A stretch of 64,000 nt of DNA, from NCBI GenBank assembly GCA_026014745.1, contig JAOZHS010000001.1:186001-250000 (forward strand), in the 5' to 3' direction. Source of the stretch: Candidatus Bathyarchaeota archaeon (GTDB lineage Archaea > Thermoproteota > Bathyarchaeia > Bathyarchaeales > Bathycorpusculaceae). A program made the position numbers and the translations under genes. Each line of letters opens with the position of its first letter. Positions within the stretch are counted from its first letter, which is position 1. The notes under the pieces are model-generated. The model saw nothing but the letters and a program-made list of their open reading frames with translations. It was not told the origin of the DNA and ran no database searches. This document shows positions 1 through 64,000 of this stretch, one piece after another.

Positions 1-876
1 TACGAGATGGCGGTGTTCTTCCGCGACGGCAAAGCCTACGACGTATTCGGCGCGGGCAGACACACGCTGACCACCCTGAATTTGCCCCTGCTCACCAGCT
101 TACTTACAAGACTTGTAGGCTTTGGAGGCAACAAACCGTTTAAAGCCACTGTGCTCTTCATCAGCACCAAAGTGTTCGCGGGCAAATGGGGAACAAAGGC
201 ACAGACCACCGAACTCGCCCCTCTTCAGACCTATGGGCAATTCTGGTTCAAAGTCGGCGACGCCTCACTCTTCGTTAACGAAGTGGTCGGCGGACAAAAC
301 GCTTACACCACACAGGGCGTTAACGATTTCTTACGCGGGTTCCTAAACGAGAAAATCATCGATGAACTCAGCCACTACGACCTCGTTACCGTCTTCACCC
401 GACTCGACGAAACCAGCGTCATCGTCAAAAACAGCCTCATCGACTACTTCAAACGCGTAGGCATCGAACTAACCGATCTGCGATTCGAAGGTATCGACAC
501 CACACCCGAGTACCGTGAACGTCTCTTCTGGCTCAAAACTGGCCAGACCGCACCCGGCGACGTGTTACGTATGGAAACCATGAAGAGCGCGGCAGAGTCT
601 CTTGGCAAAGGAGGCGGCTCAGGCGCACTCGGAGCCGGCATGGTGCTTATCCCACAAATCATGAGCCAAACAGGCGCACCACAGGCAGCACCCGCAGCGG
701 CACTGGTCATATGCCCCAAATGCGCAGAGAAAGTCCCCGCAACCAGCAAGTTCTGCCCCAACTGCGGAACCAACCTTACCCCGCCCTCGCAAGGAGCCAT
801 GAACTGCCCCAAATGCGGCAAATCCATCCCAGCCAACAGCAAATTCTGTCCTGAATGCGGAACCAAAATCGAATAG
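1..876 (+). CDS. SPFH-domain protein with two C-terminal zinc ribbons (5' partial)
   Basis: The reading frame is open to the left edge (two codons precede the first ATG at 7), so the N-terminus is missing. Residues about 1-190 resemble the SPFH/band-7 domain of the 'virion core protein' (YdjI-like) family, which forms membrane-associated scaffolds. A Gly/Ala-rich linker (about 195-230) follows. Then come two zinc ribbons, each CPKC followed about ten residues later by CPNC or CPEC. No catalytic role is visible. A partner-binding scaffold is the usual inference for this architecture. The next gene starts 8 bases after the stop, suggesting one transcript. Family assignment rests on remembered sequence pattern only. 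Confidence 0.7.
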   Translation, partial: YEMAVFFRDGKAYDVFGAGRHTLTTLNLPLLTSLLTRLVGFGGNKPFKATVLFISTKVFAGKWGTKAQTTELAPLQTYGQFWFKVGDASLFVNEVVGGQNAYTTQGVNDFLRGFLNEKIIDELSHYDLVTVFTRLDETSVIVKNSLIDYFKRVGIELTDLRFEGIDTTPEYRERLFWLKTGQTAPGDVLRMETMKSAAESLGKGGGSGALGAGMVLIPQIMSQTGAPQAAPAAALVICPKCAEKVPATSKFCPNCGTNLTPPSQGAMNCPKCGKSIPANSKFCPECGTKIE

Positions 877-884
877 GACCACCA

Positions 885-1226
885 ATGATGACTGAAAGCA
901 ATCGCCAACTCTTAAGCATCGGCGTCCTCATCCTCACAATCGCAGTAGCCGTTGTGCTCTACGTGGCTAGCTTAATCGGCTGGACCCTGATTGTTCCAGT
1001 CGTGTTGCTGCTGTTTGGGTTGTGGATGATTGGGCTTGGTGCCATCCGAGCAGGCAAACCCATCAAGTACGAACGTAGCCCCTTCAGCACCGTAGCCATA
1101 GGCTGCTGTATAGCCGCTGTGGGAGGCGCATGGTTCCTTTTCAGCTACAACTGGCTCTACTCGCTGATAGTAGTGCTGGTGTTCGTTGCTGTATTGGCAA
1201 TTGTTGCCGCCCAAAGACGCAAATAG
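885..1226 (+). CDS. small integral membrane protein
   Basis: Unrecognised protein of 113 residues from ATG 885 (a second ATG follows directly at 888). It has about four hydrophobic segments: residues 8-30, 32-50, 65-85 and 88-108, with a short charged tail QRRK. A longer frame from 855 would overlap the SPFH gene and adds only polar residues, so 885 was chosen. It lies 8 bases after the SPFH/zinc-ribbon gene and is probably cotranscribed and functionally tied to it at the membrane. No family name can be given. Confidence 0.65.
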   Translation: MMTESNRQLLSIGVLILTIAVAVVLYVASLIGWTLIVPVVLLLFGLWMIGLGAIRAGKPIKYERSPFSTVAIGCCIAAVGGAWFLFSYNWLYSLIVVLVFVAVLAIVAAQRRK

Positions 1227-1233
1227 TCTCTTT

Positions 1234-1249
1234 GAGCCTTTTTTGGCTC
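1234..1249 (+). terminator. hairpin after the membrane protein gene
   Basis: GAGCC, six T, GGCTC forms a five-base-pair stem 8 bases after the stop at 1226. The T run is in the loop rather than after the stem, and T-rich sequence follows at 1255-1260. It may mark the 3' end of the SPFH-membrane protein transcript before lysS. Confidence 0.35.
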
Positions 1250-1300
1250 TAAACATTTTTCTATACCCCTGCACAGTCACTTTCTACAGAAGGCACGCTA

Positions 1301-2920
1301 ATGAGTGAAGAAACCATAATTGGCCACGGCACATGGTATGACATGATGGCTAAGAAAGTCATCGAACGCGAACAGTCCCTAAACCGCGATATGAGTCGGG
1401 TTCGCACAGAAATGGGGTTAGGCGCTTCAGGTTTTCCCCACATCGGCAGCTTAGGCGACGCCAGCCGCAGCTACGCCGTCACGTTAGCCCTCAAAGATAT
1501 GGATTGTAATTCTGAGTTGATTGCCTTCTGCGACGATAAAGATGGCTTACGCAAAGTTCCCGCGGGGTTGCCGCCAGAGATGGCGCAGAACTTGGAGAAG
1601 TATCTTGGTTACTCGGTTTCCACGATTCCTGACCCGTTTGGTTGCCATGAAAGCTACGGTAAACACATGAGTAGCCTACTTCTGGAAGCTCTTGACAAGT
1701 GTGGTATCCAATACAAGTATTACTCAGCCAAAGAAGTCTACGATAAGGGCTTACTGCTAAACGAAATTCGTACCCTTCTAACTAACGCTAAACAAGTCGG
1801 CGAAATCGTCAAAGAAGAAGTAGGACAAGAAACCTACACTGAAGTGCTGCCGTTTTTTGCAGTCTGCGAAAATTGCGGTCACCTCTACACCACCCGCGCC
1901 TACAAGTTTGACCCCAAAACCGACAAAGTAACCTACAAATGCGAAGGCCTAGAAATTCGCGGCAGAAAAATTCCGGGTTGCGGTCATGAAGGTGAAGTTG
2001 ACATCAAAAGCGGCGAGGGCAAACTCACTTGGAAAAGCGAATTTGCCGCAAGATGGAAAGCGCTTGACATCCGCTTTGAAGCCTACGGCAAAGACATCGC
2101 TGACTCAGTCCGCATAAACGACCGCATCTGTCGGGAAGTCCTCAAATTTGAGCCTCCCAGCCACGCCAAATATGAGATGTTTCTTGATAAGGGCGGAAAA
2201 AAAATCAGCAAATCTGCTGGTAACGTGTTTACGCCGCAGGTGTGGTTCCGTTATGGGTCGCCGCAGTCTTTGTTGCTGTTGATGCTTAAGCGGTTCGTTG
2301 GCACCCGCAGCCTCGACGTCTCAGATATTCCATCATACATGAATGAGCTTGATTCTCTTGAGGAAGTTTACTTTGGTAAGAAGCAGGTTAGCGAAAAAGA
2401 AGCTCTCCGCCTAAAGGGGCTTTTCCTCTACTGCAATGTCATGAAGCCCCCCGCCAAACCCAGCATCCATGTCCCCTACAACCTCTTGGCGTTTCTGGTC
2501 AAGATGGCGCCCAAAGAATGCCTAAACGACTACGTCGCAGAGAAGCTCCAAAGCTACGGTTACCTCCAAAAGAACCAGCCCCTTGATGCGGGGTTGCTGC
2601 AACGCATCACCTTTGCGGTGAATTGGACAGCGGACTTTGAAGACATCAAAGAAACCGAAGTGGAACTTACAGCGGAAGAGAAAAAGGCCCTCACCGAGTT
2701 GGTTGCAAAGCTGCAGGCTGAAGATGACCCCGACAAAATCCAAAACGCCATCTTTAACTCCGCCAAAGACAACGGCATAAAACCCGCCGCGTTCTTTAAG
2801 CTGCTCTACTCCATCTTGATGGGTGCGCCGCAGGGTCCACGTCTTGGTCCCTACGTTTTGGCTATGGGGAAGCAGAATGTGGTTGCGGCGTTGGAACGGG
2901 TGCTAAGTAAAAGCGCCTAA
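1301..2920 (+). CDS. lysK: class I lysyl-tRNA synthetase
   Basis: Charges tRNA-Lys with lysine using ATP in the cytoplasm. The class I signatures are present: HIGS at residues 47-50 (HIGH motif) and KISKS at 301-305 (KMSKS motif), within a Rossmann fold. A zinc-binding insert has CENC at 189-192 and CEGLEIRGRKIPGCG at about 214-228. At 539 residues it matches the archaeal class I LysRS family, which is unrelated to the class II enzyme of most bacteria. ATG 1301 is preceded by AGAAGG (1286-1291). It is transcribed alone and is not linked to the lysine biosynthesis operon 10 kb away. Confidence 0.95.
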   Translation: MSEETIIGHGTWYDMMAKKVIEREQSLNRDMSRVRTEMGLGASGFPHIGSLGDASRSYAVTLALKDMDCNSELIAFCDDKDGLRKVPAGLPPEMAQNLEKYLGYSVSTIPDPFGCHESYGKHMSSLLLEALDKCGIQYKYYSAKEVYDKGLLLNEIRTLLTNAKQVGEIVKEEVGQETYTEVLPFFAVCENCGHLYTTRAYKFDPKTDKVTYKCEGLEIRGRKIPGCGHEGEVDIKSGEGKLTWKSEFAARWKALDIRFEAYGKDIADSVRINDRICREVLKFEPPSHAKYEMFLDKGGKKISKSAGNVFTPQVWFRYGSPQSLLLLMLKRFVGTRSLDVSDIPSYMNELDSLEEVYFGKKQVSEKEALRLKGLFLYCNVMKPPAKPSIHVPYNLLAFLVKMAPKECLNDYVAEKLQSYGYLQKNQPLDAGLLQRITFAVNWTADFEDIKETEVELTAEEKKALTELVAKLQAEDDPDKIQNAIFNSAKDNGIKPAAFFKLLYSILMGAPQGPRLGPYVLAMGKQNVVAALERVLSKSA

Positions 2921-3019
2921 ACTTTTTCCTTTTTGAGTGGATGTGTTCTTAGCAAAACCCTTAACTCTTCTTTTTCTTTATAATGATTAAGTGCAAAGTA
3001 GGTTCATTTGGAGGAATTT

Positions 3020-4642
3020 ATGGTTGAGTTGTCAAGACACTCTGCCAAAATAGAACCCTCAACCCATGCTCAAACCGATTTTGCCTTCGAAAATGTGGGT
3101 TCTGTTTTTTCGACATGCAAGGTGTCTTTGGATAAGGAACGGCTTCAAAGTATCCTGGAGAACATTCCTTCAGCCGTTATTCTAATTGAGAAACCAGACG
3201 CCACCGTAACCTACGCCAATAAACGCGCCATCGAATTATACGGCGTCAACCCCTGCGGGGTCAGCTTAGAGAAACATGTTTCATCGCTAAGGATTTTAAC
3301 GATGGATGGCCGCGTAAGCCCCACAAAGGAACTTCACATTTATCGAGCGCTGTTCAACGGGGAAACCGTGCGGGATACTCACGTGATTATTGAACGCGCT
3401 GATGGTCAACGTTTCATTTTAAACCTCAGCGTTAAACCCCTCTATGATGAGCAGGGTGAAGTCACTGCGGCTATAGCCATATTTGATGATGTGACGGAGC
3501 GCGTTAAAACCGAGCAGGCCCTAAAAGAAAGCGAGGAACGCCTAAACATGGCGCAGAAAATCGCGCATGTCGGCAACTGGGAATACTACGTGAAGGAGGA
3601 CCGCGCGGTTTGGTCTGAAGAACTTTTCTACATTTTTGGTTTAACCCCTCGACCCACCGGTTTGAGTATGGATGAATATTTGGCGTATGTTCATCCTGAC
3701 GACCGAAAAGCAATGGATCAGCAAATGTTCAATGGAAACCTAATGGCGGCTGCCAGTTTTGATTACCGCATTATCCGAGACGACGGCACAGTGCGTGTAC
3801 TGCATACTGAGCGGGTAGTTAGAGAAGTCGGCGCCGACAAGAGACCCCTACAGGTTGTGGGTGTAGAGCAGGACATAACGGAGCGCAAAGAAGCCGAACT
3901 AAAACTTCAAGAATACGCAAAAAACCTCGAACGCCTAGTCGATGAACGTACCAAACAGCTGCGTGATGTGGAACGTCTAGCCGCGATTGGGCAAACCGCT
4001 GGCATGATTGGGCATGACATCCGCAACCCTCTGCAGGCTATTGCGGGCGAGTTGTTTTTGATGCGGCAAGATGTCGATACATCTTCCGATAGCGAATGCA
4101 AATCAAGAATGCAAGAAAGCCTAACCTCAATACAGCAACAAATTGACTACATAAACAAGATTGTCTCTGACCTTCAAGATTATGCGCGACCGCTGCAGCC
4201 TGAACTTACCGAAGTGGATCTCTGCACAACTATCCCTCGACTGCTAAATTCCGTTTATGTCCCCAGTAACATAGATGCTGTGGCTCGATGCGACGCGCGC
4301 CTCCCGAAAATAAAGTTGGACTTAACTTTTTTGAAGCGTATTTTGGTTAATTTGGTTACTAACGCTATTCAAGCCATGCCAGACGGCGGGAAACTCACTA
4401 TCAAAGCCACCCAACAAAAAGACACCGTATCAATAGCGGTGATTGACACGGGCGTGGGCATCCCCGATAGCATTAAACCTAAACTTTTCCAGCCGCTTAT
4501 GACCACCAAATCAAAAGGGCAAGGTTTCGGTTTAGCGGTGGTTCGGCGGCTGGTGGAAATTATGGGCGGCACCATCACGTTTGAGAGCAAAGTCGGCAAA
4601 GGCACCCAATTCATCCTAACTTTTCCCAAACAATCAACCTAA
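3020..4642 (+). CDS. PAS-PAS sensor histidine kinase
   Basis: A soluble two-component sensor kinase of 540 residues with no transmembrane segment or signal peptide, so it senses a cytoplasmic cue. Order: PAS domain about 40-160, second PAS (PAS_3-like, ending in the PAC pattern DITERK) about 175-290, a coiled linker, HisKA with phospho-accepting His at about 332 (GHDIRNPLQ), then HATPase_c with N box NLVTNAIQAM, G1 DTGVGIPD and G2 GQGFGLAVV. Start ATG 3020 is preferred over TTG 3008 because GGAGG at 3010-3014 sits five bases before it. No response regulator is encoded nearby, so the partner is unlinked. Confidence 0.9.
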   Translation: MVELSRHSAKIEPSTHAQTDFAFENVGSVFSTCKVSLDKERLQSILENIPSAVILIEKPDATVTYANKRAIELYGVNPCGVSLEKHVSSLRILTMDGRVSPTKELHIYRALFNGETVRDTHVIIERADGQRFILNLSVKPLYDEQGEVTAAIAIFDDVTERVKTEQALKESEERLNMAQKIAHVGNWEYYVKEDRAVWSEELFYIFGLTPRPTGLSMDEYLAYVHPDDRKAMDQQMFNGNLMAAASFDYRIIRDDGTVRVLHTERVVREVGADKRPLQVVGVEQDITERKEAELKLQEYAKNLERLVDERTKQLRDVERLAAIGQTAGMIGHDIRNPLQAIAGELFLMRQDVDTSSDSECKSRMQESLTSIQQQIDYINKIVSDLQDYARPLQPELTEVDLCTTIPRLLNSVYVPSNIDAVARCDARLPKIKLDLTFLKRILVNLVTNAIQAMPDGGKLTIKATQQKDTVSIAVIDTGVGIPDSIKPKLFQPLMTTKSKGQGFGLAVVRRLVEIMGGTITFESKVGKGTQFILTFPKQST

Positions 4643-4726
4643 CCGTGGAGTTTGCGACCACTATTCTTAAGTTTAGGCAAAGTATTTACTTCTCTGCGCC
4701 CTAAAATTGTGGGCACACACCCGAGT

Positions 4727-4805
4727 GGGCTCGTCGTCTAGTACGGATTATGACACCGGCCTGCGGAGCCGGAGGTCCTGGGTTCAAATCCCAGCGGGCC
4801 CGCCA
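4727..4805 (+). tRNA. tRNA-Arg (anticodon GCG), CCA encoded
   Basis: The cloverleaf folds by eye: acceptor GGGCTCG with CGGGCCC (one G-U pair), D arm GTC/GAC, anticodon stem CCGGC/GCCGG with loop CTGCGGA giving anticodon GCG, T arm CTGGG-TTCAAAT-CCCAG, and discriminator G at 4802. The 3' CCA is encoded at 4803-4805. No intron is seen. Anticodon GCG reads the Arg codon CGC. A T-rich stretch just after it probably ends transcription. Confidence 0.95.
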
Positions 4806-4884
4806 ACTTTACTTTTTCAAGAGAAAAAGGCTTTGATTAATCTTTTAGGTGCGCCCGATTACCCTGCTAAGAAAAGTTTATTAG

Positions 4885-4896
4885 CGCTATATAGCG
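4885..4896. promoter_or_regulatory. 12-base perfect palindrome containing a TATA-like core
   Basis: CGCTATATAGCG is its own reverse complement. The centre CTATATAG could serve as a TATA box. Transcription would then begin near 4915, upstream of the ATG at 4969. It could also be a regulator site. It lies in the 163-base gap between tRNA-Arg and the DUF4386 gene. Confidence 0.4.
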
Positions 4897-4968
4897 AAAT
4901 GAAAGAGCCAAGGTATCTTTACGACAACAAACTTACTTGCAGATTTATCACCCTGTAAAACCGCAAGA

Positions 4969-5637
4969 ATGGCGGGGCTTTTTTACCTCATTTTCATCTT
5001 AACTACTGTTTTCGCCTCGTATATTCGAGGAAATATTATTGTGACCGGAGACGCAGCAGTCACAGCTAACAATATTGTGGCTTCTCAAGGGCTATTCCGG
5101 GTCGGTTTTGTAACCGAGCTAGTATCTGCAGTGTTTTTCGTTTTAGCGGCATGGGCGTTATACGTGTTGTTAAAACCGGTTAACAAAAACCTGGCTTTGC
5201 TGTTCTTGTTATTAAACTTGGGCGGTGTCGCTGTAGAGTGCCTTAATGCGCTAAATCTGTTTGCTGCCCTTCAAGTTTTGAGCGGCGCTAATTACTTAAC
5301 CGCGTTTCAAACAGGTCAACTGCAAGCCATGGCAATGTCATTTCTCGATTTATACACAAGTGGGTTTGCAATCGCCCAGATATTTTTTAGCGCTTGGTTA
5401 CTTCCCCTTGGATACTTAGTTTATAAATCTGGCTTCCTTCCTAAATGGTTAGGCTTACTGTTAATCCTTGATTTCTTCGGTAACATGAGTTGGTTTTTGC
5501 AGGTTTTCCTTCTCCCCGACTACAGAATATTATCTTATCCAGGAAATGCGATCAGCTTCATTGCGGAAATTGCTCTAACTGTGTGGCTTTTGATTATGGC
5601 TGTGAAGGAACAGAAATTAAATGACAACCCCCACTGA
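4969..5637 (+). CDS. DUF4386-family integral membrane protein, N-terminus in doubt
   Basis: A membrane protein of 222 residues from ATG 4969 with about six hydrophobic segments. The opening AGLFYLIFI, the GDAA..TANNI..S.GLFR motif and the later GFLPKWLG region match DUF4386, a family of unknown function. Family members usually have KTAR-x-AG near residue 10. Here the codons just before 4969 read CKTAR in frame, yet no start codon exists between the stop at 4900-4902 and 4969, and no ribosome site precedes 4969. An ATG at 4899 is open in another frame up to 4958. The gene may therefore carry a one-base frameshift near 4933-4940, or simply start at 4969 on a shortened product. Confidence 0.7.
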   Translation: MAGLFYLIFILTTVFASYIRGNIIVTGDAAVTANNIVASQGLFRVGFVTELVSAVFFVLAAWALYVLLKPVNKNLALLFLLLNLGGVAVECLNALNLFAALQVLSGANYLTAFQTGQLQAMAMSFLDLYTSGFAIAQIFFSAWLLPLGYLVYKSGFLPKWLGLLLILDFFGNMSWFLQVFLLPDYRILSYPGNAISFIAEIALTVWLLIMAVKEQKLNDNPH

Positions 5638-5650
5638 AGGTAAGCGCCAA

Positions 5651-6076
5651 ATGTCATCTGGGATTTACAAGAAGACGTTAACATTAGCTCTCGCGGGCGG
5701 CTTGGCCTTCTGGGTAGCTACCCTCGCAATTTCTTTAACTCCCACCGCTGCAGATTACAGAGTTGCAGAGTCAATTGCCAGCATCCAATTAGTCTGGGTT
5801 GGTGGCCTTATTATTGGCTTGATTATGGCGGGCATCATCAGCTATATCTTGGTCCGATTTCACGGCAAGATTCCAATAAAGAATCCGATCTTGAAATCGT
5901 TGATCCTTAGCTTCATTGCACTACTGATTCTGCTGCTCGTAATCGAGGTTCCCTCAGCATTAAGGACAGGCGACGCTTCGTATTACTTCCTCATTGGAGT
6001 ACTGCTTAACGTGCCAAGGTTTCTCGTTTTTGGAATAGTTGTTGGCTATCTATACAAAAGACTAGACTCAGCCTAA
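5651..6076 (+). CDS. four-helix membrane protein
   Basis: Unrecognised membrane protein of 141 residues. Start ATG 5651 is preferred over 5621 because AAGGT at 5637-5641 lies nine bases upstream and the longer form would overlap the preceding stop. Four hydrophobic segments are visible at about residues 10-30, 45-70, 82-103 and 110-132, joined by short loops. It follows the DUF4386 gene by 13 bases, so the two are probably one transcript and may act together in the membrane. The C-terminal GYLYKRLDSA is charged and probably cytoplasmic. Confidence 0.65.
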   Translation: MSSGIYKKTLTLALAGGLAFWVATLAISLTPTAADYRVAESIASIQLVWVGGLIIGLIMAGIISYILVRFHGKIPIKNPILKSLILSFIALLILLLVIEVPSALRTGDASYYFLIGVLLNVPRFLVFGIVVGYLYKRLDSA

Positions 6077-6092
6077 TTTTGGTCTGGTTTTG

Positions 6093-6126
6093 AACCTTTT
6101 AGGTTTGTATCTCGGCGACTACAAAC
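6093..6126 (+). terminator. overlapping hairpins after the membrane gene pair
   Basis: Two stems share bases and cannot form together: AACCT-TTT-AGGTT (6093-6105), and GTTTGTA with TACAAAC (6103-6109 and 6120-6126) around a ten-base loop. They start 17 bases after the stop at 6076. A 3'-end or termination signal is the simplest reading. Confidence 0.35.
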
Positions 6127-6268
6127 TCTACAATTTGAAAATGCATCACTATCCAGCGGACTCTCAATCCCCTTGTCTGCTTTTGGTGGTTTCAAAACGA
6201 TTCCTGTTTGGGTTTGCCGATTTACGCTACGATTGTACGGTAGGCTTTCTGTTCCCAATCTATTTGGT

Positions 6269-6364
6269 GCCTATTTGGATGCTATTAGTGGTTCTATGCA
6301 GAAACCTAAGGGGGGGTAGGGTCCTATTGACGCAGAAACATCCCCTTAACATGTTGAAAACCAG
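6269..6364 (+). repeat. dispersed intergenic element, copy A
   Basis: First of three related intergenic copies (others at 45267-45350 and 56644-56727). The 85-base core is 6280-6364. Shared features are TATTAG at the left, a CCTA-(7 purines)-TAGG hairpin (here at 6305-6319), ATTG, and the invariant ATGTTGAAAACCAG at the right end. Just left of the core, ATTTGGTGCCTATTTGGATG (6262 onward) recurs with one change at 56566. This copy sits between two convergent genes. It may be a structured RNA or a small non-coding mobile repeat. Confidence 0.7.
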
Positions 6365-6413
6365 TAAAAACCCTCTTTTGAGGCAGTTGGGTCATCTAGT
6401 ATCCGTAGGCCTC

Positions 6414-8762
6414 TTACCCTTTCACGACCGCCTTATTTTGTCTACGCTGGTCCAGTCGCTCCCACACCCGATAGATGAAGCTGCCAATCGCAAACGCAAA
6501 AGCGGGCAAGACGGGTAGCACGTACCAGTATATTTTTGTCTGCGCCACCGTGAACAGCCCCAACACCACAACCATCCAAACAACCAACAACAAATCAGCT
6601 TTAACCCGCTTAACCACCGCACTATACACGCATAAAGCCCCCGCAAACGGCAATAGAACTATCCATAGGAGGTTTTCTCTGGTAGCCAAATAATTGAAGT
6701 AAAACAGGTAATCCCCCGAGTGCCCCTCTAGTGGGGTGACTGTGCGGGAGAATACGCTGTAGACGAAGTAGCAGTCCCAGAATTCAAAAAAACGCCAATT
6801 CATGTAGAGCACGTAGGGCGCAAAAATGAGCAACGCTACACCCCAAAACAAAATAAACCGCTTCGTAAAGATGAACCGCGGGCTTTTGGTAGAGACGGCA
6901 TAGTACACTCCGGTTATGAGCGGAATCAGCAATGCTTCAATCTGTTTAGTCATCAACGCTAACCCAAAACACACCCCCGCCAAAACAGCGTAACGGTTGC
7001 TGTGGGGGTTTTCTTGGCTTTGCAGCATCAAATACACGCTGGCTAAAATGAAAAACAGCAGCGGACCATCCGTCATGGCGTGAGTCGCGAACGCAAAAAA
7101 CGTCAAAAACGAACCCAAAACCACCACCGATAACAACCCAACCGTGCCGTTGTAGAGTTTTTTACCCAAAAAATACCCGGCAACCAGCGACAAAACCCCA
7201 AACAGCAAACTCCAAATGCGCGCCGCAAAGTTCGTGACGCCAAAAACCTGATAAGACAAAGCCATCAGCCACATAAGCAACGGCGGCTTCCCCGTCCAAA
7301 TACCGAGTCCACCATCAGTCCATGGCAGCAAATAATCGCCGCTTCTAACCATATGATACGCCATCTGAGAATAGGTCTGCTCATCAGCCAACCACAACGG
7401 ACCCCACCCCAACACGACAAACCCAGCAACCACAAAAACCCCGATAGCTATGGCGCACAATAAACCACTGTGGGTGACAATCCATGGCTGGGTCTTGTCT
7501 GTGGGGGTTAGCTTTGGTGGCTTGTTTGTTATTTTCCCGTAGAGTGACCTTGTAACCAATACAACTGCTACCGTTGCAACTGCTAATGAGATTCCGTCAA
7601 AGAGCAGTGTTCCCCACGCCACGCTTGTCGGCGGTGTAATTGCGGGTGGTGTTGTTGAGTTGTAGATTGTCAGGGCGTATAGGTGGTAGTCATGGGAGCC
7701 CACAAAAAGCGTGTTATTTACAATGGCGGGCGAGGAATCCACAGCTTCACAAGTGGCGTAAGTCCATTTTATCTGTCCTGTCGAAGCGTTGAAGCAGTAT
7801 ATGTTGTAATCTTTTGAGCCCACATACAAGTAGCCGTCTGCGAGGCCAGGGGAGGAACAAACCCAATAACCTGTTGCCGTCTGCCAAAGCTTCTCGCCGT
7901 TGGTTGCGTTAAAGCAGTAAACGCAATTATCCTCTGAACCAACAAAAACGCATCCATCCATGGCGGCTGCAGAAGAAACAATTGAACCATCGGTTTGATA
8001 CTTCCAAATCTGCCTGCCCGTGGCAGCATCTAAACAAAAAAATGTTCCATCGTATGAACCGACATACACGCAGCCCCCGAATATGCAAGGTGTGTTGCCT
8101 AAACTGCCTGTGAACTGACGCCAAATCTCCCTGCCACTGGACACATTAACTGCGAAAACGTCACGGTTGCAAACAAAATAGACAACCCCCTCAAAGATAG
8201 CAGGCGACGAATTCACCCTCGCATCAGTTGGAAAACTCCAGAGCACATCGCCATTAGAAGCGTTCAAACAATAAAGACCCTGCAAACCCGAACCAACAAA
8301 GACACACCCCCCATAAACCTCAGGCGACGAAAACACTGCCCCCCCAACCGACGAAACCCACACAGGTTTGCCGCTCGAAAGGTTCATACAGTAAACGTTG
8401 CCGTCAAAACACCCCACAATGCCCGTTCCGTTAAAGATGGTTGGTGACGAATTCACCTCATGTCCAACTGGGTAACTCCAAACTAATTCTCCAGTAGACA
8501 CGTTTAGACAATAGATTTTGCAGTCTTTAGCGCCCACCAAAACCACGCCTTCAGCTACCGCGGGAGAAGACCAAACTGCACCGTTCATGCTGTGAATCCA
8601 CAACGTTTTGGCTGCGTTGCTTGAGCTGTTGGTGCCGTTTGCGCCGCTACGGTTCGTGTCATAACGAAAGGTTGTCCAGTCTTGGGCGCTTGCAGCAAAA
8701 AAAGTGCTGGATGCTAAAACAAGAACCAATAAACTAAGCAGCAACCACCCGTGTTTCCGCAT
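6414..8762 (-). CDS. PQQ-type beta-propeller fused to a GT39-like glycosyltransferase
   Basis: A 782-residue fusion. Residues 1-27 are a signal peptide ending in ASAQ. Residues about 45-370 contain eight repeats of the pattern 'SSPA..G.V..GS.D..YCLN..TG..W', enough for a complete eight-blade PQQ-like propeller, with several N-x-S/T sites, so it should be outside the cell. After one membrane helix (about 385-407) comes a multi-pass GT39/PMT_2 (ArnT-like) domain. It has ADEQTYSQMAYHM with the acidic pair expected to be catalytic, and the KPPLLMWL loop. GT39 enzymes move a sugar from a polyprenyl phosphate to protein or glycan outside the membrane. The transferase part is shorter than usual (about 375 residues). 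The propeller may bind the acceptor. Confidence 0.85.
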   Translation of the reverse strand: MRKHGWLLLSLLVLVLASSTFFAASAQDWTTFRYDTNRSGANGTNSSSNAAKTLWIHSMNGAVWSSPAVAEGVVLVGAKDCKIYCLNVSTGELVWSYPVGHEVNSSPTIFNGTGIVGCFDGNVYCMNLSSGKPVWVSSVGGAVFSSPEVYGGCVFVGSGLQGLYCLNASNGDVLWSFPTDARVNSSPAIFEGVVYFVCNRDVFAVNVSSGREIWRQFTGSLGNTPCIFGGCVYVGSYDGTFFCLDAATGRQIWKYQTDGSIVSSAAAMDGCVFVGSEDNCVYCFNATNGEKLWQTATGYWVCSSPGLADGYLYVGSKDYNIYCFNASTGQIKWTYATCEAVDSSPAIVNNTLFVGSHDYHLYALTIYNSTTPPAITPPTSVAWGTLLFDGISLAVATVAVVLVTRSLYGKITNKPPKLTPTDKTQPWIVTHSGLLCAIAIGVFVVAGFVVLGWGPLWLADEQTYSQMAYHMVRSGDYLLPWTDGGLGIWTGKPPLLMWLMALSYQVFGVTNFAARIWSLLFGVLSLVAGYFLGKKLYNGTVGLLSVVVLGSFLTFFAFATHAMTDGPLLFFILASVYLMLQSQENPHSNRYAVLAGVCFGLALMTKQIEALLIPLITGVYYAVSTKSPRFIFTKRFILFWGVALLIFAPYVLYMNWRFFEFWDCYFVYSVFSRTVTPLEGHSGDYLFYFNYLATRENLLWIVLLPFAGALCVYSAVVKRVKADLLLVVWMVVVLGLFTVAQTKIYWYVLPVLPAFAFAIGSFIYRVWERLDQRRQNKAVVKG

Positions 8763-8821
8763 AGTTATCCTTAACAGGCAATCATAGCATCAGAGATATT
8801 AAATATGCTAAAAATCTTACT

Positions 8822-9436
8822 CTATAGCACTTTTACAAGGGTTTCCATGTTGAAGAGCGTGTTCGCACAGCCGTTCTTAATCAGCGGTATGCCTTGACCA
8901 GCGACATCCATGCTGTTAAGCAAATGCCCCATCAATTTCATTTCTTCACCGCACGCAACCCCCACTATGCCCTCATAGTGTGTAGATTTTAGAATCTTGG
9001 GTATGCAGGAGCCGCCCGGTAGAACAAAAACGTCATAGCCTTTACTTTGAGCGTAGACTTCTGCCTTATTCACTAAGCAGTCCTCTGAGCAGTGTCCACA
9101 GACATAGGAGGGGATGTCTGAGTTGAAGTTTGCTTTGCATCGGCTATCCATGTATTTACGGGAACAATGCGGCAGAAAAAGCGCCCGTTTTTTGGTTGCC
9201 GCGAATTTTCCTCTCTCGATTATGTTTACAGCCTGCAAATCAATAAGGTCCTCAAGTAGTACCATGGCATCCGCGAGGTTGAGTCCTGTGGCTTCTTGGA
9301 TGCGGAACTTTATGATTAAGTCATTTGCGTGTTTGAGGAAAGTTTTATGCATGCCCTTTTGGTAGCTAAGCAGTGTGAGTTCAGTGAAGAAGAACCGTGG
9401 GACCTTGGAAAGGTCGAACGTGAACTTATAGGGCAT
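8822..9436 (-). CDS. DUF116 family cysteine-rich protein
   Basis: A 204-residue soluble protein of the DUF116 family, found mainly in archaea and anaerobic bacteria and of unknown function. The family pattern is visible: LFLPHCSR near residue 88, CGHCSEDCLVNKA (about 113-125), VLPGGSCIPKI, GVACGEEM, and GIPLIKNGCANT near the C-terminus. The many cysteines suggest metal or an Fe-S cluster. It follows the 88-residue coiled-coil gene by 65 bases on the same strand and may be the last gene of the gar1-tfb transcript. Confidence 0.8.
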   Translation of the reverse strand: MPYKFTFDLSKVPRFFFTELTLLSYQKGMHKTFLKHANDLIIKFRIQEATGLNLADAMVLLEDLIDLQAVNIIERGKFAATKKRALFLPHCSRKYMDSRCKANFNSDIPSYVCGHCSEDCLVNKAEVYAQSKGYDVFVLPGGSCIPKILKSTHYEGIVGVACGEEMKLMGHLLNSMDVAGQGIPLIKNGCANTLFNMETLVKVL

Positions 9437-9501
9437 AAGTTAGGATATCACTTATCCCGCTTAAAAAAGTGCCTATGTATCTAACTTGAATGGTTTTTTC
9501 G

Positions 9502-9768
9502 CTATTTTTTCAGGTTGAAACCTAAAACGTCTTTAATTGATTCGAGTTCCTCTCGAAGTTGTTTTACTTCTGCCTCCAAATCGCTTGCACGCGATTGGGC
9601 ATTCTGCTTAAGCACCTCTAAACTGGTCTGAAATTGCGGTTCTGTGCTCCATATTTCGAGGCTCTCATGTAGATTAACTAAAAGTTCTTTTAGCTCCAAC
9701 TCGACCTCTTTGAGCTTACAAACGGCATCTTTAAGGCTAAGTTTGTCAGAGTCTTGTGGTTTAGCCAT
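9502..9768 (-). CDS. small coiled-coil protein
   Basis: Unrecognised protein of 88 residues. It is highly charged with heptad-like leucines: KLKEVELELKELLVNL near residues 18-33, and DLEAEVKQLREELESIKDVL near 63-82. Two coiled-coil helices are likely, with no cysteines of note and no membrane segment. It begins 26 bases after the tfb stop on the same strand, so it is probably cotranscribed with tfb. A protein-protein adaptor is only a guess. Confidence 0.6.
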   Translation of the reverse strand: MAKPQDSDKLSLKDAVCKLKEVELELKELLVNLHESLEIWSTEPQFQTSLEVLKQNAQSRASDLEAEVKQLREELESIKDVLGFNLKK

Positions 9769-9794
9769 CGCGCTGTCACAAAAAATAAAGATGG

Positions 9795-10772
9795 TTAGAT
9801 ACTGATGTCAAACATCAGCCGTTCAACCAGTTCCTTGTAGCGGTTTCGGATGGTGACTTCAGTAACCTGCGCGATCTCAGCGATTTCCCGCTGCGTTTTG
9901 CGTTCTCCCGTCAACACTGAAGCTACATAGCTTGCGGCTGCCGCGATGCCTGTGGGTCCTCTGCCAGAAGTGAGTTTGAGTTCTTTTGCCGTGGCTAAGA
10001 TTTTGTGCGCGATTTCTTCCACTTTGCCCTGCATGGTGAGTTGGTTGGAGAATTTAGTTATGTATTGGCTGGGGCGAAGCGGCGGGATAGAGTAGTTTAA
10101 TTCGCGGATAAGGAAACGATAGCTGCGACCAACCTCTTTTTTGTTAACGGTAGATGCCTGTGCAATCTCGTCGAGGGTACGCGGTAACCCGCATTGTCTG
10201 CACGCCAGATAAATCGCTGCGGAGGTGACACCCTGAATGGACCTGCCTCGGATAAGGCGTTCTTTGACTGCTTTGCGATAAATCACTGAGGCAGTTTCAA
10301 GGATGTTTTTAGGCAAGTTTAGGTTGTTGGAGATTTTAGTAATCTCAGAAAGTGCAAACGCCAAGTTTCGCTCAGTCGCGTCGGAGACGCGGATGCGGCG
10401 TTGCCACTTTCTTAGGCGATAAACTTGGGCTTTCTGACCCGGTGAGAGGCTTTTGCCGTATATGTCACGGTCATGCCAATCAATGGTTGTTGATAAGCCT
10501 TTATCATGGATAGTGTACGTTAGAGGTGCGCCAACGCGAGTTCTTTTTGAGCGTTGTTCATCGTCGAAAGCTCGCCATTCGGGTCCGCGGTCAGCGATTT
10601 TTTGCTGCATAACAAATCCGCAGTCCATGCAGACTTTTTCTGCAGCTTCATAGTCACGCATAAGTCTGGTGCTTCCGCATTCAGGGCAAACTTCCGTCTT
10701 ATGATGTTCTGACCTTGACGCGGCGGCTTGTTCTGACTCCATTTCTTCATGTAGCTTGCTATCTCTGCTCAT
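9795..10772 (-). CDS. tfb: transcription initiation factor B
   Basis: Archaeal TFIIB homologue of 325 residues. It bridges TBP on the TATA box and RNA polymerase. An N-terminal zinc ribbon is seen at CPECGSTRL...CMDCGFV (about residues 29-52), followed by the B-reader/linker region with GPEWRAFD, and two cyclin-fold repeats. The second repeat ends in the helix-turn-helix [20 protein letters not shown] that contacts the BRE. The start ATG 10772 overlaps the end of gar1 by 14 bases, so translation is probably coupled. The gar1-tfb pairing is common in archaea. Confidence 0.97.
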
Positions 10773-11022
10773 TCTCTCTGCTACTCCGTTTCGTTTTCGA
10801 GAGAAGCAAGTACAACGGTTTATTCAGTAGCCTAGCAGGGTCCTTAACATTCGTCTTTATTACGGCATATGGTGCTGAGACTGGCCCGATGATATCAAAA
10901 ACTTTTCCGACAACGTTTAGGTTTTCGTCGACAACTTCTGAACCGAGTTGAGGTGGTTTTTCAGCTTTAACTATAACGTTTCGTGAAGGAGATACATTTG
11001 ACGCTCTGCCCAATTTTTGCAA
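10759..11022 (-). CDS. gar1: H/ACA RNP protein Gar1
   Basis: Gar1 is a core protein of H/ACA guide RNPs that make pseudouridine in rRNA. The small beta-barrel is recognisable: [19 protein letters not shown] followed by [13 protein letters not shown]. No ATG fits. A TTG at 11022 (MQKLGRASN) has GAGGGG about seven bases upstream, while TTG 11028 is a close alternative. The longer frame from 11100 adds residues unlike the family. From 11022 the product is 87 residues, normal for archaeal Gar1. The gene overlaps tfb by 14 bases. Confidence 0.85.
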
Positions 11023-11186
11023 ACGCAATTCCCCTCTCGAAAAACATGTACGAGAACGTGACTGCGGATTTAAATGTTTCTGGGGGTACATATGCGGCAA
11101 CTTTAGACGAGACTTTTACAGTAGAAAGCTTCATAAACAAGAAGTGTGGATAAACTTGTGCCTTAACAAGGGTGAGGCTAAGAACT

Positions 11187-11567
11187 ATGTCTAAACCATT
11201 CTATGTAAAATATGAAGTTCCAAAAGAAATCGTGGATGCAGCCTATGAAGCCCTAACGATTGCTTCAAAATCAGGATCCGTTAGGAAAGGAACCAACGAA
11301 GCCACTAAAGCAGTAGAACGTGGCCAAGCAAAACTTGTCGTTATAGCTGAAGATGTTGACCCACCAGAAGTCATTGCGCACCTACCGCTCCTCTGTGACG
11401 AACGAAAAATCACTTACGTCTTTGTTCCAAGCAAAGAACAACTCGGCAAATCCATCGGCATCGACGTCCCCTGTGCAGCAGCCTGCATTATGAGAGAAGG
11501 CGAAGCGGCAGGACTCATAAAAGAAATCGTGACACGCATCGATCAGGTTAAACGAGGAACTCAGTAA
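11187..11567 (+). CDS. rpl7ae: ribosomal protein L7Ae
   Basis: L7Ae binds kink-turn RNA in the large subunit, in box C/D and H/ACA guide RNPs and in RNase P. The 126-residue protein shows the family core: [17 protein letters not shown] near residues 33-49, [19 protein letters not shown], and the C-terminal [10 protein letters not shown]. Start ATG 11187 ([11 protein letters not shown]) has GGTGAGG ten bases upstream; an in-frame start at 11172 lacks a site. The stop overlaps the start of rps28e by one base. Gar1, which joins the same H/ACA particles, is divergently encoded 165 bases away. Confidence 0.96.
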
Positions 11568-11785
11568 TGAGTAAAGAAGTAGCCGAAGAACTAATTCCCT
11601 CTGAGGTTATACAGATCATCGGTCGCACAGGCGTAACTGGCGAAATCACGCAAGTCCGCGTCCGCATTATGGAAGGCAAAGATAAAGGCAGAATCATCAC
11701 GCGCAACGTTAAAGGACCGGTCCGCGTACAAGACATACTGATGCTCCGCGAAACTGAAAGGGAAGCAAAGAAAATCACACGATAA
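11567..11785 (+). CDS. rps28e: ribosomal protein S28e
   Basis: Small-subunit protein of 72 residues found in archaea and eukaryotes. The S1-like barrel signature is clear: [20 protein letters not shown], then [18 protein letters not shown], ending in [10 protein letters not shown]. It sits between rpl7ae (one-base overlap) and rpl24e (20-base gap), the usual archaeal gene order. Confidence 0.97.
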
Positions 11786-11805
11786 AACTATAAGGAGAAA
11801 TTGTC

Positions 11806-12003
11806 ATGCCAAAACCGAGAAAATGTTCATTCTGTGGTGCTGATTTCCCAGCTGGCACAGGCATGATGTACGTTAAGAACGACGGCTCAATCCTCTGGTT
11901 TGACTCAAGCAAATGCAAGAAAAGCAGCTTAAGCTTCAAACGTGACGCACGCAAGCTGAAATGGACTCAGTACTTCGGTAAAGAAGAAAAAGGCAAAGGG
12001 TAA
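11806..12003 (+). CDS. rpl24e: ribosomal protein L24e, one zinc ligand changed
   Basis: Large-subunit protein of 65 residues. It has the L24e motif CSFCGADFPAGTGMMYV, and KLKWT near the end. In most archaeal L24e proteins a C-x2-C pair and a C-x3-C pair hold zinc. Here the second pair reads DSSKC, so the third ligand is Asp instead of Cys. Zinc may still bind through Asp, or this organism's protein may have a weaker site. AAGGAGA at 11791-11797 is a good ribosome site. This is the end of the L7Ae-S28e-L24e run. Confidence 0.93.
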   Translation: MPKPRKCSFCGADFPAGTGMMYVKNDGSILWFDSSKCKKSSLSFKRDARKLKWTQYFGKEEKGKG

Positions 12004-12101
12004 ATCGCATCTCTACGCTTTCCAACCATTTTTTCATTTTTAATTTGTTTTTAACTGAAAACTTATCTTCTAGCTCCTCAATCAACCGTTTAGGTGTAGC
12101 T

Positions 12102-12404
12102 TTGCCGTTTCTGTTCGCGAAAAAGGAAGTCTTCCAATGGCTCAAAGATGGCAAAAAAACCATCGACATCCGAAAAGGCTCCCCTAAATCTGGCGAGTTG
12201 GCGGTTTTTCAGTCAGGGCCGTCTTCTTTGAAGTTTAGAGTGGTGAAGGTCGTGTCGGGTCGGCTCTCCGAGGTTTTGTTGGAGGATAATTATCGTTGGA
12301 TTATTCCTTCGGCGGGTTGTTTGGCGGAGGCGTTTGCGTATTTTGAGCGGCTTTATGGGGATTGCGGCGGGATTTTTACTGCGTATTATCTTGGGGCAGT
12401 GTAG
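12102..12404 (+). CDS. ASCH/PUA-like domain protein
   Basis: A short protein (100 residues) resembling the ASCH fold, a PUA-like RNA-binding domain. The signature is FAKKEVFQWLKDGKKTIDIRKG followed by GELAVFQSG and a conserved core of strands. Start TTG 12102 is preferred because AGGTG lies five bases upstream; the longer frame from TTG 12045 adds a serine-rich stretch foreign to the family. It follows rpl24e on the same strand, consistent with a role in RNA or translation. Function unknown. Confidence 0.65.
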   Translation: MPFLFAKKEVFQWLKDGKKTIDIRKGSPKSGELAVFQSGPSSLKFRVVKVVSGRLSEVLLEDNYRWIIPSAGCLAEAFAYFERLYGDCGGIFTAYYLGAV

Positions 12405-12493
12405 CTTTTCGCTCTGTTTTTTGCGGAAAGCAGTTGTTTGACGTGTGATTTACTCAGTAATGGCATTATTGGATGCGGTTTTCGGAAAAATAG

Positions 12494-12533
12494 TGTGTAA
12501 AACGTAATGCTTAAATATCCAGTTCGTTACACA
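12494..12533 (+). promoter_or_regulatory. lysine operon promoter framed by an inverted repeat
   Basis: A TATA-like TTAAATAT at 12511-12518 lies about 40 bases before the dapA ATG, placing transcription start near 12541. It is framed by TGTGTAA (12494-12500) and TTACACA (12527-12533), an exact seven-base inverted repeat 26 bases apart. The arrangement suits a dimeric regulator that blocks TBP/TFB, such as an Lrp-type protein. Confidence 0.5.
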
Positions 12534-12556
12534 AATCACTGCAAGAGGCATAAAAA

Positions 12557-13594
12557 ATGGTCACATTCAGTGGTTGTTACACTGCATTAATAACCCCCAT
12601 GAACCGCAATCGCCAAGTCGATTACGGAGGCTTACAACAATTAATAGAATTCCAAATAAAAAACGGCGTCAAAGGCATACTCGCCGTTGGCACCACTGGT
12701 GAATCCCCAACCTTAGATTGGAGCGAACACAACAAAGTAACAGAAAAAACACACGAATACGCAAACGGAAAAGCCATAACCATTGCCGGAACCGGCAGCA
12801 ACTCAACCCAAGAAACAATCGAAGGCACCCAACACGCCCGCGACTTCGGAGTAACCAACGTACTCCTCGTCGACCCCTACTACAATGGACCCAGCTCACT
12901 GGAAATACGAAGAGAATACATCGCGCCCGTAGCCCAGCGCTTTCCAGATGTCCAAGTTATACCTTACATAATCCCTGGCAGAACAGGAACCCAACTGCTC
13001 CCCCCCGACTTAGCCGCACTTCACGCCGAATTCCCCAATGTGCGCTGCGTCAAGGAAGCAACAGGCGACCTCAAAAACATGGAGTTAACACGACAACTTT
13101 GCGGAGACGACTTCGACATCCTAAGCGGCGACGACGACAAAACCCTCACCATGATAATTTCCCCTGACATCCGCGCTAGTGGCGTAATATCTGTGGTTTC
13201 AAACATCGCACCGCGTGCCATGTCTGACATGGTACATTACGCGTTGACTGGCAACGAGGAAGCCGCAAACGTAATTTCCCAAGCCCTGCAGCCGCTGTTT
13301 AACATCGTCACGGTAAAGACCACTGAGCAAACCCCCTACGGACCCGTAGTATGCAAGGCTCGAAACCCCTTGGCTTACAAAACACTAATGGCTGTATTGG
13401 GTATGCCTGCAGGACCCTGCCGCCAACCACTGGGCAAAATGACTCGTGCAGGACTCGAAATTGTATTGAGTAGCACACGCAAAGTTTACGAGGCAAACCC
13501 ACAGATTCTCGATCCAATAGCTGACGCGTTTGATGTAAACCTACAAGATCGTCTCTACAACGAGCGGTATCTGGAGGGATTAACCTATGCTTAA
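12557..13594 (+). CDS. dapA: 4-hydroxy-tetrahydrodipicolinate synthase
   Basis: Condenses pyruvate with aspartate semialdehyde, the first committed step to diaminopimelate and lysine. The TIM-barrel DHDPS/NAL family is clear: ALITPMN at residues 10-16, AVGTTGESPTL near 43-53, a Tyr in the YIIPGRTG loop, and the Schiff-base Lys in RCVKEATGDL. At 345 residues it is about 50 longer than typical DapA, mainly at the C-terminus. A bias toward another aldolase of the family cannot be excluded, but leading an operon of dapB, asd, lysA, dapF and dapL settles the role. It overlaps dapB by 8 bases. Confidence 0.93.
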   Translation: MVTFSGCYTALITPMNRNRQVDYGGLQQLIEFQIKNGVKGILAVGTTGESPTLDWSEHNKVTEKTHEYANGKAITIAGTGSNSTQETIEGTQHARDFGVTNVLLVDPYYNGPSSLEIRREYIAPVAQRFPDVQVIPYIIPGRTGTQLLPPDLAALHAEFPNVRCVKEATGDLKNMELTRQLCGDDFDILSGDDDKTLTMIISPDIRASGVISVVSNIAPRAMSDMVHYALTGNEEAANVISQALQPLFNIVTVKTTEQTPYGPVVCKARNPLAYKTLMAVLGMPAGPCRQPLGKMTRAGLEIVLSSTRKVYEANPQILDPIADAFDVNLQDRLYNERYLEGLTYA

Positions 13595-14381
13595 ACTCTG
13601 TGTCGCTGGCGCAGCGGGCAGAATGGGCAACGCCATCATAGCAGAAGCAACCGCAAAAGGCTACCAAATCGTAGGTGCCATCGAAGCTCCTAACTCTCCC
13701 GCTATCGGCAAAACTCTTCGCCAACTTGGATTATGCAGCTCTGACACAGTCATACAAAGCTCTGACATGCTAAGCCAAGCTCTAAGTGAAGCTAACACCT
13801 ATGTCAGTTTCACTGTACCTGCCGCTGAACTGGTTAACATCCCCATTGTTGCGGGACTTGATAAACGCATAATCTTGGGCACCACAGGCTTTACCCCCGA
13901 GCAAAATAGGCAAATCGTTGCGGCGATGTCGGGCAAAGTTCCCGCAGTGTTTTCGCCTAACTTCAGTGTTGGCGTTAACATACTCTTCAAACTAGCTGAA
14001 GCCCTCAAAGCTTTCCCAGCGGGTTACGATTTCAGCCTAAGTGAAATTCATCACACAGGCAAAAAAGATTCCCCCAGCGGAACCGCCAAAAAAATAGAAC
14101 AGATCATCATGCAAGCCCGCGGTTACACCAAAACCGTCTACGGTCGCGAAGGCATAAGCCCAAGGCAACCTGGCGAGTTAGAGTCAGTTGCGTTACGTGC
14201 AGGCGGTGTCCCAGGAATCCACAACATCGTAGTCGCAGGACCCAACGAGATGCTCCGCATAGAACACATCGCGTTTAACCGCAGCGTGCTTGCACAGGGC
14301 GCTGTGTATGCAGCAGAATGGTTAATTCACCAAACAGAGCCTAAAGTTTACAATATGGCGGATGTTTTGGGTTTAACTTAA
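13587..14381 (+). CDS. dapB: 4-hydroxy-tetrahydrodipicolinate reductase
   Basis: Reduces the DapA product with NAD(P)H. Residues 1-12 hold the Rossmann motif VAGAAGRMG. The catalytic segment EIHHTGKKDSPSGTA (about 152-166) contains the active His and Lys, and SVALRAGGVPG is typical of the family. It has 264 residues, the usual length. It starts inside the dapA stop region (8-base overlap), which suggests translational coupling. Confidence 0.96.
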   Translation: MLKLCVAGAAGRMGNAIIAEATAKGYQIVGAIEAPNSPAIGKTLRQLGLCSSDTVIQSSDMLSQALSEANTYVSFTVPAAELVNIPIVAGLDKRIILGTTGFTPEQNRQIVAAMSGKVPAVFSPNFSVGVNILFKLAEALKAFPAGYDFSLSEIHHTGKKDSPSGTAKKIEQIIMQARGYTKTVYGREGISPRQPGELESVALRAGGVPGIHNIVVAGPNEMLRIEHIAFNRSVLAQGAVYAAEWLIHQTEPKVYNMADVLGLT

Positions 14382-14444
14382 CCGTTTAGTTACCATTACC
14401 TTTTTTATATTGGAACACTAAAAGAAAGCAAGGAAGAAAAAGTC

Positions 14445-15503
14445 ATGTCAAATAAGCGTAAAGTCGCCATCTTAGGCGCAACCGGAGCCGTTGGACAACG
14501 CTACATCCAACTATTGCAAGAGCATCCCTGGTTTGAAATCTCGGTACTCGCAGCTTCTGAGCGGTCAGCAGGCAAAAAATTCAAGGACGCCTGCACTTGG
14601 CTGATGGAGACCGATATGCCTAAAGAAATCGCAGAAATGCCTGTAGCAAACATCGACGTAGCATCAGCAGAAAAAACAGGCGACTTTGACCTCGTATTCA
14701 CCTCATTACCTGGTGACTTGGCAGGTCCTGTGGAAGCAGAGTTTGCCGCCAAGTATCCAGTATTTAGTAAGGCGAGCGCACACCGCATGGACAAAGATGT
14801 GCCGCTGATAGTGCCTGAAATCAACCCTGACCACGCAGAGTTAGTGAAGATTCAGCAGAAAAAGCGTGGCTGGAGTGGCTATATCACCACTGACCCTAAC
14901 TGCAGCACCATCGGTCTCGTTATCACCCTCAAACCCCTAGTCCAATTCGGGCTAAAACAGGTGACGGTTACAACTATGCAGGCCTTAAGTGGCGCAGGCT
15001 ATCCTGGCGTTCCTTCGCTTGATATCATTGACAATGTTGTCCCCTTCATTTCAGGCGAAGAGGACAAGATGGAGACTGAACCCCGAAAAATCTTGGGTGC
15101 CTTTAACGGTGAAGCCATCGATTTTGCAGATTTCCAGATGAGTGCAAGCTGCAATCGCGTCAACGTTAAAGACGGTCACTTAGAATCCGTATACGTGAAG
15201 CTAGACCAAGAACCATCGCTTGAACAAGTGGAAGCTGCATTCGAAGGCTTCAAAGGTGTTCCACAAATGCTCAAGTTGCCCTCTGCACCTGCTCAACCAA
15301 TCATTGTTCGCCATGAAAAGAACCGTCCCCAACCACGCTACGATCGAGATGCAGGTTCAGGAATGAGTGTTGTTGTCGGTCGTTTACGTAAGGATCCGAT
15401 TGTGACGCTAAAATATCTGTGTCTAAGCCACAATACTGTTCGGGGAGCTGCAGGCGGCGGTATCCTTAGTGCGGAGCTCTATGTCGCTAAAGGCTTAGCT
15501 TAA
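14445..15503 (+). CDS. asd: aspartate-semialdehyde dehydrogenase
   Basis: Makes aspartate semialdehyde from aspartyl phosphate and NADPH, the common precursor of lysine, threonine and methionine. Rossmann motif GATGAVGQRY is at residues 10-19. The catalytic Cys is in TTDPNCSTIGL, and SGAGYPGVPS follows. The 352-residue form and its motifs match the archaeal/fungal Asd branch. It lies 63 bases after dapB in the lysine operon. The upstream enzyme, aspartate kinase, is not in this window. Confidence 0.95.
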   Translation: MSNKRKVAILGATGAVGQRYIQLLQEHPWFEISVLAASERSAGKKFKDACTWLMETDMPKEIAEMPVANIDVASAEKTGDFDLVFTSLPGDLAGPVEAEFAAKYPVFSKASAHRMDKDVPLIVPEINPDHAELVKIQQKKRGWSGYITTDPNCSTIGLVITLKPLVQFGLKQVTVTTMQALSGAGYPGVPSLDIIDNVVPFISGEEDKMETEPRKILGAFNGEAIDFADFQMSASCNRVNVKDGHLESVYVKLDQEPSLEQVEAAFEGFKGVPQMLKLPSAPAQPIIVRHEKNRPQPRYDRDAGSGMSVVVGRLRKDPIVTLKYLCLSHNTVRGAAGGGILSAELYVAKGLA

Positions 15504-15541
15504 CTTTCATCAATTATCATTTACGTGTTTGGTGAAGTGTG

Positions 15542-16831
15542 ATGGTCAAGAGAAAACTTCGTGAACCCTTAGAAAACCGCAAGGGCAACCTCTATTTTGA
15601 CGGTTACTCAGCCAAGGAGCTAGCCGAAAAATATGATACGCCCTTGTATGTGATTAGCGAGAAGCGTATCCGCGACAACTACACTCGCCTCTACAACGCC
15701 CTAGTAAACGAATACAAGTATGTACGTATATACTACGCCGCCAAGGCAAACACTAACCTAACGGTGCTGCGGATTTTGCAGTCCGAAGGCGCTTACCTAG
15801 ATACCGTGAGTCCTGGCGAAGTCTTTATGGGGCTAAGCAGTGGTTTCACTCCTGACCGCATTCTCTTCACAGGTACCAGCGTACGCAACGACGAATTAAC
15901 TTTCCTTGCGGGCGCAGGCATCACCGTAAACATTGACTCGCAATCAGAACTCGACAGGTTGCTAAAAATCTCGGTCCCTCCGATGATTTCGGTTCGCGTG
16001 AACCCCGAAGTCGGCGCTGGACACCATAGCCACTGCATCACCGCAGGTGCCGAGTCAAAGTTTGGGCTCTGGGAAGAAGAAACCATCCAAGCCTACGCTA
16101 TTGCTCAACGAGCCCGTGTAGGCCGCTTCGGTATCCACATGCACATTGGCTCAGGCATACTTGAGTTGGAGCCGTATGTTGCAGCTGTCGAGAAGTTTCT
16201 TAGCATTGCTAAGCGGGTTCATGATGAAGTGGGCATTGACTTTGAATTTGTCGATTTAGGTGGCGGCTTAGGTGTGCCCTACAAGCCCGAAGACAAAGAA
16301 TTAGATGTTGCAGAATTCGCGAAGAAAGTAGTTGGCAACTTCAAGAGTAAAGTCAAGGAATATGGCTTAGGTAAGCCGTTTCTATGTATCGAACCCGGTA
16401 GATACCTAGTATGCGACGCCAGCGTCCTCCTTACAAGCGTTAATACGGTGAAGGTTACGCCTTCTCGTCAATTCGTCGGCGTAGATGCAGGATTCAACAC
16501 TCTGGTGCGCCCCACCATGTATTGCTCCTATCACCAGATTTTGGTCGCTAACAAACTTGACGCCGCCGACAAAGAGACCTACGATGTGGTGGGTCCAATC
16601 TGCGAGTCAGGCGACGCCTTAGCCAAAGAACGCAAACTCCCCTCCATTGAAGAAGGTGACCTCTTAGCGGTGCTAAACGCTGGCGCCTACGGTTTTAGCA
16701 TGAGTTCACAGTACAATTCACGTCCCCGTGCAGCCGAAGTGATGATCCGAAACGGCAAAGACGTACTGGTCCGAAAGCGTGAAGAACTGGGCGATTTGAT
16801 GAATAGCCAAAAGATACAGAGTGAAACCTGA
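15542..16831 (+). CDS. lysA: diaminopimelate decarboxylase
   Basis: Last step of lysine synthesis, decarboxylating meso-diaminopimelate with PLP. The alanine-racemase-type barrel carries the PLP lysine in IYYAAKANTN. The glycine-rich phosphate site is DLGGGLGVPY, and the C-terminal catalytic Cys is in GPICESGDAL. ATG 15542 is chosen; the GTG three bases earlier is in frame. Length is 429 residues, normal for LysA. The stop codon overlaps the dapF ATG by one base. Confidence 0.96.
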   Translation: MVKRKLREPLENRKGNLYFDGYSAKELAEKYDTPLYVISEKRIRDNYTRLYNALVNEYKYVRIYYAAKANTNLTVLRILQSEGAYLDTVSPGEVFMGLSSGFTPDRILFTGTSVRNDELTFLAGAGITVNIDSQSELDRLLKISVPPMISVRVNPEVGAGHHSHCITAGAESKFGLWEEETIQAYAIAQRARVGRFGIHMHIGSGILELEPYVAAVEKFLSIAKRVHDEVGIDFEFVDLGGGLGVPYKPEDKELDVAEFAKKVVGNFKSKVKEYGLGKPFLCIEPGRYLVCDASVLLTSVNTVKVTPSRQFVGVDAGFNTLVRPTMYCSYHQILVANKLDAADKETYDVVGPICESGDALAKERKLPSIEEGDLLAVLNAGAYGFSMSSQYNSRPRAAEVMIRNGKDVLVRKREELGDLMNSQKIQSET

Positions 16832-17667
16832 TGCGTTTTTGGAAGATGCACGGATTAGGCAATGACTACCTTGTCATCGATAACCGTAAGGGACAAATCA
16901 GCGATATTCAAGCATCTGTTTTAGCGGAGAGGCTATGTGAACGGCGTTTCTCGGTTGGCGCAGACGGCTTGCTGCTCGTTTACCCGTCAGAGGTTGCGGA
17001 TGTGAAGATGCGGATTTTCAACGCCGACGGCAGCGAAGCTGAAATGTGCGGCAACGGCATACGCTGTTTCGCTAAATTCTGTTTCGAAAATGACATCGCC
17101 TCTAAGCGGGAGTTCTCGGTTGAGACGCTTGCAGGCATAAAGCATGTTCAGTTAACTCTTAGCGACGGCGAAGTTTCCGCTGTCACAGTGAATATGGGTG
17201 CTCCTAATTGGCAACGCAGCGCGCTCCCGATGGTCGGCGAAGGTACTTGCATAAATCAGGATTTGGATGTTAACGGTGAAAGCTTTAAGGTAACCTGTTT
17301 ATCCATGGGTAACCCTCACTGCGTAACCTTTGTCGAGGATGTCACCAAATACCCCGTGGAAAAAATCGGTCCAATCATAGAACACCACCCAGCGTTTCCC
17401 CGCAGAGTTAACGCTTGCTTTGGCCAAGTTTTGGGTCGTAACGAAATGAAGGTTCGGGTTTGGGAGCGGGGATGCGGCGAAACCCTTGCGTGTGGAACAG
17501 GAATTTGTGCCGCCGTCGCGGCAGCCAACAAACTCGGCAAGGTGGATGGCAAAGTTATTGTTCATGCCCTCGGCGGAGACCTGCAAGTTGAAGTTTCAGA
17601 CACGATTCTGATGTGTGGGGCAGCTGAGAAAGTATTCGAAGGTACACTATTCAAGGAGACAATCTGA
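16831..17667 (+). CDS. dapF: diaminopimelate epimerase
   Basis: Converts LL- to meso-diaminopimelate without a cofactor, using two cysteines. Both are seen: EMCGNGIRCFAKF near residues 71-83 and GETLACGTGIC near 214-224. N-terminal KMHGLGNDYLVID is diagnostic. Length 278 is normal. It sits between lysA and dapL, with only one base between its stop and the TTG start of dapL. Confidence 0.96.
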   Translation: MRFWKMHGLGNDYLVIDNRKGQISDIQASVLAERLCERRFSVGADGLLLVYPSEVADVKMRIFNADGSEAEMCGNGIRCFAKFCFENDIASKREFSVETLAGIKHVQLTLSDGEVSAVTVNMGAPNWQRSALPMVGEGTCINQDLDVNGESFKVTCLSMGNPHCVTFVEDVTKYPVEKIGPIIEHHPAFPRRVNACFGQVLGRNEMKVRVWERGCGETLACGTGICAAVAAANKLGKVDGKVIVHALGGDLQVEVSDTILMCGAAEKVFEGTLFKETI

Positions 17668-17668
17668 T

Positions 17669-18829
17669 TTGACATTTGAGTATGCAGAACGCATCAAGCG
17701 GTTACCACCGTACTTGTTCGCTGAAATAGAGAAAATCCAAAAAGAAAAGAAAGCACAGGGCGTTGATTTGATTTCTTTGAGCATTGGCGACCCCGATTTG
17801 CCGCCGCCCTCCTTCATCGTTGAAGCCCTAAAAGAGGAAGCTGCAAACAAAAAGAACCATAATTACTCTTTTAGCCAAGGTGAACCTGACTTTCGTGAAG
17901 CCGTTGCAGGTTGGTACAAAAAACGATTCGGCGTAGACATAGCCCACGACCAAGTTGTCGCTTTGTTAGGCTCCAAAGAGGGCCTCGCAAACATCGCTCG
18001 TGCATTCATCAACCCAGGTGACCACGTGTTGGTTCCTGACCCCTCCTACCCTGTCTACGCAAACGGCAGCACTATCCTCTGCGACGGACAAGTTACGCCC
18101 CTTCCGTTACTTGAAGAGAATAATTTCAAGCCTGACTTGCAAGCAGTGGATGCCCGACGGGTTAAGATGATGTTTCTCAACTACCCCAACAATCCTACCG
18201 CTGCAACAGTGGACCTCAAATGCCTCCAAGAAGCCGTGCAGTTCGCCAAAAAAAACAACATAATCCTCTGCTACGATAACGCCTACTCAGAAATCACCTA
18301 CGACGGCTACCAAGCCCCCAGCATCCTCCAAATCGAAGGCGCCATGGACGTAGCTATCGAGTTCCATTCGCTATCCAAAACATTCAATATGACTGGTGAC
18401 CGCATCGGATTCGCTGTAGGCAACACTCAACTGGTAAATGGCTTAGCAAAAGTGAAATCCCAAATCGACTCTGGACCACCAGTTTATACGCAGAAAGTCG
18501 CCGTTAAAGCACTTGCATCCTACACGAGCAACCAACCACCCGAGTTCCTACGCAAAAACAACCAGACGCTACAAGAGCGCCGCGACCTCCTTGTCGAAAC
18601 CCTTTGCAAAATCGGCTATGAATGCGAAGCGCCAAAGGCAACTTTCTATGTTTGGGTAAACTGTAAGGGTGACTCTATGAAGTTCGCCGCTAAACTGCTT
18701 GACGTGGGCGTGGCAGTGACGCCGGGCGTTGGGTTTGGCAAATACGGTGAGGGCTTTGTGAGAATTACGTTTACACAGCCCAAAGAACGCATAGAGGAAG
18801 CTTGCCGCCGAATAGCCGCGGCTTTCTAA
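17669..18829 (+). CDS. dapL: LL-diaminopimelate aminotransferase
   Basis: Class I/II PLP aminotransferase that makes LL-diaminopimelate directly from tetrahydrodipicolinate and glutamate, bypassing the succinyl and acetyl routes. The motif SIGDPDLPPP is near residue 38, the NYPNNPTAA block binds PLP, and the Schiff-base Lys is in HSLSKTFNMTGDR. Start TTG 17669 (MTFEYAERI) lies one base after dapF and has AAGGAGA at 17653-17659. The longer frame from 17615 would overlap dapF. The product is 386 residues. No dapD, dapC or dapE is present, so this is the DAP-aminotransferase variant. Confidence 0.92.
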   Translation: MTFEYAERIKRLPPYLFAEIEKIQKEKKAQGVDLISLSIGDPDLPPPSFIVEALKEEAANKKNHNYSFSQGEPDFREAVAGWYKKRFGVDIAHDQVVALLGSKEGLANIARAFINPGDHVLVPDPSYPVYANGSTILCDGQVTPLPLLEENNFKPDLQAVDARRVKMMFLNYPNNPTAATVDLKCLQEAVQFAKKNNIILCYDNAYSEITYDGYQAPSILQIEGAMDVAIEFHSLSKTFNMTGDRIGFAVGNTQLVNGLAKVKSQIDSGPPVYTQKVAVKALASYTSNQPPEFLRKNNQTLQERRDLLVETLCKIGYECEAPKATFYVWVNCKGDSMKFAAKLLDVGVAVTPGVGFGKYGEGFVRITFTQPKERIEEACRRIAAAF

Positions 18830-19053
18830 GTTTTTTCTTTTTTGTTTTTTTGTTGCCATTCTACTTGGAGTTTCTCGGCAAGGTTGCCGTCTTCTAAGAT
18901 GAAGGCTCCCCGGTAACCGCAGTTTTTGCAATCCCACACTGACCAGAGTTGAGGCATACCCTGCGCCCAGTAGACGTCGGTGGAGCCACATCTGGGGCAA
19001 AACTTTGCAGAAAAGAGCTTTTTCTTTTCTTTCTTGCCAGCAACCTTGGACAT
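18826..19053 (-). CDS. small zinc-ribbon protein
   Basis: Unrecognised protein of 75 residues from ATG 19053 (GAGG lies about seven bases upstream). The lysine-rich N-terminus is followed by a zinc ribbon CPRCGST...CKNCGYRG (about 18-45) and a basic tail. It resembles small archaeal nucleic-acid-binding zinc ribbons. Its 3' end overlaps the 3' end of dapL by four bases, tail to tail. Confidence 0.65.
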   Translation of the reverse strand: MSKVAGKKEKKKLFSAKFCPRCGSTDVYWAQGMPQLWSVWDCKNCGYRGAFILEDGNLAEKLQVEWQQKNKKEKT

Positions 19054-19137
19054 CAGTGTTTCCTCAACTATAACTTGTTCCAAAAAAATAAAAGATTTTA
19101 CTACTTTTCGGGTTTTTGCTTTTTACTTTATTTTGAG

Positions 19138-19153
19138 AGGGGCACCTCTGCGG
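19138..19153. other. short stem-loop in the gap before mscS
   Basis: AGAGG-GGCA-CCTCT can form a five-pair stem with a four-base loop, in a 271-base gap between divergent genes (19054-19324). No gene was found in the gap. The base composition of about 19139-19215 is richer in G and C than its surroundings, but no known RNA family was recognised. Confidence 0.3.
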
Positions 19154-19324
19154 TATCTATGGCGGCACAAGCAGGGTTAGATTGAGGTTATAGCCCCTTA
19201 GCGTTATGTCCGGTCTTTTACAAATAAACAAAACACACCGCAAGTTAGCCACATTGGGGTTTTCTTTTCTTGAGTAGAATCTAGCGAGGACTTAAATATA
19301 ATGAGACTATAGGAAAAACGCAAG

Positions 19325-20389
19325 ATGGCTACTCTCACCGAAACTTTCCAGCAAATACTGCACTTAAACGCGGGAACAGCCGAGATTTTGGCGTCTTTGG
19401 TGCTCTTTGCCTTAGTCGCCTTCGTCGGATGGGGAAGTTACTTAGTGTTCAACAGGTACTTTTCCAAGTGGGCAGCCAAAACCACAACCACCCTCGACGA
19501 CGACATACTGTCCGCCGTAAAAATAATCATAGTCATCATGATAGCCGTAATCGGCATAGAATACGCCCTTCAGCCCCTATCCATACTCCAACCCTACAGT
19601 GACACAGTGTCAGGAATATGCATGGTTCTTGAAATCTTATTAGGCGCCTACGCAGTTACCCGCGTCTCAAACATAGTGGCTGACTGGTACGCAAGCCGAA
19701 CCGCACTTATCGCTGGAAAAAACAGCCACCACCTCCTCTTTATCCTCAAAAAAGTCATACAAATAATCGTCTACGTAGCCGCATTCCTCTTCATCCTGTG
19801 GATGTTCAACGTAGACCTCACCGGCGCAATGGTCGGGTTAGGAGTCGGAGGCATCGCCATAGCCTTCGCCCTACAAAGCACACTTAGCGACTTCTTTAGC
19901 GCATTCTCCATCTACTTTGACCGACCCTTCGAAATCGGCGACTTCATCGTCGTCGGAGAATACAGCGGAACAGTCAAAAACATCGGCATCCGCTCCACAA
20001 GACTCCAACTGCTCCAAGGCGAAGAACTTGTAATTTCCAACAAAGAACTCACCTCCGGCAGCGTCCGAAACTTCCGAAAACTCCAAAAAAGACGCATCGT
20101 ATTCACCATCGGCGTAACATACGATACGTCATCTGAGAAACTCCAAAAAATCCCCCTTATACTGCGCGGAATCATCGAGAATACAGCAAACGCAGAGATA
20201 GAGCGCGTGCATTTCACCGAATTCGGTGACTTTGCCTTAAAGTTCCAAGTCAGTTACTACGTCAAGGTGCCTGACTATGGCGTTTACCTTGATATCCAGC
20301 AAGCCATTAACTTTGCAATCAAAGAAGTCTTTGAAAAAGAAGGCATAGAGATGGCGTTCCCAACTAGCACCGTCTACCTCAAAAAATAA
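19325..20389 (+). CDS. mscS: MscS-type mechanosensitive channel
   Basis: Small-conductance channel that opens under membrane tension to release solutes. It has five hydrophobic segments before residue 185. The pore-lining helix and following region contain GLGVGGIAIAFALQSTLSDFFS. The MscS beta domain DRPFEIGDFIVVGEYSGTV follows, then the C-terminal alpha/beta domain. Length is 354. Start ATG 19325 is supported by good coding context. It appears to be a single-gene unit. Confidence 0.93.
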   Translation: MATLTETFQQILHLNAGTAEILASLVLFALVAFVGWGSYLVFNRYFSKWAAKTTTTLDDDILSAVKIIIVIMIAVIGIEYALQPLSILQPYSDTVSGICMVLEILLGAYAVTRVSNIVADWYASRTALIAGKNSHHLLFILKKVIQIIVYVAAFLFILWMFNVDLTGAMVGLGVGGIAIAFALQSTLSDFFSAFSIYFDRPFEIGDFIVVGEYSGTVKNIGIRSTRLQLLQGEELVISNKELTSGSVRNFRKLQKRRIVFTIGVTYDTSSEKLQKIPLILRGIIENTANAEIERVHFTEFGDFALKFQVSYYVKVPDYGVYLDIQQAINFAIKEVFEKEGIEMAFPTSTVYLKK

Positions 20390-20526
20390 GCCCCCACCTC
20401 TTTTTGATAACTTTCCGCCCCAAAGGCGGCAGAGGCAGTTTGAGGTAAAATAAAAAATAACTGGTGGTTAACTTTCTGGTGGGCAAACAGTCAAGGTAAC
20501 ACTTAAATTATAAAATGGTTTTTTAA

Positions 20527-20544
20527 CCCTGAAAAACTTCAGGG
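20527..20544. promoter_or_regulatory. perfect dyad at the antiporter transcript start
   Basis: CCCTGAA-AAAC-TTCAGGG is an exact seven-base inverted repeat with a four-base spacer. The TATA-like TTAAATTA at 20503-20510 would place transcription start near 20532, inside the dyad. The right arm runs into the ribosome site AGGGAG (20541-20546). It could be an operator, or an RNA hairpin covering the ribosome site if transcription begins a few bases earlier. Confidence 0.5.
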
Positions 20545-20555
20545 AGAAGAGCCTC

Positions 20556-21605
20556 TTGGCGGACTTGTTTAGCATAGACTTCCTCATAAACATCGTTATC
20601 ATAGCGGTAGCGATAGTTGTGCTAAACCTCACAAGCGACGTAGTCATCAAATACGCCACAAAAATCGCAGCCATAACCCGGCTGGGCAAAACATCGGTGG
20701 GGTTCACGTTGATTTCTCTCTCGACCACCCTGCCCGAATTGACAGTTGCCTTATCCGCAGCCCTATCCGGCGGAGCCGCACTTTCAATTGGGAACGCGAT
20801 AGGCTCCAACGTCTTCAACATTTCAGCCATACTGGGCATCGGAGCCGTCATTTTAGGGCTAAACGTCTTCCTTAACGGGAAAAGAAAAAAGCCCAACCAT
20901 GTTGACAGCACCAATATTATTCCGAATTTTGAATCCTCCGAATTAAGCAACATAGAATTCGGCTTATTCGTTGCGTCAGTTGTGCCTTTAGCGCTCCTAT
21001 ACGTTTCTCCGCAAGCAGCCTGGTTTGTAGGCTTAATACTGCTAGGGGTTTTTGTGGTTTACCTTTATCGATTAACCAAAGTTAGAATAACAACTGAACC
21101 ATCAGATGCCGAAGTAACCGCGCAAGAGAGAGGAAAACTCAAACAGTTTATCCTCTTCACTGTTTTGGGTGCTTTGGGTGTCGTGATTAGCGCGAACTTT
21201 ATGGTTGATTCAGCAATCTCCATCGCAACAGCGGTTGGGGTGCCTCAACAGGTAATCGGCGCCACCATTGTAGCGTTGGGCACAAGCCTCCCCGAATTAA
21301 CCATAGGCGTAAAATCTATCCTACGGGGTCACCCCAACTTGACCTTGGGTAACATCATTGGGGCAGCTTTCTTCAACACTACCCTGATTTTAGGTGTAAC
21401 CCTGTTTGTGCCTACTTTGATTGGTTCAACCTTAATGCTTGATATGCAGGTTTACTTGAACCTGATTGTGTTCTCCATAATCATAAACACATTCTTCTGG
21501 TTCTTCCTGTCAAGAAAAAAGATCACTTGGAAAGAGGGCACCGTACTCTTAATCATCTACGCGCTCTTTATCATCACAACTTTAACAACGGGTCTTGGTC
21601 TCTAA
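20556..21605 (+). CDS. sodium/calcium exchanger (CaCA family)
   Basis: Membrane antiporter of 349 residues with two inverted halves. Each half holds an alpha repeat: LISLSTTLPELTVALSAA with SIGNAIGSNVFNI in the first, and VALGTSLPELTIGVKSI with TLGNIIGAAFFNT in the second. The acidic residues of these repeats bind Ca2+ and Na+. A charged loop of about 60 residues separates the halves. Start TTG 20556 has AGGGAG nine bases upstream; TTG 20565 is a weaker alternative. Its promoter region carries the dyad at 20527-20544. Confidence 0.9.
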   Translation: MADLFSIDFLINIVIIAVAIVVLNLTSDVVIKYATKIAAITRLGKTSVGFTLISLSTTLPELTVALSAALSGGAALSIGNAIGSNVFNISAILGIGAVILGLNVFLNGKRKKPNHVDSTNIIPNFESSELSNIEFGLFVASVVPLALLYVSPQAAWFVGLILLGVFVVYLYRLTKVRITTEPSDAEVTAQERGKLKQFILFTVLGALGVVISANFMVDSAISIATAVGVPQQVIGATIVALGTSLPELTIGVKSILRGHPNLTLGNIIGAAFFNTTLILGVTLFVPTLIGSTLMLDMQVYLNLIVFSIIINTFFWFFLSRKKITWKEGTVLLIIYALFIITTLTTGLGL

Positions 21606-21721
21606 AACTGCGGCATCTACTTCAGAGACCCTCCCTAAATAGAGTATAACCAAAATCCTACTTAAACCAAAAACAAATATGCTTACTGAAAAAACTAAAA
21701 AGAAAAGATAGATGTGGCTGC

Positions 21722-22654
21722 TTATTTTGCAGCGGCTTTTGCTAATTTCTTAAGAATCTGCTCTTTGGCGATGGTGTAGGCGATTGCGTAGTCGAAGAGT
21801 CCCTGTGGTTCAGCAGCGGCGCGCTTAATCATTTCGACTTCGGTTTTGATTTTTAGTTTGCCGATGGCTAATGCGCCGATGCCAAAGACGCCTGCTTTGA
21901 GTTCTATGCCGTCGTCGTTTGGACCTAAGCCTTCAACACCGAGCGGTTTGATGGCGTTGATGTCTCCAACGATTTTGCATTTGGGTGCTTTGTCAAGGTC
22001 TGCTTTGGTGAGTAGTTGGATTCCGCCTGCTCCTGCTGCAAGAATGATTTCTGCATCTTTAACTGCTTGAGCGGTTTGCTCTGGTTTTGAAACTTCGACA
22101 ACTTTGACGCGTTGGGCGCCACATTCAGCGTTGATTTTGTCTGCGACTACTTGGCCTTTTGCTAGGTTGCGGCTGCTGATGGTTACGTCTGCTTTCTCTG
22201 CGGCGTAGATGCGTGCGGCTGTTTGACCGACGGGGCCTGTGCCAGCGAGAACTGTGACTTTTTTGCCTTCTAAGCTGCCTAATCCTTTCTCCATGGATGC
22301 ACCAAAGGTTTTGGCTACTGCGGCTGCGGCTGTGCTGTATCCGCCTCTTGGGTCAACGATTATGCTATTTCCCCATGGAGCCGATTTCATGGCTTTCTGG
22401 GTGGCTGCTACGACTTTTTCAACTTCTTCAAAGTTGCTGCCGTTGATGAAGATTTTTGTGTGTGCTGCACCTGCGGGGCCACGTGGGAAGAGCAGGTCGA
22501 AAACGATTTTTGGCGCATCTTCGCCTGTGACGTTTTCGAATTTGAATATCATAGAGTCTGGGAATGCGTCGATGGCGACGAGCATGTCAAAGGGGCTGCA
22601 ATATTTGTCAGTGTCTAGGAAAACGAAAACTGTTTTGAAGGTTGGTTGTGTCAA
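21722..22654 (-). CDS. mtdB: methylene-tetrahydromethanopterin dehydrogenase-like protein
   Basis: Resembles MtdB, the NAD(P)-dependent enzyme that oxidises methylene-H4MPT to methenyl-H4MPT. The N-terminal family pattern FLDTDKYCSPFDMLVAID is present. The central Rossmann fold has VLAGTGPVGQTAARIYA near residue 135 and SSRN after the second strand, which bears on NADP preference. C-terminal GVFGIGALAIGKLK is conserved in the family. Length is 310. The exact pterin (methanopterin or folate) cannot be read from sequence. It stands alone, with the crcB group upstream on the same strand. Confidence 0.8.
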   Translation of the reverse strand: MTQPTFKTVFVFLDTDKYCSPFDMLVAIDAFPDSMIFKFENVTGEDAPKIVFDLLFPRGPAGAAHTKIFINGSNFEEVEKVVAATQKAMKSAPWGNSIIVDPRGGYSTAAAAVAKTFGASMEKGLGSLEGKKVTVLAGTGPVGQTAARIYAAEKADVTISSRNLAKGQVVADKINAECGAQRVKVVEVSKPEQTAQAVKDAEIILAAGAGGIQLLTKADLDKAPKCKIVGDINAIKPLGVEGLGPNDDGIELKAGVFGIGALAIGKLKIKTEVEMIKRAAAEPQGLFDYAIAYTIAKEQILKKLAKAAAK

Positions 22655-22794
22655 ACTGGTTTCACCTTTGTATTTTTGTGATGCAGTTTAATGATTTAAG
22701 ACTTTCACCGATATTTTTTGAGTTTCAGGTTCATTTAAAATCAGCTGAAAACCCTGAGGTTTTTACAATATTGCCCTTGACGGCTCAGTTATGG

Positions 22795-23106
22795 TTAGAT
22801 TATGTAAGTTTCTTGGATGGTGACTAACCCGTCGTCGCCTACCATTTGCTTAAGTTGAGGCAACAGTGGGTCCAGCTTTTCCTCGGTGTCTATCACTTCG
22901 ATGATAAGGGGCATATCAACCGATACACCTTCGAGATGTAGAGTGGATTTGCCCCGTTTACCAAACCCATCAACGCCCGTCCAAACGGTTGCGCCTGCGA
23001 TGCCTGCTTGCATTAGGCAGTCCATAATTAATCCGTGTAACCGTTTGCCGCCGACTTCGTCATTCTTCTTGATTCTGATTGTTAGGTTCCACATTTTCTG
23101 TTTCAA
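22795..23106 (-). CDS. DUF190 protein of the fluoride operon
   Basis: A 103-residue protein with the DUF190 pattern: KLTIRI-like start, LHGLIMDCLMQAGIAGATVWTGVDGFG near residues 23-50, then PLIIEVIDTEEKLDPLLP and a VTIQET end. DUF190 proteins have a PII-like ferredoxin fold and are often encoded with crcB. It overlaps the crcB stop by four bases on the same strand, so it shares the fluoride-controlled transcript. Function unproven; a regulatory or binding role is inferred. Confidence 0.85.
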   Translation of the reverse strand: MKQKMWNLTIRIKKNDEVGGKRLHGLIMDCLMQAGIAGATVWTGVDGFGKRGKSTLHLEGVSVDMPLIIEVIDTEEKLDPLLPQLKQMVGDDGLVTIQETYII

Positions 23107-23492
23107 CGCAAAAACCTCTCCATCAACACGTTACCGAGGGTTTTGCCGCCAAATACCGCAGCCAACGATAACCCCACGTTTGCTAAGATATTGAGTGCCA
23201 TGAGGCTAAAACGGTTTGCGTCGGCAAGGTTGCTGGTTTCCAGAGCAAACGACGACATCGTGGTGAATGACCCACAGAAACCCACTGCCACAAACAGCGA
23301 GTACTGTGAATCCAAATTCAACCCAACCGATAGAATCGAAAATAGCCCCAAAACAAAACTGCCCACAACGTTAACCGCCAACACGTTAACAGGTAATCCA
23401 AAGACTGTTGTGGGGGACTCGACTATTCGATAACGGAGATATGCGCCGACTACCGCGCCGACTGCCAAGAGGACAAATTCAAGCCATTTCAT
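23103..23492 (-). CDS. crcB: fluoride exporter CrcB/Fluc
   Basis: Fluoride channel of 129 residues with four membrane helices, working as a dual-topology dimer. The diagnostic motifs are GAYLRYR near residue 17, NVVGSFVLG near 45, and GFCGSFTTMSSFALET near 72-87 (Phe and Ser/Thr track of the pore). Start ATG 23492 has AGAAGGT (23503-23509 region) just upstream. A fluoride riboswitch precedes it, which supports both the identity and the regulation. Confidence 0.95.
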   Translation of the reverse strand: MKWLEFVLLAVGAVVGAYLRYRIVESPTTVFGLPVNVLAVNVVGSFVLGLFSILSVGLNLDSQYSLFVAVGFCGSFTTMSSFALETSNLADANRFSLMALNILANVGLSLAAVFGGKTLGNVLMERFLR

Positions 23493-23510
23493 AGTGCTTA
23501 CCTTCTGTTT

Positions 23511-23577
23511 AGGTAGGCATTATCAGCATCCATCTGGCTGCGGTTCTGGCCTGCGCCACGGCTAATGCCATAGCCAC
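23511..23577 (-). promoter_or_regulatory. fluoride riboswitch (crcB motif)
   Basis: On the minus strand, GGCTATGGCATTAGCC (23575-23560) matches the conserved GGNGAUGG-CAUU-CNCC stem, with the usual G-C pair replaced by T-A. Then come AACCGC, a CAGC/GCTG stem, and GCTGATAATGCCTAC (23526-23512), one base from the common form. GGCATT and AATGCC can make the expected six-pair pseudoknot. The motif ends a few bases before the crcB ribosome site, so control is probably at translation. Fluoride binding should expose that site. Confidence 0.9.
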
Positions 23578-23735
23578 CCCCGTTGAGGCTAAAAAAGCTA
23601 TTAAACTTTGTCAGAAAAACCAGAACTTCCAACATTCCACACAAAATGTCTCTTGGATTGTTTTGTTGGTTGCTGTCTTGTGGAATAAACAATCCTATAT
23701 ACCTCATAGCCGAATATTGCAAGTGGATTGGAAAG

Positions 23736-24662
23736 ATGGCTGCAAAGACAGTTGACTTGGCAGTTGTAGGGCACTTCTCACTTGACACCCTCTCTCTGCC
23801 CAGCCGTGCCCATCCCTTCAACGTTTTAGGCGGTCCTGCAGCTTACACGTCTTTTGCTGCAAAACGCCTTGACGCTGCCGTCTCCGTCATCAGCAAGGTC
23901 GGCGCGGATTTTCCCGATGCATATTTTTGGTGGCTCCAGCAGGAAGGCATTGATGTTTCTGGCGTTGTTAAACAGTCTAATGCGCAAACCACTCGTTACG
24001 AGTTAACCTACGGGAAAGAGCTTGGTGAGCGTTCTCTCAAACTTTTAACTAAAGGTCCGCCAATAACCCCCTTGGATTTACCCAGTGACCTCCATGCTAG
24101 AGCCATCCACATTGCACCCATCGCCAACGAAGTTTCCCTTGAGGTTGTTGAGAAACTCAAAGGATGCTGTGATGTCTTCTCGCTTGACCCTCAGGGGCTA
24201 ATTCGAAGCTTCGACGAAAACGGCAATGTGAATGAAAATGGTGTTGTGGAAAACGAGATTTTTAGCCTCATTAACATCTGCAAATCTTCGCAAACTGAAA
24301 TCTACGCTTTAACCGGCGAATCAGACCTCAAAGCCGCCATGCGGGCTATTCATGATGTCGGCGTCGAAACCGTCATCGTCACGTTAGGCGTTAAAGGCTG
24401 TGTGCTCTCTGTGGAGGGCGCTCAATATGTTGTTCCTGCTTTTCTTTCGGAAGTGGCAGTTGACCCCACAGGTGCAGGTGACGTATTTATCGGAGGTTTC
24501 CTCACCGAGTACCTCAAAAATAAAGAGTCGCTTTGGTGTGCTGCGGTTGGTTCTGCTGCGGCTTCTTGCGTGGTTGAAGGCATAGGTCCCACTTACTTCG
24601 GCGAAAAAGAAGAGATTTATCGCCGTGCTCATTGTTTGTATGAAAAGGAACTTAAGCAATAG
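23736..24662 (+). CDS. PfkB-family sugar kinase
   Basis: Ribokinase-family kinase of 308 residues that phosphorylates a sugar or nucleoside with ATP. The N-terminal signature is VVGHFSLDTL and NVLGGPAAYTSFAAKRL (about 9-46). The C-terminal DPTGAGDVFIGGF supplies the catalytic Asp and anion hole. Start ATG 23736 is chosen because CCTATATA at 23692-23699 looks like a TATA box and the longer frame from 23583 runs back across the opposing riboswitch. The true substrate is not evident. Confidence 0.85.
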   Translation: MAAKTVDLAVVGHFSLDTLSLPSRAHPFNVLGGPAAYTSFAAKRLDAAVSVISKVGADFPDAYFWWLQQEGIDVSGVVKQSNAQTTRYELTYGKELGERSLKLLTKGPPITPLDLPSDLHARAIHIAPIANEVSLEVVEKLKGCCDVFSLDPQGLIRSFDENGNVNENGVVENEIFSLINICKSSQTEIYALTGESDLKAAMRAIHDVGVETVIVTLGVKGCVLSVEGAQYVVPAFLSEVAVDPTGAGDVFIGGFLTEYLKNKESLWCAAVGSAAASCVVEGIGPTYFGEKEEIYRRAHCLYEKELKQ

Positions 24663-24705
24663 ACGTATATTTACGGTAATTAAACGATGTTGTGAGCGTG
24701 GACTA

Positions 24706-24909
24706 ATGGGTCGCATCGAAAAAGGCGAAAAATGCAGTGTGTGCGGCAAAGAAGCCGTCCGTTCAATTTCAGCTGACAAAGTCAAAGCTGCCGGTTTACG
24801 CGTAGGCAGCGACGATAAACGTGCTTTCCTTTGTAAGGATCATTATAAAGAATATAAGAAGAAAACCAAGAAAGAAAAAACCATTGATAAATGGCGCTAT
24901 GGTCGCTAG
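24706..24909 (+). CDS. small cysteine-containing basic protein
   Basis: Unrecognised protein of 67 residues from ATG 24706. A CSVCGKEA pair at residues 10-17 and CKDH further on could bind one zinc. The C-terminal third is rich in lysine (KEYKKKTKKEKTIDKWRYGR). It sits 43 bases after the kinase gene and ends just before thrS, so it may be part of that transcript and bind RNA. Confidence 0.6.
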   Translation: MGRIEKGEKCSVCGKEAVRSISADKVKAAGLRVGSDDKRAFLCKDHYKEYKKKTKKEKTIDKWRYGR

Positions 24910-24920
24910 AGGAACCTGTC

Positions 24921-26822
24921 ATGCGTATCTTACAGTTACATTCTAACTTTATTGTTTTCAAACCCATCGAGAAAGAAATCAACATAGCCGAAGAGGCATC
25001 CAAAGAAGAGAACCGCGTTGAAGAAGTCGTCGTGTTATTCACCGCCATAGAAGAAGGCGACAACTCCGCGTTGGCGCAGAAAGCCATCGATGACGTGCGG
25101 GCTTTTTTAGGCAAACTCAAAGTTAACCGCATCCTCATTTACCCCTTTGCGCATCTTAGCAGCAAACTCTCTCAGCCCTCACAGGCTTTGGCAATAATTA
25201 AAGACATGGAAGCCTACGCCAAACAGAAGGGCATAGAAACCTACCGTGCACCGTTTGGCTGGAACAAACAATTCACCGTATCCATCAAAGGGCACCCCTT
25301 AGCGGAGCAAGCCCGTAGCTACGCACCCCTGCCCGTTGCTGAGGTAGAAACCGCGGTGCCTTGTGTAGCCAAAAAAGAAGAAGAACCCGTCTCAGCCGCG
25401 TTAAAAGCAGAAGACACCATGAAATCCTACTGGCACATCCTTCAAACAGACGGCTCATTGGTGCCTATTGAGGAATACAAATTCAAGGGCAAAAGCAACC
25501 TTCAAAAGTTCAGCCAATATGAAATCAAAAAGACCCGCGCAGTCACCGTCATGCCCCCTCATGTGCCGTTGATGAAGCGGCTTGAAATCGCCGATTACGA
25601 GCCCGGAAGCGACCCCGGCAACGTCCGCTGGTATCCCAAAGGACGCATGATAAAATCACTCCTCGAACAGTACGTGTCTGCCCGTGTGGCAGCGTATGGC
25701 GGCATGGAAGTCGAAACCCCAATCATGTATGATTTCCATCACCCCAGTCTCGCAAGCTACCTCAACCGCTTCCCCGCACGCCAATACATCCTAAAAAGCG
25801 AAGACAAAGAACTCTTCTTACGCTTCGCCGCCTGCTTTGGGCAGTTCCTCATGGCGCACGATGCCCAATTTAGCTACAAGCAGTTACCTGTCAAACTCTA
25901 CGAACTCACCCGCTACAGCTTCCGTCGAGAAAAAAGCGGCGAAGTCGTCGGTCTCAAACGCCTCCGCGCGTTTACCATGCCTGACTGCCACGCCTTCTGC
26001 GCTGACCTTGACCAAGCCAAAAAAGAATTCATGATACGCTTCAACCTCTGCATTGACGTGCTAGACAACATTGGTTTAGTCAAAGACGACTACGAAATTG
26101 CCATGCGCTTCACCAAAGACTTCTACGCTGAACATAAAGACTTCATCACGGAGTTGGCGCAGAAATTCGGTAAACCCATCCTCGCCGAAGTCTGGAATGA
26201 ACGGTTCTTCTACTTCGCGCTAAAATGGGACCTCAACTTCGTCGATAACCAAGACAAAGCTGCAGCGCTCAGCACCGACCAAATCGACGTAGAGAACGCT
26301 AAACGTTACGAAATCACCTTTGTGGATGAGAAAGGCGAAAAGCAGTATCCGTTGATTCTTCACTGTTCGCCCAGCGGCGCCATCGAACGCGACATATACG
26401 CGTTGCTTGAGAAGGCGTATCGCGAGCAGATGACGGGCAAAGCGCCTATGCTGCCCCTTTGGCTGTCTCCGACTCAGGTGCGCCTAATCCCCATCTCGGA
26501 TAAGTTCCTTGACAAAGTTGACGCCCTAGCAGCCCAAATCAGTCAGCACAACATCCGCGTGGACATCGATGATTCCTCCTCTACGTTGCAGAAGAAGATT
26601 CGTGAAGCTGAACAGGAATGGGTTCCATACATCATCGTGGTGGGCGAGAAAGAAATCGAATCTGGCACTTTGTCGGTTCGGGACCGTGAACAGAAGGGTA
26701 AACAAGAAGCCCTAACCGTTGAGCAACTGGTGACGAAAGTCTCAGAGAAAATTGCGGGTAAACCTTACAAGTCCTTGCCGCTGCCGATGTATCTGTCTAA
26801 GCGTCCACAATTCCACGGTTGA
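24921..26822 (+). CDS. thrS: archaeal-type threonyl-tRNA synthetase
   Basis: Class II synthetase of 633 residues. The N-terminal region (about 1-140, starting MRILQLHSNFI) is the archaeal editing domain related to D-aminoacyl-tRNA deacylase, which removes serine from tRNA-Thr. The catalytic core has motif 2 (RYSFRREKSGEVVGLKRLRAF) and motif 3 near HCSPSGAIERDIYALLE. The anticodon-binding domain follows about 530-633 (LSPTQVRLIPIS). Start ATG 24921 is chosen because GAGGA lies about seven bases upstream. The in-frame start at 24891 would overlap the previous gene. Confidence 0.95.
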   Translation: MRILQLHSNFIVFKPIEKEINIAEEASKEENRVEEVVVLFTAIEEGDNSALAQKAIDDVRAFLGKLKVNRILIYPFAHLSSKLSQPSQALAIIKDMEAYAKQKGIETYRAPFGWNKQFTVSIKGHPLAEQARSYAPLPVAEVETAVPCVAKKEEEPVSAALKAEDTMKSYWHILQTDGSLVPIEEYKFKGKSNLQKFSQYEIKKTRAVTVMPPHVPLMKRLEIADYEPGSDPGNVRWYPKGRMIKSLLEQYVSARVAAYGGMEVETPIMYDFHHPSLASYLNRFPARQYILKSEDKELFLRFAACFGQFLMAHDAQFSYKQLPVKLYELTRYSFRREKSGEVVGLKRLRAFTMPDCHAFCADLDQAKKEFMIRFNLCIDVLDNIGLVKDDYEIAMRFTKDFYAEHKDFITELAQKFGKPILAEVWNERFFYFALKWDLNFVDNQDKAAALSTDQIDVENAKRYEITFVDEKGEKQYPLILHCSPSGAIERDIYALLEKAYREQMTGKAPMLPLWLSPTQVRLIPISDKFLDKVDALAAQISQHNIRVDIDDSSSTLQKKIREAEQEWVPYIIVVGEKEIESGTLSVRDREQKGKQEALTVEQLVTKVSEKIAGKPYKSLPLPMYLSKRPQFHG

Positions 26823-26905
26823 TATATGAATTATACGTATCATCGACGCAAAATATATCAAAGATTTGGACACTAACAAACAGCTATCCAAGAAGTGGAA
26901 AACAA

Positions 26906-27790
26906 ATGACCAATGAACTACAAATATACATAGACGGCACGTTTTACCCTAAATCAGAGGCTAAAATCTCTGTCTATGACCACGGGTTCCTCTACGGCGA
27001 CGGCGTGTTTGAGGGAATCCGCGCATACAACGGTTTCGTGTTTAAACTAAAAGAACACGTTGACCGCCTCTACCGCAGTGCACACGCCATAACCCTAAAA
27101 ATCCCCTTAACCAAAGACGAAATGGTAGCCGCAGTCGTAGAAACTCTACGCAAAAACAACATGAAAGACAGCTACATCCGCCTCATAGTCTCCCGCGGAG
27201 TCGGCGACCTCGGCCTTGACCCCCGTAAATGCCCCAAAGCCGCCGTCATAATCATCGCAGACACCATCAACATCAAAGCAGGCGACGCCAAAGAAACCGG
27301 CATAACAGTTATGTTCACTTGGGTTAGGCGAAATCCAGTTGACGCAACCACTCACGAAGTTAAATCCCTCAACTACCTCAACAGCATCATGGGCAAAATC
27401 GAAGCTAACGCATGGGGCGTCGACGAAGCCATCTGTCTTGAAGCAAACGGCTACGTCACTGAAGGTGTCGGCGAAAACGTCTTCATAATCAGGGACGGCG
27501 AAGTCTACACGCCTCCAGCAGCTACAGGAGCCCTTTCAGGTATCACCGCATCAGTCATAGTGAAGCTCTGCGAGAAACTAAACCTCAAACTCAACATAAC
27601 AAACCTCACACCCTTCATGATTTTCACCGCAGACGAAGCCTTCTTTACTGGAACCGCCATGGAAATGGTGCCAATCCGCGAAGTCAACAAACGCCTAATC
27701 GGCGACGGCAAACCTGGCCCTGTCACAAAGAAGCTGCTAGCTGAGTTCCATAAAGTAATCGAAGACCCAGCTAACGGCACAAAAATCTAA
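26906..27790 (+). CDS. ilvE: branched-chain amino acid aminotransferase
   Basis: Class IV PLP aminotransferase of 294 residues that makes leucine, isoleucine and valine from their keto acids. Typical blocks: SVYDHGFLYGDGVFEGIRAY near residues 22-41, the PLP lysine in EVKSLNYLNSI, and EGVGENVFI with LSGITA later. Start ATG 26906 (MTNELQIYID) gives the usual length; the frame open from 26819 adds non-family residues. T-rich sequence right after the stop probably ends transcription. Confidence 0.92.
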   Translation: MTNELQIYIDGTFYPKSEAKISVYDHGFLYGDGVFEGIRAYNGFVFKLKEHVDRLYRSAHAITLKIPLTKDEMVAAVVETLRKNNMKDSYIRLIVSRGVGDLGLDPRKCPKAAVIIIADTINIKAGDAKETGITVMFTWVRRNPVDATTHEVKSLNYLNSIMGKIEANAWGVDEAICLEANGYVTEGVGENVFIIRDGEVYTPPAATGALSGITASVIVKLCEKLNLKLNITNLTPFMIFTADEAFFTGTAMEMVPIREVNKRLIGDGKPGPVTKKLLAEFHKVIEDPANGTKI

Positions 27791-27915
27791 CTTTTCTTTT
27801 TGTTTTTTCTTTTGTTTCTGTTTATTTACTGATAGCCCTCAAAAATGGGCAACAACAAAATTGAAATCGAGAATTCTGGGTTTAGCAGACAAGCAAAAAG
27901 AGAAATGTTGAAGGT

Positions 27916-29154
27916 TTAACCGTAGCCTACGCGGCCGCGGCTGTCACTTTTTGCCTTCTTTTTCATGAAACCCTCCAAGGCATTGTATGCTTCTTCGAGT
28001 TCATGAATCGGCGGCAAAAACACAATCCGCGCATGGTCCTTGCCATACACGGGGTCGAAGCCCGAGCCGTTGACGATTAGGACGCCTGTTTCTTTGAGTA
28101 GTTGTACCACGAAATCCATGTCATTCTTCCATCTTTGGCCAATGCCCTCTATTTTGGGGAAGATGTAGAAGGCGCCTTCAGGTTTGGTGGTGGATATGCC
28201 TTCGATTTCGTTGAGACGTTTCCATGAGAAGTCGCGCCTCTCCTTTAGCCGTTCGACGATGTCTTTGACGAAGTCTTGGGGTCCATTAAGCGCGGCGGTG
28301 GCGGCGATTTGCACAGGTGTGTTGGCGCAGATGCGGATTCTGCACTGCTTCTCAACACCGTTTTTGAGTGCACTCAGCGATTGGCCTTCGCCTTTGAAAT
28401 ACATGTAGCCTAAACGCCAACCAGTCATTTGGTAGACCTTGGAGAACCCGTTTAACCCGACTACGGGTACGTCTTTGGTGACGTTGGCTGCGCTTACAAA
28501 GGGTTTTTCGTAGGTGAGTTGGTCATAGATTTCGTCGCTAAGCACGGGCAGGTTGTGTTCGCCTGCAACGTCAAGGATTGCTTTGATGGTTTTTCTGTCA
28601 TAAACCGCGCCTGTGGGGTTGTTGGGGTTGATTATGACAATCGCACGGGTTCTCTCGGTTATTTTGCTGCGTAAGTCGTCGATGTTTGGTTGCCACCCTT
28701 CCGCTTCGATGGTCTCATAGCTAACAGGGGTTCCGTCGAAGAATTTGGTATAGCTGCTGTAGGGCGGATAGGTGGGTCCTGGGAAGAGGATTTCGTCGCC
28801 CTTCTCGACGATGGCGCCCAAAAGCATCTCGATGCCCTCAGAGATGCCCTCTGTCACCAGCACGTCATCGGCGGTGATGTCTACACTGTTAACTTTCTTT
28901 TCTTTATTCGCCACTGCCTGCCTTAGCTCAAGAAGACCCTCTGAGGGGGAATAATAGTTGTCTTCTTTGGCAATGGCTCTGCATAAGGCTTCTTTGAGGC
29001 TGGGTGGCGTTTTGAAATCGAACGCGGCGGGGTCGCCGATGTTTAGGTAATAGATTTTTTTCCCATTCTTTATGAGTTCTTTAGTGTGAACTATAACGTC
29101 GCGTATGGCATACTCAATGTTGCTTGCGCGGCTAGTGACTTTTATGGTTGCCAA
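27916..29154 (-). CDS. class I/II aminotransferase (alanine/aspartate-like)
   Basis: PLP-dependent aminotransferase of 412 residues. Features: YYLNIGDPAAFDFKTP near residue 34, IINPNNPTGAVY (about 173-184), DEIYDQLTYE, and Schiff-base Lys in NGFSKVYQMTGWRLGY. The arginine that binds the substrate carboxylate is in HARIVFLPP. It resembles the archaeal alanine/aspartate aminotransferase group, but substrate cannot be fixed. It is convergent with ilvE. Confidence 0.88.
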   Translation of the reverse strand: MATIKVTSRASNIEYAIRDVIVHTKELIKNGKKIYYLNIGDPAAFDFKTPPSLKEALCRAIAKEDNYYSPSEGLLELRQAVANKEKKVNSVDITADDVLVTEGISEGIEMLLGAIVEKGDEILFPGPTYPPYSSYTKFFDGTPVSYETIEAEGWQPNIDDLRSKITERTRAIVIINPNNPTGAVYDRKTIKAILDVAGEHNLPVLSDEIYDQLTYEKPFVSAANVTKDVPVVGLNGFSKVYQMTGWRLGYMYFKGEGQSLSALKNGVEKQCRIRICANTPVQIAATAALNGPQDFVKDIVERLKERRDFSWKRLNEIEGISTTKPEGAFYIFPKIEGIGQRWKNDMDFVVQLLKETGVLIVNGSGFDPVYGKDHARIVFLPPIHELEEAYNALEGFMKKKAKSDSRGRVGYG

Positions 29155-29282
29155 AGTACGTTACCTGTAACCAAGACACTTGTCGGGTCCAAAAAATAAA
29201 CATTGCTAACCCTAACCATTCCATATAGTGAGCTGTGCTTTTAAAGAAACATGTTGCCCCAAAAAAGCGGGGTTAAACGCGG

Positions 29283-30725
29283 TTAGTAGGACCGCGCAAA
29301 ATAGGCTGTGTCTTTGGCTTTCTGTCCGCAGATGATGCAGGGCGTGGTGGGCTCTTCTCTTTGGAAGGGGATGACGCGGATGGTGGCGCCTGTTTCATCT
29401 TTAACTTTGGCTTCGCATGCTGGGTCACCGCACCATGCTGCTTTGAGGAACCCGCCTTTGGCTTCGAGTACTTGCTTAAACTCCTCGTAACTCTGCACGG
29501 CAGTGGTCTTGTCAGCAAGGATGGCTTTGGCTTTGGCGAGCATGCTGTCTTGGATTTCTTGAAGCAGCTTCTCTGCCGTTGCGAGTATGTCGGCGTCTTT
29601 AACGAAGGTTTTCTGTCCATTGTCGCGGCGTACCATGACGCATTGGCCGTTTTTGATGTCTCGGGGTCCGATTTCTATGCGGAGCGGAACGCCTTTGAGT
29701 TCCCACTGGTTGAATTTCCAGCCTGGAGTGTATTCTCCTCGGTCATCGAGAATAACGCTTAATCCTTTGGTTTGGAGGTCGGCTTGGACCTGTTTGGTTT
29801 TAGCGGCGATGGCTTCTGCTTCTAAACCTTTGAAGGGAATTGGGACAATGACAACTTGGATTGGCGCAACTTTGGGGGGCATTATGAGGCCTTTGTCGTC
29901 GCCGTGTACCATGATCATGGCGCCGATGAGTCGGGTGGTGATGCCCCAGCTGGTTTGCCACACGTAGTGGTCAGTTTTGTCTTCGCCGATGTATTTGACG
30001 TTGAAGACTTTGGCGAAGTGCTGACCTAAGTTGTGGCTGGTGCCCATTTGCAGTGCTTTACCATCGGGCATTATGGATTCGATGGCAGTGGTGTAGAGCG
30101 CGCCAGCGAACTTTTCGCTTTCACTTTTAGTGCCAAGCATAACTGGGATTGCCAAGTAATTCTCGACGACGTCTTTGTACATGTTTAGTGCCCAGCGGAC
30201 TTCGGCTTCTGCGTCTTCGGCGGTGGCGTGGGCTGTGTGGCCTTCTTGCCAGAGGAACTCGCGTGTGCGCAGAAAGAGTTTAGTGGCTTTGGTTTCCCAT
30301 CTTACGATGTTGCACCATTGGTTAATTTTAAGCGGCAAGTCCCGCCAACTGCGTATCCATTTGGCGTACATGGAGTACATGATGGTTTCGCTGGTTGGGC
30401 GGACTGCGAGTTTTTCATCAAGGGGTGTGTCGCCGCCTTGGGTAATCCATGCAACTTCAGGTGTGAAGCCTGCAAAGTGTTCTGCTTCCTGTTTGAGGAA
30501 GGCTTCAGGGATGAACATGGGAAAATAGGCGTTTCTGTGTCCAGTGGCTTTGATTTTTTGGTTAACAACTTCTTGGATTTTTTCCCAGACAGCGTAGGCG
30601 TCGGGGCGGATAATCATGCAGCCTTTGACGGGTGCGTAATCGGCTAATTCGGCTTTGAGGACGACTTCAACGTACCATTCGCTGAAGTCAACGTTTTTTT
30701 TGACGGTTACACCAGTATCAGACAT
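29283..30725 (-). CDS. proS: prolyl-tRNA synthetase, archaeal/eukaryotic type
   Basis: Class II synthetase of 480 residues without the bacterial editing insert. Motif 1 contains GCMIIRPDAYAVWEKIQ, the class core has RPTSETIMYSMYAKWIRSWRDLPL (read in two parts), and motif 2 is WETKATKLFLRTREFLWQEG. The anticodon domain starts about residue 285 (IQVVIVPIPFKG), and the C-terminal zinc module has CGDPAC and CIICG. A TATA-like box on the minus strand at 30761-30770 lies about 40 bases before the start. Confidence 0.95.
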   Translation of the reverse strand: MSDTGVTVKKNVDFSEWYVEVVLKAELADYAPVKGCMIIRPDAYAVWEKIQEVVNQKIKATGHRNAYFPMFIPEAFLKQEAEHFAGFTPEVAWITQGGDTPLDEKLAVRPTSETIMYSMYAKWIRSWRDLPLKINQWCNIVRWETKATKLFLRTREFLWQEGHTAHATAEDAEAEVRWALNMYKDVVENYLAIPVMLGTKSESEKFAGALYTTAIESIMPDGKALQMGTSHNLGQHFAKVFNVKYIGEDKTDHYVWQTSWGITTRLIGAMIMVHGDDKGLIMPPKVAPIQVVIVPIPFKGLEAEAIAAKTKQVQADLQTKGLSVILDDRGEYTPGWKFNQWELKGVPLRIEIGPRDIKNGQCVMVRRDNGQKTFVKDADILATAEKLLQEIQDSMLAKAKAILADKTTAVQSYEEFKQVLEAKGGFLKAAWCGDPACEAKVKDETGATIRVIPFQREEPTTPCIICGQKAKDTAYFARSY

Positions 30726-30760
30726 GAAGATTCTCTTCTTGCAGTGTATTGCATCTGGCT

Positions 30761-30770
30761 AGATATAAAA
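30761..30770 (-). promoter_or_regulatory. TATA box of proS
   Basis: TTTTATATCT on the minus strand lies 36-45 bases before the proS start codon, so transcription should begin about 10-15 bases before translation. It comes directly after the terminator-like hairpin at 30793-30812. Confidence 0.55.
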
Positions 30771-30792
30771 CCATAACGGGACCCAGCCTGCT

Positions 30793-30812
30793 AAAAAACC
30801 CGCTTGGAGCGG
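30793..30812 (-). terminator. hairpin with T run between two minus-strand genes
   Basis: On the minus strand CCGCT-CCA-AGCGG is a perfect five-pair stem followed by G and six T. It looks like an intrinsic terminator for the gene ending at 30881, 69 bases earlier, and stands just before the proS promoter. Confidence 0.6.
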
Positions 30813-30880
30813 CAATGTAACCTAACAAGGAGGCAGCAAAGGAAATTAATCCTCTGTTGCAAGCCTAAATCCTTGGTATT

Positions 30881-31609
30881 CTAAATGTACCTTTGCTCGT
30901 TATCGCAGTACCAGCGTTGATACTGCTGAATATAGCGAATTGGGCTTCTGCAGTTGGGGCAAAGTGGCGTTTGAGTTGGCGGTGGGGGTGGTGGCGGAGG
31001 AAGAACCCGTGGCGTCTCGGCTTGAGTTTGGTTAAGTGGTGTTCCGCATGATGTGCAGAATTTTGAGTTGCCGCTATTAGCTGCGCCGCATTTCTGGCAG
31101 GCGCTCTGAGGAATCACCTTTTGGGTTTCTATGAGCACAAAATTTTCCGTTTGCGCTGTAGGTGTAGATTGAAGGTTGGCTTTTGCTTGGTTAATGGCTG
31201 CTGCCCACTCTTGATTGCTATTGCCGCCGCCTACAACATAAGCGTGGACCGGTTTGTTGCTGCCGATGCTGTCGACATGGATGTAGGATTCACCCATTTT
31301 CTTTCCAGCTTCTACAAGGGTTATGTTCTCAAGGGACGTATAGTAGCTGCCTTTCTGGGTTGAAAGTTCATCTATCTGCGCTTTGGAAACATTGGTTTTT
31401 ATTGCTTGAGCTGCGAATACTCCGCCGATTCCCCACGCGAGTGCATGTGCAGCGCCTCCTTTTGAGATGTATACCAGTCTTTTGTTGGTTAGTATTAAAG
31501 TTCCTAACTCGGCAAATGCTCCTGCTTTTAGCCCCATGGTTGGCGGCGACTTGGATTCATGGTCCTTTACGCCTGATTCTTGTCTTAATATAATCTCGGC
31601 TTCTGACAA
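30881..31609 (-). CDS. PH-like domain protein with zinc ribbons and polyproline linker
   Basis: Soluble protein of 242 residues, start TTG 31609. Residues about 1-145 look like a bacterial PH-type or GRAM-like domain (TLILTNKRLVYISKGG, then SLENITLVEAG and an internal AALAWGIGG helix). A zinc ribbon CQKCGAANSGNSKFCTSCG is at about 172-190, then a run of eight prolines, then a second, less regular, Cys cluster CPNCRSP...WYCDNEQ. Function unknown. The architecture suggests membrane-lipid or protein binding. A TATA-like AATATAAT lies in the coding start on the other strand only, so its promoter is not clear. Confidence 0.6.
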   Translation of the reverse strand: MSEAEIILRQESGVKDHESKSPPTMGLKAGAFAELGTLILTNKRLVYISKGGAAHALAWGIGGVFAAQAIKTNVSKAQIDELSTQKGSYYTSLENITLVEAGKKMGESYIHVDSIGSNKPVHAYVVGGGNSNQEWAAAINQAKANLQSTPTAQTENFVLIETQKVIPQSACQKCGAANSGNSKFCTSCGTPLNQTQAETPRVLPPPPPPPPTQTPLCPNCRSPIRYIQQYQRWYCDNEQRYI

Positions 31610-31791
31610 CGTTACATCCTAGCGTTCATTTGATAGATTAGTGTTTTAAATCTTCTGTAAATTAATATTTAGTGACTTTTGTTTTCTGTTTCTATTTGGG
31701 CTGCTGCTTTGGGCGATTACTGCCTTCTGGCGGGGCATCTATTGTGTGTACATAAGAAAGAATTAAATAAACAGCCGCTGAATCTCTCTGC

Positions 31792-32442
31792 ATGGCACCC
31801 AAAAAAAATCAGCGCAAACCACCCCCACCAAAGCCAAAGGCACGCTCACATGGCAAGCAAAAATCTAATCGTAACCTCCACATAGCATTAGGGATAATCA
31901 TTATTGCAGTCATTCTTGTCGGCGCTTTCGTGGCGCTCTCAATTTTGGACACTCCCGCAGCGGTGCCTCCAACCAAGGTGCTGCTTCAAACCACCGCGGG
32001 CAACATAACCATTGATTTGCGAACTGACAAGCCCATTACGTCTGGCAACTTTATCAAACTCGTCAACGCAGGCATATACGACAATACAACATTCTATCGC
32101 ACTGTTTCAGGTTTCATGATTCAAGGCGGACTAGGTACCGGTAACGTCGCCACCATAAAAGACGAAATCGGCACAAACAACCACAATGTCAACTACACCA
32201 TCGCCATGGCAAAAACCAGTCAGGCTAACAGCGCCAGCAGTGAGTTCTTCATAAACGTCGGCGATAATAGTGACACAACCTTTGATAAAACCTACACAGT
32301 CTTCGGCAATGTCATTTCAGGTCAAGACGTATGTGATAAAATCGCAAATGCTCCCGCAACCGTTAATCCCAACATGCCTTACGAAGAAATCAGTCTTCCA
32401 GTAAACCCTGTGACAATCATTAAGGCTTCAATCGTACCTTAA
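31792..32442 (+). CDS. membrane-anchored cyclophilin-type prolyl isomerase
   Basis: Peptidyl-prolyl isomerase of 216 residues. A very basic, proline-rich cytoplasmic N-tail (residues 1-28) leads into one membrane helix (29-51), after which the cyclophilin domain lies outside the cell. Family motifs: TTAGNITIDL, ITSGNFIKLV, FYRTVSGFMIQGG (catalytic Arg with Phe/Met/Gln) and SSEFFINVGD. Several N-x-S/T sites fit an outside location. TATA-like TTAAATAA about 27 bases before ATG suggests a leaderless mRNA. A cytosolic paralogue follows 83 bases downstream. Confidence 0.88.
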   Translation: MAPKKNQRKPPPPKPKARSHGKQKSNRNLHIALGIIIIAVILVGAFVALSILDTPAAVPPTKVLLQTTAGNITIDLRTDKPITSGNFIKLVNAGIYDNTTFYRTVSGFMIQGGLGTGNVATIKDEIGTNNHNVNYTIAMAKTSQANSASSEFFINVGDNSDTTFDKTYTVFGNVISGQDVCDKIANAPATVNPNMPYEEISLPVNPVTIIKASIVP

Positions 32443-32525
32443 CCTCTACTATTTTCTTTGTTATTGTTGTCTTTTCTCAATAGGCATAATAGATAGGCTT
32501 CAAACTTGGTAATTGGGCAAAGCTT

Positions 32526-33026
32526 ATGGTAGACCAAAAAACAAACCCAACAGACCCCTACAGTAACGGAGTCAAAGTTCTACTTCACACCAGCATGGGC
32601 GACATAACGTTGCAACTCCGCAACGACATGCCCATAACCACTGGCAACTTCACCAACCTCTCCAAAAACGGCACCTTCAACGGCACAATCTTTCACCGTG
32701 TCATCCGCGACTTTATGATTCAAGGCGGAGACCCCACAGGAACAGGATATGGCGACCCCTCAATCCCCGACATCAAAGATGAATTCACCAAGAAAAACTT
32801 CAACGATCGCGGAACCATCGCTATGGCAAACGCTGGTCCAAACACTGGAAGCAGCCAATTCTTCATAAACCTCGTCGACAACAACTACTTAGATAGCAAG
32901 CATCCGCAGTTCGGAAAAGTCATCTCTGGCATGGAAGTTGTTGATGCCATCGCCAAAGTAAAAACCAACCGCATGGATAAGCCGCTTCAAGACGTTGTTA
33001 TAATCAACGCTTCGATAGTCCCGTAA
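32526..33026 (+). CDS. cytosolic cyclophilin-type prolyl isomerase
   Basis: Cyclophilin of 166 residues without signal or membrane helix. Catalytic block FHRVIRDFMIQGGDPTGTG (about 57-75), substrate pocket residues in GSSQFFINLVDNNYLD, and FGKVISGMEVVDAI near the end. It shares the ending IINASIVP/IIKASIVP with the upstream anchored enzyme, which points to a tandem duplication with later division of labour inside and outside the cell. Confidence 0.93.
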   Translation: MVDQKTNPTDPYSNGVKVLLHTSMGDITLQLRNDMPITTGNFTNLSKNGTFNGTIFHRVIRDFMIQGGDPTGTGYGDPSIPDIKDEFTKKNFNDRGTIAMANAGPNTGSSQFFINLVDNNYLDSKHPQFGKVISGMEVVDAIAKVKTNRMDKPLQDVVIINASIVP

Positions 33027-33056
33027 AGGGCGAAAACAAAAATTAGGAAAAGTTAG

Positions 33057-33260
33057 TTACTTTTTCTTTTCTTCTTTCTCTTTGGGTTTTGAGCCGATTT
33101 CTACGACTTGGATACTTATTTGGTACTTTTTTCCTCCAGCTACCATTTTTCCTGTTCCATAGTATCCTCGGCTTCCGGTTTTGAAATCTTTCTTGTCGAT
33201 TATGAAGTTTTGTTTGTCGCCGTTTAATTGGATAGTTGCCATATTTGGTTGGTCACTCAT
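33057..33260 (-). CDS. small conserved-looking beta protein
   Basis: Unrecognised 67-residue protein. Alternating strands TIQLNGDKQNFIIDKKDF, YYGTGKMVAGGKKYQISIQVVEIG and a lysine-rich tail KEKEEKKK. ATG 33260 is preceded by GGAG about eight bases upstream. It lies 23 bases after the adjacent membrane-protein gene on the same strand. Confidence 0.6.
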   Translation of the reverse strand: MSDQPNMATIQLNGDKQNFIIDKKDFKTGSRGYYGTGKMVAGGKKYQISIQVVEIGSKPKEKEEKKK

Positions 33261-33283
33261 GGTTGTTTCTCCTCTCTTGTGTA

Positions 33284-33784
33284 TTACTCGGTGTGCCTTT
33301 TCACCTTTTCGCTAAAATGTTTTCTTCGTTTTTTGAGGACGGCGCGGTAATCTATCGCTAACATAAAAATGAACGGTAAAGCCAAATAAAAAAGGGAAAA
33401 ATACATGTTGCTAAACAAAACTGGAAAGGGCTTCGAAAGCAGGTCGGGACGCGCTAAATCTATCCCCACCTGTCCAAGCAGAGCCAAGACAGCTGAACCA
33501 GCCGCGGTTAACCCTAAACTGACCAGAAACTGAATAGATAAGCGACGTTCTTTTCCAAACATCAAGGACTCGATGCTGGCTGAGAGCACAAACATCCAGG
33601 CGAACCCACAGACAAACGTGGCCACGGCGGAGCTGGAACTAAGCCAGACGGCAACCAGCGGCATGGGGTCACTTAGCGCGGCGGTGACGCTGTTGATTGC
33701 GGTTTGGGTGAATATTTGGTAACTAACCATTAGCGCCCATGCTAAAACCAACGCTGCCCCGGTAACTAGGAGGTTTCTAGCCAA
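33284..33784 (-). CDS. four-helix membrane protein
   Basis: Unrecognised membrane protein of 166 residues, start TTG 33784. Four hydrophobic segments are seen at about 5-25, 45-72, 82-105 and 122-147, with a basic tail KKRRKHFSEKVKRHTE that should be cytoplasmic. It precedes the 67-residue gene in the same direction. Confidence 0.6.
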   Translation of the reverse strand: MARNLLVTGAALVLAWALMVSYQIFTQTAINSVTAALSDPMPLVAVWLSSSSAVATFVCGFAWMFVLSASIESLMFGKERRLSIQFLVSLGLTAAGSAVLALLGQVGIDLARPDLLSKPFPVLFSNMYFSLFYLALPFIFMLAIDYRAVLKKRRKHFSEKVKRHTE

Positions 33785-33968
33785 GTGGACTCCGAAGCGT
33801 AGAAGGTTATAGTCATTTTTAAATTTTGACTTCTATCCGCAAAAGGTGTTAGATGGTATGGTGGAGTTTTCGGGATTCAAAACCCTTAGAAAGCAATAGC
33901 TGTTACAGCGAAATGAATATGAAAAACTGCTGAATCATTATTGCTTGGGTTTTTGGTGGGTGTTTAGT

Positions 33969-34772
33969 TTGAGGCTCTTTATTTTAGACAACGGCTGGCT
34001 TGAAGGGGACTCTAACTGGATAGTAGCAATGTCAACTGTTGGTACACTCGAAAACAAGACGCCGCCTATAAAATGGATCAGCATACCCGTATACTGTGTC
34101 CTAATCGACGGGCCGGAAGGGAAAATCCTCTACGACACCGGTTGCCCCCCAGACGCAATGAGGGGGTATTGGCCGCCTAACTTAACCTCGATTTTTCCAT
34201 ACTACTATCATGATAATCAGCTCTTAGCTAAACAACTAACCTTAACCGGCACCGCTACTGAAGAAATCAAAACTGTGATTCTCTCACATCTACATCTCGA
34301 CCATGCCGGGAACACCCACTTGTTTAAGAACGCCGAGTTCTATGTGCACAAAAAAGATTTTGACTACGCAAAGCAACTGGTGGCTTCAAGCCCTAACCCA
34401 GAGAATTATGGAGCATACGTTAAGGCCGACCTTAACCTTCCCCTAGATAAACTCCACTTAATAGATGACGATTACAAGCTCACTAACCGCGTCGAGCTTA
34501 TTTCACTACCCGGCCACACCCCTGGCATTCTAGGCTTAATGGTGTATCTCAAAGAGGAGGGCACACTGATTTTTCCAGCGGATGCTCTCTACACCCAAGA
34601 AAACTATGGTCCCCCAACAAAAATGTCAGGAATAGTTTACGACTCTGTATCCTTCAGAGCCTCAATAGAAAAAATAAGAGCCCTACAGCAAAAGTACGAT
34701 GCAAAAATCATGTTTTCCCATGATATGCCCTTCTTTAAGACGCTGAAACTGGCACCAAGATATTATCAGTAA
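33969..34772 (+). CDS. metallo-beta-lactamase-fold hydrolase, lactonase-like
   Basis: MBL-fold enzyme of 267 residues with the zinc motif HLHLDHAG (about residues 115-122), a second His in LPGHTPG and Asp in FPADALY. The opening RLFILDNG and the LIDGPEGKILYDTGC block resemble the N-acyl-homoserine lactonase (AiiA-like) subfamily, but the substrate is not certain and archaeal members often have other roles. No ATG fits the start; TTG 33969 is used with GTG 33960 as alternative. It ends 17 bases before tRNA-Gly, which is on the other strand. Confidence 0.8.
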   Translation: MRLFILDNGWLEGDSNWIVAMSTVGTLENKTPPIKWISIPVYCVLIDGPEGKILYDTGCPPDAMRGYWPPNLTSIFPYYYHDNQLLAKQLTLTGTATEEIKTVILSHLHLDHAGNTHLFKNAEFYVHKKDFDYAKQLVASSPNPENYGAYVKADLNLPLDKLHLIDDDYKLTNRVELISLPGHTPGILGLMVYLKEEGTLIFPADALYTQENYGPPTKMSGIVYDSVSFRASIEKIRALQQKYDAKIMFSHDMPFFKTLKLAPRYYQ

Positions 34773-34789
34773 AATTTTGAAGGAGTAAT

Positions 34790-34868
34790 TGGTGCGGTCG
34801 CCGGGATTTGAACCCGGGATCATTAGCTTGGAAGGCTAAAGTCCTAAACCAGACTAGACGACAACCGC
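34790..34868 (-). tRNA. tRNA-Gly (anticodon TCC), CCA encoded
   Basis: Cloverleaf on the minus strand: acceptor GCGGTTG with CGACCGC, D stem GTC/GAC, anticodon stem TTAGC/GCTAA with loop CTTCCAA (anticodon TCC), T arm CCGGG-TTCAAAT-CCCGG, discriminator A at 34793, and encoded CCA at 34792-34790. It reads GGA. No intron. Confidence 0.95.
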
Positions 34869-35033
34869 ATTTGGTACTACTTCTATTTCCAATATCTGGG
34901 CTTAATTTAAGCTTATTGTACTGCTCTTTGGGAAGCATTTGAACACTCAATTCCTCCCTTGACCCATATTGGTTTCAACTGGTGAGAATTCTAAAACCTC
35001 ATAAGGTATAGCAACCTAACGCTATTGGTGGAT

Positions 35034-35687
35034 ATGAGAAGAATAGCTGCTTTAGCGGTACTTGTTACAGTTTTTGTATTGGTTGGAACAGAGGTAATTG
35101 GTGGGGTGGAGGCTAACCCTTTTGGTTTTGCTAAGCAGATTGATGCTCCATTAGACGCTAAACCACCCGTTATTTCCATAAATAGCCCTCAAAATAACAC
35201 GGACTATCCAGGAACGTTCAACATTAGCTTTAGTGTCATTATGCCTCAATACTACTCTAGATCTGCCATAGTCGATGTATTTTATACCGTAGATAATTCA
35301 ACTGTTACTATACCCCATCAATTATGGACTCTTGTGCAGGGTCCCAATATTTGTCAATATAGTACTTCCATAATAACGCCTACTCTTTCTGCAGGTAATC
35401 ACAGTCTAAAAATTAGGGCGATGGGTGCTTCTTATGACTTCCATAATTATTTCATCATTGATGGGTACTCTCAAGTCTATTTCTACTCTCAAACCTACTC
35501 TACTGTATCAGATAATAAAACTCAAAATAATCCGACCCCCACTCAAGACGCAGACTTAGACAACAATCAGTCTTTACCCACAATAACCGTACTGGAGATA
35601 ATTAGCCTAACAGTAATAGTGGCAGTAGCTGCTGTTTCACTGGTTTACTTTAAGAGAACAAGGAAGAGGCATTCAAATGCACTATGA
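35034..35687 (+). CDS. secreted, membrane-anchored surface protein
   Basis: Unrecognised protein of 217 residues. A signal peptide covers about residues 1-28 (RRIAALAVLVTVFVLVGTEVIGG). The ectodomain contains SINSPQNNTDYPGTFNISFSV, an Ig-like or cadherin-like strand pattern seen in archaeal surface proteins, and many N-x-S/T sites. An Asp/Asn/Thr/Pro stalk precedes a C-terminal membrane helix (about 188-208) and a KRTRKR stop-transfer. A paralogue-like protein occurs at 55694-56314. Start ATG 35034 has an in-frame TTG nine bases earlier. Confidence 0.65.
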   Translation: MRRIAALAVLVTVFVLVGTEVIGGVEANPFGFAKQIDAPLDAKPPVISINSPQNNTDYPGTFNISFSVIMPQYYSRSAIVDVFYTVDNSTVTIPHQLWTLVQGPNICQYSTSIITPTLSAGNHSLKIRAMGASYDFHNYFIIDGYSQVYFYSQTYSTVSDNKTQNNPTPTQDADLDNNQSLPTITVLEIISLTVIVAVAAVSLVYFKRTRKRHSNAL

Positions 35688-35882
35688 GTTTTGAACAAAA
35701 AGTTTCGGCCATAAAAGCAGAATTCCTGAAATTAGAAACGCGACTGCTGGAACTCCAACCATGACGCCGTAAAAAACACCGTCGCTACGGTATGCTCCTA
35801 TGGTTCCGCCAGTGACAAACGAGAGGCACATTGCTATTATGATAAAGAGTGCCCCTGCGGAAACTTTGGTCTTTGTATTCAC
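35682..35882 (-). CDS. two-helix membrane protein
   Basis: Unrecognised 66-residue protein with two hydrophobic segments (about 8-28 and 38-60) joined by GAYRSDG. It converges on the surface-protein gene, sharing six bases at the 3' ends. Coding status rests on the hydrophobic pattern and a good initiation context. Confidence 0.45.
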   Translation of the reverse strand: MNTKTKVSAGALFIIIAMCLSFVTGGTIGAYRSDGVFYGVMVGVPAVAFLISGILLLWPKLFVQNS

Positions 35883-35928
35883 TTAGCCACCCTTTGCTCC
35901 TTATCATTGATTATTTCATATAAATTTT

Positions 35929-35996
35929 TATGTACATATTTTGCATTGCAAACATTTTTGTAAACTAAATATGTAATTCACTTCGGGTGAGGTGAA
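35929..35996. promoter_or_regulatory. cluster of palindromes in an intergenic region
   Basis: Within the 233-base gap 35883-36115: TATGTACATA (35929-35938) is a perfect palindrome. TTTGCA-T-TGCAAA (35940-35952) is an inverted repeat. TTCACTTC-GGGT-GAGGTGAA (35977-35996) forms an eight-pair stem with one G-U pair. They lie between the start of the minus-strand two-helix gene and the plus-strand Elf1-like gene, and so may be operators or promoter elements for either. Confidence 0.4.
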
Positions 35997-36115
35997 TGGC
36001 CGGTTTCTCCGCGTGATGTTGATTATGCGTAAAATCGGCGGATTCGGCTCAAAAAAACCGTTTTTAGAATGGAAGAGTATATCTTTGCCCAGCATAAGAT
36101 AGGTTTGATTTCAAG

Positions 36116-36403
36116 ATGAGTTCCGATAAACCCACTAAAAGCAGGCAAAAAATCCCTGGAAGCCGCATGAAAATCCTTACCAAAGACGCCAAACAAATGG
36201 TCAACGGCCCCTATTACTGCCCCAAATGCCGTAAAGAGCTTCTCCAAATTTATGCAAGTACCAAAACCAAGGAAGTTTTCGCGGTCTGCAAATGTGGACT
36301 TGAGTGGCCCTTAACATATGCGCCCGTCTTTCAACCTATTGATTATTATAACAAATTCCGCGACGCTTGGAAAAAACAAAGCTACGGTATAATCAAAAAG
36401 TAA
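36116..36403 (+). CDS. Elf1-like zinc protein
   Basis: A 95-residue basic protein with one zinc ribbon, CPKCRKELLQIYA...CKCGLEW (about residues 35-64), followed by PIDYYNKFRDAW. That last block resembles the C-terminal segment of the Elf1 transcription elongation factor, which travels with RNA polymerase in eukaryotes and TACK/Asgard archaea. The N-terminal basic tail also fits. No other factor is beside it. The assignment is a resemblance, not a proven match. Confidence 0.6.
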   Translation: MSSDKPTKSRQKIPGSRMKILTKDAKQMVNGPYYCPKCRKELLQIYASTKTKEVFAVCKCGLEWPLTYAPVFQPIDYYNKFRDAWKKQSYGIIKK

Positions 36404-36472
36404 CTCCTTGCTTTTGTGGCAGTTGTTCCATAAAAACAGGGCACCTCAGAAACATACTGCCTATTAGGGTGG

Positions 36473-36955
36473 GTGTGGCGTTGGTTGGAGTACACGTGGT
36501 TTGATTTGACTGAGGGAAAACTGCAATTCACACGGACTTTTCTTATTTTAGGCAATATTGCCCTTGGGCTTTGGGTTATGCTTGCTTGCATTGCGATATT
36601 ATTCTACAACCCAGTTTTTGGGTGGCTGTACCTCATCTTCATGGTTATCATGATTTATGGCATCCTGCGTCGATACGGCTGTAAATGCTGTAGCCGCTGT
36701 AAACCCTGCACCGACGGATTCGGTAAAATAGCTGGCGCATTTTTTGCTCGCGGATTAATTAAGCGGGCAAGCATCGAAGAACGCCTAGATGCAGTTATCC
36801 TCATCTATTTCCTGCTGTTCCCCTTGCCCTTATTAGCTATCAGTATGAGCATCGCGTTGTCTTGTACGCCTCTTGAGGTTTTTGTGCTTGCATCCCTCTT
36901 GGCGTTGTCCATATACAGCTTGTCCACTTGGCGTAAGTTTAATGGGAAAAAGTAG
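36473..36955 (+). CDS. membrane protein with a cysteine-rich loop
   Basis: Unrecognised 160-residue protein, start GTG 36473. Two hydrophobic segments (about 22-45 and 47-65) are followed by a compact loop CKCCSRCKPC (70-79) that could bind metal, then two more hydrophobic segments (about 108-130 and 132-150). It has no signal for transport function. Confidence 0.55.
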   Translation: MWRWLEYTWFDLTEGKLQFTRTFLILGNIALGLWVMLACIAILFYNPVFGWLYLIFMVIMIYGILRRYGCKCCSRCKPCTDGFGKIAGAFFARGLIKRASIEERLDAVILIYFLLFPLPLLAISMSIALSCTPLEVFVLASLLALSIYSLSTWRKFNGKK

Positions 36956-37019
36956 GTTTGATTTGGGAGAAGAGTTTTAAACGTTAATTATAGTTTACTT
37001 TTAATGGATAGATGTATCC

Positions 37020-38150
37020 TTGAGGTTAAGCTCTAGACCCTTCAAGTTCTCAATAGTTTGTTTGTTGCTGATCCTCTTAGCGTGTCCCCTACTCACCCTA
37101 TTCACTTGTGACTCGGCAGCTGCGCAATCTTCCGACCAGTACTATAACAAGACCTTTGAGTGGGATTATTCAGGCAAACACTGGACTTGGAATCTCAGTA
37201 TCCCCAAAGCCCTCTATGATGAATATCGCTCTGTTCCTGTATCGACGCGGGTTCGGGATGGTCCAGCAGGGTATGGTTTCTGCACCACCACACGTGACCC
37301 CTACGTCCAAAGCTTAGCCACCGAACTCAACAAAACCACCACTAGCTTAGGATACAGCTCTTATGATCAGGTGAGTTTTGTTCTTGCCTTTGTCCAAAGT
37401 CTACCATACACTTCCGATAACGTGACTGAAGGCTACAATGAGTATCCCCGTTTCCCCATAGAAACCCTTGTGGATGACGGAGGAGACTGTGAAGACACTT
37501 CTATTCTGTTTGCGGCGTTAACCCTGAATTTGGGGTATGGCACCGTTTTCCTTAACCCCCCCGACCACTATGCGGTGGGCATCTTGGGTAACGATTTGAA
37601 GGGCGTCTACTTTACCTACAACAACAAAACCTACTATTACTGTGAAACCACGGGCAACAACTTCAAAATCGGAGATTTACCCGAAGAGTTTAGCGGGCAA
37701 AGCGCCTACGTGTACCCCATATATGAGAGCACTCAGTATGTGGCGTCTTTTTCTGCGGTGCCTGTTGTTCAACCCACCGAGGCTGGTGCCCCCCTAGACA
37801 TCACTCCTGCTCCTACTCAAGAACCCAACACTACCCCTTCCCCCACCATGGGTCAACCAACAATTGAACCCGTCCGACCCTTATCGTTTAACTTAATCAC
37901 GGACCAACCCGTACTGTTTGTTATCATAGTTTTCGCCATCAGCTTATCCATCACGCTCGCGATTTGGTCGGTGCGTCGCCCCCGCCTCGCGGCATCATCC
38001 ACATCTCCACCGATTCTCACTACAGAAGACAATAACGATGAACCTCCCGCATCCGAGGCGGCTGAGGATGTTAAATACTGCATTTACTGTGGCTCACCCA
38101 ACAAGGCGTATGCTGTTTACTGTGAACGATGCGGCAAACAAATTGCTTAA
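37020..38150 (+). CDS. extracellular transglutaminase-like protein with cytoplasmic zinc ribbon
   Basis: 376 residues, start TTG 37020. Signal peptide about 1-37. The ectodomain has the papain-like catalytic triad of transglutaminase-core proteins: Cys in DDGGDCEDTSILFAAL, His in PPDHYAVG, and a following acidic residue. Such domains often act as proteases or peptidoglycan/protein cross-linkers. A long Pro/Thr stalk (about 248-285) and one membrane helix (about 297-317) follow. Then comes a tail with a zinc ribbon CIYCGSPNKAYAVYCERCG (about 353-371), which should be cytoplasmic. This suggests signalling across the membrane or docking. It converges on the next gene with a four-base overlap. 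Confidence 0.8.
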   Translation: MRLSSRPFKFSIVCLLLILLACPLLTLFTCDSAAAQSSDQYYNKTFEWDYSGKHWTWNLSIPKALYDEYRSVPVSTRVRDGPAGYGFCTTTRDPYVQSLATELNKTTTSLGYSSYDQVSFVLAFVQSLPYTSDNVTEGYNEYPRFPIETLVDDGGDCEDTSILFAALTLNLGYGTVFLNPPDHYAVGILGNDLKGVYFTYNNKTYYYCETTGNNFKIGDLPEEFSGQSAYVYPIYESTQYVASFSAVPVVQPTEAGAPLDITPAPTQEPNTTPSPTMGQPTIEPVRPLSFNLITDQPVLFVIIVFAISLSITLAIWSVRRPRLAASSTSPPILTTEDNNDEPPASEAAEDVKYCIYCGSPNKAYAVYCERCGKQIA

Positions 38151-38671
38151 CCCAACTTGCACAGGACTTCTTGGGCAAAAGCATCCAAATTTTTCTTCAC
38201 ATTAACAGTAATGGCTGCTTCAACTAGTATGACTGCTAAAAGAAACACGCCTAACCCATAAGCCAAACTAACCAAGGACCTAAGAGGACCCAGGTATAGG
38301 CTATTAGCGGCTATTAGACTGCTCCAAACCCCCACCCCGGCACCCGCCAAAAAACCCGACAAATCCACAGCCAACCAAAAGGCTATCCCAGCAAACAGCG
38401 CCGCAAAAATGCAGCCGCCCACCGTCAGGTACAGCCAATCCTCCGTCCACGCCGATGCCATCGCAACTTCAGTTTTTCCCCCAGTTGCCTTTAGGGTGGC
38501 GTTTATGGTTTTTTTGGCGTTTTTAGGTGTAACCCCCCACATTGAGCCCTGCCTAAACCGAATTTGAGTCGGCTCCGATTCGTCAATGGCTACACAGCCG
38601 TTTTCGACAAAGCAGATTTTGAGTTTTCGGTAGGCTTCTGGAAGCGACAAATCTATGCTATGCGTAAGCAA
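38147..38671 (-). CDS. membrane protein with N-terminal soluble domain
   Basis: Unrecognised 174-residue protein, start TTG 38671. The first 75 residues form a small alpha/beta domain (SLPEAYRKLKICFVENGCVAIDE...KATGGKTEVAMAS). Membrane segments follow at about 80-105, 107-122 and 130-155. The final segment is amphipathic. It lies downstream of the zinc-finger gene on the same strand. Confidence 0.55.
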   Translation of the reverse strand: MLTHSIDLSLPEAYRKLKICFVENGCVAIDESEPTQIRFRQGSMWGVTPKNAKKTINATLKATGGKTEVAMASAWTEDWLYLTVGGCIFAALFAGIAFWLAVDLSGFLAGAGVGVWSSLIAANSLYLGPLRSLVSLAYGLGVFLLAVILVEAAITVNVKKNLDAFAQEVLCKLG

Positions 38672-38702
38672 GGGGTCACCACTTACTTGTTGGGTGTGCT
38701 GT

Positions 38703-39359
38703 CTATTGTGGTTTTTCGTCGGGTTTGAAAAGTTTTTTCTGATAACGCGAGCGGGGTTTGAAGCCTCGGATGGGCTGCCGTGACATGTTGCGTTGGCGTT
38801 CCATGTTTTTGATTCGGGCGTAGAGTTTGGAGACTTTGGTTTTGGAGGGCACCTTCGATTTTAGGGGTCGCACGGGTACGGGGGTGAAGGGTTGGGTGAT
38901 TTCTTGGGTTTTACGGTTGGACCTTTTTCGGGGAAGGTTGCGGACTTTTTTGAAAACCACGTAGCCTTCTTTTAGGTTAACTTCTTGCATCTCCCATCCC
39001 GCCTCTAGCCATGCTTTGGCGTGGGCGCTTTGGGAGGTGTTGCTCCACCATGCGGGGTCACGGTACGCGTTCATAGGGAGGTTGCTGCCGATTAATCCGT
39101 CAATGCGGGCAAACGTTAACTTGACGCTGTCGGTGAATGCTGCGCGGAATTTTAGGTGACTCTCAAGCCCAGCGTATTTGGATACGGTTCGGGGGGCGAC
39201 GATGCGTCTGGCGCAATGCAGACAGAGCATGGCGTTGGGGTCGCCGGTGGCTACGTCGGGGGTCATGCAGTCGCGGCAAAACATTTTCTTGCAACGTTGA
39301 CACTGCCGCATGTACGTTGTCCGCATAACTCTGCCGCAGATTCCACATTCATCCTTCAA
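38703..39359 (-). CDS. zinc-finger protein with a conserved Trp-rich C-terminal module
   Basis: 218 residues. An N-terminal treble-clef or RING-like cluster binds two metals: CGICGRV, CQRCKKMFCRDC, and CLHC (residues about 5-53). The middle holds DPAWWSNTSQSAHAKAW followed by GWEMQEVNLKEGYVVFKKV, a module I recall from archaeal and restriction-linked DNA-binding proteins, but I cannot name it safely. The C-terminal third is highly basic (RSNRKTQE, SRYQKKLFKPDEKPQ). A nucleic-acid-binding role is likely. Confidence 0.55.
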   Translation of the reverse strand: MKDECGICGRVMRTTYMRQCQRCKKMFCRDCMTPDVATGDPNAMLCLHCARRIVAPRTVSKYAGLESHLKFRAAFTDSVKLTFARIDGLIGSNLPMNAYRDPAWWSNTSQSAHAKAWLEAGWEMQEVNLKEGYVVFKKVRNLPRKRSNRKTQEITQPFTPVPVRPLKSKVPSKTKVSKLYARIKNMERQRNMSRQPIRGFKPRSRYQKKLFKPDEKPQ

Positions 39360-39419
39360 TGGCGGGGTCCACCTTGCGAGGAAAAATCGCCTACCCTAAA
39401 ACAGTCTTTTTTGTGAATA

Positions 39420-40958
39420 TTAATTTTGAGTTGCTAAGGCTTTGTTTTCTTCTTTGAATCCGTTGTTTTTAGACGTTAACTGTTTGATGCTGCCTCGAAT
39501 TTCAAATATGATTAAATTGAGGAGTTTTCGTGCCTCTTTATCGATGGCTAACAGAATCGCGAAGTAGATGCCTAAGCCTGCGACTGCTTTTAGAATAGTG
39601 AATATCAGCGTCGTGGTGGCTGGGATAGCTAATAGTATGAGACCCATGGCTGTGGCGGCTAGGGAATATTTGGCTATGCTCTTCAAATCCAGCGGTAAGC
39701 GGGCAGATTTACGCATAAACCCGTAGAGCCCTATGAACGTGGATAAGTGGACAGCCATCAAAATCAGCACCACATCCACTACTGCCTCAACGGTGCCTGC
39801 AACCGCAAAGTTGGTGAGCACATAATAGGCTATGGGCAGGGCGATGGCGGCTTGGATGTAGGGCACAGAAAAGACCTTAAAGATACGGCTCTTTAGCAAT
39901 TCACGAAGCGAGATTTTTCCTGTGGCATCAAAACCTTCTGTGCCCATCAAGCACTGCGTGTAGAATGTGTATAATAGCACAATCAAAGTGTCAAACGTTA
40001 AAGCTACCGCAACGGGCCAAGCGACGGCGTAGTCAGCTTGTAGGATGGTGAGGAACGAGGTAGCCATAGTTATCACTAATGCGGAGAGCGGAATTGCCAG
40101 CATCAGAACTGTGCGTAGCGACGTGCGGATTTGGTTGTCGGGGCAGCTTTTCGATAAGAGTTTGGGGTATAGGGCAAAGGCTAGCGATGCTGAGAAGCCG
40201 ATGACGGTGGTGAAGGTGAAGGCGGCTTGATAGTAGGCTCGGGTGTTTGAACCTGCATACACAAAGAGCATAACCATCGTGAACGTTACCAGTTGACCGC
40301 CGATGATGTTGTAGGCGATGGCTGCTGAACCCTTTAGCCATTCCTTGAGGTAGCCCCAGTTGATTTTTTCACGCATTTCCTTTCGAAGCAGCCAAAGATA
40401 GTAGAGTACTTGGATGCATCCTGAGAGCACCAGTCCTAAAATGGCGCCCAAGAACAGTTCATTAAATCCGATAATTAACACAGCGGCAATTGCAACTTTG
40501 GCGGCTTCTTCAATTAGTAAGCCAAATCCGATTACTTGTGGGCGAATTGAACGTAGCGTGCCCTCAAAGATGCCAATCATGTAGATGTTGAAGATGTAGA
40601 TGCCTGCGATTAGGTAAATGGGCAAATATACCTGGGTGTGGATGGCATCCGAAATCAGTATGATGGCTGGTAAATAGATTATTGTGGAAACTATTGCTAT
40701 TGTTAGCTGTGAGAGGGTACTGGTTTTGACTGTGCCTTCTTTTTCGCGTGCTATGAAGCGGGTTGCCCAAAACGGTATGACACCGCTGAACATGGCAAAG
40801 TAGCTGGTGTAATCAAAAATGTTGGTCCAAATCCCAAATTGGGATTCACTCATGTTTCGAGTAAGCAACAGTGTGAAGATGAGTCCAGTGGCTATGCTAA
40901 AGATTTGGGAGCTAAAGATGATGAAGCCTGAGTACTGGACTCGTATGTTGTTCTTCAA
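39420..40958 (-). CDS. polysaccharide/lipid-linked glycan flippase (MATE/MVF superfamily)
   Basis: Integral membrane protein of 512 residues with about 14 helices and almost no soluble domain. The start RVQYSGFIIFSSQIFSIATGLIFTLLLTR with LGVFTAWT-like spacing and the internal WATRFIAREKEG match the Wzx/RfbX-type flippase group of the MVF clan. Such proteins move lipid-linked oligosaccharides across the membrane for surface polysaccharide or N-glycan assembly. This fits the two GT39 transferases in the window. No glycosyltransferase neighbours are adjacent. Confidence 0.8.
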   Translation of the reverse strand: MKNNIRVQYSGFIIFSSQIFSIATGLIFTLLLTRNMSESQFGIWTNIFDYTSYFAMFSGVIPFWATRFIAREKEGTVKTSTLSQLTIAIVSTIIYLPAIILISDAIHTQVYLPIYLIAGIYIFNIYMIGIFEGTLRSIRPQVIGFGLLIEEAAKVAIAAVLIIGFNELFLGAILGLVLSGCIQVLYYLWLLRKEMREKINWGYLKEWLKGSAAIAYNIIGGQLVTFTMVMLFVYAGSNTRAYYQAAFTFTTVIGFSASLAFALYPKLLSKSCPDNQIRTSLRTVLMLAIPLSALVITMATSFLTILQADYAVAWPVAVALTFDTLIVLLYTFYTQCLMGTEGFDATGKISLRELLKSRIFKVFSVPYIQAAIALPIAYYVLTNFAVAGTVEAVVDVVLILMAVHLSTFIGLYGFMRKSARLPLDLKSIAKYSLAATAMGLILLAIPATTTLIFTILKAVAGLGIYFAILLAIDKEARKLLNLIIFEIRGSIKQLTSKNNGFKEENKALATQN

Positions 40959-41094
40959 GGGGTGAGGGTTCCTGCTGGCGCCTGAGATTGGGTTTCATAT
41001 ATGCATCGCTAACCCTTACATATACAATTTCCTAAATCCACCCCAAAATAACCTGAAAAACAAAAGAAAAGAAGACAAATTGCAGCGTAAAAGT

Positions 41095-42573
41095 TTAGCC
41101 TTTTACAACTGCTATGGGCACAAGCCGCGCCACTTTAGTGGCTATACCCACTTTATCACTGACTTCAGCAACCATGTCGACATTCTTGTATGCGGGGTCA
41201 GCTTCTTCAGCCAGCACCGAAGCGCTAGCTGCCCTAACGGCGATGCCGCGTTTCTCAAGACCAGTTTTGACGTCGCTGCCCCAGTATTGGCGTTTGGCTG
41301 CTGAGCGACTCATCATTCTGCCTGCACCATGCGCTGTGGAGCCAAAGGTGAGGTCCATGGCTTTCTGCGAACCCACAAGCACCCAACTGCTGGTGCCCAT
41401 GCTGCCCGGGATAAGGACGGGTTGCCCTTCGCTGCGGTAATCGGCCGGCACATCGGGGTGACCCGCTGGAAAGGCACGTGTGGCTCCTTTACGGTGCACC
41501 CAGACCTTGCGTGAAACACCATCGATGTTGTGGGTTTCCGCTTTAGCTATGTTATGTGCCACATCGTAGACGAGTTTGAGCCCAAATTTCTCAGCATCCT
41601 GCCCATAGACTTGTTGGAAGCTTTGGCGTACCCAATGCATGATGGCTTGGCGGTTGCAGAAGGCGTAGTTGACTGCGCATGCCATGGCTTGGGCGTAGTC
41701 TTTGGCTTCTGGGCTGCCACCGGGGGCGCATGCTAATTCGCGGTCAGGTAAGTTTATTTTGTATTTTTGGACTGCCCGCTCCATTACGTGGAGGTAGTCG
41801 CTGCAGACTTGGTGGCCATAACCGCGGCTGCCGCAGTGAATCATAACGGTTACTTGTCCTTCATGGGTGATGCCGAAGGTTTTGGCGGTTTTCTCGTTAA
41901 AGATTTTGTCCACTTTCTGCACTTCGAGGAAGTGGTTGCCGCTGCCTAAGGTGCCGATTTGGCTGATTCCGCGGCTTTTGGCGGTGTTGGAGACTTTGTC
42001 AGGGTTTGCGTTTGGCATGTGCCCGTTTTCTTCACAGTGCTTAGCATCCTCTGCCCAGCCTAATCCCCTGTCGATGAGCCACTGCACACCTTCGACCGCG
42101 AGGGTCTCTTGGTCGCGGGTAGAAATGGTGAAGTCTTTTCTGCGGCTACCCAACCCTGAAGGCACATTGCGAAATATCGCTTCTGTTAGCGGCGACAGTT
42201 TAGGTCTTACATCTCCCTCTGAGAGGTTGGTTGAAAGAAGGCGCACACCACAGTTGATGTCGTATCCGACTCCGCCGGGGCTAATCACGCCTGTCTCGTA
42301 GTCGGTTGCAGCTACGCCGCCGATAGGGAACCCATAGCCCTCATGTCCGTCGGGTAGGGTGATGGCGTGTTTGTAGATGCCGGGAAGCTGCGCTACGTTG
42401 CTGCACTGCCAAAGGGTGCGGTCGGTCTGCATCTTTTCTAGCAGGTCTTGGTTGGCAAATATCATGCCGGGGACTTGCATTGCATGTTTGTATTTGGGAA
42501 TTTGCCACATGTAATCGTTAATTTTCTGTAATGGAACTTTTTCTGGGGAGGCTCGGCTTTCGTTTTCGCCCAA
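41095..42573 (-). CDS. rtcB: RNA ligase RtcB
   Basis: tRNA-splicing ligase of 492 residues that joins 2',3'-cyclic phosphate and 5'-OH ends using GTP and Mn2+. Signatures: HAITLPDGHEGYGFPIGGVAA near residue 68-88 (in parts), SPGGVGYDINCGVRLL with the metal-binding Cys, GSGNHFLEVQ, and HCGSRGYGHQV. The guanylylated His is in AHGAGRMMSR. No intein interrupts it. Its cofactor archease is at 46102-46551. Confidence 0.97.
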   Translation of the reverse strand: MGENESRASPEKVPLQKINDYMWQIPKYKHAMQVPGMIFANQDLLEKMQTDRTLWQCSNVAQLPGIYKHAITLPDGHEGYGFPIGGVAATDYETGVISPGGVGYDINCGVRLLSTNLSEGDVRPKLSPLTEAIFRNVPSGLGSRRKDFTISTRDQETLAVEGVQWLIDRGLGWAEDAKHCEENGHMPNANPDKVSNTAKSRGISQIGTLGSGNHFLEVQKVDKIFNEKTAKTFGITHEGQVTVMIHCGSRGYGHQVCSDYLHVMERAVQKYKINLPDRELACAPGGSPEAKDYAQAMACAVNYAFCNRQAIMHWVRQSFQQVYGQDAEKFGLKLVYDVAHNIAKAETHNIDGVSRKVWVHRKGATRAFPAGHPDVPADYRSEGQPVLIPGSMGTSSWVLVGSQKAMDLTFGSTAHGAGRMMSRSAAKRQYWGSDVKTGLEKRGIAVRAASASVLAEEADPAYKNVDMVAEVSDKVGIATKVARLVPIAVVKG

Positions 42574-42829
42574 AACATTTCACCGTCACAACAAAAGTGC
42601 TGGTATGTTAAAAATGTTTATGACTACTGACTTTTTCTATCCTTTGCTTAACAATCTTAACCCATGGATTAATTTTCCAAGACAGATTTTGCTATCTGCA
42701 ATAGATTTCCAAGTCGCCAATTAAAAAATAGTCGTAGTATATGAAGCAACAAAAGTTGTATTCTGGTATTATACATCTGAAAAAGTTGCAGGAACTTATT
42801 TTCCCCAAAAGAGTGGTAATCAAAACGGT
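42574..42829. other. AT-rich gap holding the rtcB promoter region
   Basis: 256 bases with no supported gene. The stretch near 42580-42650 is upstream of rtcB on the minus strand and is AT-rich. No conserved RNA was recognised. The low GC continues into the next gene. Confidence 0.4.
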
Positions 42830-43789
42830 TTAAGTCTTTAAAATCTGATCAATTTTTAGTCTTGCTTCAACTGTGTCCTTAGCATATTTTTTTGCGTCTT
42901 CGAGATACTGGTTTTGCTGCGTTTGATCTCCCATCAATTTAGCAATCTTTGCCAAATTAAAAAATATAATTCCTTTACTTACAGGTGAAACATGGTCCGC
43001 ATATCCTAGAAGGTCCAGAAGCACGGCTTGAATTTTTTTTCGCTCTTCTGGATTTTTAACTGCAATAGCCGTTAAGCGGTCTGCTTCATTTCTAAACAAT
43101 ACCTCGCTTTTGTCATAATATCTGTCCATTTCAGAATATACGCCATGGTTGCCACAAAGATAACCTAAGCAATCGTTTTGATCAGTGTATTTAGCACTTC
43201 TATTTGCTACTCTACGGAATGTAACTAAACCACTAGCTAGCGCCATAAACGAAACCGCCATTACCATAATGGCTGTTTCGTACCATGGTGTAGATAGAAC
43301 ATTATTAGTTGAGACTGCCTCTTCGCCAGTTACACCATCTGCTCTTAATTGAATCTCTGGCTGGTTAGGTAGTTGACTTTCGCTTGTGCCTAAAATATAA
43401 ATTGTTCCGCTTTCTCTGGGGTTAAGATTATCTATTTTAATAGTCACCTTATTTGTGGTATTTTCTTGTGAATATGTAAAAGGTGCACTTGGTGAGAATG
43501 TATACTGATCTATTTTGGCGCCACTGAGAGATACTTGGCATATAATGTTATCTAGCGCTTTTGAGCCATCATTTTTAATTACAATTTGGTATGATGCTAT
43601 CTGGATTTCTGAAGCTTTAAAGGGTAAAGTGTCCTGCGAATAAAACTGTAACTTTAACTGTGGTGTGTTTACGTAATTTACAATCATGGGCGCGACAACG
43701 GCCACAGCAAGGCTTAAAATGGCAGTCACTATAATGGGGATGATTAACATTTTCCAGTTTATTTTGTTGGATGTTTCACTTTTTTCCAT
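42830..43789 (-). CDS. membrane-anchored protein, AT-rich, of unknown family
   Basis: 319 residues. A short N-terminal cytoplasmic stretch leads to a membrane helix (about 13-37). An extracellular beta domain of about 130 residues follows (DNIICQVSLSGAK, VTIKIDNLNPRESGTIYIL), rather like CARDB/Ig strands. A second helix (about 170-190) leads to a cytoplasmic C-terminal region of helices that ends KLMGDQTQQNQYLEDAKKYAKDT, similar to a TPR pair. The gene uses many A/T-ending codons and differs in composition from its neighbours, which could mean horizontal transfer. No function can be assigned. Confidence 0.6.
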   Translation of the reverse strand: MEKSETSNKINWKMLIIPIIVTAILSLAVAVVAPMIVNYVNTPQLKLQFYSQDTLPFKASEIQIASYQIVIKNDGSKALDNIICQVSLSGAKIDQYTFSPSAPFTYSQENTTNKVTIKIDNLNPRESGTIYILGTSESQLPNQPEIQLRADGVTGEEAVSTNNVLSTPWYETAIMVMAVSFMALASGLVTFRRVANRSAKYTDQNDCLGYLCGNHGVYSEMDRYYDKSEVLFRNEADRLTAIAVKNPEERKKIQAVLLDLLGYADHVSPVSKGIIFFNLAKIAKLMGDQTQQNQYLEDAKKYAKDTVEARLKIDQILKT

Positions 43790-44144
43790 TATTTGCCCTT
43801 ATTGTAGAATGTCTATCACTTTTTTATTTAAGCTTTTAACCGGTAAATCTATGGGGGCTTAACACACAGAACCTCATGGAAGCCCTAATTTTTGGGTATC
43901 AAAAATGTTTGTGCTAATGTTTGTGAAACCTATTAATGGTACGGCTTGCTTTTAGACGCTCAATAGGTTGTTTTTACGACATGAGCTTGCTTCAAGAGTT
44001 GCATATTAAGAGTTTTGGTATGCGTTTTATTTTTCTACAAAACACCACTTGGGGCTCAAAACTATTTTTAGTAAAGTTTTGTTGTTTGTTTATGTTGAAG
44101 GGCAATCTTTTGCCGTTTTGAATAGTGATACTATTGCTTACTTT
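43790..44144. other. 355-base AT-rich gap without a supported gene
   Basis: Between two minus-strand genes. A plus-strand frame at 43936-44121 (61 codons) is open but its product (Phe/Cys-rich, no domain, no ribosome site) looks accidental. The upstream part (about 43800-43850) should hold the promoter of the gene at 42830-43789. No repeat copy or RNA was found here. Confidence 0.5.
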
Positions 44145-45074
44145 TTATAGTTTATATGAGGGGTCTCTAACTACCTTAGATTTCGTGTACTCCACAAAGC
44201 CGAGCACACAATTATCCAGCATAGTTTTAGAGTACACCGGGTGAGACTTCACAAACTCGGCAATTCGATTCATGACTTTGTCTTCGGCGACTATGCGGTC
44301 ACGGATGACTTCAAAGCTTTGGTTTTTAGCTACGCCGTCCTCAGCAATGTCTGCCCAGAGTTGGAGTTGCTGCTTGTAGGTCTGCAAACGCTTGATGGCG
44401 TCGGTTGCTCTGCCAAAATGCGTATAGTACAGCGCTGTGGGGTTTAGGCTGATGAGTTTATCAAGCGTCGCCAATGCGGATTCTAATCGAAAGGGTGGAG
44501 GCGTTGTTGGGACTACGACGTCGAATTCTGGGATATAGGTGCCCGCAGCGTCGCCTGGGAACACGCCGCCGTTGACGGATTCCTGGAAGCTCAAATGATG
44601 CGATGCGTGACCTACGGTTTCAGTTATGGTTATTTTCACGTCGCCGCCGAGGTTGATGATGTCTTCGGTGACGGGTACTACGAGGTCTTTGGGTACGGGT
44701 TCGGGTTTTCCAAAGATTTCGCTCACATAGCCCAGCACGGATTGGCTGGAGGGCCAGAGACGTTCAGGGTCAATTAGGTGTGGCGCGCCTCGTGGGTGAA
44801 CAAGGACTTTGGCGTTTGGCAGATGCTTGAGGAGTGTGCCTGCGCCGCCGCCGTGGTCAAGGTGAACATGCGTCACTGCCACATACTCGATGTCCTGTGG
44901 TTGGATTTTGAGTTCCTTTAGCCCCAAGAGGAGGTTGGGGATGGAGTTGGTGGGTCCTGACTCAACCAGAAACGGTTTGTTGCCCATGACGATGTAGCTG
45001 CAGATGAGGTTTGGGTATCCGCCTGTCTGTAAATCAACCGCAAAAACGTTTTTTCCCACTTGCTTAGCATGCAT
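44145..45074 (-). CDS. metallo-beta-lactamase-fold hydrolase
   Basis: 309 residues. The zinc motif HVHLDHGGGAGTL is at about 69-81, then VGHASHHLSF and PGDAAGTY supply further ligands. The opening NVFAVDLQTGGYPNLICSYIV is common in glyoxalase II-like and flavoprotein-free MBL enzymes of archaea. The C-terminal alpha-helical part (about 220-300) is long, as in the subfamily that includes RNase Z-unlike hydrolases of unknown substrate. Substrate unknown. Start ATG 45074. Confidence 0.8.
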   Translation of the reverse strand: MHAKQVGKNVFAVDLQTGGYPNLICSYIVMGNKPFLVESGPTNSIPNLLLGLKELKIQPQDIEYVAVTHVHLDHGGGAGTLLKHLPNAKVLVHPRGAPHLIDPERLWPSSQSVLGYVSEIFGKPEPVPKDLVVPVTEDIINLGGDVKITITETVGHASHHLSFQESVNGGVFPGDAAGTYIPEFDVVVPTTPPPFRLESALATLDKLISLNPTALYYTHFGRATDAIKRLQTYKQQLQLWADIAEDGVAKNQSFEVIRDRIVAEDKVMNRIAEFVKSHPVYSKTMLDNCVLGFVEYTKSKVVRDPSYKL

Positions 45075-45446
45075 TAAACTCGCCTAGATGGTGGGTAAAG
45101 ATTTCTATAAGGCATAAACATTTCCGATGAAACCGCGCATTTCTGCATCAGCCTATATTTGGATAATAGGTTAAATTAGTTCTCAAGAACCCTTCAATTA
45201 TTGGTTATCTTTCTGCTGTTTTGTAAAGTTATTCAATAGTTCAAGAGTTTCAGAAACATATTAGCCGCCTATTAGAAACTCATTGCAGGAACCTGAGAGG
45301 GATAGGTCACTATTGACCCAAAAACAGCGCATTAAAATGTTGAAAACCAGCGCAGACCCAACAAAAAACCCAAAAAAGCAAAGCCAACGACAAACCTTAA
45401 TTATCAATTGCTTACTAAAAGAAGCACTTAACAGGTGACACATTAA
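45075..45446. other. 372-base divergent gap with element copy B
   Basis: Between the MBL hydrolase (minus) and adk (plus). It contains the dispersed element copy B (45267-45350). A related fragment GCCTATATTTGGATAATAGG lies near 45152. CTTAATTAT near 45393 could be the adk TATA box. A minus-strand open frame through the element (45261-45569) overlaps adk and is rejected. Confidence 0.5.
45267..45350 (+). repeat. dispersed intergenic element, copy B
   Basis: 84 bases. Compared base by base with copy C it agrees at 64 of 84 positions without gaps (hand count). The small hairpin is kept as ACCTG-AGAGGGA-TAGGT: relative to the other copies, one A-T pair at the top becomes G-T. The end ATGTTGAAAACCAG is unchanged. 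It lies upstream of adk and in the same direction as adk. Confidence 0.7.
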
Positions 45447-46100
45447 GTGAATGCAATTATCTTTGGGGCGCCAGGCGCAGGAAAAGGCACCTACTCCACA
45501 AGGCTCCAATCGCAACTCGGCGTAGACATAATCGCCATGGGCGACATTTTCCGTGAATCCGTAAAACAAGACACTGAACTAGGCAAAAAAGTCAAAAGCT
45601 ACGTTGAAAAGGGCGCATTAGTCCCCGACGACGTGGTTGTTGAGGTCCTCAAAGACCGCCTAAGCAAGATCCCCAAAGGAAAGGGATTTCTACTCGACGG
45701 TTTCCCACGCACCGTAGCCCAAGCCGACACACTAGAGAAAATCGCCAAAATCGACGTCATCTTGCAGCTAGACGTCCCCGACCAAATCATAGTTGAACGC
45801 TTAACATCACGCAGACTCTGCAAGAACTGCGGCACAGTCTACAACATTAAATTCCTCAAACCCAAAGTTGAAGGCAAATGCGACAAATGCGGCGGAGAAC
45901 TCTACTTGCGTGCAGACGATAACGAAGAAGTCATCAGAAACCGCCTAAACGTCTACAAGAACCAGACTGAACCATTGGTTGCGTACTACAAGAAAAAGAA
46001 GATTCCCTTCGTCGTGTCCGTGACACGCTCACTTGACTCGCCGCCAGAGCCAATGGTTGCCAAGATGCTTGAAGAACTCAAAAAACTGGGCTTCAGCTAA
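45447..46100 (+). CDS. adk: adenylate kinase
   Basis: Catalyses ATP + AMP = 2 ADP. P-loop GAPGAGKGT is at residues 7-15, the AMP-binding segment DIFRESVKQ follows, and DGFPRTVAQ is present. The LID carries a four-cysteine zinc site CKNC...CDKC (about 130-153), so this is the long bacterial-type Adk rather than the short trimeric archaeal one, a type found in some archaea. Start GTG 45447 has GGTGA 10 bases upstream. Length 217 is normal. Confidence 0.95.
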   Translation: MNAIIFGAPGAGKGTYSTRLQSQLGVDIIAMGDIFRESVKQDTELGKKVKSYVEKGALVPDDVVVEVLKDRLSKIPKGKGFLLDGFPRTVAQADTLEKIAKIDVILQLDVPDQIIVERLTSRRLCKNCGTVYNIKFLKPKVEGKCDKCGGELYLRADDNEEVIRNRLNVYKNQTEPLVAYYKKKKIPFVVSVTRSLDSPPEPMVAKMLEELKKLGFS

Positions 46101-46101
46101 A

Positions 46102-46551
46102 CTAAATATCGAGGATGAACTCTAAAACCACCCGTTCCGGCTCACGGATAATCACCATAAGATGGTAGGTTATGGCTTTGACGCCGACTTTCTGCGGGTG
46201 CCTTTTAGGGTTAAACTTTTCTCCCCATATCTTCGCTTTTATCTTAAACGATTCAGTGGTTTCTTGCCAATCAAAAATTTTGAATTTCGAGTAAAGCATC
46301 CCCTCGGTTTCGAATTTGACCAGCAATGCCTCCAGCCAATTATAGAGTAGAGCGTATTGGTCTTCAGCTTCGACTTCGATTTCTTCTTCGGTTGTTTGGG
46401 CGATTTTGTCGCTTTTAGTCATCGTTTCAAACATGGATAGTGCCGCGTTTTCGTAGGCTTCCTCCATGGAGGTGCCAAAGGCTCTAACATACACGTCTGC
46501 GGTGTGCTCGAGGAACTCGAATTTTCCAGCGAATTTTTCAGCTTTACTCAT
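46102..46551 (-). CDS. archease
   Basis: Archease (149 residues) activates RtcB by promoting guanylylation and multiple turnover. Family pattern: FEFLEHTADVYVRAFGTSMEEAYENAA (opening residues 11-37, read in parts), YALLYNWLEALLVKFE, and the acidic metal site at the C-terminus (VVLEFILDI). It is convergent with adk, one base from its stop. RtcB is 3.5 kb away on the same strand but separated by other genes. Confidence 0.94.
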   Translation of the reverse strand: MSKAEKFAGKFEFLEHTADVYVRAFGTSMEEAYENAALSMFETMTKSDKIAQTTEEEIEVEAEDQYALLYNWLEALLVKFETEGMLYSKFKIFDWQETTESFKIKAKIWGEKFNPKRHPQKVGVKAITYHLMVIIREPERVVLEFILDI

Positions 46552-46609
46552 TTTTTCTCACAGAAAGTAGGGTTGGGTAGAATAAAAACAAATCAGGTGC
46601 CAAAAAAGC

Positions 46610-47653
46610 CTAGAAGAATTGGGTGGCGGTTTGGATGGCTGCGGCGGCGAGTTTTGCGCTGTTTTCTATGTCTTTTAAGCTTAGCATTCCCGCGGGGCTG
46701 TGGATGTAGCGGGTGGGGATGGATATGTTTCCGCAGGGGATGCCTTGCCGTGTAAGAGAGATGCGTGAGGCGTCGGTGCTGCCCAGTAGGCCCGCTTCTA
46801 TTTGGTAGGGTATGGTTTGTTGCTGCGCGGTTTCCATGAGCCACCGAAGAATCTTGGGGTGAGTAATTAAGCCAGAGTCGCTAATCGTGAGGGCGGGTCC
46901 CTTGCCCATTTTGACTGTAGTGTCATATTCTCGAACTCCGGGAACGTCACCTGCGATGGTTACGTCAAGGGCGATGGCTAAGTCGGGGTCGACGCCAAAC
47001 GCCGCGGTTCCTGCACCCCGTAGTCCCACTTCTTCTTGTACGGTTCCTACGGCGCACACAGTGCAGTCGCTGTCCTTGAGTAGCCGCATGGCCTCAATCA
47101 TAGTGACGCATCCAGCGCGGTTATCAAAAGCTTTGCCGATGACGACGTCGTTGCCTACGTTTTGGTATTTTATATCAAAGCTTATGGGGTCGCCGACGGC
47201 TATGCCCATAGCTGCAACGGCATCTTTGTTTTCTGCACCAACGTCAATGAAGAGTTCGTCAAATGAGATGATTTTTTTGCGTTCCTCTTCTTTTTGGATA
47301 TGCGGCGGTTTGGAGCCGATGATGCCTGGGTAGACGCCGTTTTTGGAGTGGATGTTGACTTTTTGTGCGAGAAGTATGCGGTCGTCTATGCCGCCCATTT
47401 TGCTGAATTGGAGAAATCCGTTTTTGTTGATGGTTTTAACCATTAAGCCGACTTCGTCCATGTGGGCTGCTAACATAATTTTGGGCGCGTTTGCTTTGCC
47501 TTTTTTGAGGGCGATGACGTTGTCTAAGCGGTCTACTTTGATTTCGTCTGCGTAGGGTGTGAGGTGTTCTATCATTAGGTCTTTGACTGGGGTTTCTCTG
47601 CCTGTGACTCCGCAGGCGTTGGAGAGTTTCTCTAAGGTTTGGTTTAGTGACAA
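46610..47653 (-). CDS. M42-family aminopeptidase
   Basis: Cobalt/zinc aminopeptidase of the M42 (FrvX/TET) family, 347 residues, which forms tetrahedral 12-mers that trim oligopeptides. Metal ligands are seen in AAHMDEVGLMV (His and Asp), DNRAGC, EEVGLRGAG and a late His. Gly-rich TGRETPV opens the protein. The start is TTG 47653; no ATG fits. A long leader is likely because the nearest TATA-like sequence lies about 140 bases upstream. Specificity (Glu, Leu or Lys) cannot be told. Confidence 0.9.
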   Translation of the reverse strand: MSLNQTLEKLSNACGVTGRETPVKDLMIEHLTPYADEIKVDRLDNVIALKKGKANAPKIMLAAHMDEVGLMVKTINKNGFLQFSKMGGIDDRILLAQKVNIHSKNGVYPGIIGSKPPHIQKEEERKKIISFDELFIDVGAENKDAVAAMGIAVGDPISFDIKYQNVGNDVVIGKAFDNRAGCVTMIEAMRLLKDSDCTVCAVGTVQEEVGLRGAGTAAFGVDPDLAIALDVTIAGDVPGVREYDTTVKMGKGPALTISDSGLITHPKILRWLMETAQQQTIPYQIEAGLLGSTDASRISLTRQGIPCGNISIPTRYIHSPAGMLSLKDIENSAKLAAAAIQTATQFF

Positions 47654-47846
47654 GGAGATGCCTTCTGCTGCTATGAAGGTTTGAAGGTTAAGTTATTAAA
47701 TGGTTGTGGTCGGGTTTTTGTTGTTAGTTGAGTCTCGTACCTGAAGAAGTAGGTTGCTGCTCTGGTGACCTCAGAGGGCCTCTCCCTCCCATATAAAGTG
47801 TATAAAGCAAATGGTAAACCTCCGTCTCATGGCTCGACTTGTTGTT
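47654..47846 (-). other. leader or RNA candidate before the M42 peptidase
   Basis: On the minus strand ACTTTATAT and CTTTATAC (47791-47807) are TATA-like, so transcription could start near 47770, about 115 bases before the TTG start. The intervening bases 47700-47790 are relatively GC-rich with inverted pieces such as AGAGG and CCTCT (47774-47784), and ACCTG with TAGGT (47740-47755). No known RNA was recognised. Confidence 0.3.
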
Positions 47847-48581
47847 TTATTTGTCAAGCGTAGGTGTTTTAATAATTACTATGTAGCCTAAGGGGATTAA
47901 ATTAAGCGCGCCAGTTTTTAGGGCGGCATTATATATTGACCTGATGTTCTGTGAAATTAATATGGGTGAATAATTTACTTTTTTGATGACCAATTGAGCC
48001 TTTGGTTGAAGTTCAAGAATGTGTTTTACGATTCTTTTTAAACTGTGTAAATAGATTTTTCTTACCCACCAAAATTGTGTATTTTTTAGAAAAAAATTTC
48101 GAATTTTAGTTGGGACAAAAAAAATGCCTGGAAATCCTGTGTGGAGGTCTATTGGAAAAAGCAAATTTGGAGTTTGAATCACACAACATCCGCCAGGTTT
48201 TAAAACCCTAAAATTCTCTTTAAGAAAACTCTTTGGGTCTACCATGTATTCTATGACAGCAAAGGAGCTTACTAAATCAAAAGTAGCACTATCAAACGGC
48301 ATATTTGAGCCATCGCCTACAAGCAGATGAGATGAAGAAATCTTTTTGAGAGCAGTTTCTTTTGGCTTTTTGATATCTAAACTGACAATTACGCGAGAGT
48401 TCCGCCCAAAAATCATTGTATTATTGCCGGTGCCTGAACCGATGTCCAAATACTTGTCAATGATTAAGCTGTCGAGTTCCGTTGAACATTTGTTCCAGAG
48501 ATCTCTTGCCCTGTCTGCCAAGTTACCGCTGTAGGCAGTCCATAAAGCTTGACTTATCTCCCGACTAATTATCTTTTGCAT
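47847..48581 (-). CDS. class I SAM-dependent methyltransferase
   Basis: 244 residues of Methyltransf_11-type. SAM motif I YLDIGSGTGNNTMIFG (about 44-59), motif II VSLDIKKP, and LVGDGSNMPFDSATFDLVSS with motif IV/post-I acidic residues. The region 105-125 (EYMVDPKSFLKENFRVLKPGG) is typical. Substrate unknown; the later part contains aromatic and basic residues. It lies between the NAC gene and the M42 gene on the same strand. Confidence 0.85.
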   Translation of the reverse strand: MQKIISREISQALWTAYSGNLADRARDLWNKCSTELDSLIIDKYLDIGSGTGNNTMIFGRNSRVIVSLDIKKPKETALKKISSSHLLVGDGSNMPFDSATFDLVSSFAVIEYMVDPKSFLKENFRVLKPGGCCVIQTPNLLFPIDLHTGFPGIFFVPTKIRNFFLKNTQFWWVRKIYLHSLKRIVKHILELQPKAQLVIKKVNYSPILISQNIRSIYNAALKTGALNLIPLGYIVIIKTPTLDK

Positions 48582-48691
48582 GCTGTAAGTCTGGTTGCGG
48601 GTAGTAGCTTAAATATTTATCCCGAATTTGACGAATATACAAAATTTGCTTTGCGAATTTTGTGTAAATTATAAAAATATTTGGTGATTGT

Positions 48692-49054
48692 TTAGGATTG
48701 GAGTAGTAGTATTGCTTTGGCTAGGTCTCCGCCGCATTCCTTGAGGGCTTCTTTGGCTTTCTCGAGGCTTTTGCCTGTTTGGTCTGCGACTAGCTGCACA
48801 TCTTCCTCGCTAAAGAGGGGTTTTGCTGCTTCCGCGCCAAATTTGCCTGGAGCCTGTTCGCTGACTTGTCCGCCGATGACTTGATACATTTTTTGTCCCT
48901 GTACCTGCAGAATCGCCACTTCGGGTTCGTCGATGACGATGTTTTTGGTGGATGTTCGGATGATGACTTGTTGGACGTCTTCTACTTGGTCCATGTTCAT
49001 ACCCATGCGTTGCATCATGCGCTTCTGTTCTCGGGGATTCATACGTTTATGCAT
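48692..49054 (-). CDS. nac: nascent polypeptide-associated complex protein
   Basis: 120 residues. The NAC domain covers about 35-75 (DVQQVIIRTSTKNIVIDEPEVAILQVQGQKMYQVIG). A UBA domain follows (FSEEDVQLVADQTGKSLEKAKEALKECGGDLAKAILLL). Archaeal NAC is a homodimer at the ribosome exit. The opening MNPREQKRMMQRMGM is the standard start. ATG 49054 and 49042 are both possible. It follows the PUA gene on the same strand by 49 bases, a frequent archaeal order. Confidence 0.94.
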   Translation of the reverse strand: MHKRMNPREQKRMMQRMGMNMDQVEDVQQVIIRTSTKNIVIDEPEVAILQVQGQKMYQVIGGQVSEQAPGKFGAEAAKPLFSEEDVQLVADQTGKSLEKAKEALKECGGDLAKAILLLQS

Positions 49055-49103
49055 AAGAGTTCACTCTTGTTATCCAAACTATTTGTATACGGACTTGATA
49101 AAT

Positions 49104-49571
49104 TTAACTTTCCACGGCGCCATGTCGAATTTTCACGGCAACACCAGTTTTGAACGCCCGCATCTCAGCGCTGGATAGCAGGGTGCGTCCAACAGCCAAA
49201 ACCTTGCCGTCCTCATCCACTGCGATGACTTCATCTTTAGCGCCCACTTCGTCATCGACTTTGACTACGTGGACTGCGAAGACGTCTCCGCCTTTAGCTA
49301 TGTAAGCTGCCACGTCGTTTTTGACTGTGACAAAACATTTGGCTTCGGGGATATTTTTTGCGATGGTCTCTGCAGCTTTGATGCTTAGCGATAGCACGCC
49401 GTCGGTGGGTCGCAGGGTAGCGAGGCGTTCGCCGTCGAGGTTGATGTATCGGATGCGTCCTGTTCGGGGTGAGAGCACGATTTGAACTGTGCTTGGAAAT
49501 AGTTTGGCGCCGACGCCTTTGCCGAATTGGTAATCTGCTATGCTTCGGATTTTGCCCAGTTGATTCTCCAT
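49104..49571 (-). CDS. PUA-domain RNA-binding protein
   Basis: 155 residues. The first half is a small alpha/beta fold (RSIADYQFGKGVGAKLFP, VLSPRTGRIRYINLDGERLATLRPTDG). The second half is a PUA domain (VAAYIAKGGDVFAVHVVKVDDEV...VLAVGRTLLSS). Such proteins, encoded beside NAC in many archaea, are presumed to act on tRNA or rRNA. Start ATG 49571 with MENQLGKIR. Confidence 0.85.
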   Translation of the reverse strand: MENQLGKIRSIADYQFGKGVGAKLFPSTVQIVLSPRTGRIRYINLDGERLATLRPTDGVLSLSIKAAETIAKNIPEAKCFVTVKNDVAAYIAKGGDVFAVHVVKVDDEVGAKDEVIAVDEDGKVLAVGRTLLSSAEMRAFKTGVAVKIRHGAVES

Positions 49572-49657
49572 GGTTTCATCATCGTTGTGGTAGATGTTGT
49601 TTCGACAAGTATAAACATAACAATATTATAAAGACAATGAAAGGTGAACGTTTTACA

Positions 49658-50203
49658 ATGAGATGCGAAGTCTGCGGACGCAAAATCCACACTGACCCCG
49701 TACATGCAATTATTGAAGGAGCCAGACTTACAGTCTGTGTAGGTTGCTCAAAACATGGCACAGTTATTACTCGCGAAGAAGCAGCAGCGACCCTTGTTTC
49801 GTCTCCGCAGAAGCCCTCTCCAACTAAATCCACTATGCACTTGCCAACAATCCAACGTAAGCCGCCCGTAGCTCAAGTTCAAATCACTACTGAACTCGTA
49901 GATGGCTACGCTACCATAATCCGTAACGCACGCGAAAAACTTGGGTTGTCACATGAGGATTTGGGCAAAAAAATCAATGAGAAGGCTTCCCTTCTTCGTC
50001 ACATCGAAACCGGCAAAGCCGCACCTAACAATCAGCTCGCCAACAAATTAGAGCACGCGCTCAAAATCACGTTGATGGTGCCAATAGCTGACGAAAAAGT
50101 CCAGACTTTACCTAAATCGGCAAGTGACGGTTTAACTTTGGGGGACCTCATCGAGTTAGGTAAAGGCGGAGAGGAGGCACCCAGTAAACGAAAGCTATCC
50201 TAG
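49658..50203 (+). CDS. mbf1: multiprotein bridging factor 1 (zinc ribbon-HTH), possibly read through
   Basis: 181 residues from ATG 49658. A zinc ribbon CEVCGRKI...CVGCSKHG is at about 3-34. A helix-turn-helix of the HTH_3 type follows (YATIIRNAREKLGLSHEDLGKKI...LLRHIETGKAAP). MBF1 couples regulators and TBP in eukaryotes; in archaea its role is less sure, with links to the ribosome. TATA-like ATTATAAAG near 49625 supports this start; ATG 49637 is the alternative. The last four codons (CGA AAG CTA TCC) may exist only because a TGA stop at 50189-50191 has become CGA, see hflX. Confidence 0.9.
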   Translation: MRCEVCGRKIHTDPVHAIIEGARLTVCVGCSKHGTVITREEAAATLVSSPQKPSPTKSTMHLPTIQRKPPVAQVQITTELVDGYATIIRNAREKLGLSHEDLGKKINEKASLLRHIETGKAAPNNQLANKLEHALKITLMVPIADEKVQTLPKSASDGLTLGDLIELGKGGEEAPSKRKLS

Positions 50204-51459
50204 CGCAGCGTAGGCTTAATCGTGAAGAATCCAGCCTGCCTGAACTCAGAAGCCTCGCCCAATCTGCGGGCTACACTATTGTAGGCACCCTTGAGCAGAC
50301 CAGACGTCCCGATGCACGCTACCAGATTGGTGCGGGAAAAGTCGAGGAACTCGCAAAGCTGGTGGAGGAAACAGGCGCAGAGAAGGTTATTTTTGACAAT
50401 CAGCTGCGCACGCTTCAATGTTACAACCTTGCCAAAGCCACCCGCGTCGAAGTCATCGACCGTTTCCAACTGATTTTGGAGCTTTTTAACCGACGCGCCA
50501 CTACCACTGAGGCGCAATTGCAGATCCAGCTTGCCACGTTGAAAAATGAGCTTAAACATGCCCGAGAAAAAGTCCGTTTATCTAAAGGCAGCGAACAACC
50601 TGGCTTTATGGGATTGGGTGCTTATGAGGCAGACGTGTATAAGGACGCCATAAAACTTCAAGTCCAAACCATCCTCAAAAAGCTTGCAGTTATCCGAAAA
50701 AAACGCATTCTCCAACGGGAAAGACGAACCGAGTTAGGGTTCCAAACAATCTCGCTGGCAGGCTACACCAGCTCAGGCAAAAGCACCCTCTTCAACGCCT
50801 TGACCGCGGAGCAGGCAATGGTGGACAAAAGCCTCTTCACCACGCTTTCCACCCAAACCCGCATGATTGAGTTCTCGCGGCGAAGGTTTCTCTTAACTGA
50901 CACAGTAGGTTTCATTGATCGTCTTCCCCTCGGTTTGATTGAGGCGTTTCATTCGACGCTGGAAGAAACCATATACGCCGACTTAATCGTGCTTGTCGTT
51001 GACCTCAGCGAACCACTAGAGACTATTGAGAAGAAGAATCAAGTGTGCCTCGAGACTATTGATCGGCTTGGCGCTTCGGGCATTCCTATGGTGACGGCGC
51101 TCAACAAAATCGACCTCTTAAACCCAGAGGAGCGCGACCAAAAAATGGGTGCCCTCAAGCCAAACATAAAAAACCCGATTCTGCTTTCAGCTAAATGCCA
51201 AACTAACCTCGATGAACTAAAACGCCACATTGTTCGGGTGCTCGAGAAATATATTCATGCCCAATTCACCGTACCCCTTAGCGGTAACATTATGCCTTTC
51301 ATCTCGTGGGTTCATCAGAAAACCGATATTCATAAAGAAAACTATACCAACACCGATGTAGAAGTCGTCTTTGAAGCGGCTCCCTCCGTGGTGGAGCAAG
51401 TTAAACGGAAAGTGGAAGAACTCAATGGAACATTCCAAACCAACCCCGCCCCCAAGTAA
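50188..51459 (+). CDS. hflX: GTPase HflX, start codon ACG (or mutated ATG)
   Basis: Ribosome-associated GTPase that splits stalled or hibernating ribosomes. The frame is open from 50188: residues 2-10 KAILAQRRL and later TLEQTRRPDARYQIGAGKVEEL are the HflX N-domain. The G domain has AGYTSSGKSTL (P-loop), DTVGF and NKID. Full length from 50188 is 423 residues. There is no ATG, GTG or TTG between the stop at 50185-50187 and GTG 50362, which would cut off 58 conserved residues. ACG at 50188 has GGAGG at 50173-50177, 10 bases upstream, and aligns exactly with an expected MKAIL start. Confidence 0.85.
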   Translation, partial: TKAILAQRRLNREESSLPELRSLAQSAGYTIVGTLEQTRRPDARYQIGAGKVEELAKLVEETGAEKVIFDNQLRTLQCYNLAKATRVEVIDRFQLILELFNRRATTTEAQLQIQLATLKNELKHAREKVRLSKGSEQPGFMGLGAYEADVYKDAIKLQVQTILKKLAVIRKKRILQRERRTELGFQTISLAGYTSSGKSTLFNALTAEQAMVDKSLFTTLSTQTRMIEFSRRRFLLTDTVGFIDRLPLGLIEAFHSTLEETIYADLIVLVVDLSEPLETIEKKNQVCLETIDRLGASGIPMVTALNKIDLLNPEERDQKMGALKPNIKNPILLSAKCQTNLDELKRHIVRVLEKYIHAQFTVPLSGNIMPFISWVHQKTDIHKENYTNTDVEVVFEAAPSVVEQVKRKVEELNGTFQTNPAPK

Positions 51460-52003
51460 CCCCAAAATTGTGGTCCTACGCTGGGGACACCGACCGCAAC
51501 GTGACGTACGCTTAACCACGCATGTCGCATTAACCGCTAGGGCGCTTTGTGCTTCGGGTTTCATACTCTCCGACATAGTTGATGCACACCTTGAGGAAAC
51601 CGTGACAAAAATCACTCGAGCTTGGGGCGGAGACTTCCACTTCGAGATGGGTACCTCTTGGAAGCATGCAGTACGCGACTGGAAAAACAGCGGCGGTGTG
51701 GTGGTGCATCTCACCGCTTATGGCGAAAACATCCAGACAAGCGATGTCATGACCAGAATCAAGGCGCAGAGCCGACCCGTGATGTTGCTTGTCGGTAGCC
51801 AAAAGGTTCCCGGCGAATTTTACTCCTCAGAGGTGTCAGATTTTAATGTGGCTGTCGGGAATCAGCCTCATTCGGAATGTGCTGCTTTGGCGATTTTTTT
51901 GGACAGATATTTCTGTGGGGATGAACTCTCAAAAACGTTTGACAAGGCACGCATCGAAATTGTTCCCAAAGATCGCGGTAAAGAAATCAAGACGCATCTG
52001 TAA
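51425..52003 (+). CDS. tRNA (cytidine(56)-2'-O)-methyltransferase
   Basis: aTrm56, an archaeal SPOUT methyltransferase that methylates C56 in the T loop of tRNA. The signature VLRWGHRPQRDVRLTTHVALTARA is at about 16-39 (in parts), with GFILSD and later VGSQKVPGEFY and NVAVGNQPHSE forming the trefoil knot that binds SAM. Length 192 from ATG 51425. It overlaps the hflX end by 35 bases, in one operon. Confidence 0.92.
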   Translation: MEHSKPTPPPSNPKIVVLRWGHRPQRDVRLTTHVALTARALCASGFILSDIVDAHLEETVTKITRAWGGDFHFEMGTSWKHAVRDWKNSGGVVVHLTAYGENIQTSDVMTRIKAQSRPVMLLVGSQKVPGEFYSSEVSDFNVAVGNQPHSECAALAIFLDRYFCGDELSKTFDKARIEIVPKDRGKEIKTHL

Positions 52004-52080
52004 TCTATAGAGTTTGGGTAAGAAGAGTTTTATTGCACCGTGTCGCAGTATTATAGGTGTCAAAAGGAAAATCCGAGATT

Positions 52081-52593
52081 ATGTTATCGACAATTGATGA
52101 TGCAACTTTAACTAAAGTTGCTTTGGCCCTCGGCGAAGAAGACGCCGTTAAACTTATCGAGCACCTCAAAGGTGTCGAAGAAATCACTGACGACGAAATC
52201 GCCAACAAAACCGGTATACGCTTAAACTCGGTGCGCAAAATCCTCTACAAACTCTACGATCACTCGCTTGTGAGCCTTCGCCGAACACGAGACCCCAAAA
52301 CGGGCTGGTTCATTTTTCACTGGAAACTCCAACCTGACCAGTTGGAAGGATTCATACTTAGCCAAAAACGCCGCGTACTTGAAAAACTCAACGTACGCTT
52401 AGAATACGAAAAGAACCATGACTTCTACTTCTGCGGCTGCGCTGACTGCAAACGAGTGCCCTTTGAGGACGCCGTCGAATTGGTTTTTCACTGCTCCAGC
52501 TGCGGCAAACCCCTAGTTCACTATGGCAACGAAGTTATGATAGTGAAGCTTTCTGAAAAAGTCGAGATTCTAAGGAAGGAACTCGGTGAGTGA
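52081..52593 (+). CDS. tfe: transcription initiation factor E, alpha subunit
   Basis: TFE helps open promoters. A winged helix is at about 10-80 (AVKLIEHLKGVEEITDDEIANKTGIRLNSVRKILYKLYDHSLV, read in parts). The zinc ribbon has CGCADCKR...CSSCGKPL (about 115-145). ATG 52081 is preferred: the TATA-like TATTATA near 52048-52054 places the transcript start close to it. GTG 52057 is in frame and would add eight residues. It is overlapped by the HD gene by 8 bases. Confidence 0.93.
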   Translation: MLSTIDDATLTKVALALGEEDAVKLIEHLKGVEEITDDEIANKTGIRLNSVRKILYKLYDHSLVSLRRTRDPKTGWFIFHWKLQPDQLEGFILSQKRRVLEKLNVRLEYEKNHDFYFCGCADCKRVPFEDAVELVFHCSSCGKPLVHYGNEVMIVKLSEKVEILRKELGE

Positions 52594-53116
52594 GGCGCTT
52601 CCGAGTAGGGAGCAAGCAACCAAAATTTTAGTCGCCAACCTTTGCCCCACCCCCGTCATTCACCACTGCATAGGCGTCACAGATTTTGCAGTAAAAATCG
52701 CCCAGAAACTCCAAGAACGGGGCTACTCCATCAACTCGGAACTGGTGCAGGCAGGCGCGATGTTGCATGACCTTGGACGCGCAAAAAGCCACTCCGTCGC
52801 TCACTCAGTGGTAGGCGCTCAACTTGCGCAGTCGCTGGGGTTGCCTGAGTCAGTGGTTAACATCATCAAGCGGCATGTCGGTGCAGGCATCACCGCAGAT
52901 GAAGCCGCCGCGTTAGGTTGGCCAAACGATAACTATGTCCCCCAATCGCTGGAGGAAAAGGTGGTGGCTTACGCGGATAAACGCGTTGGACACCGTGACC
53001 CTGTGCCTATCGAAGCGGAAATCCAGCGGCTACAAAAGGAAAACAAGCCTGCCGCGGCAGAAAGAGTTAGAAAGCTCCATGAAGAGATAGTGGCTATGCT
53101 AGGAGAAACCCCATGA
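52586..53116 (+). CDS. HD-domain phosphohydrolase (HDIG type)
   Basis: 176 residues with the HD signature: HHCIGVTDFAVKIA near 26-39 (first His), MLHDLGRAKSHSVAHSVVGA (HD pair about 60-62 and further His), KRHVGAG, and a distal Asp in YADKRVGH. This is the archaeal HDIG family near tfe whose substrate is unknown (a nucleotide phosphate or RNA 2'-phosphate has been suggested for the superfamily). Start GTG 52586, with AAGGAA about 10 bases upstream. It overlaps both tfe (8 bases) and the following gene (4 bases). Confidence 0.85.
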   Translation: MSEALPSREQATKILVANLCPTPVIHHCIGVTDFAVKIAQKLQERGYSINSELVQAGAMLHDLGRAKSHSVAHSVVGAQLAQSLGLPESVVNIIKRHVGAGITADEAAALGWPNDNYVPQSLEEKVVAYADKRVGHRDPVPIEAEIQRLQKENKPAAAERVRKLHEEIVAMLGETP

Positions 53117-53865
53117 CCAACTTAACCCTGCTTGTGAAAGCATCTCACAATGTCCAAATCAAACAAATCGACGCCCTACTCCAAGACGAATTCTCAGAGT
53201 TAGATGTAGAAGCCAAAATATTGGGCACACCCCAAAACCGCTGGGTCCAAGTCTACGTTTCAGGCGAAGACGAAGCCATCGCTACCAGCTTTTTGCGTAA
53301 AAAAATCGGTCTCTGCCCCGTCACACTCGACAACATAGAGGACGGCGCCGTCTTGAAGGGTTACCTCTCAAAAGTTGACCTGACCAAAGAGGAACTCAAA
53401 GTTGATGTAGGCGTGCTTCAACCCGCCCCGACTTTGGCTACTGTTTCGTTGGCTTCTCTGCGGACACAACTGTTTGGAGGCGAAAAAGTTGATCTTAAGC
53501 GGATTGCGCAGAATTTCGCCTTAGCCGAAGGCTTACCCATATACGTGAAGATAACTAAAGGCGAGTTGGGTTTGTCGGCTGAGTTGGCGCCTGAGCAAGT
53601 TGAAAAGTTGCTTGGTTGGCGGCAGTCTCTTTTAGATAGGCTTATTGTCTTGGCTGTCTCCAAGGAGACGGTTGATGACGTTTTGGAACGGACTCATCTT
53701 AGTCGAGACGTTATTTCGGTGGAGCCTTTGGGGCTCTTTGAGTATGCGTTGACGTGTAAGTTGGGAACGGATGCGGCTGGGTTGGTTTCGCGGCTTGGGC
53801 GTTATATGCGTTATGGTATATTTGTGGTTTTTAACGCAAAACGGAGCTACGGGGTTATCGGTTAA
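53113..53865 (+). CDS. DUF2110 family protein
   Basis: 250 residues of the archaeal DUF2110 family. The opening TLLVKASHNVQIKQIDALLQDEF, the VSGEDEAIATSFLRKKIGLCP stretch and the central LGWRQSLLDRLIVLAVSKE fit. The order tfe-(HD)-DUF2110 recurs in archaea, which suggests a transcription or RNA role, still unproven. Four-base overlap with the HD gene. Confidence 0.8.
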   Translation: MTNLTLLVKASHNVQIKQIDALLQDEFSELDVEAKILGTPQNRWVQVYVSGEDEAIATSFLRKKIGLCPVTLDNIEDGAVLKGYLSKVDLTKEELKVDVGVLQPAPTLATVSLASLRTQLFGGEKVDLKRIAQNFALAEGLPIYVKITKGELGLSAELAPEQVEKLLGWRQSLLDRLIVLAVSKETVDDVLERTHLSRDVISVEPLGLFEYALTCKLGTDAAGLVSRLGRYMRYGIFVVFNAKRSYGVIG

Positions 53866-53930
53866 CAGGAATTAACCTTATAATAATGATCATTGATAGT
53901 AGAACTCTAATTAAAGAGGGAGAGGGGCTC

Positions 53931-54089
53931 ATGAGCCAAATTGATGAGAGAGGAAAAAAATACCGAATAGATATCGGCGCCTATGGTAGCATAGGCATTG
54001 AAGCACCAACCAAAGAAGAATGCCTTGAATTATTCAAAGAAGTAACCCGCACACGACGCGACTCCAAACTAGACGAAGCTATCAGATAA
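53931..54089 (+). CDS. small acidic/basic protein
   Basis: Unrecognised 52-residue protein, MSQIDERGKKYRIDIGAYG then IGIEAPTKEECLELFKEVTRTRR. ATG 53931 has GAGAGGGG seven bases upstream; the frame starting at 53886 is less likely. A compact beta-alpha fold, possibly RNA-binding. Could be a Bathyarchaeia-specific family. Confidence 0.5.
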   Translation: MSQIDERGKKYRIDIGAYGSIGIEAPTKEECLELFKEVTRTRRDSKLDEAIR

Positions 54090-54136
54090 CGTCCACTACG
54101 CCACTGTTCTCAGACGCATAAGTTGGTATTAAGCGG

Positions 54137-54322
54137 TTAGAGCACATCGTGCTCTTCATGGCAGTGCGCCTCATAGTCCTCCCGGTTATCATAAACCTGC
54201 TGGTCTATGGGACACCTAAACTTTTTTTCGTTAGTAATCTCCGGGTCAGGAACCGTCACCCTAGGCGCAGTCCTTCTCAACCCTTCATCCTCATAATCGC
54301 TGGCTTTATTCTCTTCAGACAC
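54137..54322 (-). CDS. small C2H2 zinc-finger protein
   Basis: Unrecognised 61-residue protein. Acidic N-terminus, then RCPIDQQVYDNREDYEAHCHEEH: a C-x(?)-C2H2-like finger (Cys and His pattern CPID...HCHEEH) in which the second Cys is lacking or distant, so metal binding is uncertain. GTG 54322 is preferred because GGAGGTGA ends five bases upstream; an ATG further up at 54394 lacks a site. Confidence 0.55.
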   Translation of the reverse strand: MSEENKASDYEDEGLRRTAPRVTVPDPEITNEKKFRCPIDQQVYDNREDYEAHCHEEHDVL

Positions 54323-54450
54323 GCTTTCACCTCCAACAAAAACAGGCACTAAGCATAGGGCGTTTTTATGGCATTTAAAAATGTGTGACTGCACCCAGCC
54401 AACAACTAAAATAGAAAAAGAAAATTGGGGAAAATAAAAACAGAAATTTG

Positions 54451-54873
54451 TTATGCTTCGGTTTGGCTTGTTTTTTTGTGGTGGTAAACTACGCCTACTC
54501 CGCCCACAACAATAGCCAAAACCACTGCAACACCCGCAATAATTAGGGTATAGTCAGGACCCGTTGATGCTGTGTCTTGGGTGGCGATTAGGTTTCCTTG
54601 TGCAGATTCGTCAGTGTATCCTTTTTCTCCATCCATTGTGTAGTAGGTTTGGTTGCCGTCGTCGGTTGAAGTTGAGTTGTCAGCGAGATGGTCTGGTAGG
54701 GGTGTAGCGTCAGATGTGTCTCCGCTATCAGGTGCTGGCGCGATGAGGGGCGCCTCGGTTGTGGTGGTGGCGGGTTCAGGAACTGTATCTTCGGCGGCTG
54801 CCAAAGAAACAAATCCTGCGCAAAGGAGTACTGTGGCTATGAGGGAGAGGGCGACTAAGTTTTTGTTTTTCAT
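54451..54873 (-). CDS. small secreted protein with Thr/Pro/Asp stalk and C-terminal anchor
   Basis: 140 residues from ATG 54873, with AAGGA seven bases upstream. A signal peptide (residues 1-27, ends AAAED), then a low-complexity Thr/Pro/Ala/Asp region, then a membrane helix (about 110-130) and a short HHKKTSQTEA tail. It is a surface stalk protein with no catalytic domain. Confidence 0.6.
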   Translation of the reverse strand: MKNKNLVALSLIATVLLCAGFVSLAAAEDTVPEPATTTTEAPLIAPAPDSGDTSDATPLPDHLADNSTSTDDGNQTYYTMDGEKGYTDESAQGNLIATQDTASTGPDYTLIIAGVAVVLAIVVGGVGVVYHHKKTSQTEA

Positions 54874-55110
54874 TTTTTTTCCTTCTGATTGTTTGCTGTT
54901 AGACGCTAAGTTGAAGGGTTTATTTAGCACCAAGCCCGCGAACGTCGCGTCCAATTTTTGGAACAAAACAAGATAGCAGACTTCATATGGCGGGGTTCAT
55001 TCGTGCGTTGCTAGGCACAGTCACATATCCTTAAACTCTTAAAAAATCCCCTTTTGGTTAGGCAAGGAAAGAAACAATCAATCCTCAATCGGTTTAATTT
55101 TTGCTCTATC

Positions 55111-55119
55111 AGGAGGTGA
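55111..55119 (+). promoter_or_regulatory. nine-base ribosome-binding sequence without an adjacent normal start
   Basis: AGGAGGTGA matches the 3' end of archaeal 16S rRNA along all nine bases. There is no ATG, GTG or TTG at normal spacing. A CTG at 55121 opens a 16-codon frame ending TGA at 55169-55171, which overlaps the ATG of the next gene (55168). It may drive a short coupled leader peptide, or be chance. Confidence 0.35.
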
Positions 55120-55167
55120 ACTGCCTTTTCCTCAGATACTTCAACTTCAAAACAAACTTCTTCAACA

Positions 55168-55467
55168 ATGAACATCGGTCTCGCGCTAGCTATGATTGGT
55201 AGCATAACTCTAATAATTGTAGGCGGGTTAGCGATGCTGGGGATTTTCGTTTTAATCTGGTATCCGCTGTATGCTTTGGCGGCTTTTTGGTGGGGGCTTG
55301 TGATTTTGATTATCGGCATATTAGCTCTTAGCGCATCCAGATGGGCTAATAATACTGGGGTCGCGCTTTGGTTAATTATTTTGGCAATCGTGGCGGGGCT
55401 TTTTGGCGCTTGGTGGGGGTCATGGCTAATCGGTCTAGGCGCAATCATCGCACTAGTAACAAGGTAA
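55168..55467 (+). CDS. small hydrophobic membrane protein
   Basis: Unrecognised 99-residue protein with about four hydrophobic segments (5-28, 30-52, 62-82, 84-97), only a few charged residues (Arg at two points) and no signature. Start ATG 55168. Confidence 0.5.
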   Translation: MNIGLALAMIGSITLIIVGGLAMLGIFVLIWYPLYALAAFWWGLVILIIGILALSASRWANNTGVALWLIILAIVAGLFGAWWGSWLIGLGAIIALVTR

Positions 55468-55619
55468 TCTCCATAACGTTATGCCTCTGGCAAGAACAAT
55501 AAGGTAACACTTGAGCAAGCCAACTGGCGACGACTTAAAATCGGATTCGACCAGCGTGTCCTTGGCCTTAGGTGTGTTGCGCGTAAATTTAATATCGCTA
55601 CAAGCCTCTAAGAACGGTT

Positions 55620-55697
55620 ATGGGTGAAGCCAACAGCCGCTTACGCTTACCGCTCATTGTGATTTTAGTTGTAAGTCCATTGGTCCCACGGAGTTGA
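55620..55697 (+). CDS. 25-codon leaderless ORF before the surface protein gene
   Basis: ATG 55620, encoding MGEANSRLRLPLIVILVVSP and five more residues, then TGA. TATA-like TAAATTTAATAT (about 55584-55595) lies 25 bases earlier, so the mRNA could begin at or next to the ATG. The stop TGA overlaps the TTG start (55694) of the surface protein as TTGA. A leader peptide or a small membrane peptide is possible. Confidence 0.35.
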   Translation: MGEANSRLRLPLIVILVVSPLVPRS

Positions 55698-56314
55698 CAG
55701 GATTGAAACTGGGGCGGATCGCGACAATTCTGCTGAGCCTTGTAATTATCTTAAGTGTTATGTCCTCAAGACCTGTTACCGCCAATTTTCATGAGCCGCC
55801 ACCAGTTATGCAAATCGTATCTCCCGCAAATAATTGCGTCTATAATCAATCGGGCAATCTGTTGAATGTGACAATAGTGCTGTCGAGATATAATTACGCG
55901 TTCGAATTTGAGGCTATGAGCTGGCTCAATTATAGCTTAGATGACCAGTCGGATGTAGCCCTAACAATAATTCGCCAATATGCAGATGGCCATCATGGTC
56001 CAGGTCACTATGAGATTGCCCTCTGTACTCTTCCAACTTTGGCTGAAGGTCTACACTATATTCATGTTCACGGCGAGTCCACGTTCAATGCGACCCTAGA
56101 TTCAACCACTTATTTTACAGCAGCCCAAGTAATAACAACCCCCAGCCCAGTCATACCCTCCCCCTCACCAACCCCAACACAAGCAACATCTACTATCAGC
56201 CCCACTCCAAGCCCGACCGTGCCAGAGTTGTCATGGTTAGCGTTTTTACCATTATGCCTGATAGTGCTATCCGTTGCGTTAGTGTTAAAGCGCCGTAATT
56301 TGTTGAGTGCTTAG
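55694..56314 (+). CDS. secreted surface protein with C-terminal anchor
   Basis: 206 residues, TTG start at 55694. Signal peptide about 1-30. The ectodomain opens MQIVSPANNCVYNQSGNLLNVT, a pattern shared with the protein at 35034-35687, which has INSPQNNTDY in the same place. A Pro/Ser/Thr stalk (about 150-178) is followed by VPELSWLAFLPL, a membrane helix and RR. The 'VPE[FL]' block before the helix resembles C-terminal sorting signals handled by archaeosortases, but that is weak evidence. Confidence 0.65.
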   Translation: MTGLKLGRIATILLSLVIILSVMSSRPVTANFHEPPPVMQIVSPANNCVYNQSGNLLNVTIVLSRYNYAFEFEAMSWLNYSLDDQSDVALTIIRQYADGHHGPGHYEIALCTLPTLAEGLHYIHVHGESTFNATLDSTTYFTAAQVITTPSPVIPSPSPTPTQATSTISPTPSPTVPELSWLAFLPLCLIVLSVALVLKRRNLLSA

Positions 56315-56368
56315 CTACGCCTATTGAGTGCTAAAACAAGCGCAATTCAAGCGCCTTTTGTAAAATTA

Positions 56369-56446
56369 TGGTGGGCCGAGCCGGACTTGAACCGGCGACC
56401 TTTGGCTCGTAAAGCCAACGTCCTAACCAGGCTAGACGACCGGCCC
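56369..56446 (-). tRNA. tRNA-Val (anticodon TAC), CCA encoded
   Basis: Minus-strand cloverleaf: acceptor GGGCCGG with TCGGCCC, D arm GTCTAGCC...GGAC, anticodon stem TTGGC/GCCAA with loop TTTACGA (anticodon TAC), T arm GCCGG-TTCAAGT-CCGGC, discriminator A at 56372, encoded CCA at 56371-56369. It reads GTA. No intron. Confidence 0.95.
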
Positions 56447-56750
56447 CCTGCAAACCTCACGGTGAGGCTTGATTTAAAGGTGCTTGAAAGAAAATGGCGT
56501 CGGTTAATATTAGAATTTTGTTTTCTGGCGCCGTATCTGGCGATTCTTGGCTTGTTAAATCGCATATTTGGCGCCTATTTGGATGCTAATATCCAAGGTA
56601 TGCTGAAACGATAGAGGGGAGGGGCTAAGCGGGTATATTTGGAGCCTATTAGAGGTTCTATGCAGAACCCTAAGGGGGGTAGGTACGTATTGGCGGAAAA
56701 CAAGCGCATTAGCATGTTGAAAACCAGTAGTTAAAGAGCAATCTGGTGGG
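56447..56750. other. 304-base gap with element copy C
   Basis: Upstream of tRNA-Val (which runs the other way) and downstream of the small membrane gene at 56751-57083 (also minus). It contains copy C of the dispersed element and its extra left piece at 56566-56596. A plus-strand open frame through 56324-56614 crosses the tRNA and is rejected. Confidence 0.5.
56566..56727 (+). repeat. dispersed intergenic element, copy C with an extra left module
   Basis: The 84-base core is 56644-56727, with CCTA-AGGGGGG-TAGG (56670-56684) and the invariant end ATGTTGAAAACCAG (56714-56727). A module ATTTGGCGCCTATTTGGATG at 56566 differs by one base from the same piece in copy A. It continues as a TTGGAT-GCTAAT-ATCCAA hairpin (56579-56596). 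A second ATTTGG-GCCTATT joint is at 56636-56650, so the left module is present twice here. Confidence 0.7.
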
Positions 56751-57083
56751 TTACTTGAATTTGCCCGCCATAAGCTCCCGAAACAGGTAGATGATGATGG
56801 GGATGTTTATGATGACGCGGAAGGCGTTTATCCAGACCTGATAGTAAATCAAAATCCCCATACTGGTACTCATTGTGTAGCCTAAGGTGAATATGGCAAA
56901 GGCGACGCCCCATTTTCGGCAGGACAACACGCCGCCGATTGAGACCACCCATAAGGCGATTTCTATCCAATTGTTGAGGTCCTCCACGTCTCCATTTAGA
57001 ATCAACAGCGCCATTAAGCCGATGTTGATTATCATCCAGACGACTATGCCGTAGATTAATGGGGAAGGTTTGGTGTGAGACAT
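56751..57083 (-). CDS. small membrane protein
   Basis: Unrecognised 110-residue protein with four hydrophobic segments (about 8-28, 35-52, 58-80, 82-102) and a short charged tail RELMAGKFK. ATG 57083 follows A/T-rich DNA. Convergent or overlapping frames in other phases look accidental. Confidence 0.5.
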   Translation of the reverse strand: MSHTKPSPLIYGIVVWMIINIGLMALLILNGDVEDLNNWIEIALWVVSIGGVLSCRKWGVAFAIFTLGYTMSTSMGILIYYQVWINAFRVIINIPIIIYLFRELMAGKFK

Positions 57084-57190
57084 TACTGCTCAAAATTATT
57101 GGATTTGGTTTGGTTATATGATTTTGGGTGCCAGACGCCTCTGGGCTGGTTGGGTTGTGGATAATTTTAAAATGAGCTTGTCGTATCCTA

Positions 57191-58552
57191 TTGTTGGGTG
57201 ACGGGTTGGAACGGCAAAGTCTAGGGGCGCTGCTACAGAGGCATTACCAGTTAATCATCATATTAACCGCAGCCCTCCTCATCACCGTCTCAATGGGTGG
57301 CTACACAAATTGGGACAGCCAACTTGAATTTGAAGCCGCCCAAAACATCCTAAACCACGGCTTCCCAACCGTAACCACAGGGCTCATCATCAATCAGCCG
57401 CCGCTGGGCTTCTACCTCGACGCACCCCTCTTTCTGGCGTTCGGAGCAGACTACAATGTGGGCGTGTGGATTTCCGCCGCGTTTGGAGTCGCCGCCGTCG
57501 CACTCGTCTATGTCCTGGGCAACCTGCTATATGGGAAACGTACAGGGTTGGTGGCAGCGGGGCTTTTTGCGGTTTTGCCATGGCATGCCTACATCTCAAA
57601 GATTTTCCTAATCGACAACCAATGCCTCTTCTTTAGCCTCCTCTTCTTAGCCGTAGCCATCATAGCAATACGGCAGAATTCTGATCGGAAACTGCTGGCA
57701 GCGGGGATGCTTTTTGGGGTGGCGTTTTTGATTAAGCTCTTTGCCGTGTTTATGCTGGTTCCGTTGCTGCTGATTGTGTTCTTCCAACGTGCCACCTTCA
57801 AAGTGACCCTGCGAAGGGTTCTGATGTTTTTGGCGCCCACAGCCATTTTGCAAGCCGTTTGGTTTGGGGGATTTGCTAACCAACATTTTTGGGGAGTCTA
57901 CTTCACAAGCGACTTCACCCACCCCGTGCTCATCGCTGACCCTAACCCGCTGTTTCTACCCCGACTGCTCATAGAAGGCGGCGGCTGGTACCTGTTTTTA
58001 GCGGCGCTACTGGCTCTATCAGTTACGGTGCTGTTTGGGCGTGCTCTTAGAGGACGTCGATGGCCCGACGCCGTCTGCCTCGGCACCATCGCAACCATCA
58101 TGGGGTTGGATTTGCTGTTGGTGTTTGGGTTTCATCTGCTGGTGCCCTACGTGAGCGCCTTCAAATACAACTACTTCACCATTCCCTTCTTCTGCCTCCT
58201 CGCGGCATCCATAGCCGACAAAGGCAGCCTAATGCTTGAAACTGCAGAACCTCGGTTGCGGCAGAAGACTTTGGGGCTCTTGACTGTCGGGGCAGGACTG
58301 AGCTTGGTTTTAGCTTCGCTTGTTTGGAGCATTCAGCTTCTTATGGCGTGGAGCGGCTTTATCGCGTTTGAAGTAGATTCCAACGCTCACTATTTCCCCC
58401 TCGATGTCTACTCGGCTCCTTTGGACATGGGCTTTTTTGGGGTAGCCCACAACGTTGCCTTTGTGTTGTTGGTGTTTGGTTTGGCGTGGCCGCTGCTGGT
58501 GTGGGTGTTAAAGAAGCCTATTGGCTGGTTAGTTATGGTGCTTCAAAGCTAA
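57191..58552 (+). CDS. GT39/ArnT-like glycosyltransferase
   Basis: Multi-pass membrane enzyme of about 453 residues of the PMT_2/GT39 superfamily, which transfers a sugar from a polyprenyl phosphate outside the membrane. The first extracellular loop has TNWDSQLEFEAAQNILNHG: the Asp expected for catalysis is kept, but the next acidic residue of the DE pair is Ser. The INQPPLGFYLDAPLF loop is typical. About 11 hydrophobic segments. Start TTG 57191 is uncertain; TTG 57194 or 57206 may be used. It converges on the MFS gene by four bases. Confidence 0.85.
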   Translation: MLGDGLERQSLGALLQRHYQLIIILTAALLITVSMGGYTNWDSQLEFEAAQNILNHGFPTVTTGLIINQPPLGFYLDAPLFLAFGADYNVGVWISAAFGVAAVALVYVLGNLLYGKRTGLVAAGLFAVLPWHAYISKIFLIDNQCLFFSLLFLAVAIIAIRQNSDRKLLAAGMLFGVAFLIKLFAVFMLVPLLLIVFFQRATFKVTLRRVLMFLAPTAILQAVWFGGFANQHFWGVYFTSDFTHPVLIADPNPLFLPRLLIEGGGWYLFLAALLALSVTVLFGRALRGRRWPDAVCLGTIATIMGLDLLLVFGFHLLVPYVSAFKYNYFTIPFFCLLAASIADKGSLMLETAEPRLRQKTLGLLTVGAGLSLVLASLVWSIQLLMAWSGFIAFEVDSNAHYFPLDVYSAPLDMGFFGVAHNVAFVLLVFGLAWPLLVWVLKKPIGWLVMVLQS

Positions 58553-59745
58553 ACTCGGCGTTTTGTGAGCAGAAACACTGCCACTGAAACCGCTAAGACG
58601 ACGCTAAGCGAGAGGAACATGCCTGCGTAGCGCAGTGACGTGGCAAATATTACTCCGCAGATGATGGGGCCTAGGGTTTGGCCTACATCCATCATGGTGG
58701 ATAAGAACCCCATAGACGCGCCTACCAGCGTTGCGGGAACTAAATCGGCGACGAGGGGTGTGGTGGATGAGAGCACTGCGGCGAAGGCTACTCCGTAGGT
58801 TACTACAAGCGCAAGCAACACTGGAAACGCCGTGGTAAAGGGGATGGCTCCAATGATTATGCAGCTTGCTATGATTCCTGCTAAGATGGGTTTATTTCTG
58901 CCCAGCTTATCAGAGGCTCTGCCAATGAGGGGACGCGCAATAACTAAGGCTACGATCTGGCTGCCCGTGATTACTCCAATATAGAACAAGTTCAGCCCAA
59001 CCACATCGGTGAGGTAGCCTACCAAAAAGAACTCGACTGCGCCAAACACGTAATATTGGCTGGCTTGCACAAAACTAACGCCTAGCACTGGCGTGTTTTT
59101 TATGATGGTGCGCCAGCCGCTAAACATTCTTCGGGTAGACCGCTCAACCCCTTTTGGCGCATCTTTGAGGTTTCTTTTTTCTGCGAGGAAAATCAGGGCT
59201 ATTGCAAACGCTGTTACGCCTGCGATGCCCACTGAAACGTAGAGTGAAAAGAAGCTCTCATTAGTCGCAAACAGTATGTAGCCGCCAAGAAACGGCGCTA
59301 AAGCTCTGCCGACGGCGGTTGCGGAGTTGAAGAGCGAGATGCGTTCGCCACGTTTTGTAGGGTACAATTCTGCGATGGCGGCTTCGGCTACGGGCATAAA
59401 AATCGCGGTTGCAAACCCGTGATAGAACCGCACCAGCATCAGCGTCCACCATGATGTGACCCCCAAGTAGAGGAAGGGTGCCGAGGCAAAAATGAAGGCG
59501 GAGACGAGGAGCATTTTGCGTCTGCCCAAGATGTCGGATAGCGAGGCTGCGGGTAAACTGATTAGTATACCGGGGATTGTTGAGGCTGCCGCGACCACGC
59601 CCAGTAAGTCGTCGGGTGTTCCGATGCTTGAGGCAAACGGTTTTAGAACAGGGTTTTTAGACATCGTTGAACTCAAAATGGCAAACAACCCCATTATGCA
59701 TAGAATAACAAAGAATGCTTTGACGGTTGTTTTTGTGTTAAGCAT
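58549..59745 (-). CDS. major facilitator superfamily transporter
   Basis: 398 residues with 12 hydrophobic segments in two halves. The loop motif LSDILGRRKMLL (about 65-76) and its second copy RASDKLGRNKPIL (about 273-285) are the standard MFS signature; the first six helices include AAIAELYPTKRGERISLFN. The substrate cannot be read. Start ATG 59745. Confidence 0.9.
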   Translation of the reverse strand: MLNTKTTVKAFFVILCIMGLFAILSSTMSKNPVLKPFASSIGTPDDLLGVVAAASTIPGILISLPAASLSDILGRRKMLLVSAFIFASAPFLYLGVTSWWTLMLVRFYHGFATAIFMPVAEAAIAELYPTKRGERISLFNSATAVGRALAPFLGGYILFATNESFFSLYVSVGIAGVTAFAIALIFLAEKRNLKDAPKGVERSTRRMFSGWRTIIKNTPVLGVSFVQASQYYVFGAVEFFLVGYLTDVVGLNLFYIGVITGSQIVALVIARPLIGRASDKLGRNKPILAGIIASCIIIGAIPFTTAFPVLLALVVTYGVAFAAVLSSTTPLVADLVPATLVGASMGFLSTMMDVGQTLGPIICGVIFATSLRYAGMFLSLSVVLAVSVAVFLLTKRRV

Positions 59746-59869
59746 TTGTTTGCCCGAAAACCAACCGTGATAGCGGCTATTATCTGTTTGCTGCCTATGG
59801 GACTGAACTCATCAAAGGAACTCAGTTTATTAATGATTGGTATCTCTATACAGAGGGCAGTTGAGCTAC

Positions 59870-60616
59870 ATGTCAGACATCACTACATCGCTACGCCACA
59901 ACGATTACGTTAAGTCGATAGTAGTCATAGTTATCATCGTTGGCATTGTGTTAGGTGCTTTTGTTGGCTTACGCTTTGTCCTCAACACAGAAGTGCCTGT
60001 TCGTGTGGTGGAAAGTGGCAGCATGTGTGTGCCTGAAGGCGGCTTTTGCGATGGATGGAGTCACGCTTTTGACCAAACCCTGCATGTAGGCGACATAATT
60101 ATCATTCAAGGCGTCAAACCCGAAGAACTAAACGTCAACTACCCAAACAGTGACATAATTGTGTATCAAAACCCCACCAACCCCTCTGCCACTCCAATCG
60201 TGCACCGCATCGTTGCAGTTGAAAACATTAACGGAACGCTTTATTTCCAAACCAAAGGTGACGGCAACGAACAGAAATGGCCCAAGGTACCACCTGTTTC
60301 AATGTATGATTCTAACACGCTTTGGACTACTGGTCAAGGTGTCCCAGCTGAACTCATTGAGGGTCGTGTGGTGTTGCGTATTCCGTGGTTTGGTTGGATA
60401 ACGCTGTTTATGCGTGAAAACCCGTGGGGGCTACCTGTGATTATTGCTCTTATCCTGATTCTGGTGGTGGTTGAGTTCATTATACCCATAATGAAAAGCG
60501 GCACGAAACAAGAGACATCTCAACAACAAACTCAAAACTCCAGCGCCGAAAACCCAAGTCAGCCAACAGAGCCCGCAAACGTAGAAAATAAGGAAAACGA
60601 AACCCCTCCCCAGTAG
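59870..60616 (+). CDS. signal peptidase I (S26B type)
   Basis: Membrane-bound signal peptidase of 248 residues, ATG 59870. One N-terminal helix (about 9-32), then VESGSMCVPEG with the catalytic Ser, a region VGDIIIIQG, and PIVHRIVAVEN with the His that replaces Lys in archaeal/ER-type enzymes. A second helix (about 183-205) and a hydrophilic Gln/Asn/Pro-rich C-terminal tail of about 45 residues follow. It processes the secreted proteins found nearby. No archaeosortase partner is seen. Confidence 0.88.
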   Translation: MSDITTSLRHNDYVKSIVVIVIIVGIVLGAFVGLRFVLNTEVPVRVVESGSMCVPEGGFCDGWSHAFDQTLHVGDIIIIQGVKPEELNVNYPNSDIIVYQNPTNPSATPIVHRIVAVENINGTLYFQTKGDGNEQKWPKVPPVSMYDSNTLWTTGQGVPAELIEGRVVLRIPWFGWITLFMRENPWGLPVIIALILILVVVEFIIPIMKSGTKQETSQQQTQNSSAENPSQPTEPANVENKENETPPQ

Positions 60617-60688
60617 GGACTTAACGACCGTAAAACATTTTTTGACGGAAGTCTAAACCGTAAAAAATGGGCAAACCAAACGAAACAG

Positions 60689-61246
60689 TTATTGTTTCGC
60701 TTTGGCGGCTAACTCTTTTGCCCAGTTGCGGATTTCTTCCATATCCCTCAAATCATACACGTCCGGCTCTGATTCTTTGAAGCCATCAGCCTCTAGTTGT
60801 GGCTTAATCATGCCAAAAGTCCGTCGGAAAAGAAAATTCATTTTGTTGAAGTCCAAGATTCCCCCGAAAAATCCTTCTGCTACGGGGTGGAGGCTATATT
60901 TGGCAACTATGTCGTCGATGCTCATTTTGCGGTCCTTTGCTAAGTCTTCTGTTTTTCCTTCACGCTCAGACACGGATTTCATGGTGGATGCAAAAATTGC
61001 GAACTTCTTTTGGTTTAGTTCGTTTTGATGTTTTTTTAGGAAGTCTTCGGCTTCTCCTGTCCATTTTCCTATCTGTAATCCGCTGCCGACGATGACGAGT
61101 TCGTAGGGGGATATGTCTTTGATTTTCTCTTTTTTCGCGTTGACAACCTTAACCTCAAAGCCATCGCTTTGAAGTACTTTGGCTATTTCGTTGGCGGTGT
61201 CTGCTGTTGCGCCGTAACGTGTGCCATAAACTAGAAGAGTATTCAT
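60689..61246 (-). CDS. flavodoxin-domain protein
   Basis: 185 residues, ATG 61246. Flavodoxin-like (protoporphyrinogen-oxidase HemG-type) fold: opening TLLVYGTRYGATADTANEIAKVL with the FMN phosphate loop, VIVGSGLQIGKWTG near 58-71, and AIFASTMKSVSEREGK. It probably carries electrons or acts as a small flavin reductase. No haem genes are nearby, so HemG activity is only a resemblance. Confidence 0.8.
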   Translation of the reverse strand: MNTLLVYGTRYGATADTANEIAKVLQSDGFEVKVVNAKKEKIKDISPYELVIVGSGLQIGKWTGEAEDFLKKHQNELNQKKFAIFASTMKSVSEREGKTEDLAKDRKMSIDDIVAKYSLHPVAEGFFGGILDFNKMNFLFRRTFGMIKPQLEADGFKESEPDVYDLRDMEEIRNWAKELAAKAKQ

Positions 61247-61378
61247 TTTTCTGCCTCGCAATCAAGTTAGCTTTAATTTAATATAATTTTTTTGTTGCAA
61301 TATATGCAGCAGCGAGCAGTCCCTTTATAATTAAAATAAGAGTGGGGTACCCCTCAGAAGGTAGTCAGTTTGCCCAAG

Positions 61379-62725
61379 TTAGCGGAGTTTCATAAGTACC
61401 ATTTCAGCCGCCAACACCATCGGCTCCCACGTCTCATTAAGCGGCGGCGCATATGCAGTGTCTGCCTTGGCGAGTTCCCGCACAGTCATGCCAAGTTGGA
61501 TGGCAAAGCTGAGGCAATTTATTCGTTGGGTAACTTCTTCTCCCCCCACGACTTGACCGCCTACAATGCGCTGAGACTCTTTTTCGACGACAAGCTTGAT
61601 TTTGATGGGTTTGGCATCGGGATAGTAATCAGCTCGGGTTTTGCTGCTAATGGCGCCTGTGACGACCTCGATGCCATTACGTGCCGCTGAGGCTTCAGTT
61701 AGACCCGTGTTGCCTGCTTCTACCTCAAAGAGACGCGTAACTGCCGAGGCTATGACGCCGGGGAACAGAGAGTAGCCGCCGCCTGCGTTAGCACCCGCCA
61801 CTTTGCCTTCCCGCACTGCGACGGTTCCTAGTTGGGCGCAGCATGTGTGGTGTGTGATGAGGTTGTGTGCTTCTGCGCAGTCGCCCACGGCATAAACGTC
61901 TTTAACCTCAGTTTCCATGCGTCCATTTGTTTTGATGGCGCGGGCTTCACCAAGCGGTATGCCTGCTTCTTGGGCGAGTTTGGTGTTTGCGCGGACGCCA
62001 AAAGCGCTAATGAAAAGGTCAGCTTCGATGACTTCGCCGCCTGCCCTAATTGCGGTGACTTTGTTGTCTCCGAGGAATTCTTCCACAGTTTTAGAGGTTA
62101 AGATGCGCATGCCCTTGGCTTCTAAGTGCTCTGAAACCAGCTTAGCCATATCCGCATCAAGTAGCTGCGGCAAAATCTGGGGCAACATCTCCACAACGGT
62201 TACTTTGAGTCCCCGCTCAATTAACCCCACACCCAGCTCCAAGCCGATTAAACCCGCACCCATGATGACTGCGGATTTCGCGCCTGCTTGCAGGGCGGCT
62301 TCGATTTTCTCTCCATCCTCGATGCTGCGAAGGCTTAGGATGCCTTGTTTTTCTTTGCCCTTGATGGGAGGCATAAACGCGTCTGCGCCAGTGGCGATTA
62401 TTAGGCTATCGTAGGCGAGGGTTTCGGCTGCGCCGTCTTTGGTTTGTATGGTTACGGTTTTTTCTTTGGTGTTGATGGCTGTGGCTTTTGTTTCGGTGCG
62501 CAGAGTTAGTTTTTGCATCTGGAAAAACGCTGGCGGATACACGGTGAGGTCTTGAAAATGCGCAATTTGTCCGCCTATGACAAAGGGCAACCCACAGCGG
62601 GAGTATCCTGCGTTTTTTTCCTGCGTGACAAGCGTGATTTCTGCGGTGCGGTCTTTTTTGCGTGCCGCCGAGGCAGCTTCTACCCCTGCGGCGTTGGCGC
62701 CGATGACGAGTATGCGTTTAGCCAT
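61379..62725 (-). CDS. FAD-dependent pyridine-nucleotide disulphide reductase, CoA-disulphide-reductase-like
   Basis: 448 residues, ATG 62725 (TTG 62728 is one codon earlier). FAD site VIGANAAGVEAASAAR is at about 5-20, and the single active Cys is in AGYSRCGLPFVIGG (about 43). The NAD(P)-binding Rossmann motif VIMGAGLIGLELG is at about 153-165, and the second FAD block VYAVGDCAE at about 274-282. The one-Cys layout matches CoA-disulphide reductase, NADH oxidase and persulphide reductases, not lipoamide dehydrogenase (CxxxxC). It is 15 bases after gcvH on the same strand. Confidence 0.85.
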   Translation of the reverse strand: MAKRILVIGANAAGVEAASAARKKDRTAEITLVTQEKNAGYSRCGLPFVIGGQIAHFQDLTVYPPAFFQMQKLTLRTETKATAINTKEKTVTIQTKDGAAETLAYDSLIIATGADAFMPPIKGKEKQGILSLRSIEDGEKIEAALQAGAKSAVIMGAGLIGLELGVGLIERGLKVTVVEMLPQILPQLLDADMAKLVSEHLEAKGMRILTSKTVEEFLGDNKVTAIRAGGEVIEADLFISAFGVRANTKLAQEAGIPLGEARAIKTNGRMETEVKDVYAVGDCAEAHNLITHHTCCAQLGTVAVREGKVAGANAGGGYSLFPGVIASAVTRLFEVEAGNTGLTEASAARNGIEVVTGAISSKTRADYYPDAKPIKIKLVVEKESQRIVGGQVVGGEEVTQRINCLSFAIQLGMTVRELAKADTAYAPPLNETWEPMVLAAEMVLMKLR

Positions 62726-62740
62726 CAAGGTTGCCTTCAG

Positions 62741-63160
62741 TTAACATTTCCCTGCGGCTTGAGCTTTATGCCACTCGACTGCAGCGTTAAAATCCATAAG
62801 GTTAGCCAAGTCCGCTTCCAAATTGGAGGGTTTAACTACGACAAGCCATGCTTTGCCAAAGGGGTCTTCGTTGAGGCTTTCGGGTTTTGATTGGGCTTCC
62901 TCGTTAACTTCGACGACGGTGCCTGATACTGCCGAAATCAAATCTGAAACTGCCTTCACCGATTCTAGTGTGCCATACGGCTCATTTTGCTTAACTTCGG
63001 TGCCGACGCTGGGTAATTCGGCGTAGACGATTTCGCGCAGAGATTTCTGGGCGTAGTCAGTGATGCCCATGCGGACTTTGTCGCCTTCGACTTTTATCCA
63101 TTCAAAATCCTTAGAGAAATACAGACCTTCTGGGACTTCGTATGATTCCACTTTTACCAT
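62741..63160 (-). CDS. gcvH: glycine cleavage system H protein
   Basis: 139 residues. The lipoylated Lys is in LESVKAVSDLISAVSG (about 66-81). YFSKDFEWIKVEGDKVRMGITDYAQ is the standard opening, and LNEDPFGKAWLVV the standard end. It carries the aminomethyl group between GcvP and GcvT, neither of which is in the window. Some archaea use stand-alone H proteins in lipoate metabolism. The C-terminus is slightly extended (HKAQAAGKC). It precedes the CoA-disulphide-reductase-like gene. Confidence 0.92.
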   Translation of the reverse strand: MVKVESYEVPEGLYFSKDFEWIKVEGDKVRMGITDYAQKSLREIVYAELPSVGTEVKQNEPYGTLESVKAVSDLISAVSGTVVEVNEEAQSKPESLNEDPFGKAWLVVVKPSNLEADLANLMDFNAAVEWHKAQAAGKC

Positions 63161-63262
63161 AACATGAACCTTCTAGTTAGACAGCTAAACCGTTTAGGTT
63201 TTGTAGCTTAAAAGTATTTAACATATTTGGTGGTTGTTGTATACATTTGTCTTAGTTGCATG

Positions 63263-64000
63263 TTAACATCCTAGAAATGCCGAAACATCGCGGTGGAACT
63301 GTTTGCCCAGCGATTCGTGCCCTTTACCCTCATAAATTATCAGTTTAGCATCGGGGATTCCCGTAGCAGTTTCATGGAGCAATTCTGTGGAGCAAAAGAA
63401 ATCGCGATCGCCCGCCACCACCAACGTAGGCACCACTATACGCGGGAGCTGGTTTTTGCTGTTGTGCGCGACTTCGGCGCGGCCCTCCACAATCAGATCC
63501 TCTGGGTTTGGGTTGCTAAACATTCTTGACGCAAAAAGGCTCATAAAAAACGAAAACAAGCTTCGTTTTATCCTGTTGCCACTCAACATAGGCGCTAAAC
63601 TTCTAAACGCCGCTCTTGTTTTTCCTTGGCTTGCCAACTCCGCGAACTGCATGTCTAGTTTTGTGCCTTCTTGGCTGAACCGATAAGTCGACATTAAAAG
63701 GACCAGCCGCCGGATTAGTTTGGGATGGTTTGCGGCTAGGTACTGAGCGATTAATCCTCCATAAGACTCCCCGATTACGTCGACTGGTCCGCCGTTGAAT
63801 TCGTCTTCGATCACCCTCGCGTAGTCCTCTGCCATGTCTTTTGTGGAGTAGTTTTTGGGTAAGCTGCTTTTTCGAGCAAACATAAAGAGGGTATACTGTT
63901 TGGCGAGGAAATTGAATTCTTTATACATTGGGCTTGCGAGGTAATTTCCTGGTCCGCCACTAAAAATCAGCAACACTTTTTTGCCTTCCCCGAAGCGGAG
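63263..64000 (-). CDS. alpha/beta hydrolase (partial, runs off the right edge)
   Basis: The frame is open to 64000, so the N-terminus is missing; 246 residues are visible. The nucleophile elbow is GESYGGLIAQYLA, with the oxyanion segment SGGPGNY, the acidic residue in VAGDRDFF, and the His in EGKGHESLG. A lid region is present at about residues 125-165. It belongs to the general esterase/lipase/peptidase group; substrate unknown. Its own promoter would lie outside the window. Confidence 0.8.
   Translation of the reverse strand, partial: LRFGEGKKVLLIFSGGPGNYLASPMYKEFNFLAKQYTLFMFARKSSLPKNYSTKDMAEDYARVIEDEFNGGPVDVIGESYGGLIAQYLAANHPKLIRRLVLLMSTYRFSQEGTKLDMQFAELASQGKTRAAFRSLAPMLSGNRIKRSLFSFFMSLFASRMFSNPNPEDLIVEGRAEVAHNSKNQLPRIVVPTLVVAGDRDFFCSTELLHETATGIPDAKLIIYEGKGHESLGKQFHRDVSAFLGC

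Follow-up and report, generated by a model that had tools for sequence, protein, structure and literature searches.

We identified a single intact archaeal gene that carries an eight-bladed β-propeller and a GT-C glycosyltransferase module in the same chain. The gene occupies positions 6414 to 8762 on the reverse strand of the window, the whole stretch of 64,000 nucleotides of Candidatus Bathyarchaeota DNA that was analyzed. Its architecture, fold, conservation, and recurrence make it fairly probable that the product is a polyprenyl-phosphate-sugar-dependent glycosyltransferase acting on the outer face of the cytoplasmic membrane, with the propeller as a platform for an acceptor or partner. 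The original prediction knew of no named family with this layout; consistent with that, no account of a propeller-GT39 protein turned up in a limited literature library, and no NCBIfam model with the layout scored above its cut-off.

A propeller and a GT39 module in one polypeptide

The open reading frame begins with ATG, has no internal stops, and encodes a fusion protein of 782 amino acids (stop codon at 6414 to 6416) that aligns with 24 relatives. A signal sequence or N-terminal signal anchor is predicted at residues 1 to 27 (positions 8682 to 8762; this and all further features of the gene are on the reverse strand), with hydrophobic residues at 7 to 25 and a modeled helix at 5 to 14. Pfam, AlphaFold, and Foldseek assign residues 30 to 370 (7653 to 8675) to an eight-bladed PQQ-like propeller of the BamB/Cake8-like kind. 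Hydrophobicity and the model place a linking transmembrane (TM) helix at residues 383 to 412 (7527 to 7616), the same as in stand-alone propeller-TM proteins. Residues 427 to 782 (6417 to 7484) form a GT-C catalytic membrane module (GT39/PMT_2, ArnT-like) by Pfam, by a phmmer match to ArnT in the PDB, and by Foldseek.

The domain search suggested by the original prediction (PF13360 or PF13570 plus PF13231) gave scores above the curated cut-offs throughout. Over the propeller, at about residues 50 to 370, PF13570 scored 212 bits (E value of 2.6e-62; cut-off, 133) and PF13360 scored 176 bits (9e-52; cut-off, 27.6), while the BamB equivalog model TIGR03300 stayed below its cut-off for this propeller (160 versus 285 bits). 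Within the GT module, PF13231 (PMT_2) matched residues 492 to 652 (2e-22; 80.6 bits versus a cut-off of 26.1) and PF02366 matched residues 463 to 664 (1e-14; 54.8 versus 22.7 bits). The NCBIfam ArnT equivalog (PRK13279) aligned with residues 438 to 773 (1e-28) but, at 100 bits, fell far short of its cut-off of 567, so the enzyme is classed as of the GT39/PMT_2 kind, not as ArnT itself. A second, stand-alone GT39/PMT_2 protein is encoded in the window at 57191 to 58552 on the forward strand (453 amino acids; Pfam, 58 bits) and is only distantly related to the fused GT.

Predicted structure and topology

An AlphaFold model of the full protein, built with 25 aligned relatives as input, had a pLDDT of 82.7 and a pTM of 0.81. 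It contains eight blades, a single TM helix at 383 to 412, and a polytopic helical domain that continues to the C terminus; pLDDT was low at residues 667 to 683, and the GT module modeled alone reached 88. Each blade has one conserved W (positions 55, 95, 135, 175, 214, 253, 293, and 333). The four-stranded repeat extends across residues 50 to 367, with the N-terminal strand at 50 to 58 completing the last blade and closing the propeller. In Foldseek, the propeller matched Cake8, a designed protein with eight blades (root mean square deviation of 1.2 Å; target TM score of 0.94), with BamB as the closest natural fold. The Pfam scores and the eight-bladed fold place the domain in the PQQ-like propeller superfamily (PF13360/PF13570). 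The limits of about residues 45 to 370 originally given for eight complete repeats were correct, judged by the W positions, the repeat model, and the Cake8 match, and the continuation into a GT39/ArnT-like enzyme was borne out by Pfam, AlphaFold, and Foldseek; the linking helix, which had not been mentioned, is an addition.

The Pfam and NCBIfam names of the repeats would favor a propeller that binds PQQ or another redox cofactor; cofactor binding, without a named cofactor, was also one of the two roles first suggested for it. By fold, however, the propeller is nearest to BamB and to designed propellers, and identity as a PQQ-dependent dehydrogenase was rejected, as TIGR03075 (69 versus 480 bits) and TIGR03074 (17 versus 833 bits) both fell far short of their cut-offs. 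The vicinal cysteine pair of PQQ dehydrogenases is absent as well, with no CC anywhere in the fusion protein. A quinoprotein is therefore highly improbable and effectively excluded. What stands of the original interpretation is a GT39/ArnT-like enzyme with an outward propeller, recurrent in archaeal genomes; the cofactor-binding role is not supported.

A parity argument on the predicted TM helices addresses sidedness. Following the N-terminal signal, the helix at 383 to 412 would bring the polypeptide back to the cytoplasmic side, from which the first GT helix would lead it out again, so that the propeller and the DE-bearing first GT loop should share the outer side. The count adds up and agrees with the original placement of propeller and catalytic site outside.

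The active site is ArnT-like

In a phmmer search of the PDB, ArnT was the sole match to the GT module (E value of 6e-15), spanning nearly the whole GT core. The best Foldseek match was likewise ArnT (5f15; TM score of 0.79), followed by archaeal AglB and the catalytic subunits of eukaryotic OST. Together with an invariant acidic pair, D460/E461, in the first outer loop, this identifies the module as a GT-C enzyme.

We compared residues across 25 aligned sequences, with ArnT numbers counted from the aligned PDB chain, which has three extra residues. The motif DEQTY at residues 460 to 464 (7371 to 7385), singled out as ADEQTY at the catalytic loop in the original prediction, aligns with ArnT D55/E56 and holds the predicted catalytic pair; D460, E461, Y464, and Q466 are invariant among the relatives. 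K492 of GKPP (7287 to 7289), present in 25 of 25 sequences, aligns with K85, the carrier-phosphate contact. D565 of MTD (7068 to 7070) lies in the region of the acceptor contact D158, where aligning the single sequence leaves a shift of one residue, and K606 of MTK (6945 to 6947) aligns with K203. A flexible outer loop at residues 673 to 681 (6720 to 6746), low in pLDDT, contains R673 at the position of ArnT R270 as well as E679 and H681, all three invariant. In QTKIYWY at 741 to 747 (6522 to 6542), Q741, T742, and K743 are invariant, and Y747 takes the position of ArnT Y345. In ArnT, D55 is critical for catalysis, K85 contacts the phosphate, and D158 contacts the acceptor and forms a salt bridge with K203 (PMC7801869). 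D460/E461, K492, D565, K606, R673, and Y747 are thus invariant in the 25 sequences, the only exception being a gap at Y747 in a sequence that its contig truncates.

The likeness to ArnT (5ezm/5f15; PMT_2/GT-C) covers the GT-C core and the DE, KPP, MTD, MTK, R, and Y positions. The fusion differs in its N-terminal propeller and extra TM helix, in being archaeal, where there is no lipid A, and in the absence of a C-terminal periplasmic domain, since the modeled chain ends with its last helix at 745 to 781. The ArnT zinc ligands, which we take to be E84 and H265, are not kept: G491 is mostly Gly or Ala among the relatives, and the other position aligns with Y. This loss counts against our preferred reading.

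The fusion recurs across Bathyarchaeia

The original prediction had called for a search for the same fusion in other archaea. Among 257 Bathyarchaeia genomes, 23 gave a strong match; 22 of these hold 27 full-length or nearly full-length fusions, the window copy included, and in the remaining one (G024) the fusion is cut by a contig end. The fusions occur in two families, and the others are 46 to 60% identical to the window copy. Lineage-specific duplications have occurred, with tandem duplicates in G031 (two) and G019. One G019 copy (L118, G019:C58:40453-42748) is interrupted by stops or a frameshift, with an intact copy after it in tandem; either a duplicate is decaying there or the assembly is wrong. 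Full-length fusions were confined to Bathyarchaeia in a sample of 398 Thermoproteota genomes, and a contig scan returned a single one, on a Bathyarchaeota contig (G028). In a plasmid collection, 240 records matched, none covering 80% of the query.

GT domains of the fused clade are fused everywhere except in one genome, G073, where a GT of 375 amino acids stands alone beside a 748-amino-acid membrane protein and a GT2 gene. This close relative might argue that adjacent genes were joined by an error in base calling or assembly. However, the 7.2-kb contig of the G073 GT encodes no propeller, and the full-length fusions come from many assemblies at the identities given above. Since it recurs in many genomes, the fusion cannot be put down to a sequencing error or to read-through by chance; an artifact, the least probable of the readings weighed here, is effectively excluded, and with it the original concern that relatives encode separate genes fused here by miscalled bases. 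The 748-amino-acid multi-pass protein of G073 (L115:2679-4922, forward strand), directly upstream of the unfused GT39 and GT2 genes, has no Pfam match and looks like another GT-C-type enzyme.

In a tree of GT domains, built without two disturbing long branches and one more long row, the fused sequences grouped together (88/90) and G073 branched as the sister of that group, a topology that is consistent with one fusion event or with loss in G073. Stand-alone proteins of the same lineage consist of a signal sequence, an eight-bladed propeller, and a TM helix at the same place as in the fusion; unlike the fusion, they end after a short basic tail. The fusion looks like such a protein attached to a GT that, at its N terminus, matches the one in G073. 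The unfused GT39 paralogs of Bathyarchaeia share the GT-C core, often in the same genomes, but form a separate clade and lack the propeller. They are about 530 to 590 amino acids long, with roughly 170 to 190 residues beyond the GT core that comprise one further TM helix and a soluble part, whereas fused proteins end with the core and lack this extension. Because of this difference, we infer that the propeller stands in for the C-terminal outer domain of the unfused paralogs.

Two further arrangements were seen. In G031 (C1), an open frame of 1,011 amino acids (L186:1690-4722, forward strand) contains two GT39 domains in tandem; it encodes a double enzyme, or else a frameshift has joined two genes. 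Similar propellers also occur in another Thermoproteota family, where their fusion partner is a multi-pass membrane domain of a different kind (L125:4189-6171 and L126:1807-4080, both forward strand); propeller-membrane-protein fusions are therefore not unique to GT39.

Conservation and gene neighborhood

Conservation is lowest (0.45) in the linker that leads to the GT module. Blades 6 and 7 are more conserved than the rest of the propeller (0.75 versus 0.65), and unfused control propellers have no equal peak; the difference is modest, and blade-by-blade conservation was set aside as a sign of a binding face. It would also fit a protein-contact face. The propeller might dock the enzyme to an envelope component (S-layer, Sec translocon, AglB, or another enzyme) without touching the acceptor, as the variable linker and the fold would allow: its closest natural match, BamB, acts as a scaffold in the BAM complex. 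The likeness to BamB is at the level of fold, though, and has little bearing on function, the BamB models score under their cut-offs, and no conserved neighbor gene offers a candidate partner. We consider such docking possible but rather unlikely.

Around the fusions we found no conserved neighbor gene; neighborhoods are variable and name no pathway, a second point against our preferred reading. In the window, a DUF116 protein is encoded on the same strand at 8822 to 9436, 59 bases upstream of the fusion gene, and is possibly cotranscribed with it. DUF116 was rejected as a partner, being local to the window and not kept beside other fusions. The GT2 class includes carrier-phosphate-sugar synthases, and the GT2 cluster that includes the G073 neighbor lies near fusions at two loci only (L103 and L107), a proximity that is suggestive only. 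The genome that contains the window has 33 GT2-family matches, a point in favor of our reading.

A ring of sequons in the propeller

Fused propellers have a conserved ring of N-x-S/T sequons in their C-D loops, a feature that is new here and is read from the alignments. The position lies eight residues ahead of each blade's conserved W and reads N-A-S/T. In the window copy (7782 to 8504), the sites are N87VS, N127LS, N167AS, N206VS, N285AT, and N325AS, with DAA at residue 245. At 87, 167, 206, 245, and 285, no fewer than 22 of the 25 sequences have a sequon; sequons are less frequent at 127 and 325. Fused propellers average 9.0 sequons versus 4.2 expected by composition, and 15 unfused propellers average 6.3 versus 4.4; sequons make up 70% of the C-D motifs of fused propellers versus 34% in other propellers, and the ring is much weaker in the stand-alone propeller-TM proteins. 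Across C-D motifs N accompanies S/T and D does not (odds ratio of 122 versus 2), and N and S/T covary within single positions (128 pairs, versus a mean of 113.6 and a maximum of 120 in 5,000 shuffles), although the fused sequences are one clade, so that common ancestry weakens these statistics and the shuffles overstate significance.

Because the chain leaves the modeled propeller from the last C strand (360 to 367), on the C-D-loop side and toward the TM helix at 383, the ring would face the membrane and the GT module. The propeller may itself carry N-glycans at these predicted sites and possibly serve as an acceptor in cis: AglB would glycosylate the C-D-loop sequons, and the fused GT-C enzyme would extend or cap those glycans or neighboring S-layer glycans. 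The frequency and covariation of the sequons, the exit of the chain on the sequon face, and a single STT3/AglB gene in the genome would suit such a propeller; against it stand the single-clade origin of the statistics, the sequon richness of some unfused propellers, and the chance that predicted sequons serve only folding or stability. We regard a cis acceptor as unlikely, somewhat more so than docking.

Most blades have a cysteine in their C strand (C85, C125, C165, C283, and C323). Disulfides were considered for these cysteines and rejected; they are more likely small buried residues, since the cross-strand neighbor is far less conserved (C271 in 14 of 25 relatives versus C283 in 24 of 25).

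Discussion

In the model that we favor, a GT-C-fold enzyme of the GT39/ArnT type would sit in the cytoplasmic membrane, draw its sugar, as the ArnT likeness suggests, from a carrier of the polyprenyl (dolichyl) phosphate type, and pass it to a surface acceptor on the outer face. The propeller, tethered by its own TM helix, would, next to the active site, hold or present either a partner or the acceptor, itself a glycan or a glycoprotein, and would take the place of the extracellular domain that the unfused paralogs have at their C terminus. Acceptor binding by the propeller is plausible, and there are precedents: in GT136 and Emb/Aft enzymes, the acceptor glycan is bound by accessory extracytoplasmic domains (PMC11127046). 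A further parallel is the TMTC proteins, GT-C enzymes with a TPR accessory domain (PMC7801869). Like the fusion, human TMTC1 to TMTC4 and the GT136/Emb/Aft enzymes combine a GT-C core with an extracytoplasmic accessory domain; unlike it, they have no propeller, and their TPR domains or CBMs lie elsewhere in the chain. BamB and Cake8 share the eight-bladed PQQ-like fold but are not joined to an enzyme, and BamB is a bacterial outer-membrane assembly lipoprotein.

The propeller could instead be a mere anchor or assembly aid, and the G073 GT domain, which exists without one, counts against a platform. The docking and cis-acceptor models stay open; our estimates for them and for the platform overlap in part, as the GT-C enzyme is common to the three and only the role given to the propeller changes.

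Bathyarchaeia are abundant and largely uncultured, and to our knowledge their surface glycosylation has been little studied. The sequon ring predicts that the enzyme is itself densely N-glycosylated. Were the propeller an acceptor in cis, the protein would be a self-contained glycan-building unit, one polypeptide that serves as the scaffold for the acceptor and also as the transferase. A GT-C enzyme whose outer domain is covalently built in would offer a ready target for questions of acceptor choice, because the propeller could be removed or swapped.

Follow-up and report, generated by a model that had tools for sequence, protein, structure and literature searches.

How is a gene translated when its reading frame offers no start codon ahead of its conserved N-terminus? 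The question is raised by hflX in the window, by which we mean the whole 64,000-nucleotide stretch of a Candidatus Bathyarchaeota contig that was analysed (genome G000). Read from an ACG, the gene spans 50188..51459 (+), 423 codons plus stop, and its product belongs to the HflX GTPases (TIGR03156, 287.5 bits against a cut-off of 216.75, residues 9-350), with the domains GTP-bdg_N (Pfam, from residue 14), GTP-bdg_M, and MMR_HSR1. Upstream lies mbf1 (49658..50203, +), whose product is an aMBF1 (TIGR00270, 140.4 bits against a cut-off of 110) and whose ATG at 49658 aligns with the start of its relatives; it crosses the ACG in another frame and ends with TAG at 50201-50203, the first base of which lies 13 nt after the A of the ACG. 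On the other side, trm56 for a tRNA 2'-O-methyltransferase (51425..52003, +; Pfam Trm56, start codon assigned by eye) overlaps the end of hflX, and tfe for a TFIIE alpha homologue follows farther downstream (52057..52593, +; Pfam TFIIE_alpha). The same neighbourhood, with mbf1 close to hflX and tfe, has been described for Crenarchaeota (PMC3062615), in a passage that, unlike the present finding, is silent on start codons.

An in-frame TAA at 50185..50187 (+) stands directly before the ACG (50188..50190, +), so that hflX can have no start farther upstream in this genome, and the next ATG, GTG, or TTG of the frame is GTG 50362, 58 codons after the ACG. From 50188 onwards the frame reads ACG AAA GCT ATC CTA GCG CAG CGT AGG (TKAILAQRR), and a Shine-Dalgarno (SD)-like GGAGG at 50173..50177 (+) is situated 10 nt before the ACG. 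A preliminary description of this DNA had already pointed out the lack of any NTG codon in this interval and the spacing of GGAGG, and both observations hold, as does its reading that a T at 50189 would create ATGA, a joint end of mbf1 and start of hflX. It had left three options: an ACG start codon in use, a real mutation of this genome, or a sequencing error.

The relatives of hflX decide between these options. Within the own family, 85 of 90 genomes matched, and 81 were tabulated after partial genes had been dropped, which gave 82 rows as one genome contributed a second copy (L087); in the rest of the order 66 of 72 genomes had a match, of which 40, from seven other families, were sampled, and the order total thus came to 122 hflX rows. 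ACG occupies the exact start position in 104 of the 122, namely in 77 of the 82 family rows (otherwise ATG 3, ATT 1, and ACA after CTG 1), with at least one ACG-bearing member in 27 of the 29 family genera having a row, and in 27 of the 40 rows from other families (otherwise ACA 7, ATA 2, ATG 1, GTG 1, ACT 1, ACC 1). Beyond the own family it recurs in families f2, f4, f5, f6, f7, f8, f9, f16, and f19. Furthermore, 112 of the 122 order rows are devoid of NTG from the in-frame stop up to the conserved N-terminal residue, as is to be expected of a conserved non-canonical start, and an in-frame stop at -1, as in this genome, recurs in 9 of the 104 ACG rows. Seven additional Bathyarchaeota records (L002-L008, hflX 62-83% identical), left out of these counts, likewise have ACG AAA there without exception.

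With ACG in 77/82 family and 27/40 other-family rows, both a mutation private to this genome and a sequencing error are refuted, and an ACG start codon in use, strongly supported by the sequences, is the sole survivor of the three. The comparison of orthologous loci at 50189, which the preliminary description had proposed, did uncover the T it envisaged, but only as a rarity (ATG in 4/122). Its view that one T-to-C change accounts for both the absent hflX start and the extended mbf1 proved wrong as history: no other arrangement is as common as an mbf1 stop at 13 nt beyond the ACG (62 of 103 ACG rows, with mbf1 stops assigned by a script that may have misassigned a few distant rows), and in some relatives mbf1 ends before the ACG, yet the ACG is kept.

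Could the codon simply encode a conserved threonine? Among Thr codons at the start position, 104 of 114 are ACG, as compared to 115 of the 912 Thr codons (12.6%) within codons 1-129 of these genes. Conserved residues nearby vary freely among synonyms; for instance, position 7 is Arg in 120 of 122 rows and uses all six synonymous codons. Position 1 is itself little varied (AAA 91, AAG 9), so low variation alone is not peculiar to the ACG, but the near-fixed third-position G, in what is otherwise the rarest Thr codon, sets it apart from the AAA. Judged by this codon usage, ACG at the hflX start position is not merely a Thr codon. The same locus stood out in a comparison of 201 orthologous gene pairs with the congener G031, in which hflX was the strongest case of conservation ahead of any NTG: 58 aligned columns, 48 of them identical, pass before both genomes reach an NTG.

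The exceptions to ACG are instructive, being mostly ATG in place or AUG-like codons (ATA, ATT, CTG) there or one codon upstream. Within the order, a canonical codon at the exact position was found only as ATG in L038, L059, L074, and L103 and as GTG in L118 (1/122); L102 and L103 share an identical SD and spacer, but one of the pair has ACG and the other ATG. Most rows of family f7 have ACA, ACT, or ACC at position 0, and seven of its ten rows (L104, L108, L109, L114, L116, L119, L127) have ATA as the preceding codon, which in six of these overlaps the TAA of mbf1 as ATAA; an AUA start one codon upstream is therefore likely for f7 hflX on the evidence of these junctions. One codon upstream, ATG occurs in L113 of the same family, as ATGA, and ATT in L131, while L084 has CTG, as CTGA, and L031 has ATT. 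Either the same codon or another near-cognate one is thus kept across genera and families (ACG; ATA, ATT, or ATC elsewhere), and to judge from this pattern it is the weakness of the start, and not the codon itself, that is conserved. Two f6 rows, L120 (GTA-ACA) and L125 (GTA-ATA), are also without NTG, L120 having no clear near-cognate start. Together with L149 (TTA), both fit an ACG or ATA start poorly and count against this explanation.

Outside the order, the class search matched 60 of 61 genomes, and 25 rows were tabulated; L164 and L171 were dropped for an unaligned N-terminus and L159 and L160 for an internal match. Here, ACG appeared in two rows each of f16 and f19, and ATC-ATC in two further f16 rows. 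NTG starts were found in families f10, f18, f22, f23, and f24, in which no mbf1 was found before hflX, but also in f11, f12, f13, f15, and f21 despite mbf1 in that position; as mbf1 linkage is confounded with phylogeny, we draw no conclusion on cause. Outside the table, inspection of L174-L181 revealed an NTG in the open frame upstream in 8/8. Across the phylum, 11 of 11 loci (L182-L192) have TTG or GTG at the exact start position, and seven more (L193-L199), which align less well, have an NTG within seven codons. A tree of the 147 hflX rows (124 columns), poorly resolved with 69 of 144 inner branches open, requires no fewer than 11 switches between NTG and non-NTG, and within the order NTG is found mostly at scattered single tips.

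How might a ribosome begin at such a codon? An SD match of at least 4 bases precedes the start codon in 118 of 122 rows, most commonly at 10 nt (74) or 7 nt (26), and the spacing resembles that of mbf1 (mostly 7-12 nt for the hflX codon as compared to 8-13 nt for mbf1). As a control, the mbf1 starts of the same family loci (n=80) are all canonical, with TTG in 41, GTG in 20, and ATG in 19. No conserved RNA structure indicative of regulation was found around the hflX start in the 41 of 122 rows that were folded (every third; mean z -0.21). A dedicated initiator tRNA that reads ACG was rejected: a pattern search of this genome (G000) found no initiator-like tRNA with anticodon CGU, and its sole match to GGGNTCNTAACCC carries CAT and is a tRNA-Met with anticodon cat according to ARAGORN.

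We consider it very probable, from the sequences compared here, that hflX is translated from a conserved, weak, non-canonical ACG start as the second gene of an mbf1-hflX operon. The SD within the end of mbf1 would position the 30S subunit over the ACG, with which the ordinary initiator tRNA (anticodon CAU) would pair despite a middle-position mismatch, so that HflX output would be low and dependent on initiation fidelity. Since hflX overlaps or abuts the preceding gene, termination-reinitiation after mbf1 is probable, and we infer that Met-tRNAi initiates at the ACG at a low rate, aided by the SD and by ribosomes that finish mbf1. That the ACG is retained over about a hundred species argues for a start that is weak by design, and against an error. 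By analogy to the AUU of bacterial infC, its purpose would be to keep HflX low and responsive to the stringency of initiation (aIF1).

Two other readings take the overlap with mbf1 as their starting point. A programmed -1 frameshift on the overlap could produce an Mbf1-HflX fusion that needs no hflX start, with the SD 10 nt upstream as stimulator, in keeping with the reach of mbf1 to +13 in those 62 of 103 ACG rows and with the purine-rich CGAAAG that commonly follows. Alternatively, the ACG could be an ordinary start without weak-start function, kept only because an NTG before AAA would put TGA into the mbf1 frame, a conflict that holds in 68 of 103 ACG rows, where protection of the mbf1 C-terminus could contribute. 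Neither explains the ACG. In 35 of the 103 ACG rows an NTG would leave the mbf1 frame intact (15 of them have the mbf1 stop at -2, 4 at -11, and the remainder elsewhere), and the ACG is kept all the same; in 26 of the 103, mbf1 has already ended ahead of the ACG, and there the frame left open from upstream that a fusion would call for is not found. A fusion is also at odds with L043 and L095, whose mbf1 stop lies in the hflX frame (at -12 and -6, respectively), with the ATG at the same position in several relatives, and with the canonical starts there across the phylum, all of which makes it very improbable. As to the mbf1 constraint, f7 has ATA in an ATAA overlap where ATGA would serve equally (compare L113), and the constraint would account for codon choice at most partly and still require initiation at ACG; it fails as a general account, and we regard it as unlikely.

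The remaining two concern the ACG itself. C-to-U editing can turn ACG into AUG, as in plastids, and a similar conversion of the hflX mRNA, as known from plant organelles, would accord with ACG being by far the commonest codon here. It would be of no help for the ATA, ATT, ATC, and CTG at the hflX junction, which C-to-U editing cannot convert to AUG, nor for the ATC, ATA, and ATT of the winged-helix-like gene described below, and we know of no mRNA editing of this start-codon kind in archaea; we hence give this possibility very little credence. A shorter HflX from GTG 50362 is what a mechanical list of open reading frames picks, this being the first NTG. Against it, the first 58 codons encode a conserved stretch of protein (48 of 58 residues identical to G031) and vary synonymously among relatives, the N-terminal domain of HflX already begins at residue 14, and the first downstream NTG shifts between genomes and is missing within 60 codons in 12 of the 104 ACG rows; nor is a base error common to about 100 assemblies credible. 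The chance that either a downstream start or a base error explains the locus is negligible.

To our knowledge, very few natural genes have a conserved start other than NTG, namely bacterial infC and pcnB. The former, encoding IF3, has an AUU-type start, and pcnB of E. coli has AUU. The initiation at ACG proposed here resembles infC and pcnB in that a gene of the translation apparatus would keep a weak near-cognate start in the long term, even as the codon changes. Unlike infC, hflX is archaeal, is no initiation factor, mainly uses ACG with its middle-position mismatch instead of AUU, and comes second in an overlapping operon, its weak-start control being a prediction. Termination-reinitiation coupling in archaea offers a further parallel in the overlap or abutment with mbf1, the SD in the upstream gene, and the ATGA, ATAA, or TAACG junctions, but differs with respect to the near-cognate downstream start of hflX; the archaeal cases known to us use canonical starts. 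In the literature on archaeal ACG, non-canonical, or near-cognate starts, hflX, and Bathyarchaeota, as judged without full texts, no conserved non-NTG start was found. For archaea, aIF1 was reported to favour discrimination against non-canonical starts (PMC8211752; PMC6237735). These fidelity studies used test mRNAs in vitro, unlike the natural case of hflX, and their passages on aIF1 mention no natural gene of archaea in which a non-NTG start is conserved.

Bacterial HflX is a ribosome-splitting rescue GTPase, and PMC6310831 names HflX a ribosome-splitting factor in its title. With this in mind, a bolder hypothesis, to which we lend less than even confidence, is that the hflX start serves as a sensor: ACG (or AUA, AUU, or AUC) would be rejected by stringent, aIF1-loaded 30S subunits, and most HflX would arise under relaxed initiation or from post-termination ribosomes that stay on where mbf1 ends, and the protein would then act on stalled ribosomes. 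Near-cognate starts might in this way provide gene-specific control of ribosome-stress and regulatory genes, a counterpart to infC of separate origin that reaches at least a winged-helix-like regulator. The conserved ACG start would tie HflX and aMBF1 to the control of initiation, and its maintenance in about a hundred species would offer a ready-made natural readout of how faithfully archaea select start codons. In addition, gene callers that accept only ATG, GTG, and TTG will shorten HflX or pick a false start.

Is hflX alone in this genome? The scan of gene pairs covered 440 kb of G000 and 400 kb of the congener G031, about one sixth of the genome against one comparator, in which 201 pairs were usable. 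It flagged nine, six of which turned out to be ordinary, one genome or both having an NTG at the conserved stretch or immediately behind it; a looser scan produced 54 candidates, many being either shadow frames or genes whose ATG follows shortly downstream. Besides hflX, a winged-helix-like gene and tmk remain.

The winged-helix-like gene (L250; G000:C1:110024-110284, -; 87 codons, Pfam HTH_20 just under the cut-off) ranked second in the scan after hflX, with 28 columns, 24 of them identical. Half of its 30 loci (L250-L279) lack an NTG before the conserved N-terminus, and 13 of these 15 have ATC (9), ATA (3), or ATT (1) instead, often after GGTGA. As to the other loci, ATG is found one codon upstream in 11, and GTG three codons upstream in 4, inside the GGTG or TGTG of an SD-like stretch. 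On these alignments, the gene is a second instance of a predicted conserved near-cognate start. The thymidylate kinase gene tmk (L280; G000:C1:178313-178927, +) has its ACG in G000 alone, which could thus be a fresh change or an error; 24 of 29 relatives have ATG, GTG, or TTG there. Lastly, about 30 codons' worth of conserved sequence, common with G031, lies upstream of the ATG of the gene at G000:C1:119841-121175 (+), and may represent a leader or promoter.
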